Origin: a virus
IMG/VR virus record: IMGVR_UViG_3300036985_000179
Coordinates: 1-35,199 of that record
DNA: 35,199 nucleotides
Strand: one strand, 5' to 3'
Both the position numbers and the translations under genes were made by a program. How positions within the stretch are numbered: the stretch's first letter is position 1; each line of letters begins with the position of its first letter. Below are positions 1-35,199 of the stretch, one piece after another. The notes under the pieces are model-generated. The model saw nothing but the letters and a program-made list of their open reading frames with translations. It had not been told where the DNA came from and made no database searches.

Positions 1-146
1 AAAGTCTGCCATGTCTTATCCTAAAAGTGATGTTTTACTGCGTTGAGGTTGCTGTATAGATAGCAAATTTAAAATAGGAGAGTAATCTACTCCTGCATAT
101 TGCCTACTCTGTGCTTGTGGTGCGCCTACTGCTTGTGCTTGTAATG
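1..146. repeat. Terminal direct repeat, left copy
   Basis: The first 146 bases are repeated at 35054-35199 with one difference: C at position 20 and G at 35073. The repeat spans the end of one virion gene and the start of the next, so it is best read as the overlap of a circular assembly or of a circularly permuted, terminally redundant molecule. It does not look like a functional long terminal repeat, because the cut falls inside coding sequence. The unit genome length is then about 35,053 bp. The mismatch changes the last amino acid of the 413-residue protein from Gly to Ala. Confidence 0.9.
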
Positions 147-1257
147 GGTTTTTACCAGCGCCTAACAATCCTTTTGCAAGGGAAGCGCCTTTAACAAGAT
201 TGCTAGCGTTGGATAATAAACTTGATAATCCTGATGTAGGTACAGCACCTAACTCTAACCCTGCTGCTAAATTAGGAACTTGTGAGGCATTTAAACCAAA
301 ACCAGTACCAGCGTTCATTGCCTCCATCGTTGCGATAGTTTCAGCACTTAAAGCGCCACCGCCTAAGACACCGCCAGATCCAACCCCAAGACCACCAGCC
401 AAACTAGGGGCTACTATAGAACCATAGCCACCTATTGTCCCTGCTGTTGGCGCTGTTGTTAATGCTAAATCACCAGCCATAGACGGGGCAGTAAAACCAA
501 CACCAGCGTTTCCAGCCATACTAGCGCCAGCCCCAGCAGCTAAAGCATTATCTAATCCATAAGCTCCTAAAGCTAATGCTCCAACTTTAGCTGCGCCAAT
601 TAAGTTTTCTGTCCAAAAATTACCCCCACTAGCTGCTTCATTAGCAATACGCTGTTGATTTTGAAAATTAGCTGCATTGATATTATTGCCAACAATAGAA
701 TCAATTTGGTCAGCAGATAATCCAGCTTTCATTGCATCTGGTACTAATGCTTTAATTTGCTCAATCGTAGGCGCATTTCTATCGCTACGATTTTGACCAA
801 TTTGCCAACCTACATTTCTACCTAAATCCGTTAATTTAGTTGTGTAATAGGCTTGAGGATTGACATCCTTTATCCCTTCTATCAGATTTCTTGCTTCTTG
901 AGTGCTAGAGTTTGTATTGTTCATTCTCCAATCGCCATAGATTTTATCTTCAAGTTTTGTAGATACTTGATTGTAAAATTCTGTAGGATTAGATTGCTTT
1001 AAATTATACAAAGCCTGTGCAGCAAAGGGGTCTTCTCTAGCTATTCCAATAGTTGAAATATAGGGGTCTCTAGTAACTTCAGCACCTACTAGTAATTTTA
1101 GTGATGCTGGCACTCCTTCCTCAGTTATATAAGGAAGACCATTCCAAATATTTCCTTCTTTATCCATGTACCCTGTAGCTGTATCAGCATATGGGTCATA
1201 AATAGTAGAGTAAGTGGAATTGCCTTCTTCATCCCAGAACAGTCGTGGATTAGCCAT
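16..1257 (-). CDS. Ala/Gly-rich putative virion (ejection-type) protein
   Basis: This 413-residue protein was not matched to a named family. The N-terminal half is polar (residues 1-210, with DPYADTATG near the start). Residues from about 218 to 370 are a long small-residue stretch rich in Gly, Ala and Ser with hydrophobic runs such as IGAAKVGALALGAYGL. Such Ala/Gly-rich proteins beside fibre genes of podoviruses are often internal virion proteins ejected with the DNA. The start overlaps the stop of the upstream gene by one base (TAATG), which indicates translational coupling. The last codon differs between the two terminal copies (Gly here, Ala in the 35054 copy). The role is inferred from composition and position only. 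Confidence 0.6.
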   Translation of the reverse strand: MANPRLFWDEEGNSTYSTIYDPYADTATGYMDKEGNIWNGLPYITEEGVPASLKLLVGAEVTRDPYISTIGIAREDPFAAQALYNLKQSNPTEFYNQVSTKLEDKIYGDWRMNNTNSSTQEARNLIEGIKDVNPQAYYTTKLTDLGRNVGWQIGQNRSDRNAPTIEQIKALVPDAMKAGLSADQIDSIVGNNINAANFQNQQRIANEAASGGNFWTENLIGAAKVGALALGAYGLDNALAAGAGASMAGNAGVGFTAPSMAGDLALTTAPTAGTIGGYGSIVAPSLAGGLGVGSGGVLGGGALSAETIATMEAMNAGTGFGLNASQVPNLAAGLELGAVPTSGLSSLLSNASNLVKGASLAKGLLGAGKNPLQAQAVGAPQAQSRQYAGVDYSPILNLLSIQQPQRSKTSLLG

Positions 1258-2435
1258 TATAGGAATCCACCCAATAAACCACCAGCACCAGCACCAGCAA
1301 GAGCAGAACCATAGCTACCAAACATACTGCCAGACCCAAAGGTTTGTGGGAAGGCTTGACCTAAAGCATAGCCCCCTAAACCACCAGCTAAAGCGCCTGT
1401 AATAGCGTTGGTAGCTGTGTTGTTATATGTTGGCTGTGTTTGTGTGCCATAGCTACCCATAGGAGAGCCATAAACAGATGATAAATAGCCAGATAATTGC
1501 TGATACGGCAATTGTTGTTGGAAATTGTATCTCGACATTTGATCTTGCAATGCTTGTCCAGAGATAGCCTCTCTTGCTGATCCAATTTGAGACAATTGCT
1601 GAGAAGGCAAATACTGTTGAGCATAGATAGATGGAGCAGCTTGAGCAGCTTGCATCTGGCGTTGCAGATCTGTATTTTGCAGAGATCCGATTTGTCCAGC
1701 AGCAGCCATCTGATTTCCAATGGTAGCTTGTTGAGCTTGTTGCAATCCTTGTGCGCCAGCTAAACGGGTTTGAATGTCTTGAGCAGATAAAGCGCCAAAC
1801 TGGCCTAATGCTGATTGCTGTAATGCTCGCTCCGATTGATATTGATTCCCAGCTAAGTTAGCCGTTACATCGCCCAAAGCACGACCATAGCTTTCTGTAG
1901 CCGTTCCTAGTGCATTTTCCATAGCACCAGAACCTAAACGACCTGATTTAGAATAAAGGCTAGAGATTCCTGGCAATACTTGGCTGCTAAATTGTTGCTC
2001 TAATGGGCGAGTAGCAGCTTGCATCATCTGTTGCTGATACGGGTTGCTGTTGAGCATAGAACCGCCAGCAATTGCTTGAGCTTGCTGAGTTGCAGCATTT
2101 TGGAATCCACCGCCAGCAGCTTGACCATAAACATTAGCTCCAGGCTGAGTCGCAGAAGCACCATAAAGCTGTTGGAACAAAGGAGAGGCTTGATTCTGTG
2201 CCGTCATTCCCGTCATAAAAGCGTTTTGAGCTTGTTGCAACAATGGGGATTGTTGGCGAGCAAGAGCCTCTTGTTGAGCTAAAGCCTCTTGTGTTTGTCC
2301 AGACGGGCTTACATAAGTTTGACCAGGATAGTAAGATGGCTGTGTACCAGTTAAGAATAGTCTTTTTGCCTCCTCTAAACCAGTAGTAAGATACGGGGCT
2401 AGTGTTGGGTCTATCGAGCTTTGAGTTGTTGCCAT
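1257..2435 (-). CDS. Gln/Ala-rich putative internal virion protein
   Basis: This 392-residue protein has a very Gln-rich, Ala-rich body (residues about 45-320, many QQ and QQA runs). The Gly-rich, hydrophobic C-terminus (about 340-392) contains ALAGGLGGYALGQAF and ends in AGAGAGGLLGGFL. A good ribosome site (AAGGAAAG) lies before the ATG. The composition resembles ejection or injection-type proteins of marine and freshwater podoviruses, and the hydrophobic Gly-rich tail could contact membrane. It is followed without a gap by another Ala/Gly-rich gene and preceded by a fibre-like gene. No catalytic motif is visible, and a tail-associated structural role remains possible. Confidence 0.6.
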   Translation of the reverse strand: MATTQSSIDPTLAPYLTTGLEEAKRLFLTGTQPSYYPGQTYVSPSGQTQEALAQQEALARQQSPLLQQAQNAFMTGMTAQNQASPLFQQLYGASATQPGANVYGQAAGGGFQNAATQQAQAIAGGSMLNSNPYQQQMMQAATRPLEQQFSSQVLPGISSLYSKSGRLGSGAMENALGTATESYGRALGDVTANLAGNQYQSERALQQSALGQFGALSAQDIQTRLAGAQGLQQAQQATIGNQMAAAGQIGSLQNTDLQRQMQAAQAAPSIYAQQYLPSQQLSQIGSAREAISGQALQDQMSRYNFQQQLPYQQLSGYLSSVYGSPMGSYGTQTQPTYNNTATNAITGALAGGLGGYALGQAFPQTFGSGSMFGSYGSALAGAGAGGLLGGFL

Positions 2436-2445
2436 GTTCTTTCCT

Positions 2446-3228
2446 TTATCCTACGATTACATATTTATAAGTTTTGTCTGCCGTACTGTTGGCAAAATGA
2501 GAAACTACTGCACTTCCGTTTGTTTGTGAGCTAATGTATACATTGTCCATTGCATTAGGGGCTACATACTGCATTGTTGCTATAACTGATGGTGTTGCTG
2601 GTCTTGTTGGGCTAGATTCTGCTGGTGTTTGCTCTAATGTAACCCCTGTATTTTCTGTTCGCCATACAATTTCTACATAATCATTTGCTGCTAGTTCTAC
2701 AAAATAATTTATAGCTCCAATTACATGACCATAAACACTAGCACTTTTTCTTGCTGGAACAGTAAACTTACTGTTTGATGCTGTAATATTAGTGCCATTT
2801 TTTCTAAACCAAATATCTACATCATGTTGTACATTATCTGTATTTTCTAGCTGTACGCTAAATTGCAGATTGTAAATACCAGCATTTCTAACATTTAAAC
2901 GACTACTATTAGATAAGTAAACACCATTAGAAAAATCTGTAGTGTTAAATGTCATTGGATATGCAACTGTAGTGCTTGCTGCTGATTGATCTGTAGAGTC
3001 TTGAAAAGCTCCATAAGGTGCAGTATCAGCAAAAGCAGCAGCAGACTTAGGCATTAACAGAATAACGCTATCTACTCCAATACGGGCATCCGTAATAGTG
3101 GTAGTTGTTGCATTACCAGTAGCTAATGTAACTGATCCAGTATTATTGGTTTTACCATTCATAATGCCATTGACAATTTCAGCGACTGCTCGCTGATCCC
3201 CACCAAAAGGAGGTAATTGTCTAAACAT
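2446..3228 (-). CDS. C1q-like jelly-roll tail/virion protein
   Basis: The protein has 260 residues. The N-terminus MFRQLPPFGGDQRAVAEIVN is a common virion-attachment start. Residues about 115-200 follow the pattern of C1q/TNF-like jelly-roll domains in phage structural proteins: GIYNLQFSVQLEN, DIWFRKNGTNI, then YFVELAANDYVEIVW. These trimeric beta domains usually sit in fibres or head decorations. The start codon overlaps the stop of the nozzle-like gene upstream (TAATG). The fold assignment comes from the motif pattern, and the precise place in the virion is unknown. Confidence 0.6.
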   Translation of the reverse strand: MFRQLPPFGGDQRAVAEIVNGIMNGKTNNTGSVTLATGNATTTTITDARIGVDSVILLMPKSAAAFADTAPYGAFQDSTDQSAASTTVAYPMTFNTTDFSNGVYLSNSSRLNVRNAGIYNLQFSVQLENTDNVQHDVDIWFRKNGTNITASNSKFTVPARKSASVYGHVIGAINYFVELAANDYVEIVWRTENTGVTLEQTPAESSPTRPATPSVIATMQYVAPNAMDNVYISSQTNGSAVVSHFANSTADKTYKYVIVG

Positions 3229-4901
3229 TATCTAGATCCTAGCCCATTTAATTCAATATCTATGCCTACTGTTGTTTTCCAGTTGCCTGTAGGTGTTAAT
3301 TGTAACCTATGGTATCTACCTACGCCACGAATACTTACACGATTTTCTGCATCTGCTACCACTTGTGAACCAAATTCTGTGGCCTCATTTAGCAGTCTAC
3401 GGGATAGCAAAGCAACATTACCAGATCCATTATCTACAATTGGTTTAGCCATTGTAATTGAGGATGTAGATCCTGGAACTTCAATATCACCAGTTTCAAT
3501 ATACGCAGCATTATTAGCGCCTGAGAAAGTAACAATTTTGGCTAATTTAGTGCCAGCAAACTGCATTTTCCCACCAAGCCAAATACGGCTATCGAATGAG
3601 CTTTCTATTTCCTCTAAATCGCCAAATACATCTAATCCCTCTAATGTGAAAGAAGGAGTAGAAGATGTAGCAACTCTACTAGCATCTGTAGTTCCAGATG
3701 ACCATCTTCCTACTTGGTAGTTATAAATCAACAATTTATCTACTGTCGCTGATTCTTTTGAAACATACGCCCAAACAACTAATTTTCTAGCTGGATCTAC
3801 AGCAACAGACATTAAATTTAATGATCCTTCATCAGCATCAGAAAAGAAGTAACGATTTACTTTTTCATTTCCAATTGGAATAATTTGCTGTCCATCACAA
3901 GCATAAAATCCATCATCTGATAAGAAAAACGATGTTCCACCATACTGAATGATTGAATTAGCCTCATAGCAGCCTTGATTACGGCTGATATTGTCAAACT
4001 GGAATACCAATGGGCTTCCAATATAAGACATACGATGGATTGAACGATCCATAAATACTAGACCAAACTCTCCACCAGTAATGCCAACTACTGCACCGCC
4101 ATCTGGAATATCTTGAAAATCGGCTTGTGTAGTAGCTGAATTAGTCCAGCTAGTTTCGTCACCAAGAGCAGACCATTGAACTCTGTTAGCTCTAATAGTA
4201 GACTCATTAACATAGCCAGATACTACAAAATCACGCACAATCGTTACATATCGTGATTGAGGAGCATCAGCAGCTAGATCACTAAAGTTACTTGCGCTAT
4301 TAACATTGAAGCCTTGTATGCGATTACCGCCATTAGCAGCAATCAATACATTGCCAAACTGAGTAAACCGCCATCTTTGTTCGGACGGGGTTACATAAGC
4401 AAAGGTAACTGACCCTGTATCAGCTACGCTAGTAATATTTGTACCTGATTTGGAATAGGTAAATGTAGTTGTTGTTGGAACAGTATCTACAGTAAAAGTA
4501 CCATTTAAAGTAGTATTGGTTACTGCTGCAATAGTTACACTATCACCGCTAGAGAAGCCATGTGCCACAGAAGTTGTAATTGTTACTATATTTGTAGTGC
4601 GAGCTACAGTAGTAATTGTTCTACTAGCCTTAGATACATTATCTAAAGACAGATCACCAGCATCTAGCTTAAATAGTTTTGTAGCACCACCAGCAAATAC
4701 AGCAGTAGCGCCTGTAGATGTTGTACGAGCAGCTACAACATTATTTAAACTTTCTGAAGCATCTTCTGAATAGTTTACAGAGGCATTAATAGCTCCATAC
4801 CCAGTTGCTTTAGGGAATACATTTTCAGCTCTTTGCAAGCCATTTGTTAGCCCTGGCTGATCTGGAGTCCAATCCCCAAATGTAATTCGACTTATAGCCA
4901 T
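3228..4901 (-). CDS. Tail nozzle/hub-like structural protein (gp10/gp12-like)
   Basis: This 557-residue, beta-rich protein is reminiscent of podoviral nozzle or DNA-stabilisation proteins (P22 gp10/T7 gp12 type). It begins MAISRITFGDWTPDQPGL, has the recurring phrase RVQWSALGDETSW, and has blade-like repeats such as FMDRSIHRMSYIGSP and FFLSDDGFYACDG. Residues about 95-155 hold an inserted beta domain with AHGFSSGDSVTIAAV and LNGTFTV, a small module seen in many phage tail proteins. The start is placed at the ATG preceded by GGAAG with 7-base spacing. A ten-codon upstream extension is possible but has no ribosome site. The start overlaps the preceding gene by 10 bases. It would close the tail tube below the adaptor ring. 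Confidence 0.6.
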   Translation of the reverse strand: MAISRITFGDWTPDQPGLTNGLQRAENVFPKATGYGAINASVNYSEDASESLNNVVAARTTSTGATAVFAGGATKLFKLDAGDLSLDNVSKASRTITTVARTTNIVTITTSVAHGFSSGDSVTIAAVTNTTLNGTFTVDTVPTTTTFTYSKSGTNITSVADTGSVTFAYVTPSEQRWRFTQFGNVLIAANGGNRIQGFNVNSASNFSDLAADAPQSRYVTIVRDFVVSGYVNESTIRANRVQWSALGDETSWTNSATTQADFQDIPDGGAVVGITGGEFGLVFMDRSIHRMSYIGSPLVFQFDNISRNQGCYEANSIIQYGGTSFFLSDDGFYACDGQQIIPIGNEKVNRYFFSDADEGSLNLMSVAVDPARKLVVWAYVSKESATVDKLLIYNYQVGRWSSGTTDASRVATSSTPSFTLEGLDVFGDLEEIESSFDSRIWLGGKMQFAGTKLAKIVTFSGANNAAYIETGDIEVPGSTSSITMAKPIVDNGSGNVALLSRRLLNEATEFGSQVVADAENRVSIRGVGRYHRLQLTPTGNWKTTVGIDIELNGLGSR

Positions 4902-5248
4902 ATTTCGCTTCCAATTTGTTTTGTAGTCCAAATATCAGAAGATGGCTGTATATCTGTCCAAGATTCTGACCCTGCTTGTTGTTGAGCCCATTCTTCACCA
5001 ATGATTTTACCATTACAAGATGTATTGGCAAATGCTGAAATAAAAGCTATTCCATTAGTTATGTAGCTTCCTCTTGCGACAACAGTAGCAATTGCATTGA
5101 TTACAGCTTTGGCAATTCTAGTAACAGATGAAAACGCAGAAACAGTAGCAACACAATCTATTGATCCTGACCCAGTTTGAATAGACTTAATATCGCCTTC
5201 TGCATAGCCATAATTCCAGTAGCCAAAATCTACATAATTATTAGCCAT
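4892..5248 (-). CDS. Hypothetical protein between fibre and nozzle genes
   Basis: This 118-residue protein was not recognised. It starts MANNYVDFGYWNYGYAEGD, an aromatic-rich N-terminus, and ends in a short repeat-like run of Trp-containing units (EEWAQQQAGSESW, IQPSSDIW, TKQIGSEIW), which suggests small repeated binding segments. The centre is Ala/Val/Ile-rich. It sits four bases after the large Gly-rich fibre gene and its end overlaps the nozzle gene start, so it is cotranslated with tail proteins and is probably a small tail or fibre-associated component. Confidence 0.6.
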   Translation of the reverse strand: MANNYVDFGYWNYGYAEGDIKSIQTGSGSIDCVATVSAFSSVTRIAKAVINAIATVVARGSYITNGIAFISAFANTSCNGKIIGEEWAQQQAGSESWTDIQPSSDIWTTKQIGSEIWL

Positions 5249-5251
5249 TTA

Positions 5252-8215
5252 TTATCCAAACATTAAAAAGAAATTACTATTAGCTACTGGTGTAGAGCCT
5301 GTGGCATAGACAATAACAATACCGCCTTGACCGCCAGCTCCACCTGCAACAGGTGTGCTTAATGAGTTCCCACCACCAGTACCTCCACCGCCAAATAATC
5401 CAGCCCTACCATTTACTGTTCCTGAACCCCATCCCGCAGAACCTGCTCCGCCTCCCATCCCAGCGTTTGATATATCAACACCGCTTCCTGAAACAAGCAG
5501 GTTTGCGTTTGAAGTAATTGCACCTCCTGAACCACCACCATTAAACCCTGAAGTATTTGAAGCGCCTCCACCTACACCAGCATTATTATTACCACCTGTA
5601 CCGCCAGTAGATGCGGAAGCGTTCCCACCAGCAGAACCGCCACCATTACCACCGCCACCACCACCAGCTTGCTGAGTTGAAGTAGCCGTAGCAAAACCAT
5701 TGCCACCTGTACCGCCTACTCCTAGTGGCCCACCAGCACCGCCTCCACCACCACTTCCGTTATACATGAGCGTTGTTGATGTTGAGCCAAGACCTCCTAC
5801 ACCACCATTGTATGTAGAGCCTGTCCCAGCTACGCCTCCAATAGATGTAGGAGTTAGTAATGTCGGGATAGTTGCGCTACCACCTCCACCACCTGTAGTT
5901 GTGTAAGCACCTGAATTAAAAGTAGTGCCTCCACCTGTACCTCCAACACCACCACCAGCAGTTCCAGCAGCACCAATGGCATAAGAAATTACACCTGATA
6001 AAGTTACATTAATTGCTTTGGTATAGCCACCGCCACCTCCACCACCTCCAGCACAGTTTGTACTAACAGCGTTAATTCCACCACCTCCACCGCCACCTCC
6101 AGCAAAAAGGTGAATAGCATTATTGGAATTATTCCAATTTGCAGGTACAGTAAAGGAAGTACCGCTATTTAAAACATAGATAAACTGGTTTGCAGTAGGC
6201 GCAACAGCAGCAACACCTCGTACATTTGAACGCAATAGTGTGTTTGCTCCAGCATAAAAAGTAACTGGGGCTAAAGATGCTGTTATGTCTCTTACATCAA
6301 GATAATCAATTCCTGATGTTCTATTAGTGATTGTTAATGTTCTTGATGTACCAGCCGAATTGCTATTGACTGTTACTACATTACCAGCACTTCCTGTTAC
6401 AGACCAAGTGTTTATTGTTTGATTTGAGTCAAAAGCAATTGTGTGGGCTACTGTTTTTGTAGACGCTAACTCACTAAATGTGTTTGCAGCACCAGAAATA
6501 TTAAGTGTTGATATTCCTGTTGCACCGCCAATAGTTAGTTTGTTATAAGTTAATCCACCGCATTGAAGTGTTCTAGCTGTTGTTGTTGTGTCGCTTAAAA
6601 GAATATCAGCAGTATCTTTGTTAAATGTGAGATTTGTTGTAGTTTGTGTAGTCCATACTGTTCCAGTACCAGTTATTGTCCATAAACCAGAACCCATTGT
6701 TAGTGTTCTTGTATTTGAATTATTTGAGTTAAATAATCCTGTAGATACATTTTGATTATTAGCATTAAATGTTCCTCGAAGTAAGAATAAAAGTCTTGCG
6801 CTTGACAATGTTAGCGCATCTGCTAATACAACCGTTCCTGAAGGCGAGTTAATCGTAATTTGCTGACTAAATGTTTTACTTGCGCTGGTAATAGTTTGTG
6901 TGGTTCTCCCGCTAAAATAAATTGCTTGGTCGCCAGATAGTGTTGTGCCAGAACCGTTTGTCCAATTACCATAAATAAATGGCTCTATACTTCCTGTTGA
7001 TAATGTCATAGCAGATGTTCTGCCAGACATATCCATTGTGCCGATGTGCCAAGCAGCGTTTACAGTAATTGTTCCTGTTACAGAACCTGCGTCAGTAAAT
7101 GTAGCTGTGTCTTGTGCTAGTGGGAAATATTGTGCGTTTGGTGTGCCTGTAGATGTATCTGTCCAGCCTGTTGCTGACCAGTTTTGTGCGCCAGCTAAGT
7201 TCCAATAAACTGTTCTGCCTGCGTTAAAAGTGATACCTGTATTGCCTTTGCAATCACCCCAGTAGTTTGTCCTAGAACTGTCAGTCCATGAAGCTGCACC
7301 AGCGGCAGTAATGTCTTGAAAATCAGCACCAAAAATTGTGTTTGCAGCAGAAGTAATGGTTCTTGCTGTACCTATTGTGTTTGAAGCAATAAGCAATCGT
7401 CTTGTTGGGTCGGTTGCTCCCGACTGAACAGTAAGAGTTCCGTTAATAGTTTGGTTTGCACCTAAAGTTACAGTTCCAATACCTGATGCGGCACGAGCAG
7501 CAAAAGTTAAATTATTAAATGTATTTGCGCCAGTAATTATGGGTAATGTTAATGCTGTGTTAGTAAAAGATACATTGTAGAAAGTTACACCACTACTCAA
7601 AAGATTTGATGTTGCTTGGCTTAAATTTATTTGCGAAGTGCCAGCATTAAAAGTTAAATTTGTAGTTGTTGTTAAGTTTACAGATGTTGATAATGTAACA
7701 GTACTTGCGTTTAAACTAATTGTTCTTGTGTTTGTATTATTTGAGAGTAGATTTCCAGCGGTTATGTTATACCCAGCGGTATCAAATGTTCCTGCTGTAA
7801 TGGTAATACTAGCACTTGCCATTGATAACGCATCACCAAGCGTAACTGTAATTCCAGAACCATTTATAGTAAGTGCGCCAAATGTTTTACTCGCAGTTGT
7901 TAAGGTTGCCGTTGCATTTATTGTAATTGTTCCTGAAGCCGTGTAAGTCATTCCAGCAACAAGCGTAATGCTTCCTGATACAGTAATTGCTGCGCTTCCA
8001 GCAATAGTCCCTGTAAACCCTGTGCAATTAATAGACTTAGCCCCAGTATTACCTGTTGTTATTGTGCAAGTACCAGTAGAAAGATTACTAAAGAAAACAT
8101 CATCAGCAGAAGTAGGCACAGCCTGACCACCAAGACCGCCAGAAGTCAAAGCCCATTTAGTGCCTGCTGTTCCATCCCAAGATGCTGTACCACCTACCCA
8201 GTATCTATCAGCCAT
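5252..8215 (-). CDS. Large glycine-rich tail fibre / adhesin
   Basis: At 987 residues this is the largest protein of the window. The N-terminus (RYWVGGTASWDGTAGTKW, then VPTSADDVFF) is a beta-strand start found in many phage surface proteins. Residues about 60-690 are Thr/Ser/Asn-rich repeats with spaced TINGT, TLSS and TLTI units, consistent with a beta-solenoid shaft. From about residue 725 it becomes a Gly-rich domain (runs of eight glycines, GGTGG and GGAGG repeats), like Gly_rich_2 domains and the polyglycine-II sandwiches of adhesins such as phage S16 gp38. It closes with QGGIVIVYAT. The predicted role is host receptor binding. Its ATG overlaps the stop of the 71-residue gene upstream. 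Confidence 0.75.
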   Translation of the reverse strand: MADRYWVGGTASWDGTAGTKWALTSGGLGGQAVPTSADDVFFSNLSTGTCTITTGNTGAKSINCTGFTGTIAGSAAITVSGSITLVAGMTYTASGTITINATATLTTASKTFGALTINGSGITVTLGDALSMASASITITAGTFDTAGYNITAGNLLSNNTNTRTISLNASTVTLSTSVNLTTTTNLTFNAGTSQINLSQATSNLLSSGVTFYNVSFTNTALTLPIITGANTFNNLTFAARAASGIGTVTLGANQTINGTLTVQSGATDPTRRLLIASNTIGTARTITSAANTIFGADFQDITAAGAASWTDSSRTNYWGDCKGNTGITFNAGRTVYWNLAGAQNWSATGWTDTSTGTPNAQYFPLAQDTATFTDAGSVTGTITVNAAWHIGTMDMSGRTSAMTLSTGSIEPFIYGNWTNGSGTTLSGDQAIYFSGRTTQTITSASKTFSQQITINSPSGTVVLADALTLSSARLLFLLRGTFNANNQNVSTGLFNSNNSNTRTLTMGSGLWTITGTGTVWTTQTTTNLTFNKDTADILLSDTTTTARTLQCGGLTYNKLTIGGATGISTLNISGAANTFSELASTKTVAHTIAFDSNQTINTWSVTGSAGNVVTVNSNSAGTSRTLTITNRTSGIDYLDVRDITASLAPVTFYAGANTLLRSNVRGVAAVAPTANQFIYVLNSGTSFTVPANWNNSNNAIHLFAGGGGGGGGINAVSTNCAGGGGGGGGYTKAINVTLSGVISYAIGAAGTAGGGVGGTGGGTTFNSGAYTTTGGGGGSATIPTLLTPTSIGGVAGTGSTYNGGVGGLGSTSTTLMYNGSGGGGGAGGPLGVGGTGGNGFATATSTQQAGGGGGGNGGGSAGGNASASTGGTGGNNNAGVGGGASNTSGFNGGGSGGAITSNANLLVSGSGVDISNAGMGGGAGSAGWGSGTVNGRAGLFGGGGTGGGNSLSTPVAGGAGGQGGIVIVYATGSTPVANSNFFLMFG

Positions 8216-8430
8216 TATTCTGCCTCTACTGGCTCAACAGGATTAGGTGGGACTATGTTTCCATAGTAATCAAGGAAGTTTGTACCATTCCAGCTATAAG
8301 CAATAGCGACTGTGTAGCCCTCTGTATTAACTAAACCACACTCAGGATATGGGCATGGGTCAGTAGGCTCTGCTACGATTAAGTTAATAATTAAACCAGT
8401 ATCTAATTTATAAACAGCGCAAGTAGTCAT
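8215..8430 (-). CDS. Small hypothetical protein between fibre genes
   Basis: This 71-residue protein carries the pattern AVYKLDTGLIINLIVAEP at its N-terminus and an acidic, proline-rich tail (NPVEPVEAE). Small proteins of this type with an xVYxxxTGxIxNxIVAxP start are common beside tail fibre genes and may be fibre assembly factors. That function is an inference from position. It overlaps the next fibre gene by one base, which points to coupled translation. Confidence 0.6.
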   Translation of the reverse strand: MTTCAVYKLDTGLIINLIVAEPTDPCPYPECGLVNTEGYTVAIAYSWNGTNFLDYYGNIVPPNPVEPVEAE

Positions 8431-8440
8431 TTGTTATCCT

Positions 8441-9499
8441 TTAAGCTACGGCAACGCATCGCCATTTACTTGTGGCTGCGTTCCATACGAAACCAACATC
8501 TAAACGGTCTGTTGATACAGTTGTAGTTGGTAATGCGGCTGTTGATGCTTCAAAAGATGCGCCCCAAGTAATTGCTCTTGCAGCAGTTCCAACAATGTAA
8601 ATCCATAGCTTTTGACCATTGGTAGGAGTACCCGATAGATTAGTAGTAAACGATGTAATGTCTACTGCTTGTGCAGTAAGACCATAAAAATCCACATTGT
8701 CTGTGTTAATTGTTGGTGTTGCGCTAGAAGTGGTTGTTGATACTCTAGGGGTAATACGCTTATTTGTAAGAGTTTCTGTTCCAGAATAAGTAACAATAGA
8801 TGCACCGGCTAAACTGGTTGCTCCTGTACCGCCATTAGCAATCGGCAATGTGCCACTCACTTGAGTTGTAAGGCTTACCCCTGATAAAGTTCCACCAAGG
8901 GTTAAACTGCCACTAGTGGTAACTGTTCCTGACAAGCTAATTCCGTTTACTGTTCCAGTTCCACTAACGCTAGTGACTGTACCGCTACCACCACCACCCG
9001 TAGCTGATAAAGTTCCTCCAGTAAAATCTAGCCCTGTACCTATTGTTACATTGCTAAATGCACCAGAGCCATTTCCAGACAAAATAAAAGATCCTGATGT
9101 AGCTGGAGCATAGTCTGTACCACTAGAAGCAGCAGAGATAGTAGTCCCATTACCTTTTAATATTCCAGTAATGCTGGTGCTTAAAGTAATGGCTGGAGTT
9201 GTTGTAGCATTTGCTACTGTGCCAGCAAATCCATTAGCAGAAACTATGGAAATAGTTGTAACAGATCCAGCGCCTTTTGCATTTAATTGTGTTTGAATTG
9301 CAGATGTAACACCATCCAAATAACCTATCTCTGTAGCGCTTACACTACCAACGGATGTAGTTGATGGAAGGGCTACTGTTCCAGTAAATGTAGGGCTATT
9401 TAACTCTGCTTTATCTGTATTTAAATTAGTAAAGTTAGCATCTACTTCATTATGGGTTAGCGGAGATCCTTTGCTAGCCCTAGTAACAATTGTACTCAT
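8441..9499 (-). CDS. Tail fibre-like protein with PIANGGTG repeat motif
   Basis: This 352-residue protein is dominated by Ser, Thr and Gly. The N-terminus SKGSPLTHNEVDANFTNLN is a known virion-anchoring start of phage fibres. A short stretch around residue 60-72 (ATEIGYLDGVTSAIQTQL) is typical of fibre neck segments. The signature LPIANGGTGATSLAGAS (about residue 217) is shared by many phage tail repeats. The C-terminus forms a compact beta domain (KLWIYIVGTAARAITWG). It lies between the 128-residue tail protein and the Gly-rich adhesin, so the two probably form parts of one fibre or of alternative fibres. Confidence 0.7.
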   Translation of the reverse strand: MSTIVTRASKGSPLTHNEVDANFTNLNTDKAELNSPTFTGTVALPSTTSVGSVSATEIGYLDGVTSAIQTQLNAKGAGSVTTISIVSANGFAGTVANATTTPAITLSTSITGILKGNGTTISAASSGTDYAPATSGSFILSGNGSGAFSNVTIGTGLDFTGGTLSATGGGGSGTVTSVSGTGTVNGISLSGTVTTSGSLTLGGTLSGVSLTTQVSGTLPIANGGTGATSLAGASIVTYSGTETLTNKRITPRVSTTTSSATPTINTDNVDFYGLTAQAVDITSFTTNLSGTPTNGQKLWIYIVGTAARAITWGASFEASTAALPTTTVSTDRLDVGFVWNAATSKWRCVAVA

Positions 9500-9508
9500 G
9501 CTTAATCC

Positions 9509-9895
9509 TTAAGCTAATGTTACAGATAGTTGGCCTGATTCAATCTTAAAAATATCATCAGTTTCAATAGTTTTTGCTGTATTTAAAGCAGTATGATATA
9601 AAAGGTTTCCAGTAGTCAAAGCATCAAAAATTCCAATCCAGCCAACTACACCCCAATCTGCTGTAGCCTGGTCAAAAGTAATATCAGCAGAGTTACTTGT
9701 TACTCCGTTGCTTGGAGCGCTAAATGTAACTACTTTTCTAGCGTAAGAGCCACCGCTAACTTCTGTTCCGCTACCAGCATCAGTAGGATCTGATGTAAAT
9801 AAGCCAACATAAACATTTGTTGGGGATGTAAATGAGGTAGCTCTTAGAGTCACATTTATTAATGCGTTCTCTAAATAATTTGACATTTCAGCCAT
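9509..9895 (-). CDS. Tail fibre/baseplate-type structural protein
   Basis: This 128-residue protein shows the common phage pattern MSNYLENALINVTLRATSF, then YVGLFTSDPTDAGSGTEVSG and YARKVVTF, with DITFDQATADWGVVGWIGIFDA toward the end. This is the widely distributed phage tail protein family often labelled tail fibre protein. The start used has AGGA six bases upstream, and a second in-frame ATG three codons later is possible. It directly follows the adaptor gene, consistent with an early tail-assembly component. Confidence 0.65.
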   Translation of the reverse strand: MAEMSNYLENALINVTLRATSFTSPTNVYVGLFTSDPTDAGSGTEVSGGSYARKVVTFSAPSNGVTSNSADITFDQATADWGVVGWIGIFDALTTGNLLYHTALNTAKTIETDDIFKIESGQLSVTLA

Positions 9896-9903
9896 GTTAA
9901 TTC

Positions 9904-10524
9904 CTATCTAGATGTAATTTTCATTTGTAATGGTATGCCAGAATACTCTCCAGCTTGGTCAGCATCAGAAATATTCTTAATGGCTCTATCGTATAAAAGC
10001 GCCCATGTTTGCGATCTTGCATCATTAATCAAATAAGGCTCTGCCTCTAATAAAGATCCATATAAAAGAGCATCAGGGTAATTAGCAAGGAATACATTGG
10101 AGCTGTTAGTGCTTGAAAGTACAGTAGGTTTGGCATAATAAAGGATCTCCAAAACATACGCAGAGTCTGGAATAGGTGCAAACTGAAACTCTGAGGCCAA
10201 GATTGTGTAAAAAACAGGAAGGCCAGACTCATCTGCCCTAGCATCTCTTGTGAAGGCGCTAGGAGACAGATAAGTTACAGGCATCCGAGGATTTCCCTGT
10301 GTAAACAGATCACGAATCTCTAAAAAATCTGTTGGCAATGATATTCTTGGGTCTGCCCCAGTCATTGTTGCAGTAGCAGACTTTAACATCAATCTAGTGC
10401 GCAACTCCCTAGCAAGGCGAGTTTCTGCAAAACGAACAAAGTCAGTAATTACCGCAGTAAGATCACTTCGGCCTAAATAATTTGCGACTGAAGCCTGTAA
10501 GTCAGAATACGATGTATATGCCAT
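9904..10524 (-). CDS. Head-tail adaptor protein (SU10-adaptor type)
   Basis: This 206-residue protein carries hallmarks of podoviral adaptor proteins: an N-terminal helical pattern YSDLQASVANYLGRSDLTAV followed by FVRFAETRLARELRTR, then ISLPTDFLEIRDLF, and LEILYYAKPTVLS. Such proteins form a twelve-subunit ring below the portal and bind the nozzle. It sits between head genes and tail genes, as expected for an adaptor. Nothing is truncated and the length is usual for the family. Confidence 0.75.
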   Translation of the reverse strand: MAYTSYSDLQASVANYLGRSDLTAVITDFVRFAETRLARELRTRLMLKSATATMTGADPRISLPTDFLEIRDLFTQGNPRMPVTYLSPSAFTRDARADESGLPVFYTILASEFQFAPIPDSAYVLEILYYAKPTVLSSTNSSNVFLANYPDALLYGSLLEAEPYLINDARSQTWALLYDRAIKNISDADQAGEYSGIPLQMKITSR

Positions 10525-10532
10525 ATATGCCT

Positions 10533-11159
10533 TTAATCCTTAATATCATTCCATCCATAGATGTATGATCCAACATGTCCTATCTCCATAGATAAGTCAT
10601 GGTCTACCCATGTCTGTATTCCAGCATCTTTAGCTTTAATACAAAAGTAAATATCTTCACCTAACAGCTTTCCTTTAAGCAATTGCTCAAAGTAGAAATA
10701 AGGCTGGGGAATATCTTTTAGACATGAAGTCTTAATTAGCATAACTCCGCACCCAATAGCGTCTACTTTCCTAATGCCTTTTTCTTTGTTAGAAAGCACC
10801 TCTAACCAATCTACGCTACCATCCTCATTAATCTGGATATTCCTAGCTGTAGGCTTTGGAGGCATCATTCTAGTGGTAGCATTAACCCCTATTATATCTT
10901 TGTTGGCCTTTAAAAGGCGCTCAAATGTATCTTTAGGAAAACGCATATCAGCATCAACAAAAAGGATGTAATCACACCCTTCTGCGACTGCTGTCTTAAT
11001 AAGGCTATTCCTCTGATCGAATATCAGCGTACCTTGCGATGTATATACATTTACCTTATGTTTTGTGTTTGCTGCTAAGTGTCCGACCATGATTGCCAGG
11101 TCAAACGCAGTATTGACTTCCATTAATCCCCTGGCTGGGATACAGATTCCGACTCTCAT
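10533..11159 (-). CDS. Glycosyltransferase (GT-A/GT2-like) in head-tail module
   Basis: This 208-residue protein is a GT-A fold candidate. GICIPARGLMEVNTAFDL opens the nucleotide-sugar site and LIFDQRNSLIKTAV follows. YILFVDADMRFPKDTFERL (about residues 64-82) contains the DxD metal/sugar-nucleotide motif. GCGVMLIKTSCL and EDIYFCIKAKDAGIQTWVDHD fit the acceptor-side and catalytic-base region. The start overlaps the preceding stop by four bases. Placed between capsid and adaptor genes, it may glycosylate virion proteins, or host envelope sugars as a superinfection block. The acceptor is not readable from the sequence. Confidence 0.75.
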   Translation of the reverse strand: MRVGICIPARGLMEVNTAFDLAIMVGHLAANTKHKVNVYTSQGTLIFDQRNSLIKTAVAEGCDYILFVDADMRFPKDTFERLLKANKDIIGVNATTRMMPPKPTARNIQINEDGSVDWLEVLSNKEKGIRKVDAIGCGVMLIKTSCLKDIPQPYFYFEQLLKGKLLGEDIYFCIKAKDAGIQTWVDHDLSMEIGHVGSYIYGWNDIKD

Positions 11160-11500
11160 ACATTGCCCCCACGAGTTCTAAACACCCTGTTATCAGGATT
11201 ATTTAGCCACTTAGCTAATGCTTTTGGGTCTGCAATGTAGTAGCCTCGCATAATCCCCATTTTATTGAGCGTTTCAATAACTAATGGAGGTAGTTCTGCT
11301 ATTTTGTTTCTTGGGTCTAGTGGGGCATTTCCCCACCCAGTTTTACCACTTCGTTCATTAAACTGTCTTTTGGTATGATCTCCAAAATCATTCATGTCCG
11401 TTTCAGAATGAATAATTAAACCACCCTCGCCATCGGCATGAGCTGTCTTAATTATTCCGTCTACTACACCTAAATTGCCTCTCTTACCGAGATCAGACAT
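11156..11500 (-). CDS. Hypothetical protein downstream of capsid gene
   Basis: This 114-residue soluble protein was not recognised. It begins MSDLGKRGNLGVVDGIIKTAH and has a mid-region GLIIHSETDMNDFGDHTK and a C-terminal segment MGIMRGYYIADPKALAKWL. AGGAG lies five bases before the ATG. The gene lies immediately after a hairpin that follows the capsid gene, so its expression may be lower than that of the capsid. A minor head or head-completion role is possible from position only. Confidence 0.6.
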   Translation of the reverse strand: MSDLGKRGNLGVVDGIIKTAHADGEGGLIIHSETDMNDFGDHTKRQFNERSGKTGWGNAPLDPRNKIAELPPLVIETLNKMGIMRGYYIADPKALAKWLNNPDNRVFRTRGGNV

Positions 11501-11514
11501 ACATTCTCCTAGAA

Positions 11515-11540
11515 AAGGGGGTAAGTTTCCCCACCCCCTT
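11515..11540 (-). terminator. Hairpin terminator/attenuator after capsid gene
   Basis: A perfect 8-bp inverted repeat (AAGGGGGT / ACCCCCTT, 11515-11522 and 11533-11540) encloses a 10-base loop. On the leftward strand the stem is followed by TTTTCT. It lies between the capsid stop and the ribosome site of the next gene, so it probably reduces read-through from the strongly expressed capsid message. Confidence 0.7.
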
Positions 11541-11554
11541 ATTCTACATTACTA

Positions 11555-12505
11555 CTAAGCGATTAAGTCAAATGCACCGCCATGAGCAGCTTCGTTGCGT
11601 ACTTCCAAAGTCAATTCTGCCAAGATTTGTGTCTTGTCGCTATCGCCAGCTTTCGCTAGTTCGTTAGTTTGGAATGGGCGGAGGTAAGCCAATGCTGCAT
11701 ACTCAGGATCGAGGATGAGAGCATCACGACTACGCATAAAGCGATTTGGAACGATCTGCAATACACCAAAGTCTGACTGATAAAGGTCAGCACCAGCCAA
11801 GATTGTTGCTTGACCGCTTGTTGGTACTTGGTAACGCTGTGCAGACAAACCAGTAAAGCCTGAAACTACTTGCTTTTGTGCTGGGCTTACAAACAATACT
11901 GATGGAGTGCCACCAGAAACAAACACTTTAGCGATAACATCTTTAAGGATGGTTTCGGTAAATGTACGAGTTGTACCATCTGTACGAGTAGAAACACCAA
12001 CAGTAGTTGGATCAACACCAGTTACAGAAGTACCATTCTTGCTTGTGTTTGTCTTGATGTAAGACAACAAAGAACCCATTTTACGGGCTGTAGAGTTGCT
12101 TGAACCAACAGCTTGACCTTGATTAGCTGTGATAATAGTTTCAATATCACGCTTGATTTCAGAAGAAGCCTTAGCCAATTGATAAGCCTTTTCAGACTTA
12201 CGACCAGCTTTATCAACAGCTTCCAAAGTACCAGAAACTTGCACAGTTTTACCAACGATCTGTGTGTAGTTACCAATACGGGAAGTAGGTGTTAAGTCAG
12301 CAGCAGTAGCATCAGCACCTTCAACTAATGCGTTAGCAGTAGTAGAAGCAGCTAAAGAGTCAGTCTGCCATTCGTGGAAAACACCAGTAGCCTTAGTCTT
12401 GCCAATAGATGACATGATTGGGGTATCTGTAGGGGCGATGTTGTAAATAACATCAGATAAATCTTCACGAGCGCCAATGGCATCGTAGCGATTATAAATA
12501 GCCAT
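11555..12505 (-). CDS. Major capsid protein (DUF5309 / SU10-MCP type)
   Basis: This 316-residue protein matches the DUF5309/SU10-like capsid pattern. The N-terminus holds REDLSDVIYNIAPTDTPIM (the phrase DTP.. near residue 27 is diagnostic), then FHEWQTDSLA, and NYTQIVGKTVQVSGT with the E-loop-like segment. A long helix ASSEIKRDIETIITAN and the C-terminal region LTLEVRNEAAHG follow. It forms an HK97-fold shell. It follows the scaffold gene by 17 bases, the usual order. A strong hairpin lies just downstream, consistent with separate control of this abundant protein. Confidence 0.85.
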   Translation of the reverse strand: MAIYNRYDAIGAREDLSDVIYNIAPTDTPIMSSIGKTKATGVFHEWQTDSLAASTTANALVEGADATAADLTPTSRIGNYTQIVGKTVQVSGTLEAVDKAGRKSEKAYQLAKASSEIKRDIETIITANQGQAVGSSNSTARKMGSLLSYIKTNTSKNGTSVTGVDPTTVGVSTRTDGTTRTFTETILKDVIAKVFVSGGTPSVLFVSPAQKQVVSGFTGLSAQRYQVPTSGQATILAGADLYQSDFGVLQIVPNRFMRSRDALILDPEYAALAYLRPFQTNELAKAGDSDKTQILAELTLEVRNEAAHGGAFDLIA

Positions 12506-12522
12506 GATTTAATTCCTTTAAA

Positions 12523-13503
12523 TTATAAAAATCGTTCAAATAAGCGAGCTGCATCGTTTTTACTGCCTGATTGCCGTAAACGAGCAAACTCTTTTTTCTT
12601 TGCTTCTTGTTCGGAACTTGTCGGATTAGAAGTTCCAGGTTTAAGAGTCTTAGGAGCAGAGGCCACCTTTTTAGTAGCGCCAGCCTTGCCAGCTACGAGC
12701 TTCTCATACTGCATAGCTTTATAGAGCGTTTGTACAGCTCGACTATCATAAACTTGTGAAAGCTCTTGGTCTGAGAATCCAATAGATTTAGCGTATGTAC
12801 GAATATCTCTACGGATTACTTCGGCCTTGGCATCATCCTTAAATTCTGGAATTGCAGTTTTCAGTTTTTCTTGTTCATGTTCGATATGGTTTTGCAACTG
12901 TTGGCCTTGTAGAGCTTGTTGTTCTTGTTGAACACGAACTCGCTCTGCATAAACGGCTTGTAATTGCTTATCTCTTTCGCTACGCTCTGCTACGGCAATT
13001 GCATACGCAATCGGATCTGTTTCCTTGAGTTCTTGCAAGTTCTCAGGTGCAGACTGTTGGTTAAGCAATTGCTCAATAACTTGGAGTCGTTGTGCGTAAG
13101 TATCTCTAGTCTTTGCTGCTTCATCAATCTTTACACGCTCTGCTTCTACAGCTTTGCGTTGTTCCGCTAAAGATTGAGTCTTTTTCTGATAGTCGGCAGT
13201 CCTACTGTAACCATTCAAAAGTTCGTCTAGACTTACTTCCAGTTCCTCGCCATTTGCTTTGACTCGGTACTTAGGAGCTTCCTCTACAACTTCTTCTTGG
13301 CTTTCAGCTTCTTCCACACTTATATCTGATTCCTCGCCCTGTGGCTCATCGTAACTACTTTCGTAGTCGCTAGAGTCATCTGCACTAACCTCTGGGTCAG
13401 CTTGCGCTTCCTTGGTTTGTGGGTCAAGAATAGACATAAATGCGTTAGCTGCACCGCCTATCGTGTTATCTACACTCCCTTGTGGGTTAGTGTTTTCGCT
13501 CAT
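12523..13503 (-). CDS. Scaffolding protein
   Basis: This 326-residue protein is highly acidic at the N-terminus (residues about 35-80 with many Glu, Asp and Ser). Residues about 100-230 form a Gln/Glu/Arg-rich coiled coil (KTQSLAEQRKAVEAERVKID and similar). The basic C-terminus is a short helix-turn-helix-like capsid-binding end (KKKEFARLRQSGSKNDAARL). This is the usual build of phage scaffolds and it lies directly before the capsid gene. The start is placed at the ATG with AAGG eight bases upstream. An in-frame ATG two codons earlier has too short a spacing. Confidence 0.8.
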   Translation of the reverse strand: MSENTNPQGSVDNTIGGAANAFMSILDPQTKEAQADPEVSADDSSDYESSYDEPQGEESDISVEEAESQEEVVEEAPKYRVKANGEELEVSLDELLNGYSRTADYQKKTQSLAEQRKAVEAERVKIDEAAKTRDTYAQRLQVIEQLLNQQSAPENLQELKETDPIAYAIAVAERSERDKQLQAVYAERVRVQQEQQALQGQQLQNHIEHEQEKLKTAIPEFKDDAKAEVIRRDIRTYAKSIGFSDQELSQVYDSRAVQTLYKAMQYEKLVAGKAGATKKVASAPKTLKPGTSNPTSSEQEAKKKEFARLRQSGSKNDAARLFERFL

Positions 13504-13524
13504 TGTCATTACCTTTTATGGTAG

Positions 13525-13755
13525 TTAAAAAAACCTTATTCGCTTCTTATCAATTTCGCTTTGATCTGCGATTGATTGTAGAGAAGCATAAAACTCTTGT
13601 ATAGCTCTCAGTTTAACTAGGGCTTTTTCTCTGCCTTCTATGTCATCTTCATGAGAGTTAAAAATACAACTTTTGTAGAACTCCACCTGAGTTTCATATA
13701 ACTCAGTAAAGAACTCATCATTTAAATAGACTTTTGCTCTTTCAGCTTTGTTCAT
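13525..13755 (-). CDS. Small hypothetical protein after portal
   Basis: This 76-residue, charged, largely helical protein begins MNKAERAKVYLNDEFFTELY and contains EGREKALVKLRAIQEFYASL. Comparable small proteins lie between portal and scaffold in many podoviruses, without known activity. It overlaps the end of the portal gene by four bases (ATGA type), so it is probably translated with it. No catalytic residues are visible. Confidence 0.6.
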   Translation of the reverse strand: MNKAERAKVYLNDEFFTELYETQVEFYKSCIFNSHEDDIEGREKALVKLRAIQEFYASLQSIADQSEIDKKRIRFF

Positions 13756-15800
13756 TCCATCCTCATTGATTCAGCAACTTTTAAACGAGTATCAGCTTGA
13801 AACTGAGCAGTTTTTAGCTCTAACTGAGCAGCAGCCTTTTCACGCTCTAACTGAATATCTGCGCTTGCCTTCTCTCTAGCTAATTGAATGTCAGCCTGGG
13901 CTTTCATTTGATCTGCTTGGATCTTAGCTTGTAACTTAGCTTGCTCACCTTGGATCTGTGCTTGAGTCTGGGCAATGTAAGCCTGTACTGCTGGGTCTTG
14001 TGGGGCTTGCTGTGGAGGAGGAGGCGCAGAAATCTGAGCATCTAACTCTGGGCTAATCTCTTTAAAGAACTCGTTAGAGTCCTTATAACCAGCAGCTTCA
14101 ATAAAGCGACCCAATGTATTACGATACTGGCCTACTGTAACCAATGGGTTAGAGAGTCCTTGAGTTTGTAGGATCTGCTCTTGCTTCTGTAGAACCATTG
14201 CAGCCATAGCCATTTGTTGATCTTTGTTACCAGTACCTAGACCGACATTAATGCTTACATCGTAGTTGTTCTTCCACTCTCTAGGATCAATAGATACATA
14301 CTTACCACGCAAGCGCACTACTCTGGCTTTATCTTGGTACTTGCATAACAGATGGAAGATACCGCTAAACAAGTCTTTTACACCAGTATCAGCAAAGATA
14401 CGAGCAATCATCTCTAAGCGACCAGATCCAGCCTGTTGCATTGCTGCGATTGCTGTAGCTGTAGTATTTTGTAGAATGTTTGCATCTAAACCTTGTGAAG
14501 TCTGTGTTACACCAGAACGCTTCTGCAATACATTGTCCATGTAGTCAAGCATTGGAAAGGATTGAGCAGCAGTAGGAGGAACAGTCAAGGCTTGTACTGC
14601 GCCCTGTGACTTCATCCGCACTACACCATTAGGAGCTACAGTCAGCAAGTCATCCATGTTTACTTGACCATCAATTGCTGTCATACGAGGCATATTGGTA
14701 AGGTACAAGTTATCTAGGATTTGACGGGTAATCGTAGACTTAATTAACTGAATGTCCATTGCTCTATCAGCCAAACTTTGACCAAAGAACTTGTGGGGCA
14801 TAGGAATAGGGCATACAGAAGCAAAAGGAATGTGGTCTACTTCTTCTTTATCCAAGACTGTAGTCATGCCAGCGTAAGTAACCTTAACCAGCTCTGCCAT
14901 GCCGTCATTGTCTAAGTCTGTACGGATATAACACTCAAACACTTCAATCTCTTGCATCGAGAAGTCTAAGGATTGAGTTTCATCTGGCATCTCGCCACGA
15001 TCAAAACGAGCAATACGCTCTTGAGAGTAAGTTAGATCGCTATAAGCTGGCAGATTATCTACAGTATCTTTAGAATAACCAGCAGCAATTAAGTCTGAGC
15101 GAGTCATCATTACTCTGTGCGCTACAAATCGAGCATTGTTAATAGACTTATCCCGTTTAGAGATCAAGAACTCCTCTGGAGGTACATTCTCTACTTTTAC
15201 TCTGCCAGCTTCTTTCTTCTTCTTAATCACTACATCGTAAGAGAATGTAGCTGGAATAGACATACCGCTAACAGGATCAAAGCTCTCAGGAGTGATCTCG
15301 TTCATGTTTTGGCTTACTAACTCCATCTCATCGTCTGCAAAGAGCATGGTCAGTTCTTCTGCATTGAGATTCTTGTATTTTTCTTTAATAGGATCTTCGC
15401 TATCTTCCCACCAGTATTTAACGATTCCGTTCTTTTGTAGAAGGGCATCCTTAAACCAATTGTGCATCATAATCACACCATCGTTATCTTGGAAGAATAC
15501 GAGGTTGCAATACTCTGTAGCCTGTTTAGCTGCTTCTTCATCGCCAGGGAACTTAGGCTCAAAGCGTACTAATTCGTCAGACTGTGTAAAGATACGGAGA
15601 AGCTGTGGCAATGCACCATCTACTACTTCGGCTACTTCACCAGTAACAATAGACGAACGGCCTTCTACCTCGTTGCCGTATGGCTCACGATTATAGTAGT
15701 TAATCGCTTTAGAACGATCCTCTGTGGTTTCTGTTTGCACATAACCAATAGAGTTCTCGATCTCAGCATCTAGTATGCCTTTTAGCTTATTGTCATCCAT
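13752..15800 (-). CDS. Portal protein (P22 gp1-like)
   Basis: This 682-residue protein follows the long P22-type portal plan: an N-terminal clip/wing region (SSIVTGEVAEVVDGALPQL), PPEEFLISKRDKSI, and CPIPMPHKFFGQSLADRAMDIQ (motif of the stem domain). LDANILQNTTATAIAAMQQA and a crown follow. The last about 100 residues form a Gln/Ala/Lys-rich coiled-coil barrel. Twelve copies form the DNA entry channel and contact the terminase. The gene overlaps the small gene behind it and starts three bases after the terminase large subunit. Confidence 0.85.
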   Translation of the reverse strand: MDDNKLKGILDAEIENSIGYVQTETTEDRSKAINYYNREPYGNEVEGRSSIVTGEVAEVVDGALPQLLRIFTQSDELVRFEPKFPGDEEAAKQATEYCNLVFFQDNDGVIMMHNWFKDALLQKNGIVKYWWEDSEDPIKEKYKNLNAEELTMLFADDEMELVSQNMNEITPESFDPVSGMSIPATFSYDVVIKKKKEAGRVKVENVPPEEFLISKRDKSINNARFVAHRVMMTRSDLIAAGYSKDTVDNLPAYSDLTYSQERIARFDRGEMPDETQSLDFSMQEIEVFECYIRTDLDNDGMAELVKVTYAGMTTVLDKEEVDHIPFASVCPIPMPHKFFGQSLADRAMDIQLIKSTITRQILDNLYLTNMPRMTAIDGQVNMDDLLTVAPNGVVRMKSQGAVQALTVPPTAAQSFPMLDYMDNVLQKRSGVTQTSQGLDANILQNTTATAIAAMQQAGSGRLEMIARIFADTGVKDLFSGIFHLLCKYQDKARVVRLRGKYVSIDPREWKNNYDVSINVGLGTGNKDQQMAMAAMVLQKQEQILQTQGLSNPLVTVGQYRNTLGRFIEAAGYKDSNEFFKEISPELDAQISAPPPPQQAPQDPAVQAYIAQTQAQIQGEQAKLQAKIQADQMKAQADIQLAREKASADIQLEREKAAAQLELKTAQFQADTRLKVAESMRME

Positions 15801-15802
15801 AT

Positions 15803-17068
15803 TTACACAATCCAGTTTGTTTTAACATTTATGGGCTTATCCCATGTATACGGCTTTTCATCTAAACCTACTGCAACATACCGCCAAGCATCGGCAGCGT
15901 GGGAATTTTGGTCATGTAAAGGCTTATCGCTAAACATTTTAGTATCGGGATCAACTGCGTACCGATAATGCCTTAATGCCTGTAATCCTTCTGAGCAACG
16001 ATTGGTATCAAAATAGCAACGATTCATCAACATTCGTGCAGCGTTAATACCATCAGCAATACTCAGTTTAGGAGTAATCCTTACTGGCAATCCCATTCCT
16101 TCAATAATCTCTTTTGTGCTGCGCCCTGTCATATTCTTGTGTTCTGCATCATGCGGAAGCCAATGATCCCTATAAGTGTAGCCCTTTTCATGCAAAAGTT
16201 TTACATAGAAATCAATTGTCTTTTGGCAATCCTGATAGAAGTCTATGATCCGAATCTCGCCACCTGGCAAGGTTTGTACGAACCAAATGCTTGTCATATC
16301 AGACCAGCCAAGATCCCAAAATGTACTTACAAGTATTGCTTTATCTACAGGCACATCTTTAATGCGATTATCTTCTTGAGCTTTACGCAGCTCTGTAGCA
16401 TATACAGCGCCATCCAATATCTGCCTTGTATTGCCTTCCCATACATTGAGATAAGCATCTACATCTCTAGCCTTTAAATCTTCCATCTCACTTCTGAGAA
16501 CAGAAGGAAACCAAGGATTGTCCGACCAGTTTACTTTTACTACTTTAGCGTTACTAGGAGGAATAACTACAAAGCGCTTGTAGGTTTCATCTGTATCTAG
16601 CTCTGGATTAAATGTTACCCAGATCTCTGAGTTTTCCTTACGAATAGTAGGAATCAATACATCCCATGAGCTTTTAGATGTAGTCTGGGCTTCTTCTACC
16701 CAGCAGATGTCTACACCCTCAAACGACTTAATTTTAGTAATGTTGTGCTTTAATCCAGCAAACAGGAACTCTGTTCCGTTCCTACCAAAGATACTGGTAT
16801 TTTGTACAGTATAGAAGTCATCTAACCCCATAGACTTAATCTGATCTGCTAACAGAGCATGAACAGAGTCAGAGATAGACACTTGGAACTCACGAGCGCA
16901 TAACACCCTAATCTTTCGTCTACGGCCTGTAGCAAGCAATACTCTAGCTACTGTCCAAGACTTAGAGCTACCACGACCACCATACACAATCTTGTAGCGA
17001 TGATCTTCCAGCAAGCACTCTAGCTTCTCTGGAATCTCTAAACTTAATTTTTCTTCTGCTTCGATCAC
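15803..17068 (-). CDS. terL: Terminase large subunit (PBSX/Terminase_3 type)
   Basis: This 421-residue DNA-packaging motor carries an ATPase Walker A motif GGRGSSKS (residues 30-37) and a Walker B strand VDICWVEEA (119-127). The coupling region has VTFNPELDTDE (151-161). The nuclease domain has acidic residues in WDLGWSDMT (251-259, first Asp 252), in LPHDAEHKN (304-312) and in HAADAWRY (390-397). The domain order and length fit the PBSX-type Terminase_3 family. The gene overlaps the small-subunit candidate by four bases. Circular permutation of the genome would suit headful packaging, but no pac site could be identified. Confidence 0.92.
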   Translation of the reverse strand: MIEAEEKLSLEIPEKLECLLEDHRYKIVYGGRGSSKSWTVARVLLATGRRRKIRVLCAREFQVSISDSVHALLADQIKSMGLDDFYTVQNTSIFGRNGTEFLFAGLKHNITKIKSFEGVDICWVEEAQTTSKSSWDVLIPTIRKENSEIWVTFNPELDTDETYKRFVVIPPSNAKVVKVNWSDNPWFPSVLRSEMEDLKARDVDAYLNVWEGNTRQILDGAVYATELRKAQEDNRIKDVPVDKAILVSTFWDLGWSDMTSIWFVQTLPGGEIRIIDFYQDCQKTIDFYVKLLHEKGYTYRDHWLPHDAEHKNMTGRSTKEIIEGMGLPVRITPKLSIADGINAARMLMNRCYFDTNRCSEGLQALRHYRYAVDPDTKMFSDKPLHDQNSHAADAWRYVAVGLDEKPYTWDKPINVKTNWIV

Positions 17069-17382
17069 TCTGGACGCTTGATAATGAACTCAATCTGTTT
17101 CAGTTCGATAGCTTCACCATCTACACCACTAATCTCTGTGGCCTGTACTGCTTTGCCATCTACACGATCAATCACTTCCTTGATAGCCCAAGGCTCGCCA
17201 TCTTCAGCAGCCTTTACTAGCTTCTCTGCGATATTGCGTAACTTACGGCTATCTTCTTGAACCAAGGCTACTCTGAGCTGGTTGTAGAACAGCTTTCCCT
17301 TCTTGCCGTTTTGATTTCCTATAGGAGCGCCACGCCCATTTGAGGCAATTTCTACATTGTTGTTTTCTAAAGCGTTTTCCAT
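17065..17382 (-). CDS. terS: Putative terminase small subunit (DUF5681-like)
   Basis: This 105-residue basic protein opens with the RGAPIGNQNGKKGK motif frequent in DUF5681-like and small-terminase proteins, followed by LRVALVQEDSRKLRNIAEKL and a WAIKEVIDRVDGK segment that often accompanies terminase. The start has AGGGA five bases upstream. It directly precedes and overlaps the large subunit, the usual place of the DNA-recognition subunit. The assignment rests on context and motif, not on a visible helix-turn-helix. Confidence 0.7.
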   Translation of the reverse strand: MENALENNNVEIASNGRGAPIGNQNGKKGKLFYNQLRVALVQEDSRKLRNIAEKLVKAAEDGEPWAIKEVIDRVDGKAVQATEISGVDGEAIELKQIEFIIKRPE

Positions 17383-17421
17383 TCCATTCCCTATGGGTTG
17401 ATGGTTGATGATGTAGTTATT

Positions 17422-17952
17422 CTACAACAGTTTCTTAATCCCGTAGAAATATAGATCTCTTGTGGCCTCTCCTACTCCAAACTCATAAGCAGAAAACATA
17501 CTGTCTATATTGAGATTGTCTAAAAAGTCTTGCTCTGTTAAGTTCTTGTAGTAATCATCGCAGAATGGGGCATCGGCTGGGCTAGTACGCTTAGTACCAT
17601 GCTCTGCCCTTCCTGTAGTAGCACATGACATAACGATTAAACCGCCAGGCTTTGTCATCCTGTGCATATTTGCAAATGTTAGTATCCACTCAGGGTTATG
17701 CTCAAAGCACTCGCATGAAATACAAGTATCAAATGTATTATCTTCTTCGCTGTAATCTTGGCCTTGGCATACAACATCTACGCCTTTTCCTTCACCTAGA
17801 TCTATTCCGATGTACTCGCAGTCTTGAAAAAACTGCCTAACAGACCCATTTATATCTAAGCTGCCTACTTCTAACACTTTAGCGTTTTGAAAGTTATTAG
17901 GGTAATACCTAGATACTGCTTTTACAAAGTCAAACTGTTGTTGATGAGCCAT
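17422..17952 (-). CDS. Class I SAM-dependent methyltransferase
   Basis: This 176-residue protein has motif I AKVLEVGSLDINGS (about 24-37). An acidic end of strand 2, CEYIGIDLGEGKGVDVV, follows. The region DNTFDTCISCECFEHNPEW (Methyltransf_11-like motifs II/III) and the strand MTKPGGLIVMSC complete the Rossmann core. The target could be a small molecule, sugar or protein, and no DNA methyltransferase NPPY/DPPY motif is present. It is placed between the DUF6496 gene and terminase, near one glycosyltransferase, so a role in modifying a glycan is conceivable but not shown. Confidence 0.72.
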   Translation of the reverse strand: MAHQQQFDFVKAVSRYYPNNFQNAKVLEVGSLDINGSVRQFFQDCEYIGIDLGEGKGVDVVCQGQDYSEEDNTFDTCISCECFEHNPEWILTFANMHRMTKPGGLIVMSCATTGRAEHGTKRTSPADAPFCDDYYKNLTEQDFLDNLNIDSMFSAYEFGVGEATRDLYFYGIKKLL

Positions 17953-18113
17953 TACTTTTTGTAACGGGCAGACTTAGCAGCTTCGCTGATAGCAATGGCG
18001 ATAGCCTGTTTAGGATTCTTAACGACTTTGCCACCTTTACCAGAATGTAAAGTTCCTTCTTTGAACTCTCCCATTACATTACCAATCTTGGCTTGTTTTT
18101 TAGGCATCTTCAT
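17952..18113 (-). CDS. DUF6496-like small basic protein
   Basis: This 53-residue basic protein fits the DUF6496 pattern: KKQAKIGNVMGEFKEGTLHS, then GKVVKNPKQAIAIAISEAAK and a lysine-rich end. The start chosen has GGAG seven bases before the ATG inside the end of the previous gene (14-base overlap). A longer upstream reading is only the shadow of that gene. The family is common in phages and bacteria of unknown function. The net positive charge suggests nucleic-acid contact. Confidence 0.65.
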   Translation of the reverse strand: MKMPKKQAKIGNVMGEFKEGTLHSGKGGKVVKNPKQAIAIAISEAAKSARYKK

Positions 18114-18477
18114 TTTCAGACTCCATTTCTTCTTCCATTTCGTCTGCGCCAATAGCTTCCCAGGCATCACACCCACGATTACCAGCACAAACAAAATCAA
18201 AAATCTCACAATGCCCCATGTTTTTAGGCACTCCACAATCTTCTAGCTCAGTATTGTAGTATTCACAAGCCTTGCACTTGCCTTCGCCATCTTTCTTTTC
18301 GCCATAATTGGCTGTTAAGACGGCCTTTTTCATGTTGCCCTTGTTAATATCTGCATCTTGTGTAGATAAAGGGCATGAACTATTATCTTCTGCCAGCAAA
18401 CCACCTTCTTCTTTTTCACCCATTTTTGGTTTATCACCAAGTAGACCGATCATAATGGTTGTTTTTTGTGGTTTCAT
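18100..18477 (-). CDS. Cys-rich acidic-tailed protein (metal-binding candidate)
   Basis: This 125-residue protein was not recognised by function. Residues about 68-104 contain an array of cysteines with the order CKAC, DCG, HCEIFDFVC, GCDAW, reminiscent of iron-sulfur or zinc sites (HiPIP-like spacing was considered). The C-terminus is strongly acidic (DEMEEEMESENEDA). A possible promoter lies just upstream, so it may head a transcription unit toward the methyltransferase and terminase genes. The ribosome site is weak. Redox, metal-binding and structural roles are all open. Confidence 0.6.
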   Translation of the reverse strand: MKPQKTTIMIGLLGDKPKMGEKEEGGLLAEDNSSCPLSTQDADINKGNMKKAVLTANYGEKKDGEGKCKACEYYNTELEDCGVPKNMGHCEIFDFVCAGNRGCDAWEAIGADEMEEEMESENEDA

Positions 18478-18517
18478 TTGTATCTCACGAAATTTTAGGC
18501 AAAGGTTTCCTAGCGAA

Positions 18518-18546
18518 ATTTTACCTTATTTTTAGCTTGACAACAA
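18518..18546 (-). promoter_or_regulatory. Candidate leftward promoter before Cys-rich gene
   Basis: On the leftward strand TTGTTG (18541-18546) and TAAAAT (18518-18523) are separated by 17 bases, a sigma70-like layout with a weak -35. The 70-base gap also has a direct repeat CGAAATTTTA (about 18488 and 18514). This could start a secondary late transcript toward terminase. Confidence 0.35.
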
Positions 18547-18547
18547 T

Positions 18548-19240
18548 TTATTTACCACCAAACCAAGCCTCGTAAAAATCTGGCATACATTCTTTAATCC
18601 AGCCTCTAGCTTCTTGATCGTTTTTTCCATGATCCATTCCGATAGTCTGGCTTCCTACATGGTGAACATAAGAGCGAGAGATATAGTTCTTATACCCATT
18701 GGCGCTGATCTCTAAGCATTGAATATCGTCTGAATACCAGTTAATTGGTTTGTAATCTATCCACGCTTCTCTAGAGATCATTCCAAATAAAGGAGAGAGA
18801 ATATCCTCCTGGATAACTTGGTTTTCTTCTACAAATTTAATGCCGTTCCGTCTTTGTCCAGCATCTCTAATATTCTGCAATCCCCGTACATAGTCCGACC
18901 TACTACATAACCAGCCTACATTGTGGTTTTTTAACAACACTTTATCTTCGATCAGCAGATCAAAGCTACTAGGGGTTAATACTATGTCATCGTTTGCAAC
19001 AATAATTTCTGGGAACATTTCATACGCATAACGCACTACATCGTTATAAGAATCCCCATAGTTTGTGCCATTGTTAGGTAGATTGACAGTATTGTGCCTA
19101 GAACACTCCAGATCGCTTCCAGAGATGATTACTGTTACTTCCTCTGGCACATACGCATCTATTGATGCCAACAGCACAGGAAGGCATTTAGCCGTTTTTG
19201 TTGCAATAACTATGGCAAGATTGGCATACGAATCGTTCAT
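18548..19240 (-). CDS. Glycosyltransferase-like protein
   Basis: This 230-residue protein opens with the Rossmann-like strand NLAIVIATKTAKCLPVLLAS. A turn follows with VTVIISGSDLE, and then an acidic metal motif IIVANDDIVLTP (about residues 78-89), typical of GT-A glycosyltransferases. GWLCSRSDYVRG and FGMISREAWIDYKPINWYSDDIQ look like acceptor and DD motifs. It ends with a HHVGSQTIG segment. It is the second glycosyltransferase-like gene of the genome and lies in the late operon near the methyltransferase. The sugar donor and the acceptor are not identifiable. Confidence 0.65.
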   Translation of the reverse strand: MNDSYANLAIVIATKTAKCLPVLLASIDAYVPEEVTVIISGSDLECSRHNTVNLPNNGTNYGDSYNDVVRYAYEMFPEIIVANDDIVLTPSSFDLLIEDKVLLKNHNVGWLCSRSDYVRGLQNIRDAGQRRNGIKFVEENQVIQEDILSPLFGMISREAWIDYKPINWYSDDIQCLEISANGYKNYISRSYVHHVGSQTIGMDHGKNDQEARGWIKECMPDFYEAWFGGK

Positions 19241-19370
19241 TCATTCCTTCGTTATATGTTTGGATAATTCCGTCTTTAGTCGTTTTTTGAAACTTGCACC
19301 TTGAGCAAATCCGAATAGTGATTTGACTTGGTTTTCTTGTCCAGTTCGTGCTGGAGTCGTTTTTTTGCAT
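19188..19370 (-). CDS. Small zinc-ribbon-like protein (overlapping)
   Basis: This 60-residue reading frame has two cysteine pairs, CSRC and CQSCH, flanking DGIIQTYNEGMNERFV, which is a plausible compact zinc ribbon. It overlaps the Q-like gene before it by 95 bases and the glycosyltransferase after it by 53 bases. The only ATG lacks a clear ribosome site, so the true start is uncertain. The cysteine spacing argues for a real product, and the large overlaps argue for caution. Confidence 0.45.
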   Translation of the reverse strand: MQKNDSSTNWTRKPSQITIRICSRCKFQKTTKDGIIQTYNEGMNERFVCQSCHSYCNKNG

Positions 19371-19680
19371 TGTATAAGTCTGAATCTAGCCTAGTAGGTG
19401 AAATTCTCAAGGCATGGGCTAATTGTCCTTGTGAAGCGTAAGGGTGGCTTACATACCGCATTTTAAGCATCCTTCTTAATTCCAATGGTAAACCCTTAAT
19501 GGCTTGCTCTATTAAATCCCCATCTTCGCTATCTGGCTCGTAGTGTGGCTCTGGCTCTGAATACAGATTACCTAGCTCTGGAATATAGTTCTTTTCAAAA
19601 CTACGGCAAGTAGTATCAGGCTGCGGAGCAACTACTCCGTAACAAACATACCAAGCCCAGTTTTTTAGCCGTTCTTCCAT
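19276..19680 (-). CDS. Q-like antiterminator / sigma-region-4-like late regulator
   Basis: This 134-residue protein starts MEERLKNWAWYVCYGVVAP, as many phage antitermination (Q-like) proteins do (ERLxxWAxWVR pattern). Residues about 58-115 form a sigma70 region-4-like helix-turn-helix: IEQAIKGLPLELRRMLKMRY, then GQLAHALRISPTRLDSDLYN and AKKRLQHEL. It is the first gene of the long leftward late block and lies opposite the metallophosphoesterase promoter, the natural place for a late-gene activator. Direct DNA binding versus antitermination cannot be decided here. Confidence 0.6.
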   Translation of the reverse strand: MEERLKNWAWYVCYGVVAPQPDTTCRSFEKNYIPELGNLYSEPEPHYEPDSEDGDLIEQAIKGLPLELRRMLKMRYVSHPYASQGQLAHALRISPTRLDSDLYNAKKRLQHELDKKTKSNHYSDLLKVQVSKND

Positions 19681-19742
19681 ATTGTCATTTATTTTTTAAT
19701 GATTTATTGTATTATATTCAATATCTTATGGCAAAGGTAGAT
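19681..19742. promoter_or_regulatory. Divergent promoter region (late operon / phosphoesterase)
   Basis: This AT-rich divergent gap carries a rightward TTGTCA (19682-19687) with TATTGT (19705-19710) 17 bases later. A leftward perfect TATAAT (complement of 19711-19716) has no good -35. The two start points would overlap, so the two directions may compete or be co-regulated. Confidence 0.45.
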
Positions 19743-20723
19743 ATGAAACGATCTAATGCAGCAGATAATAAGTTCATAGAATGTTGGAAAAGACTTGGCT
19801 CTCCTACTTTAGTAGCAAAAGAGCTAGGTATTAACCCTCGGAGCGCATTAAATAGACGAGCTGCGCTAGAGATTAGGCATGACATCAAACTTCCTACTCA
19901 TGCCTCAATGAGAGATCCTAAAAAAGAGAAACTAAAAAAGATTGAACAAACTCCGCACAATGTACGCAGAGGAATAGATATAGATAAAGTAAAGCGAGTC
20001 ATTGTATTTAGCGATGCTCACTTTACTGATACCACTACTACCGCATTTAAAGCCTTATTACTAATGATTGATACTTTTAAGCCAGAAGTAATTATTTGTA
20101 ATGGGGATGCTTTTGATGGACAAGTTCTTAGCCGTTTCCCATCTATTAACTACGACCAAAAGCCTACAGTTTTAGAGGAGCTTAACGCTTGCCGGTATCA
20201 CCTAGATGAAATAGAAAAACACAGGCCACCAGGGTGTCGTTTAGTGTGGGTGCTGGGAAATCACGATATGAGGTACGAGGCTTGGCTTGTTAATAAAGTT
20301 CCAGAGTATTCTGGCGTAGATGGCTTTAGCCTTAAGTATCATTTTCCTAACTGGGAAACTTGCTGGTCTTTTTGGATTGGTGAAGATACAGTTGTAAAGC
20401 ATAGATACAAAGGTGGTCGTACTGCTGGTTACTCTAACTTAATGGCTGCTGGAAATACAAACATTATCACAGGTCATACCCATGTTCTTTGTGCCAGTCC
20501 AATTACTAATTACCAGGGCACTTGGTGGGGAGTTCAAACTGGATGCCTAGCTGATCCGCATAGCTCAACCTTCGAATATGCAGAAGACGCACCCCTCGAC
20601 TGGCGTTCTGGACTGGTATTGCTGTCATTTGACCAAGGCCGTATGCTAATGCCAGAGTTGATTATGGTTACAGATGAACAGAATGGTGAGTTTGAATTTA
20701 GGGGCTGTATCAACAAGGTATGA
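19743..20723 (+). CDS. Metallophosphoesterase (calcineurin-like) with N-terminal HTH
   Basis: This 326-residue enzyme carries the complete calcineurin-like metal motifs: SDAHF (90-94), NGDAFD (120-125), LGNHD (171-175) and GHTH (244-247). The N-terminus (residues about 8-45, FIECWKRLGSPTLVAKELG, then NPRSALNRR) looks like a helix-turn-helix that could bind DNA. Family members hydrolyse phosphoesters of nucleic acids or nucleotides. The start used has AAGG five bases upstream. In-frame ATG at 19728 and TTG at 19707 are alternatives, but both fall within or next to the promoter. Its stop overlaps the start of the SprT-like gene. Confidence 0.82.
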   Translation: MKRSNAADNKFIECWKRLGSPTLVAKELGINPRSALNRRAALEIRHDIKLPTHASMRDPKKEKLKKIEQTPHNVRRGIDIDKVKRVIVFSDAHFTDTTTTAFKALLLMIDTFKPEVIICNGDAFDGQVLSRFPSINYDQKPTVLEELNACRYHLDEIEKHRPPGCRLVWVLGNHDMRYEAWLVNKVPEYSGVDGFSLKYHFPNWETCWSFWIGEDTVVKHRYKGGRTAGYSNLMAAGNTNIITGHTHVLCASPITNYQGTWWGVQTGCLADPHSSTFEYAEDAPLDWRSGLVLLSFDQGRMLMPELIMVTDEQNGEFEFRGCINKV

Positions 20724-21073
20724 GATTAAACTCAGAGGTTGTAAAGCACCTCTACTCATCTCTTTACTGTTGCTATCCATTTACCAAATGGAAAATGCCT
20801 TTGCCAGAGCAAATTGAGTTTATTGTTACTCCTGATCCAGAAGTAATGGGGACTTATTTATACGATACTGGGGAAGATTACGAGCATACAATTACGATCT
20901 CGTCTGGTAGATGTGGGCATTACTACACTATGCTTACTACCCTAGCGCATGAGATGGTACACATGAGCTTTCACAGGCAAAAAGGGGATAAGTGGACTCA
21001 ACATGGAAAGCAATTTAGAACTAGATGCTTGATGGTAGCCAATGAACTAGGGTTAGATGGCCTTGAGCTTTAG
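20720..21073 (+). CDS. SprT-like zinc metallopeptidase-fold protein
   Basis: This 117-residue protein contains the zinc peptidase signature LAHEMVHM (HExxH at 77-81) and a third ligand candidate in QHGKQFR (His 95). These fit the SprT-like group related to the protease of DNA-protein crosslink repair, here reduced to the minimal catalytic core. It is cotranscribed with the metallophosphoesterase (ATGA overlap) and meets the leftward operon tail to tail with a four-base overlap. Its substrate in the phage cycle is unknown. Confidence 0.75.
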   Translation: MRLNSEVVKHLYSSLYCCYPFTKWKMPLPEQIEFIVTPDPEVMGTYLYDTGEDYEHTITISSGRCGHYYTMLTTLAHEMVHMSFHRQKGDKWTQHGKQFRTRCLMVANELGLDGLEL

Positions 21074-21237
21074 TGGTTGCCTTCGTTAGTTGGTAATAGC
21101 GACTTATACATCTTAGACTGATCCTCTAGATCTCGGATTAATTTAACGACCCTAAACAAGACTTCATTTTCATGTGGAGTCATTATCTTGCCTGTATATA
21201 GGTCTATTAGTTCATTGACTACATCATTTGTTTGCAT
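21070..21237 (-). CDS. Small hypothetical protein, last gene of leftward operon
   Basis: This 55-residue helical, charged protein begins MQTNDVVNELIDLYTGKIM and contains FRVVKLIRDLEDQ. The start is fixed by AAGGAG just upstream, and a longer reading is a shadow of the previous gene. It overlaps the DUF3310 gene by 14 bases. Its stop meets the SprT-like gene tail to tail. No function is recognised. Confidence 0.6.
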   Translation of the reverse strand: MQTNDVVNELIDLYTGKIMTPHENEVLFRVVKLIRDLEDQSKMYKSLLPTNEGNH

Positions 21238-21442
21238 TTTTCTTTCTCCTTTGTATTTCTCTCTCAACATACCAAATTGCTTTACGCAAATCCTCTATTG
21301 CATCTTTTTTGAGATCGCAGCGCCAAATATACTTAACTGCGTTTCCTAAGTTAAAACCCATGTGTTCCGTAACATCAATACACTCGATCCCAGAAGGGTG
21401 TGTAGTGTAATGTTTTGGATGGTTTACTGGGTCATTTGACAT
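21224..21442 (-). CDS. DUF3310 family protein
   Basis: This 72-residue protein has the DUF3310 signature. DPVNHPKHYTTHPSGIECID is followed by GNAVKYIWRCDLKKDAIEDL, with the conserved YIWR and K..AIEDLRKA helix. It is a small nucleotide-kinase-like or regulatory family found in many phages, biochemical role not settled. The start is placed at MSNDP with GAGAGG eight bases upstream, within the end of the YbcO gene (11-base overlap). Confidence 0.8.
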   Translation of the reverse strand: MSNDPVNHPKHYTTHPSGIECIDVTEHMGFNLGNAVKYIWRCDLKKDAIEDLRKAIWYVEREIQRRKKNANK

Positions 21443-21719
21443 TAATATAGCCTCTCTCAAAAAACTCTCCAATAGTAGACCGATGGGCTTCTTCCCATAC
21501 CTCTATTCTTTTTTCTTTTAGCCATTTAGTTCCTTGATCTAGTTCTGCATGACAAGTAAAGCACAGGCTGGCTATACGATAATCTAGGGCTTTTAGCCCT
21601 CTGCCTTTGCCATCTCTTAGCTGATTTGAATGGGCTGCTACTACTGTCCCATCTTCTTTCCCACAATGTTGGCAAGGTAGATTTCTAGCTAACTCTAGTA
21701 GTTTTTTATTTCTGTACAT
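21432..21719 (-). CDS. YbcO/DUF1364 family nuclease-like protein
   Basis: This 95-residue protein fits DUF1364 (YbcO): LPCQHCGKEDGTVVAAHSNQ carries the CxxC and a conserved AAHSNQ, then LCFTCHAELDQGTKW supplies the second Cys/His cluster of an HNH-like zinc fold. YbcO is a prophage nuclease of lambdoid elements. The start is placed at the ATG overlapping the stop of the 25-residue peptide upstream (TAATG). An upstream in-frame ATG at 21737 lies within that peptide gene and has no ribosome site. Confidence 0.75.
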   Translation of the reverse strand: MYRNKKLLELARNLPCQHCGKEDGTVVAAHSNQLRDGKGRGLKALDYRIASLCFTCHAELDQGTKWLKEKRIEVWEEAHRSTIGEFFERGYINVK

Positions 21720-21796
21720 TATTTTATACAAACCCATATAGAGAAAATGGTGGCTAGAATAATAAATATTCCTAAGTAGTAAGGTAGATCAGACAT
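21719..21796 (-). CDS. Single-span membrane micropeptide
   Basis: This 25-residue peptide, MSDLPYYLGIFIILATIFSI followed by WVCIK, is one hydrophobic segment with a charged end. It overlaps the end of the second HNH gene by eight bases, and its stop overlaps the YbcO start (TAATG). This tight coupling and the clean transmembrane profile support it despite its size. A role as a membrane effector or as a translational coupler is possible. Confidence 0.5.
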   Translation of the reverse strand: MSDLPYYLGIFIILATIFSIWVCIK

Positions 21797-22268
21797 GGCG
21801 AGCAAACCTACCAATGTATTTATCTCTAGCTTCTTGGGCAACAAGATCAGCAAGCTCTAAGTCTTTATATACTCCAAAATAACAAAACTTTCCATTTATT
21901 TGTATGCCTACTTGCCATTTTTTAATTTTTTGATGCCATGTAACATTTTTGTGCTTTGAAGAATTTGTTGATATTTTTTTGACATTAAATTTATTTTCAG
22001 ATGTTGTACATTCTCTCAAATTTTCGATCTTATTATCTGTTTTAATTGTGTTTATATGATCTATGTACTTTGGCAAATGCCCATGAAAATATAAGTAAAT
22101 AAGACGATGTGCAAAATATTGCTTTCCCATATATCTAATGCAGATGTAACCTTTATTAGTTAAAGACCCAGCCTGTAAATTTTTAACTTTTCTTGATTTA
22201 TTATCGTTTTTCCAATATAAAAAACCATTTTTATATGTAAAAAGTTCTTTTGCCAATATTTGATTCAT
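21789..22268 (-). CDS. HNH endonuclease with AP2-like C-domain (copy 2)
   Basis: This 159-residue HNH protein has AHRLIYLYFHGHLPK (53-67), the core YIDHINTIKTDNKIENLR (68-85), and a C-terminal AP2-like DNA-binding beta domain (KHKNVTWHQKIKKWQV, then GKFCYFG). It closely resembles the second HNH gene 480 bases upstream: the stretch ELADLVAQEARDKY is identical in both. It is probably a free-standing homing endonuclease. The start at MNQIL overlaps the previous stop by one base, and a 17-codon upstream extension is a shadow. Confidence 0.85.
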   Translation of the reverse strand: MNQILAKELFTYKNGFLYWKNDNKSRKVKNLQAGSLTNKGYICIRYMGKQYFAHRLIYLYFHGHLPKYIDHINTIKTDNKIENLRECTTSENKFNVKKISTNSSKHKNVTWHQKIKKWQVGIQINGKFCYFGVYKDLELADLVAQEARDKYIGRFARHV

Positions 22269-22603
22269 TATGTTGTTGCCCTGTCTATAGTACGATTTGT
22301 AGCCTCTTGACTGCGCCATATTTCAATTCTTGCTTGTGCTGCGATCAATTGCCATCTGAGCTTTTCCTCTACCTCTACAGCCTCTTTTAGCCCTTCTAAC
22401 AGGCTTATATAATGATCGTTAGCGTAGGCTTCCATTTCTTTAGCAGCAATGCTAGGAGCATTAGATTCCAACATAAGCCGACTCTTAGCAGATCGTAGAT
22501 AGTTCTCTATATAAGTTCTATTTGCTTTGGCTTCTGCAAAGACTCCTGATTGTTTGATGATGAACTCGACTGCTCGCCCTGGGTTAATTTCTTCTGTTGC
22601 CAT
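22268..22603 (-). CDS. Phage hypothetical protein, helical
   Basis: This 111-residue helical, charged protein has MATEEINPGRAVEFIIKQSG at its start and ENYLRSAKSRLMLESNAPSI followed by KEMEAYANDHY in the centre. It resembles widespread proteobacterial phage proteins of unknown role that are transcribed with replication-helper genes. GGAG precedes the ATG. Its first 97 bases overlap the end of the upstream 89-residue gene in another frame. It is followed directly by the second HNH gene. Confidence 0.65.
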   Translation of the reverse strand: MATEEINPGRAVEFIIKQSGVFAEAKANRTYIENYLRSAKSRLMLESNAPSIAAKEMEAYANDHYISLLEGLKEAVEVEEKLRWQLIAAQARIEIWRSQEATNRTIDRATT

Positions 22604-22776
22604 TGTGACTCCATTTCGTCTTGTAGTTCTAACCTAGCTTGCCATCCTCTTTTTTGTTCTACTAGGTCTAGTTGTTTTCTGCGTTTAGCTAAAGGCCATG
22701 TTAATAGCTCTCTAGCCTCACATTCTTTTCTATGTTTTTCTGAATATGTATTAAGAGTGTCTTGCAAACTTTCCAA
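22507..22776 (-). CDS. Phage hypothetical protein, basic helical
   Basis: This 89-residue protein has the conserved-looking core EKHRKECEARELLTWPLAKR and KQLDLVEQKRGWQARLEL (residues 13-51), typical of a small phage protein family of unknown function. The C-terminal 35 residues are low complexity (runs of Gln and Ser). They lie within a 97-base overlap with the next gene, which suggests that this tail arose by read-on into the neighbour. The start lies inside the end of the first HNH gene (26-base overlap). Confidence 0.6.
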   Translation of the reverse strand: MESLQDTLNTYSEKHRKECEARELLTWPLAKRRKQLDLVEQKRGWQARLELQDEMESQWQQKKLTQGEQSSSSSNNQESLQKPKQIELI

Positions 22777-23230
22777 AGTATTTATCCCTTGCTTCTTGTG
22801 CTACTAAATCAGCTAATTCAATATCTTTATAGCTTCCAAAATTTGTTTCTTTACCATTGATTACCATTCTTACTCTATATTTTTTAATGTCTTTTTTATA
22901 AGAAACATTTTTGTACCCCAATATATTAGATTTTGACAATTTAGAATTTTGTGCGTTTTGTTTGTTGCTTGCCTCTCGCAAATTTTCAATTTTGTTATTA
23001 AATGGATTGCCGTCTATGTGATCTACAATTTTTGGAATAAAACCATAGTGATACATAAATATTAAACGATGAGCCATGTAATTCTTACCAAACAATCCAA
23101 TAACTACGCATTTTTTATTAATAGTTCCAGCAACGCTGTTAATTTTTTTTCTAAAACTTGTAGGTTTTAACCAGATAAAATTACCATTTTTATAGTAAAA
23201 AAGGTTTTTTAATAATTCTTGATTAATCAT
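22751..23230 (-). CDS. HNH endonuclease with AP2-like C-domain (copy 1)
   Basis: This 159-residue HNH protein has AHRLIFMYHYGFIPK (53-67), the core VDHIDGNPFNNKIENLR (69-85) with His and Asn catalytic-type residues, and a C-terminal AP2-like beta domain (LGYKNVSYKKDIKKYRV, then GKETNFG). It starts with an ATGA overlap to the replication-type gene upstream, and its end overlaps the next gene by 26 bases. A homing endonuclease is the best reading. It differs from the second copy mainly in the centre, so the two are relatives, not a fresh duplication. Confidence 0.85.
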   Translation of the reverse strand: MINQELLKNLFYYKNGNFIWLKPTSFRKKINSVAGTINKKCVVIGLFGKNYMAHRLIFMYHYGFIPKIVDHIDGNPFNNKIENLREASNKQNAQNSKLSKSNILGYKNVSYKKDIKKYRVRMVINGKETNFGSYKDIELADLVAQEARDKYFGKFARHS

Positions 23231-23613
23231 AATTGTTCCTCTAACTGTTTAATCTTTTGACTAATTCTTGCTCTTAATGCTTGCCAATTCTCGCCAGCGT
23301 AAGGAGTTATCCCTATTTCTTTAGCCTTTTGCATAGTAAGTTCTTCGGTTGCATAAAAGGGCAAAGGTGGTCGTTTATTGCCTTTAGCTTCCTCTATTAC
23401 GATCTCATCCTCAAAGCGATACTGGCCTAACCAAGTGGCTGCATGGGGTATGAAATCCATCTCTGTATCTTTTGTTTTCCAATACTTAACATGGTTTGGC
23501 AAGGCTTCTAAGGCTTGTTTCTGCTCATCGCTACGCAAAGCCTCAAACTTCCTTTGTGCTACTCGTTTACTTACTTTTCTTGGATATAAAGCCCAGAATG
23601 TTTCAAACATCAT
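23227..23613 (-). CDS. Replication protein, lambda-O C-domain-like
   Basis: This 128-residue protein begins with the motif FETFWALYPRKVSKRVAQRK. The FWxxYPRKxxKxxA pattern is typical of the C-terminal half of phage O-like replication initiators that contact the DnaB helicase. FIPHAATWLGQYRFEDE follows, also conserved in that half. The N-terminal origin-binding winged helix of full-length O proteins is missing, so this is either a stand-alone helicase-recruiting protein or a partner of another DNA-binding factor. It is the only recognisable replication gene in the genome. The identification is by motif, and its origin partner is unproven. Confidence 0.6.
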   Translation of the reverse strand: MMFETFWALYPRKVSKRVAQRKFEALRSDEQKQALEALPNHVKYWKTKDTEMDFIPHAATWLGQYRFEDEIVIEEAKGNKRPPLPFYATEELTMQKAKEIGITPYAGENWQALRARISQKIKQLEEQL

Positions 23614-23620
23614 TTCTCCT

Positions 23621-23830
23621 TCACGAAAAATAATAGATTACTACACCATAGACATAAAAAGCAACCGCTACAAACTCTACTAAGAATAATGGTATATCTT
23701 GTTGTTTTATTCCTACAAAAGCCCAAATAGCACTACCAGTAAGACCATACCAAATATTAGACGGGTATTCATTTATGCTGGTTAAGAATATTCCTATAAG
23801 GCAGAGGATAGTGCCGACCCATTTAAGCAT
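23621..23830 (-). CDS. Small membrane protein (2-3 TM)
   Basis: This 69-residue protein is almost wholly hydrophobic: spans about residues 3-17 (WVGTILCLIGIFLTS), 26-41 (NIWYGLTGSAIWAFVG) and 46-67 (IPLFLVEFVAVAFYVYGVVI). Inner-membrane location is likely. It sits between a 39-residue gene (eight-base overlap) and the replication-type gene. No family was recognised. It is not next to the lysis genes, so a holin role is unlikely. Confidence 0.55.
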   Translation of the reverse strand: MLKWVGTILCLIGIFLTSINEYPSNIWYGLTGSAIWAFVGIKQQDIPLFLVEFVAVAFYVYGVVIYYFS

Positions 23831-23942
23831 TTCTATGGTATCTATCTTTAGGATTATTAATCATGCTAATAATTAGTTCGTCTATGCTAAAAAACCATTG
23901 TGTTACTTTCATGCCGTCATGCTGCATGATTGTAAAACTCAT
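23823..23942 (-). CDS. Small protein (39 residues) in leftward operon
   Basis: This short gene encodes MSFTIMQHDGMKVTQWFFSI and then DELIISMINNPKDRYHRNA. Its ATG overlaps the stop of the 84-residue gene (ATGA), and its end overlaps the start of the membrane protein by eight bases. The tight packing in an operon with such overlaps supports translation. No motif is visible. Confidence 0.5.
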   Translation of the reverse strand: MSFTIMQHDGMKVTQWFFSIDELIISMINNPKDRYHRNA

Positions 23943-24193
23943 TTGTCTTGTGCCTTTCTTAGTATTGCTCTAGCAAATGCTGGTGCGTTCAATTCGCCTT
24001 CCATTGTTGAATATGCTTTAGCCAGCCAATTTATTTCCTCATCTGTTAATTCTTTTACTGGATTGGCTTTCAACGCCTCTATTTCAGCTTGTTGCTGGCG
24101 TAGCATGGTGGCGGCTTTGCCAACCAAATTCTCCGATGTATAAGATTCCTCTCTTGATTTGTCCAACAAAAAAGCCAATTCAGTAGCGTTCAT
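23939..24193 (-). CDS. Phage hypothetical protein, helical
   Basis: This 84-residue protein begins MNATELAFLLDKSREESYTS and ends PAFARAILRKAQDK. A predicted coiled coil lies at about residues 30-45 (RQQQAEIEALKAN). It belongs to a type of small helical protein frequent in phage early regions, function unknown. It is placed immediately after the 110-residue gene (no gap) and overlaps the 39-residue gene. Confidence 0.6.
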   Translation of the reverse strand: MNATELAFLLDKSREESYTSENLVGKAATMLRQQQAEIEALKANPVKELTDEEINWLAKAYSTMEGELNAPAFARAILRKAQDK

Positions 24194-24526
24194 TTAAACC
24201 CCCAACACTTTATTATTACGCATTAATAAAAGTACCTTGTCTAATCCTTTGCAGTCTTTTATGGATTCAAGCACTAAATGGGTAGAAGTAATACATTGTT
24301 TTCCTTTGTATAGCGACCCAGTTACGGCATCCATCATATAAGGGGTTGCATGGTAGTCTGTAGCGATTGTTACAGGGGTAAGGATGATCTCCCCCTCGTT
24401 TGTAATTCCTCTGTACAGGAGTCGGTCTGCAAGCCATTTCAGCTTGTGTGGTTTTTGCTGCCAGGTAGGAAAGCAACTCGTAGAGTCGGCACACATTTCA
24501 GATAAAGATTTTTTTATTTGTTTCAT
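24194..24526 (-). CDS. First gene of leftward operon, unknown
   Basis: This 110-residue protein was not recognised. It contains CADSTSCFPTWQQKPHKLKW near the start, VTIATDYHATPYMMDAV in the centre and IKDCKGLDKVLLLMRNN at the end. It is the promoter-proximal gene of the leftward early-type operon. Upstream are a possible -10 (complement of 24592-24597) and the duplicated control module. A role early in infection is likely from position, and nothing more can be said. Confidence 0.55.
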   Translation of the reverse strand: MKQIKKSLSEMCADSTSCFPTWQQKPHKLKWLADRLLYRGITNEGEIILTPVTIATDYHATPYMMDAVTGSLYKGKQCITSTHLVLESIKDCKGLDKVLLLMRNNKVLGV

Positions 24527-24547
24527 AAATTTAATACTAATCTACAT

Positions 24548-24597
24548 TTCTACATAAACGCAAGAATTATTTTGTTGTGAAAATGCGACACATTATA
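24548..24597 (-). promoter_or_regulatory. Leftward control module, copy 1
   Basis: On the given strand TTCTACAT (24548) and GCGACACAT (24585) lie 37 bases apart. The same two words with the same 37-base distance occur at 25788 and 25825, in front of the HTH gene. Two further TCTACAT words sit nearby. A leftward TATAAT (complement of 24592-24597) overlaps the GCGACACAT word. The module is probably a promoter/operator unit shared by both leftward operons. Confidence 0.55.
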
Positions 24598-24693
24598 CAA
24601 AGTGACGGAAAGTATAATAACTGCAAAACCACCTCAAAAAAATAATGCTGTAAGTGCATGAAATTTCAATAAAAATTCGTGCAAAAATAGGTC

Positions 24694-24762
24694 ATAACCA
24701 AGTAAATTTTCAAGCAATAACCAAGTAAATTTCCCAGTAAAAACAAAGTAAATGCTGTAACT
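24694..24762. repeat. Three 23-bp iterons (candidate origin)
   Basis: The word AACCAAGTAAAT occurs at 24696 and 24719, and AACAAAGTAAAT at 24742, an exact 23-bp period (two helical turns). The first two units share the 16 bases ATAACCAAGTAAATTT. This is the arrangement of iterons bound by replication initiators. The region is gene-free and AT-rich, and it lies upstream of the operon that contains the O-like gene. Confidence 0.6.
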
Positions 24763-24815
24763 GTAAAAAAACAATCTGTAGCCTGTAATTTGTGCAATAT
24801 ATTGAACAAAAAAGT

Positions 24816-24876
24816 TTCCCGAACGGGAAGAATGTAGGAAAAAGTAGGCAAAAATAGAGAAATATTCCCGAACGGG
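24816..24876. promoter_or_regulatory. Pair of CCCGAACGGG inverted-repeat sites
   Basis: Two copies of CCCGAACGGG (24818-24827 and 24867-24876) lie 49 bp apart. Each is an inverted repeat of CCCG/CGGG with a two-base centre. The first extends to TTCCCG-AA-CGGGAA. Such GC-rich palindromes in an AT-rich gap are probable protein-binding sites. Confidence 0.5.
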
Positions 24877-24881
24877 GTATT

Positions 24882-24985
24882 TTGTAAAGAAAAGTTTTGG
24901 GATTGTAAAGTTAAGTCAAGCGCATTGTAAAGTTATTAAATGACTCATTAATAAGGCTTTATCTGTTTAAGGACTCTTTAATAAG
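24882..24985. repeat. TTGTAAAG and GACTCNTTAATAAG repeats
   Basis: TTGTAAAG occurs at 24882, 24903 and 24925 (steps of 21 and 22 bp); the last two extend to ATTGTAAAGTTA. GACTCATTAATAAG at 24942 and GACTCTTTAATAAG at 24972 follow with a 30-bp step. Phased short repeats in the same gap as the 23-bp iterons suggest a compound origin or control region. Confidence 0.5.
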
Positions 24986-24998
24986 TCATAAAGATGCC

Positions 24999-25035
24999 TA
25001 TAGGTTTTAATTGAATAGTTAAATTAAAACCTATA
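24999..25035. promoter_or_regulatory. Perfect 14-bp inverted repeat
   Basis: TATAGGTTTTAATT and its exact complement (24999-25012 and 25022-25035) flank a 9-base loop. It may be an operator, part of an origin, or a hairpin in RNA. No run of T typical of intrinsic terminators follows directly. Confidence 0.6.
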
Positions 25036-25274
25036 AGTAGTATTAAAGTCTTTAGGAAGGTTACTGCTCTTTCGGTGAACGAACCTAGCCTACCTAGATT
25101 CGCCTTCATCTGCTCCATCGGAGTTACAGAACCCGCCAGACTTACGAGGAGTAGGCTCTGGCTTCGCCACCTACATTGCGCTGTTTCATCCTCTTACCCT
25201 GCTAGTAACGCTTTACTGCTCCTGTGTCGCTACGATGTCGTTAGAGCCGCCAACACAGGAAAGTACATCTTACA
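25036..25274. other. Gene-free, GC-richer structured stretch
   Basis: No convincing reading frame starts here. The sequence is visibly richer in G and C than the repeat region to its left. It holds a 9-bp hairpin with a three-base bulge and three-base loop (25151-25174, GTAGG..TGGC / GCCA CCTAC) and other small palindromes. A small RNA or control region is possible, and no tRNA cloverleaf was found. It lies downstream of the leftward nuclease-like gene. Confidence 0.4.
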
Positions 25275-25598
25275 TCAGAACTCGAACTCTTTGCAAGCCC
25301 ATCTTCCATTCGGCTGCTTAAACCATCCTAAGACTAGGATCTTCCAGTTAGATCTAACAAGCTCTGGCAAGTATTCTGATTCCGATATTTTTTTTATTCG
25401 TGAGGACATATTGGATTTGCTGGTGATCTGCACTCCTACAGTTTCTCCGTTCCCAATAGCCAGAATGTCGAAAATAGAGAACAAGTCCTTTTTTCTTCTT
25501 GTAAAGGAGTTGTAGCTTTCGACTACATCGCATTTATAGCCCCTGGACTCCAGCAGAGCAATTGTGCGGACATTTTGACTAGCCAAGCAAGCTCTCAT
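25275..25598 (-). CDS. PD-(D/E)XK-like nuclease candidate
   Basis: This 107-residue protein has the layout of a small restriction-fold nuclease: N-terminal helix (TIALLESRGYKCDVVES), then RRKKDLFSIFDILAI (Asp 38 and Asp 44), then the strand TVGVQITSKSN, in which Gln replaces the usual Glu of the E-x-K pair. This QxT variant is known from resolvase-like proteins. It overlaps the HTH gene upstream by 20 bases and is cotranscribed with it. Activity is uncertain because of the altered motif. Confidence 0.5.
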   Translation of the reverse strand: MRACLASQNVRTIALLESRGYKCDVVESYNSFTRRKKDLFSIFDILAIGNGETVGVQITSKSNMSSRIKKISESEYLPELVRSNWKILVLGWFKQPNGRWACKEFEF

Positions 25599-25764
25599 TC
25601 ATTCGGCCTTCAGAAGCCTCTATGATCGCTGTATGCCATTTCTTAGGGATGCCATTCCGCATCTTCCAGGCGTAGGCCGTTACATACTTAACGCCAATCT
25701 TTTCGCATAGGTTTTTGATTGTTCCAAATTCTTCCATGAGATTGTCAAATGCTGTCTTTTCCAT
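25579..25764 (-). CDS. Cro/YdaS-like HTH regulator
   Basis: This 61-residue protein is a small helix-turn-helix of Cro/YdaS type. FGTIKNLCEKIGVKYVTAYA contains the turn (LCEKIG) and recognition-helix region (VKYVTAYAW), followed by MRNGIPKKWHTAIIEAS, the typical end of such repressors. A strong ribosome site (TAGGAGA) sits before the ATG, and a longer upstream reading lacks one. It lies next to divergent promoters and probably controls them and the leftward operon. No integrase or CI-length partner is present. Confidence 0.7.
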   Translation of the reverse strand: MEKTAFDNLMEEFGTIKNLCEKIGVKYVTAYAWKMRNGIPKKWHTAIIEASEGRMNESLLG

Positions 25765-25776
25765 GATTTCTCCTAA

Positions 25777-25871
25777 GTAGAACTTTATTCTACATGAGTG
25801 CAAAAATACAACAGTTGCTAAAAAGCGACACATAAAAATATTTCTACATTTCTTGTAAAAACTCTACATTT
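25777..25871. promoter_or_regulatory. Divergent control region with operator-like repeats
   Basis: GTAGAA-N5-TTCTAC (25777-25793) is a perfect 6-bp inverted repeat just upstream of the HTH gene. TTCTACAT (25788) and GCGACACAT (25825) repeat the spacing of the module at 24548. Further TCTACATTT words lie at 25843 and 25863. TTCTACA-N5-TGTAAAA (25842-25860) is a near-perfect inverted repeat. The word pattern suggests operators for the HTH protein between the leftward pair and the rightward recombination operon. Confidence 0.55.
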
Positions 25872-25925
25872 ATGGATTAGTATTTATCCATGCAGTTCTT
25901 TTTAACACTCGTGAAGGGGTACAAA

Positions 25926-26006
25926 ATGAAACCAACAGTATATGATTATATAGGCGCAGCAATCTTAGGTGTAGTTCTTGGCACTATGCTTGTGTGGGGG
26001 TTCTAA
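25926..26006 (+). CDS. Membrane micropeptide heading the recombination operon
   Basis: This 26-residue peptide, MKPTVYDYIGAAILGVVLGT followed by MLVWGF, is a single membrane segment. It has a strong ribosome site (GAAGGGG, six bases before ATG). Its stop overlaps the next ATG (TAATG). It is the first gene after the divergent control region. Its size and position suggest a coupling leader or a small membrane effector. Confidence 0.55.
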   Translation: MKPTVYDYIGAAILGVVLGTMLVWGF

Positions 26007-26287
26007 TGTACAACAATAACTCATACTACGAAGCTCCTTATGACGATCAAGCAGAGCATGACGAGCTTGCAGAACAAGTTTATGAGTACATGAAACTTGG
26101 TGAGCAGTTTGATCCTACAGAGCTTGGCAACTTTGCAGAGGCTATTGGTCAAGACACAGACAATAAAGATCTACAAGACTTTATTCGTGATTGTGTAAAT
26201 GAAAAAGATTGGGAAAAGCTAGGCCGTAAACTTTACATGGTTTCATACGAGTACATGGAAAAATGTGCTGAGATCCACTTAACTTAA
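26006..26287 (+). CDS. Acidic helical protein, unknown
   Basis: This 93-residue strongly acidic protein begins MYNNNSYYEAPYDDQAEHDE and contains LAEQVYEYMKLGEQFDPTEL and KDWEKLGRKLYMVSYEYM. The start is fixed by GGGGG five bases upstream and by overlap with the preceding stop; a four-codon longer start with GTG is less likely. It precedes the ERF gene by 11 bases. Acidic partner proteins of recombinases or DNA mimics are possible, but neither is shown. Confidence 0.55.
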   Translation: MYNNNSYYEAPYDDQAEHDELAEQVYEYMKLGEQFDPTELGNFAEAIGQDTDNKDLQDFIRDCVNEKDWEKLGRKLYMVSYEYMEKCAEIHLT

Positions 26288-26298
26288 TAGGAATAAAA

Positions 26299-26865
26299 AT
26301 GTCAGTATTTACTAAACTAAATCAAGCAAGAATCAAGCTGCAAAACACAGAACTTAGCAAGTCTGGTCATAACAAGTTTGCTGGCTACAAGTATTTTGAG
26401 TTGGCTGATTTTTTGCCTACAGTACAAAACATCTTTGCAGATCTAGGATTGTGCGGGATTGTATCTTACGGGACAGAGATCGCCAGCTTGACGATTGTAG
26501 ATACAGAAGATAATAGCAACATTGTTATTACAAGCCCTATGGGATCAGCAGCACTCAAAGGATGCCATGAGGTGCAGAACATTGGCGCAGTAGAAACATA
26601 TCAGCGTAGGTACTTATGGGTAACGGCTATGGAGATCGTAGAACACGATGCTCTGGATTCTAGCGAAGGCGTAGATGAGTATGGAGAGCTAAAAAGCCAT
26701 ATTGTAGAAATCCAGGCAAGTAAAAGTCCTGCCGAACTTAAAGTGGCCTTTGCTAAATCATACAAGAAATACAAGGGAAATAACAGTAATTTGTCAGCAA
26801 TCACTAACGCTTATAACGATATGAAAGCGCAATTTAATGAAACTAGCACAGGAACAGCCGGATGA
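26299..26865 (+). CDS. ERF-family single-strand annealing protein
   Basis: This 188-residue protein shows the ERF superfamily signature. NKFAGYKYFELADFLPTVQN (25-44) leads into the core QNIGAVETYQRRYLWVTAME (93-112), where GAxxTYxRRY is diagnostic. EHDALDSSEG follows. ERF proteins bind single-stranded DNA and anneal complementary strands, acting with a 5'-3' exonuclease, here the YqaJ gene 840 bases downstream. It allows end joining or circularisation of the linear genome and recombination with relatives. AGGA stands before the start. The C-terminal 40 residues are variable. Confidence 0.9.
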   Translation: MSVFTKLNQARIKLQNTELSKSGHNKFAGYKYFELADFLPTVQNIFADLGLCGIVSYGTEIASLTIVDTEDNSNIVITSPMGSAALKGCHEVQNIGAVETYQRRYLWVTAMEIVEHDALDSSEGVDEYGELKSHIVEIQASKSPAELKVAFAKSYKKYKGNNSNLSAITNAYNDMKAQFNETSTGTAG

Positions 26866-27037
26866 TGTTTGCTCTGAATGTGGCTATAAATGGGGGGTTC
26901 ATAAACCTAAAGACCATGAATATCGTATATGGATAGGAAAGTGCGATGTGTGTTCAGATTTGAGAGCCGTAAGCGATGCCTCAGAATTTGGATATTTAAA
27001 GGAAGGATGGGATGGTGGAAAGGCGATGGTGTCTTAG
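26837..27037 (+). CDS. Small Cys-containing protein (zinc-ribbon-like)
   Basis: This 66-residue protein has DVCSECGYKWGVHKPKDHEY and KCDVCSDLRAVSDASEFGYL, i.e. two CxxC knuckles about 24 residues apart, a compact zinc ribbon. It overlaps the ERF gene by 29 bases and the next small zinc protein by 26 bases. The start is the first ATG in this frame and lacks a clear ribosome site, so it is probably coupled to ERF translation. Function is unknown. Confidence 0.55.
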   Translation: MKLAQEQPDDVCSECGYKWGVHKPKDHEYRIWIGKCDVCSDLRAVSDASEFGYLKEGWDGGKAMVS

Positions 27038-27167
27038 TTGTCAGGCTTTACGGCCTAGTGTGGACTTTAAACTGGTAAAGGTTGGCAAGACAAGCCGATG
27101 GAAGTGTGGAGTGTGTTTAAATCGTGAAGCAGCAAAACAATATGGGAGTAAGAAAAATGAAAAGTGA
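27012..27167 (+). CDS. Small CxxC zinc-knuckle protein
   Basis: This 51-residue basic protein, MVERRWCLSCQALRPSVDFK with a later KCGVCLNREA, has two CxxC pairs that would bind one zinc. GGAAGG is placed before the ATG. It overlaps its neighbours on both sides (26 and 11 bases). Similar small phage proteins with a WCxxC..F K..WKCxxC pattern occur in several genomes without known function. Confidence 0.6.
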   Translation: MVERRWCLSCQALRPSVDFKLVKVGKTSRWKCGVCLNREAAKQYGSKKNEK

Positions 27168-27360
27168 TTACATTTATAGCAAGGCTGGTACAGATATTAC
27201 AGTTAGATGGAAGAAGCTGTACAACTACACGCCAGCAAGCGAACAGGCCAAATACATCAAGAAATGGGCTGATTTTAGAGAGATGTGCGCCAGGACTCTA
27301 GACGATCTAGAGCCAACATTTAACAAGGAAATAGTTAATTTAAGGTTTAAACAAAAATGA
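27157..27360 (+). CDS. Small basic hypothetical protein
   Basis: This 67-residue protein begins MKSDYIYSKAGTDITVRWKK and continues with NYTPASEQAKYIKKWADFRE and MCARTLDDLEPTF. GGGAG eight bases before this ATG selects the start over earlier in-frame GTG and ATG codons. It overlaps the zinc-knuckle gene by 11 bases and the next gene by four. No motif was recognised; it is basic and helical. Confidence 0.55.
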   Translation: MKSDYIYSKAGTDITVRWKKLYNYTPASEQAKYIKKWADFREMCARTLDDLEPTFNKEIVNLRFKQK

Positions 27361-27557
27361 TTAACAAACATTGTCTGGAAGCATTTAACAAATTAGATCA
27401 GCCTGTTTATCATCCACAAGAATATTTTGCTCTTGGCTGGAACGCTGCGATAGATGCCATGTCAGCCGAGTTTGCAAAAAAGTGGGAAATGGATGAGCTT
27501 TCTGATGTACCATTTATAACCCAGCCAATTAACGAGTCAATGGAAGATAAAGAATGA
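27357..27557 (+). CDS. Small hypothetical protein
   Basis: This 66-residue protein starts MINKHCLEAFNKLDQPVYHP and contains QEYFALGWNAAIDAMSAEFA, a pattern (FALGWNAA) that recurs in small phage proteins of unknown role. It is linked to both neighbours by ATGA overlaps, which supports coordinated translation. It is acidic in the last third. Confidence 0.6.
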   Translation: MINKHCLEAFNKLDQPVYHPQEYFALGWNAAIDAMSAEFAKKWEMDELSDVPFITQPINESMEDKE

Positions 27558-27724
27558 CCGACTATTCAGAGATTTATATAGAGATTAACCAAGTGCTAAA
27601 AAGCTACTATAACCATGAGTTAAAAAATAACTATGAACAAGCTGCTAGTGCTGCAAACGATGTTGTTACATTGGCAGAGCATTTAAAGCTAATAGCAGAG
27701 GCTAAACTATGTACGAAGGAATAG
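27554..27724 (+). CDS. Small helical protein before exonuclease
   Basis: This 56-residue protein runs MTDYSEIYIEINQVLKSYYN and on to EQAASAANDVVTLAEHLKLI. It starts with an ATGA overlap and its end overlaps the exonuclease start by 16 bases. The helical, acidic-amphipathic profile and tight packing support it. No function is assigned. Confidence 0.55.
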   Translation: MTDYSEIYIEINQVLKSYYNHELKNNYEQAASAANDVVTLAEHLKLIAEAKLCTKE

Positions 27725-28329
27725 TTCAGGGAAGTGAAGAATGGCATAAAGTTTGTAGGCTAGGCAAAGTTACCGCCAGCCGAGTAGCTGATGTAATGTC
27801 TAAGGGAAAGTCTGGGGAGTCTGCCAGCCGTAAGAACTATCGGACAGAGTTGGTAGTCCAAAGGCTTACAGGATTGCCAGGAGAGTCGTTTACCAACGCA
27901 GCAATGGAATGGGGAACATTAACAGAGCCAAAGGCAAGGGTAGCGTATGAAGCAGAGTTGGGAGTATTCGTTAGTCAGATCGCTTTTGTGGATCATCCTA
28001 GCATTATTAATTTTGGATGTAGTCCTGATGGCCTTATTGATGATGGTCTTATAGAGATCAAGTGTCCTAATAGCAATACGCATATAGAGTGTTTGACAGA
28101 TGGTAAAGCACCATCTAAGTATATCCCTCAGATGCAATCACAGATGGCTTGTACGGGGGCTAAGTGGTGCGATTTCGTATCATTTGATCCTAGACTACCT
28201 GATGACTTGCAAATGTTTGTAGTGCGCCTTGAAAGGGATCAGGAATACATCGAGGCAATGGAAGCAGAAGTGAAGAAGTTTCTAAGTGAAGTTGATGAAA
28301 TGTTTACAAAATTGAAAGAGAGAAAATAA
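27709..28329 (+). CDS. YqaJ/lambda-exonuclease family recombinase nuclease
   Basis: This 206-residue exonuclease carries the PD-(D/E)XK motifs of the YqaJ viral recombinase family. [15 protein letters not shown] provides the first acidic residue region (Glu 73). [18 protein letters not shown] carries the catalytic SPDG (105-108) and EIK (116-118). [10 protein letters not shown] supplies the conserved Gln (141). It degrades one strand of double-stranded ends so that ERF can anneal the exposed strand. Together they resemble lambda Exo/Bet or RecE/T-type systems. The stop overlaps the SSB-like start (TAATG). Confidence 0.92.
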
Positions 28330-28598
28330 TGGCATACGAGCCTAAAGACGGATCAGGAAGTTTATTTAAGAATGATCGTAAAGAGAAGGAAACGCATCCA
28401 GACTATACGGGATCAATCATGGTCAATGGCAAGGAGCATTGGCTAAGTGGCTGGATCAAAGAAGGGAAGAAGGGAAAGTTCTTTAGTATTGCTATCGGTA
28501 AAGAAAAAGAACAGCGCAGTAACTTTACGCCTAAAGGTGGCGATGAGATGCCTAAGAACACTATTGTTGATGATGATTTTGGGGATGTACCTTTTTAA
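28329..28598 (+). CDS. SSB-like protein with acidic C-terminal tail
   Basis: This 89-residue protein has the body [20 protein letters not shown], then [19 protein letters not shown] and [12 protein letters not shown], similar to the small OB-like DUF736/SSB-like phage proteins. The tail DDDFGDVPF (81-89) copies the acidic, Pro-Phe-ending tip with which bacterial SSB binds partner proteins. It follows directly after the exonuclease, so it probably protects single strands during ERF annealing and replication. Confidence 0.65.
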
Positions 28599-28608
28599 GG
28601 AAACTATC

Positions 28609-28749
28609 ATGAAAAAAGCACTATTAGCAGCAATTGTATTTTTAACTATTGGCATTACAGGAGTTTATGCTTGCCAGACTCAAACAATCATTGTTAATGG
28701 CAAGATGACCACCTGTACAGTTTGCGGAAATGTCGTAAGCTGTTTCTAA
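28609..28749 (+). CDS. Small exported Cys-rich peptide
   Basis: This 46-residue peptide begins MKKALLAAIVFLTIGITGVY followed by ACQTQ, a short signal sequence with cleavage likely after the Ala before Cys 22. The remaining 25 residues hold four cysteines in two close pairs (CTVCG and the end VSCF). AAGGA sits before the ATG, and a longer upstream reading overlaps the SSB-like gene. Being exported from an early operon it might act at the envelope (superinfection exclusion), which is speculative. Confidence 0.6.
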   Translation: MKKALLAAIVFLTIGITGVYACQTQTIIVNGKMTTCTVCGNVVSCF

Positions 28750-28818
28750 CGAACCCCAGGAGATCTGCCGTATTCCTTCACGAGGAGCGCTGCCCCCTAC
28801 AGATCAGGCAGCATTAAT
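28750..28818 (+). other. Short intergenic segment with hairpin potential
   Basis: The 69 bases contain GATCTG...CAGATC and CTGCC...GGCAG complementary words and a small CCT-TCACG-AGG hairpin. The pattern could form an RNA fold between the exported peptide gene and the nuclease-like gene. No T run marks it as a clear terminator. Confidence 0.35.
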
Positions 28819-29280
28819 ATGAACCTACAACAAAACATGGTGAAGTCGTTAGTAAAAAAGTTCGATCAGCGATTGCACGACAAGTACGATCCTCCAGCAA
28901 GAGAGGCCGTTACTAAGTGGATGAAGATGAAATGGGGATTAGACTGTATTCCAAGTCCTAATGTGTATGGAGTTGATTTAATCGCCTTAAGAGAAGGGAA
29001 TCAAGTTGGCCTTGTTGAAGTCGAAGTGCGTAGCTGGGCTTATTGCCACTATCCCACCATTCATATAGCACATCGTAAAGATAAGCTATTTCAGCAAGAT
29101 CTCCCCGTTCTATTTTTTGCACTAACTCAAGACTTAAGTCATGCTTATTGGTGCAAGGCAGAAATTGCAAAGAAGTTCCCCTTAATTGAAGTAAAGAACT
29201 TTGAAGTTCCTAATGGAGAAATGTTCTACGACATACCTATTACAGAATTTAAGTATGTTGATCTTACTCAGTCGTTTTAG
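28819..29280 (+). CDS. PD-(D/E)XK-fold nuclease-like protein
   Basis: This 153-residue protein has the core GVDLIALREGNQVGLVEVEV (51-70): Asp 53, then Glu 67 and Glu 69 in EVE, where the usual E-x-K pair has Glu in place of Lys. A helical N-terminus and HYPTIHIAHRKDKLF follow. The layout resembles restriction-like folds that have lost or altered the catalytic Lys. It is the last gene of the rightward recombination operon and ends four bases into the endolysin end, tail to tail. Confidence 0.5.
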   Translation: MNLQQNMVKSLVKKFDQRLHDKYDPPAREAVTKWMKMKWGLDCIPSPNVYGVDLIALREGNQVGLVEVEVRSWAYCHYPTIHIAHRKDKLFQQDLPVLFFALTQDLSHAYWCKAEIAKKFPLIEVKNFEVPNGEMFYDIPITEFKYVDLTQSF

Positions 29281-29786
29281 CTATTTCTAAGCAGCTCTAA
29301 TGCCTCTTTTTTCTCACGCTCAAGACGATTGACCCAGCCAGACCCGAATACAGGAAACAGCTTTAAACCCTCGTAAAATGCTTTCCTAGTGGCAGAGTAT
29401 TTTTCTACTAGATCTATTGGGCTACACTCCTGAATCTTTGCCATAGTCCTAGCGCCAATTACTCCATCTTCTACAAGCCCTAGACAGCGTTGCAATAGCT
29501 TAACCGCTCTACCACTTCCAGAGTTTACTGCCATAGAAAATACTAATAGGTTTAATCCTTGTGGGAGCTTTTCGCAGTAGCTTGTGCGCCAGTATTTCAT
29601 TTCATACATAGGGGCTACTTTTTCAGGGGTTAGCGCCTTCATATCCTTTTCAGATACAGGATGCCCTAGCCATTCCTCCCAGACTGCTTGTGTAACCCCT
29701 AAGTTTGTTCTTCCGCCTGGGTCTTTCGGATGGTCTACATAACCACCTTCTGATTTAAGAACTAGCTCTAAACACTTTTTAAACAT
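29277..29786 (-). CDS. Endolysin, GH108 with PG-binding domain
   Basis: This 169-residue peptidoglycan hydrolase has the N-terminal GH108 signature LELVLKSEGGYVDHPKDPGG (catalytic Glu 13 in the SEGGY motif). TNLGVTQAVWEEWLG follows, and the second half (EDGVIGARTMAKI, then RKAFYEGL) fits the PG_binding_3 domain typical of this family. No signal peptide or membrane segment is visible, so release depends on a holin. It overlaps the upstream holin-like gene by one base. Its 3' end meets the rightward operon tail to tail. Confidence 0.9.
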   Translation of the reverse strand: MFKKCLELVLKSEGGYVDHPKDPGGRTNLGVTQAVWEEWLGHPVSEKDMKALTPEKVAPMYEMKYWRTSYCEKLPQGLNLLVFSMAVNSGSGRAVKLLQRCLGLVEDGVIGARTMAKIQECSPIDLVEKYSATRKAFYEGLKLFPVFGSGWVNRLEREKKEALELLRNS

Positions 29787-30154
29787 TAACCAGCCTTTTT
29801 AGCGTAAAACAATGTGCGATCACCAAACAAATAAAAGCCTACTGCACTAGCAAAGTTAGTTACCGATATAGATGGTGTGCCGTTGTACTCTAGCCAGCAC
29901 CAAGTTCCTAGCACAATAATCGTTACTGAAGGGCGCATAAGCCTTACTATGGCTTCTACCCACAGATAAGATGCGTTAGTACCGCCAGCATCATTCATGG
30001 TCTTAAAGAAGTCTAAGTCCATCTTGCGCATATCAATGTATTCGCTGATATTAGCTGGCTTAAATGTATCTCCAGCAATAAACCTATTTATAAGGGATTT
30101 CCCTAAGTCTACTGCAAATGGGGCAAATGTAGCGAGGATGGTTATGGGATCTAT
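29786..30154 (-). CDS. Holin-like membrane protein with probable non-AUG start
   Basis: The only ATG in this frame (30031) would remove the first third of a coherent protein and has no ribosome site. Reading upstream, AAGGAG followed by AACATC and then ATA (30154) gives a 122-residue protein, DPITILATFAPFAVDLGKSL at the start, then MNDAGGTNASYLWVEAIVRL and a membrane span around 76-90 (VTIIVLGTWCWLEY). A third hydrophobic stretch lies at about 100-110. The ATC at 30157 is an alternative start. The ribosome site overlaps the stop of the DUF7338-like gene, so translation is coupled. It resembles GTA-type three-span holins and precedes the endolysin. The exact start is inferred. Confidence 0.6.
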   Translation of the reverse strand: MDPITILATFAPFAVDLGKSLINRFIAGDTFKPANISEYIDMRKMDLDFFKTMNDAGGTNASYLWVEAIVRLMRPSVTIIVLGTWCWLEYNGTPSISVTNFASAVGFYLFGDRTLFYAKKAG

Positions 30155-30164
30155 GATGTTCTCC

Positions 30165-30716
30165 TTAACGGAAACCGCTTAATCTCGGTGAGAAGGCAAA
30201 AGTAGCCATGTGAGGATTGTTTTTAATAGCCACAGAATCATCGACAAGATGCCGAATATTCCAGCCAAGCACAACATATACACAGCAAGAGCTAGAAAAT
30301 ATACGCTTGATATAAGTGAACTGAAAAAGGCCATTAGCTTTGACCAAACACCATCCAGCTTTTGCATTGGAATTATCCTTGATTAAGTTATCTCCGTATA
30401 CGGCAGTTGTATATGGCGCAGTTAAGTAGCGCAAAGCAAAACTGTACGCTGGGTTACGAATCAGCCATTTAACCCTAGCTAAATACCCAATTCCGTTAAT
30501 CTGTTTAAAAGTAGAGTCCCCAAACAAGCTATTGTCTGGAGTCATAAACCAGTTAAGCCAATTAGGAAGTCTTGGCTCTACTGCTTCGTAAGAATGGTTA
30601 TCGCACCATCCAAACTCGTATTTAGCAAACAAAGGAAGGATAGGAGATAGTATTAAAGCTAATAAAGTTACTAACAAAGATAATGGAGCTAATAAAATAT
30701 AAGTTAAATAAACCAT
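30165..30716 (-). CDS. DUF7338-like membrane-associated protein
   Basis: This 183-residue protein has an N-terminal hydrophobic region (YILLAPLSLLVTLLALIL), then LPNWLNWFMTPDNSLFGD and RVKWLIRNPAYSFALRYL, the family signature TPDNxLxGD...WLxRNxxYxF. The end includes LFQFTYIKRIFSSSCCVYVV and GWNIRH, then ATFAFSPR. The start at ATG has GGAAG four to five bases upstream and overlaps the previous gene's end region; a TTG further up is unlikely. The family is common beside lysis genes of proteobacterial phages. Its last 180 bases contain a second reading frame (see the 62-residue ORF). Confidence 0.7.
   Translation of the reverse strand: MVYLTYILLAPLSLLVTLLALILSPILPLFAKYEFGWCDNHSYEAVEPRLPNWLNWFMTPDNSLFGDSTFKQINGIGYLARVKWLIRNPAYSFALRYLTAPYTTAVYGDNLIKDNSNAKAGWCLVKANGLFQFTYIKRIFSSSCCVYVVLGWNIRHLVDDSVAIKNNPHMATFAFSPRLSGFR
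30179..30367 (-). CDS. Overprinted 62-residue hydrophobic protein, holin candidate
   Basis: This frame lies entirely within the DUF7338-like gene, shifted. It begins at ATG with AAGGA eight bases upstream. It encodes MQKLDGVWSKLMAFFSSLIS, a span at about residues 20-40 (VYFLALAVYMLCLAGIFGI), and a second at 41-58 (LSMILWLLKTILTWLLLP) before a polar end (SHRD). Two membrane spans and a short charged tail suit a class II holin or an antiholin. The same frame continues after one TAA into the 122-residue holin-like gene. Whether it is translated cannot be decided from the sequence. Confidence 0.45.
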   Translation of the reverse strand: MQKLDGVWSKLMAFFSSLISSVYFLALAVYMLCLAGIFGILSMILWLLKTILTWLLLPSHRD

Positions 30717-30717
30717 A

Positions 30718-30966
30718 TTACTTCCAATGGCTAACAAAAATATCTATTAACCAGCCACCACTAGCAATTATTCCAGCCCAAATTAAACCAGCTAATGATT
30801 TTTCAATAATTGCTTTACGCAAAGATGCTCTATCTGCCTCGGCTTTAATAGCCATTCGCACCCATTGGATTTCTTCAGTTGATAAAGGATGTGTTTGAGC
30901 ATATTCAGAAACGGCTTCTTTAAGCAAGGAAATTAAATCTTCTTTTGTCATTCTGTCAACACTCAT
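30718..30966 (-). CDS. Single-span membrane protein of lysis region
   Basis: This 82-residue protein has an N-terminal amphipathic part (TKEDLISLLKEAVSEYAQTH), a charged helix EEIQWVRMAIKAEADRASLR, and one membrane span near residues 58-78 (LAGLIWAGIIASGGWLIDIF). Similar proteins occur next to DUF7338 in phages and may be holin-like or lysis accessory proteins. Its stop lies just before the DUF7338-like start. Placed directly after the S74 fibre gene. Confidence 0.65.
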   Translation of the reverse strand: MSVDRMTKEDLISLLKEAVSEYAQTHPLSTEEIQWVRMAIKAEADRASLRKAIIEKSLAGLIWAGIIASGGWLIDIFVSHWK

Positions 30967-30976
30967 TGCATACCCC

Positions 30977-32029
30977 TTATTTAGCTTCTAATGCAGATAA
31001 GCGTGTTGTTAATGATTCGATGAGGGCTTGTTGTTCTTGAATTGTATTCAAAGCATTTTTTAACGACATAACAGTTACAGCTAAAACTGACCTATCGTAA
31101 TAACCCCAGGGCTTTCCTTCTTCGGGTGTAGGCGCAGCTTCGTTACCAATAGCTTCATTAACATTTTGAGCATAAAAACCTAATTGACGGTCTGTTCCAA
31201 AAATAGGTGCTTTTTCTTCGTTATAAAACCAATACCCCGGCTGTAATTTTTGAAGCATCTCATCAGGATTAGTTGGAACACCGTCTTTAATTTTCCATGT
31301 TTCATCTGATACAGAACTAATAACACCAGAAGCAGAAAATGTTGCTGCTCCAGCACCATAAGCAGACATGGTAATTATGCCGTTAGATGCAATACGCATC
31401 CGCTCTGTACCGCCAGTACCAAGTAATAATTGACCGCTAACAGCGTCTACCATTGGACCATCAGTTTTACTTACAAAATCTAAGTATTGTGTTACTGCGC
31501 CTTCAATAGCAACAGTAACTGTACCAACGGCTGATTCATATAAAAAATTATCTTGAGAGCCAAAAAACAGCCCAGTATTAGTTTTAATAATTCCGTTTAC
31601 ATCTAAAGGTTGTGTTGGGCTAGCTGTATTAATACCTACATTACCACTAGCATCTTTATAAAATTGTCCAGAGCCTAGGTTAATTACACCAGTACCGCCT
31701 GTAAGTGTGCCTGTGTAGGCTAATGTAGAGAAAGCACCAGTAGAGGCTGTAGTAGCTCCAATAGGTGCGTTATTAATAGAGCCACCTGTAATAACAGGGT
31801 TTGTAAGGGTATTTCCTGATAATGCTACACCAGTAATAGATCCGCCTGTAATAACAGGAGCAGTCATGGTATAAGTACCGCCACGAATACCATCTCCGCA
31901 ATCACGAATTTGCGACATCATATCTCGCATAGTGTCGTTTACTGCTGAAGGCAACATTCCTTCTGGAGCGCCATCTGGAGGAGCAGCCGTATTACTAGAT
32001 GGAGTAAGGGAGTATTTAGTATATGCCAT
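30977..32029 (-). CDS. Tail fibre with S74 intramolecular chaperone domain
   Basis: This 350-residue protein has the N-terminal anchor SNTAAPPDGAPEGMLPSAVN followed by DTMRDMMSQIRDCGDGIRG, common in phage fibres. Gly/Thr-rich repeats of TGGSI type follow. A trimerisation S74 domain starts at SDETWK (241-246, Ser and Lys of the self-cleavage dyad). LGFYAQNVNEAIGNEAAPTP follows, and a coiled-coil end LIESLTTRLSALEAK closes it. The domain assists folding and then cleaves itself before Ser 241. It lies far from the other fibre genes, close to lysis. AAGGA is present upstream. Confidence 0.85.
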   Translation of the reverse strand: MAYTKYSLTPSSNTAAPPDGAPEGMLPSAVNDTMRDMMSQIRDCGDGIRGGTYTMTAPVITGGSITGVALSGNTLTNPVITGGSINNAPIGATTASTGAFSTLAYTGTLTGGTGVINLGSGQFYKDASGNVGINTASPTQPLDVNGIIKTNTGLFFGSQDNFLYESAVGTVTVAIEGAVTQYLDFVSKTDGPMVDAVSGQLLLGTGGTERMRIASNGIITMSAYGAGAATFSASGVISSVSDETWKIKDGVPTNPDEMLQKLQPGYWFYNEEKAPIFGTDRQLGFYAQNVNEAIGNEAAPTPEEGKPWGYYDRSVLAVTVMSLKNALNTIQEQQALIESLTTRLSALEAK

Positions 32030-32070
32030 GATTTTCCTTGATTTTGTCTATTTTACATATTTAATGTAGT

Positions 32071-33918
32071 TTATTCTGCCAAACCAAAAGAAGCACCATA
32101 TCCGATACTAATGGCTTTCTTTTGTAACTCTTTGCTTAATGGCTCTACATTCGTTGTAGATGCCTTTGTAAGTAATCTTGAGGCTAGTTTTGGATCTAAC
32201 ATAGATTGGACTAATAGCTCTCTAATTTGATCGTCTGTGCCGTTATAAAGCCAGTTTAGAGGAGCTACAGCTTTATTAACTGCTGATGGGACTTCTCCAA
32301 ACATCTGCTTACCAATAATTCCACCGATTACATTGGCTGTAGATAGGTTTTTAAATGTATCTGATCCTGGCACTTTTCCTGAACGATTAAGAACACCATC
32401 GTCTAGATCACGACCAACCTTTTCTAATACCCGTACTTGCATCTCTGATAGCTTGGTTTCTTTTGCAGTAGCACGAATAGCCCGTTGAAAGCTAGGCTGA
32501 GAGATCATGTAATCACCAACATTAATAGGGTCTGGAGTTGTAGACAAGACTTTAGACCTAAATGTCTGAGCAGCCTCTAGTTTCTCAATGCCTTTACTTG
32601 CTTGAGCGTATTTAGATAGATAATCCTTATATCCAGGCGCAGAAGAATCAATAACATCATCTACAGCACGAATAACAGTATTTAGCTCTTTATTAGCCAA
32701 ACTATAGGCAGAGCCTTCTTTGTCTAGCAATCCCTGTGCAGCAGCCCGTAAATCTTTGCGAACCTCATACAAAGAGCCTACAGAATCAGCCCTAGCAATA
32801 GAGTCCTGTGCAAATTTCATGGCATTTTGTACTGTAGACCGCTTGCCCACATCTGAGCTAAGAATGTCATTTATCTGCTTATTTGCTACTAAAGAGATAG
32901 CCGACTGAATTTGCTCTTGGGTTTGTGTTGAAGCCCCAAAAGCAGCCTCACGCAATGGAGCAGTAACTTCATCACGCTTTGTAATGGCCTGAGTTACAGC
33001 ATCCTGATCTTTAGCCATGCGATCTAAGATAGTCATACGGGCTTTATTTGCTTGAGATGCTTGAGCAGCAAACTGGCCTGTAGTGTCCATAGCACGAATA
33101 GGAGTTTCAGCAGCAATTAAACCAACATCACGACTTGCTTGTGCGGTAGTAGGTCTATATCCACCAATATTTGGCTGATAATCCTCTAATCTTTGAGCAA
33201 GCCCTTTAGGAGCATTAGAAAGTTGCTCTAAAACCTTACCTACAATAGCCTCTCTGCCAGCTTGTGTAAATGGCTTAACGCTTTCTTTTAATGCTCTACC
33301 GGCAACTTGACCGCCACCAGAGATCCCACCAGGAGCAATCATTCCTCCTAATAAAGCTAAACCAGCTTGACCGCCAGCGCCTACATCGGCATATTCTCTA
33401 CCAGCAGCAGAAGCACCAGCACCACCAATGGCAGCACCAGCTTGTAATGGCAAGTTTTCAGAAAGGAATCGAGTTAGCGCATTAGGATCAATTCCTCTTA
33501 CGGCAGCAGCAGGGGCAGCAACACCAGACATAGCAGAAGCCACATCTTGCACTACTCTTTCAGTTTTGGTGGCTGGCTCTGGAAGCCCTGCCTGTGTTAA
33601 TACTTTCTTAATCTCTTGGCTTGGCATTGCTAAGTTACTGCCAGAAATCATATTAATAAGGCTATTTAAAGCATCTCCAGCCATAATAGGCAAACCAGCA
33701 GCCCCAGTAATGCCAGCACGAGCAGTTAAACCTAGTTGGCGAGGAATATCGCTAATTTCTTTTTGTACATCTTGACCAATAGTTGTTTTTATTTCTTTTG
33801 GTTTTTCTCCAGCACGCAATCCAGCTACACGATCACGCAATTCTTTAGAATCAGGCTCGACATTATCTGGAATATTGTCAATGGTGATTCCATCTTCTGT
33901 AGTAATGGAATATGACAT
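32071..33918 (-). CDS. Large Ala-rich putative ejection protein
   Basis: This 615-residue protein was not matched by name. It has an N-terminal YSITTEDGITIDNIPDNVEP segment, hydrophobic Ala/Gly-rich stretches around residues 60-110 and 145-205 (GAAIGGAGASAAGREYADVG), and long helical regions with Gln, Lys and Glu (about 215-480). The composition and its position after other virion proteins fit internal virion (ejection) proteins of P22- or T7-like phages. No lytic transglycosylase motif is visible. It follows the 381-residue gene by one base. Confidence 0.6.
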   Translation of the reverse strand: MSYSITTEDGITIDNIPDNVEPDSKELRDRVAGLRAGEKPKEIKTTIGQDVQKEISDIPRQLGLTARAGITGAAGLPIMAGDALNSLINMISGSNLAMPSQEIKKVLTQAGLPEPATKTERVVQDVASAMSGVAAPAAAVRGIDPNALTRFLSENLPLQAGAAIGGAGASAAGREYADVGAGGQAGLALLGGMIAPGGISGGGQVAGRALKESVKPFTQAGREAIVGKVLEQLSNAPKGLAQRLEDYQPNIGGYRPTTAQASRDVGLIAAETPIRAMDTTGQFAAQASQANKARMTILDRMAKDQDAVTQAITKRDEVTAPLREAAFGASTQTQEQIQSAISLVANKQINDILSSDVGKRSTVQNAMKFAQDSIARADSVGSLYEVRKDLRAAAQGLLDKEGSAYSLANKELNTVIRAVDDVIDSSAPGYKDYLSKYAQASKGIEKLEAAQTFRSKVLSTTPDPINVGDYMISQPSFQRAIRATAKETKLSEMQVRVLEKVGRDLDDGVLNRSGKVPGSDTFKNLSTANVIGGIIGKQMFGEVPSAVNKAVAPLNWLYNGTDDQIRELLVQSMLDPKLASRLLTKASTTNVEPLSKELQKKAISIGYGASFGLAE

Positions 33919-33919
33919 A

Positions 33920-35065
33920 TTAGTAATTTACCTTAATATTTTTGCTTGGTAACTTAGCTGGAGCACCCAAAGCACGATTAGCATCTAAACCATAAGCAGA
34001 ACCCATTTGAGCAAACTCGCCACGCTTAGAATTATAAGTGCTTGTAGCTGTGCTAAATAAAGTGTCTGATAATGACTGAAAGTCTTTTCGTTGATCGGGT
34101 GTAAGTTTTGTTCCGTTAATACGCATTTGTGCGTAGTTAGTGGCTCTATCTAATGCGCCAGAAGCAGCCATAGCCATTCCTAATTCAGACTCACGAACTA
34201 CTGAACCTGGGTCAAGCAACTTCATAAATTTAGTAGCTGCTGCTAAATCCCCTGCTGGACTACTAGATTTTAATGAGTCAGTAATTTGACTGTAGGCTGA
34301 TTGCATCTCACCATAAGCCTTATAAACTGGCTCTGCTGAGAAAGCCTTTTTAAGACCCATCTCGTTATCAAAACCTTTTTGTCCAGCACCCATATCAAGT
34401 TTAATCGCTCCAGCAGCTTTGTTAGCAAGAGTAAAGTCTTGATAAGAACCCTTATAACCTTGTCCTTGTGCAAACTGATACTCTTTTACTGAGGCTGGAG
34501 CAGCTTCGGCTTTTGGAGTGGTTAATTCAATAAACTTGGCTGGGTCTGCTTGGCGCAAATAGTCTAATGCAGCACGATTAGCAACAGTAGGGTCTACTTT
34601 ATCTAGTGTTGGAAGGTTTCCACGCAATGCCCCAATAGTTTCAGCAGTAGCCATATCGCCACCAAACTCAGGGCGAGATAGCATCTCTAGTTGAGATCCT
34701 TGTCCTTGTGCCATTGGAATAGCTTGTGGTACTTGTGTAGTAGCCCCTGCAATCGCTTTTTCGTACTTAGCTTTAGCATCTTGCTTTTGTTTGTACTCAG
34801 ATAACTGCTGTGCAGTAAGCATCTGTTTAAGCGTAGTATCAAACGATGACTGATAGCCACCATATCCAGCGCCTAAAGCACCAGCCAGAGCTTGTCCTGT
34901 GCTAATTGGTCTATTTGTTTGACCAGAAGCTCCTAACAAAGCCACAAGAGCGCCAATGCCACCTTGAGCTAAAGCATTTTGTTTCATAGACTGGATTTGT
35001 TCTGGGGACATTACGCTGGAGTAATTCGGAGCAGATCCGAATAATGATTCTAGAAAGTCTGCCAT
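33920..35065 (-). CDS. Ala/Gln-rich virion protein crossing the join
   Basis: This 381-residue protein starts MADFLESLFGSAPNYSSVMS in the right terminal copy; the same ATG also occurs at 12 on the left copy, so it is continuous across the join. A Gly/Ala-rich part lies at about residues 30-60 (GIGALVALLGASGQTNRPIS) and helical segments follow (YKQKQDAKAKYEKAIAG, then LDKVDPTVANRAALDYLRQA). The likely role is as an internal virion protein with the neighbouring Ala-rich genes. The gap to the preceding stop is four to five bases without a clear ribosome site, which suggests coupled translation. Confidence 0.6.
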   Translation of the reverse strand: MADFLESLFGSAPNYSSVMSPEQIQSMKQNALAQGGIGALVALLGASGQTNRPISTGQALAGALGAGYGGYQSSFDTTLKQMLTAQQLSEYKQKQDAKAKYEKAIAGATTQVPQAIPMAQGQGSQLEMLSRPEFGGDMATAETIGALRGNLPTLDKVDPTVANRAALDYLRQADPAKFIELTTPKAEAAPASVKEYQFAQGQGYKGSYQDFTLANKAAGAIKLDMGAGQKGFDNEMGLKKAFSAEPVYKAYGEMQSAYSQITDSLKSSSPAGDLAAATKFMKLLDPGSVVRESELGMAMAASGALDRATNYAQMRINGTKLTPDQRKDFQSLSDTLFSTATSTYNSKRGEFAQMGSAYGLDANRALGAPAKLPSKNIKVNY

Positions 35066-35199
35066 GTCTTATGCTAAAAGTGATGTTTTACTGCGTTGAG
35101 GTTGCTGTATAGATAGCAAATTTAAAATAGGAGAGTAATCTACTCCTGCATATTGCCTACTCTGTGCTTGTGGTGCGCCTACTGCTTGTGCTTGTAATG
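35054..35199. repeat. Terminal direct repeat, right copy
   Basis: This copy of the left 146 bases is identical except for G instead of C at 35073. It carries the start of the 381-residue gene and the end of the 413-residue gene. The difference may be a population variant or a sequencing error. It shows that the ends join. Confidence 0.9.

Follow-up and report, generated by a model that had tools for sequence, protein, structure and literature searches.

A selected, strictly phased direct-repeat DNA site recurs as an accessory element in many otherwise different phages

Three direct repeats in an IMG/VR virus sequence belong to a site that recurs in dozens of other IMG/VR phages, many of which share little else: a ~17-bp unit, AAATTTACTTTGTTATT, paired at a distance of exactly 23 bp. 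Comparison of these sequences showed the array to be a selected, strictly phased DNA site which acts in cis, is accessory and independent of position and, in the collections searched, is restricted to phages. It is probably not the replication origin of this phage, and the factor that binds it is probably not encoded by phages. In the following, the window denotes the whole stretch of DNA analysed, i.e. the complete source record of 35,199 bases.

Results

Structure of the array and its surroundings

Copies of the 12-mer AACCAAGTAAAT start at positions 24696 and 24719, and AACAAAGTAAAT follows at 24742. The 23-bp period of the three 12-mers given in the preliminary description was thereby borne out in positions and spacing. 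A check of the entire window identified only these three copies within one mismatch, and when the region was simulated 200 times with a first-order Markov model, no three-copy array with a period between 15 and 40 arose. The array lies in an AT-rich stretch with 29% GC. With a position-weight matrix (PWM), its full 17-bp units were best read on the minus strand:

24693..24709, minus strand: array unit 3, AAATTTACTTGGTTATG, PWM score 22.3, the copy at 24696
24716..24732, minus strand: array unit 2, AAATTTACTTGGTTATT, PWM score 24.8, the copy at 24719
24739..24755, minus strand: array unit 1, GCATTTACTTTGTTTTT, PWM score 22.5, the copy at 24742

Along the minus strand, a helix-turn-helix (HTH) protein gene, the gene of a 107-aa protein, an RNA gene, an AT-rich block, the array and a leftward gene from 24526 follow each other:

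25579-25764, minus strand: HTH protein
25275-25598, minus strand: 107-aa protein, unnamed
25131..25260, minus strand: Betaproteobacteria-1 RNA, RF02932 (Rfam, 83.5 bits, E 3.7e-14), a mere neighbour upstream of the array
24809..24896, minus strand: ~85-bp module containing the CCCGAACGGG palindrome twice, at 24816-24829 and 24864-24879, about 50 bp apart
24194..24526, minus strand: 110-aa open reading frame (ORF) downstream of the array, conserved in relatives, no family match
23227..23613, minus strand: O-like 128-aa protein, a neighbour, matching only the C-terminal part of replication-initiator profiles

The region had been described as gene-free. This holds for protein genes, none of which is supported between 24527 and 25274; the RF02932 RNA lies within the region, however, so the description is only partly correct. 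The RNA is conserved among relatives, with an Rfam match in 15 of the 18 related loci tested. Past the Rfam model, a further ~90 nt of highly conserved 3' sequence (CGGGTTCTGTAACTCCGATGGAGCAG...GAAAGAGCAGTAACCTT) are kept in relatives (window 25040-25260, minus strand), which may extend the RNA gene to ~220 nt. RF02932 gave no match in 274 proteobacterial genomes, where the control was likewise silent, and no paper on the motif was found. In some relatives (L008 and L020), an HNH endonuclease-like reading frame separates the RNA from the gene of the 107-aa protein.

In addition to the two CCCGAACGGG palindromes, the AT-rich block beside the array contains repeats of TTGTAAAG, which occur three times, at 24882, 24903 and 24925, with a spacing of 21-22 bp, and are also present in L003, L084 and L031. 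The ~85-bp module is found in phages of other families as well, where it is 80-90% identical; it adjoins the array in the window and, in L081, L101 and L128, flanks the pair on the opposite side. Separate TGTAGA/TCTACA repeats, a candidate operator of the HTH protein, are located in the promoter of the leftward gene (24540-24560) and again where the HTH promoter diverges (25790-25880).

Distribution among relatives and other phages

The window family, i.e. 72 syntenic loci obtained in a scan with the 107-aa protein, carries the array only patchily. The gap that holds it varies between 288 and 1433 bp, and the AT-rich block is altogether absent from some relatives, e.g. L036 and L012. PWM pairs were detected in WIN, L003, L024, L031, L039, L042, L046, L051 and L060, and all 10 pairs had a spacing of 23 bp when 12-45 bp were allowed. 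When the array was mapped onto the phylogeny of the 107-aa gene, it was present in 9 of 49 syntenic relatives and had changed its state at least six times, an estimate from one gene and a quick method in which recombination is possible. Three genome-length relatives (G024, G023 and G029) had no unit above the PWM threshold anywhere, and this accessory occurrence in close relatives argues against an essential origin. Conservation of the 23-bp units among relatives, which the preliminary description had named as a check, was thus confirmed for the phasing, kept far beyond this genome, but not for the repeats themselves, which most of the 49 relatives lack.

A scan of IMG/VR DNA for two units at 23 bp yielded 57 stretches. 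When the spacing was left free between 12 and 41 bp, 51 non-redundant contexts were obtained, of which 35 had a spacing of 23 bp and at most four any other single spacing. Bases outside the search pattern were conserved in the 23-bp pairs (T at +12 in 35/35, A at +11 in 27/35), while spacers and flanks were not. A stricter pattern had four matches in 257 Gb of GTDB versus 49 of the 57 IMG/VR loci, and at least one of the four is phage-derived, as L134 carries phage genes. The pair was absent from 274 proteobacterial genomes with up to three mismatches, and the single unit from 369. Consensus-pair blastn against isolate phages and plasmids returned single-unit or degenerate matches and no pair; the matches in Flavobacterium were one 17-mer. 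A near-DNA search with the array region gave only short unrelated matches in isolate phages, a poorly aimed host-order search of 31 genomes did not detect the array, and a literature search for the motif letters returned nothing relevant. A single-unit scan also brought up a lineage in which one unit adjoins a terminator hairpin; this was set aside as a coincidence or a separate case.

Each tested pair-bearing record of 35-165 kb had exactly one array when up to two mismatches were allowed; most IMG/VR records may be incomplete, and this is a count within records. Two perfect units were the only ones above the threshold in an 81.5-kb record, and with three mismatches a single weak extra match, at chance level, appeared in one 136-kb record. 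The surroundings of the site are diverse. The pair is located between tRNA genes in L102, L110 and L123 and sits at the margin of a phage tmRNA gene in L111 and L125; elsewhere it occupies intergenic DNA or short ORFs related to window positions 23939-24193, in which each unit falls in a different frame. The tmRNA genes that overlap the pair are permuted (L111:1788-2301, tag ANDELYALAA; L125:1970-2435, tag ANDERFALAA). A junction of tRNA-Pro and a gene exists with and without the pair, L421 being devoid of a stretch contained in L422 and L410; related phages of 60-236 kb had no pair anywhere. The sense strand reads TTTACTTTGTT in the desaturase gene described below, in the tmRNA gene and in L106/L123, and AACAAAGTAAA in orf84 homologues, L102 and L110. 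It is not constant, which therefore points to double-stranded DNA as the likely functional form of the pair.

A search for a protein family common to all carriers, covering ORFs of at least 40 aa in 12 pair-bearing genomes at phmmer sensitivity, found none. The full-length initiator of the L092 lineage was rejected as a partner of the site, since other carriers do not possess it.

Selection within a desaturase gene

A fatty-acid desaturase gene of large phages was among the matches listed in a further scan, and carries the pair within its coding sequence. The genes (L290:2055-2759 and homologues L322-L401) reside on IMG/VR contigs of up to 165 kb and encode proteins about 60% identical to bacterial ones; the phage desaturase is a possible auxiliary metabolic gene. 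Homologues were fetched by peptide patterns outside the pair. The pair was present in 17 distinct genes with 66-100% amino acid identity, and in these the synonymous difference was zero at eight of the nine unit codons, compared with a mean of 0.336 elsewhere. Among 211 codon windows of the shape of the pair, the pair itself had the lowest synonymous difference. By this measure, natural selection is preserving the letters of the pair. Desaturases without the pair align gap-free to those that carry it, which indicates that it was gained or lost by substitution, not insertion. The tRNA-Pro junction, where L421 is short of an entire stretch, presents the reverse situation.

Discussion

The repeats had been interpreted as iterons of a theta-type origin served by the O-like protein. 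Their iteron-like character was upheld, as strict 23-bp phasing together with selection is what would be expected of a protein-binding site. The proposed origin was not. In that role, an initiator would bind the 23-bp repeats and open the adjacent AT-rich DNA, and direct repeats about two helical turns apart in an AT-rich stretch, a single locus per genome and the ability of coding DNA to hold origins agree with it. Of the hallmarks of a theta origin, however, the phased direct repeats were found, but a replicon-encoded DNA-binding initiator and presence in all close relatives were not. The site is patchy in the window family and missing from genome-length relatives, its carriers share no initiator, and its desaturase and tRNA contexts are devoid of a conserved AT-rich partner. 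The O-like protein matches PHROG phrog_270 at positions 179-288 of 383, and nothing in it corresponds to the N-terminal part. The suggested analysis of GC skew was uninformative: the extrema lay away from the site in other genomes, and in the window the skew was explained by gene orientation. An origin is unlikely, though possible for individual phages. A role as operator or activator site for the transcription of a neighbouring gene is slightly less likely still. The array of the window is located upstream of the leftward operon starting at 24526, and the pair of L102/L122 is flanked by a tRNA and a ribosome-binding site, but neighbour, distance and strand relative to the genes all vary, and other pairs occur on both strands deep within ORFs or amid tRNAs.

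The unrelated locations, the patchy presence in the window family and the tRNA-Pro junction with and without the pair are reminiscent of a mobile mini-element or recombination site (a MITE-like remnant, an att site or a transposon end) inserted in phages. We regard this as improbable, as the gap-free desaturase alignment indicates substitution, the lineages have different spacers and flanks, where copies of one element would be alike, and the carriers have no recombinase gene in common. An element acting as RNA, such as an antitoxin-like repeat RNA, an sRNA target or a processing signal, would suit the frequent placement at well-transcribed sites like tRNA clusters and the tmRNA gene, but is very improbable given that either TTTACTTTGTT or AACAAAGTAAA can be the sense strand. 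Chance similarity in AT-rich DNA hardly comes into consideration: the AT-richness of the units and the occurrence of isolated ones by chance or in one lineage only would agree with it, but the exact spacing, the enrichment over GTDB and the frozen synonymous codons contradict chance, and the spacing distribution refutes it.

We tentatively prefer a cis-acting site read by a DNA-binding protein of the host or of a mobile element, with a benefit for the whole molecule. Two, in the window three, 17-bp direct repeats 23 bp apart would be bound by a sequence-specific DNA-binding protein. Since the carriers have no phage gene in common, this factor would come from the host cell or from a mobile element residing in it, and since genomes of 35-165 kb make do with a single site at any position, its binding would act on the molecule as a whole. 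The phage DNA might be marked as exempt, as in transposon target immunity; alternatively, the site might titrate a competitor's initiator or repressor. Although target immunity and titration both fit, searches of the collections turned up no host genome, plasmid or transposon end that bears the array, and for lack of such a cognate the combined reading stays below an even chance. Many phages, close relatives included, also manage without the site, which speaks against this reading. Protection or decoy at the level of the molecule is thus the leading, yet unproven, mechanism. Its narrower form, rather doubtful at present, is that unrelated phages of the same host group keep one two-unit site as a molecule-wide passport that functions without any phage protein and could mimic transposon ends (target immunity) or competitor iterons (initiator titration); it would then be directed against competitors or defence systems at the level of DNA.

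A strongly selected site that recurs in different phages no more than once per genome, at any place, on either strand and in any gene implies a shared cell factor that reads it. If the site protects or marks phage DNA, it would represent a protein-free counter-measure that is invisible to gene-based searches. Even as a mere host-factor site, its conservation inside ORFs would illustrate that phage coding sequence can hide information at the DNA level.

Iterons of plasmids and phages (RepA, TrfA, lambda O) are direct repeats of 17-22 bp about two helical turns apart, at one locus per genome. The site described here is similar in its phased direct repeats, its single locus and, in the window family, its AT-rich surroundings. 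In contrast to those iterons, it is accessory in close relatives, usually has two units only and comes without a common initiator gene; moreover, pairs also occur inside genes unrelated to each other and in clusters of tRNA genes, where they lack a conserved AT-rich partner.

The ends of transposons such as Tn7 (TnsB), Mu and Tn3 contain tandem transposase sites of ~22 bp, and one of these immunises a whole molecule in any place and orientation. In this target immunity, end repeats on the target that bind transposase exempt it from insertion. The tandem direct sites of the phages, independent of place and orientation, may be compared with such ends in a functional sense only. Unlike for Tn7, Mu and Tn3, no transposon with these repeats emerged from exact GTDB pair matches and mismatch samples, in which the hosts are perhaps unsampled.

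Solitary CRISPR repeats (Racrs) and pseudo-ToxI are decoys by which phages counter defence systems, and they act as RNA. The pair differs from them in having no constant transcribed strand. By analogy, it may nevertheless resemble these decoys as a short, host-element-like repeat that unrelated phages carry as accessory sequence.
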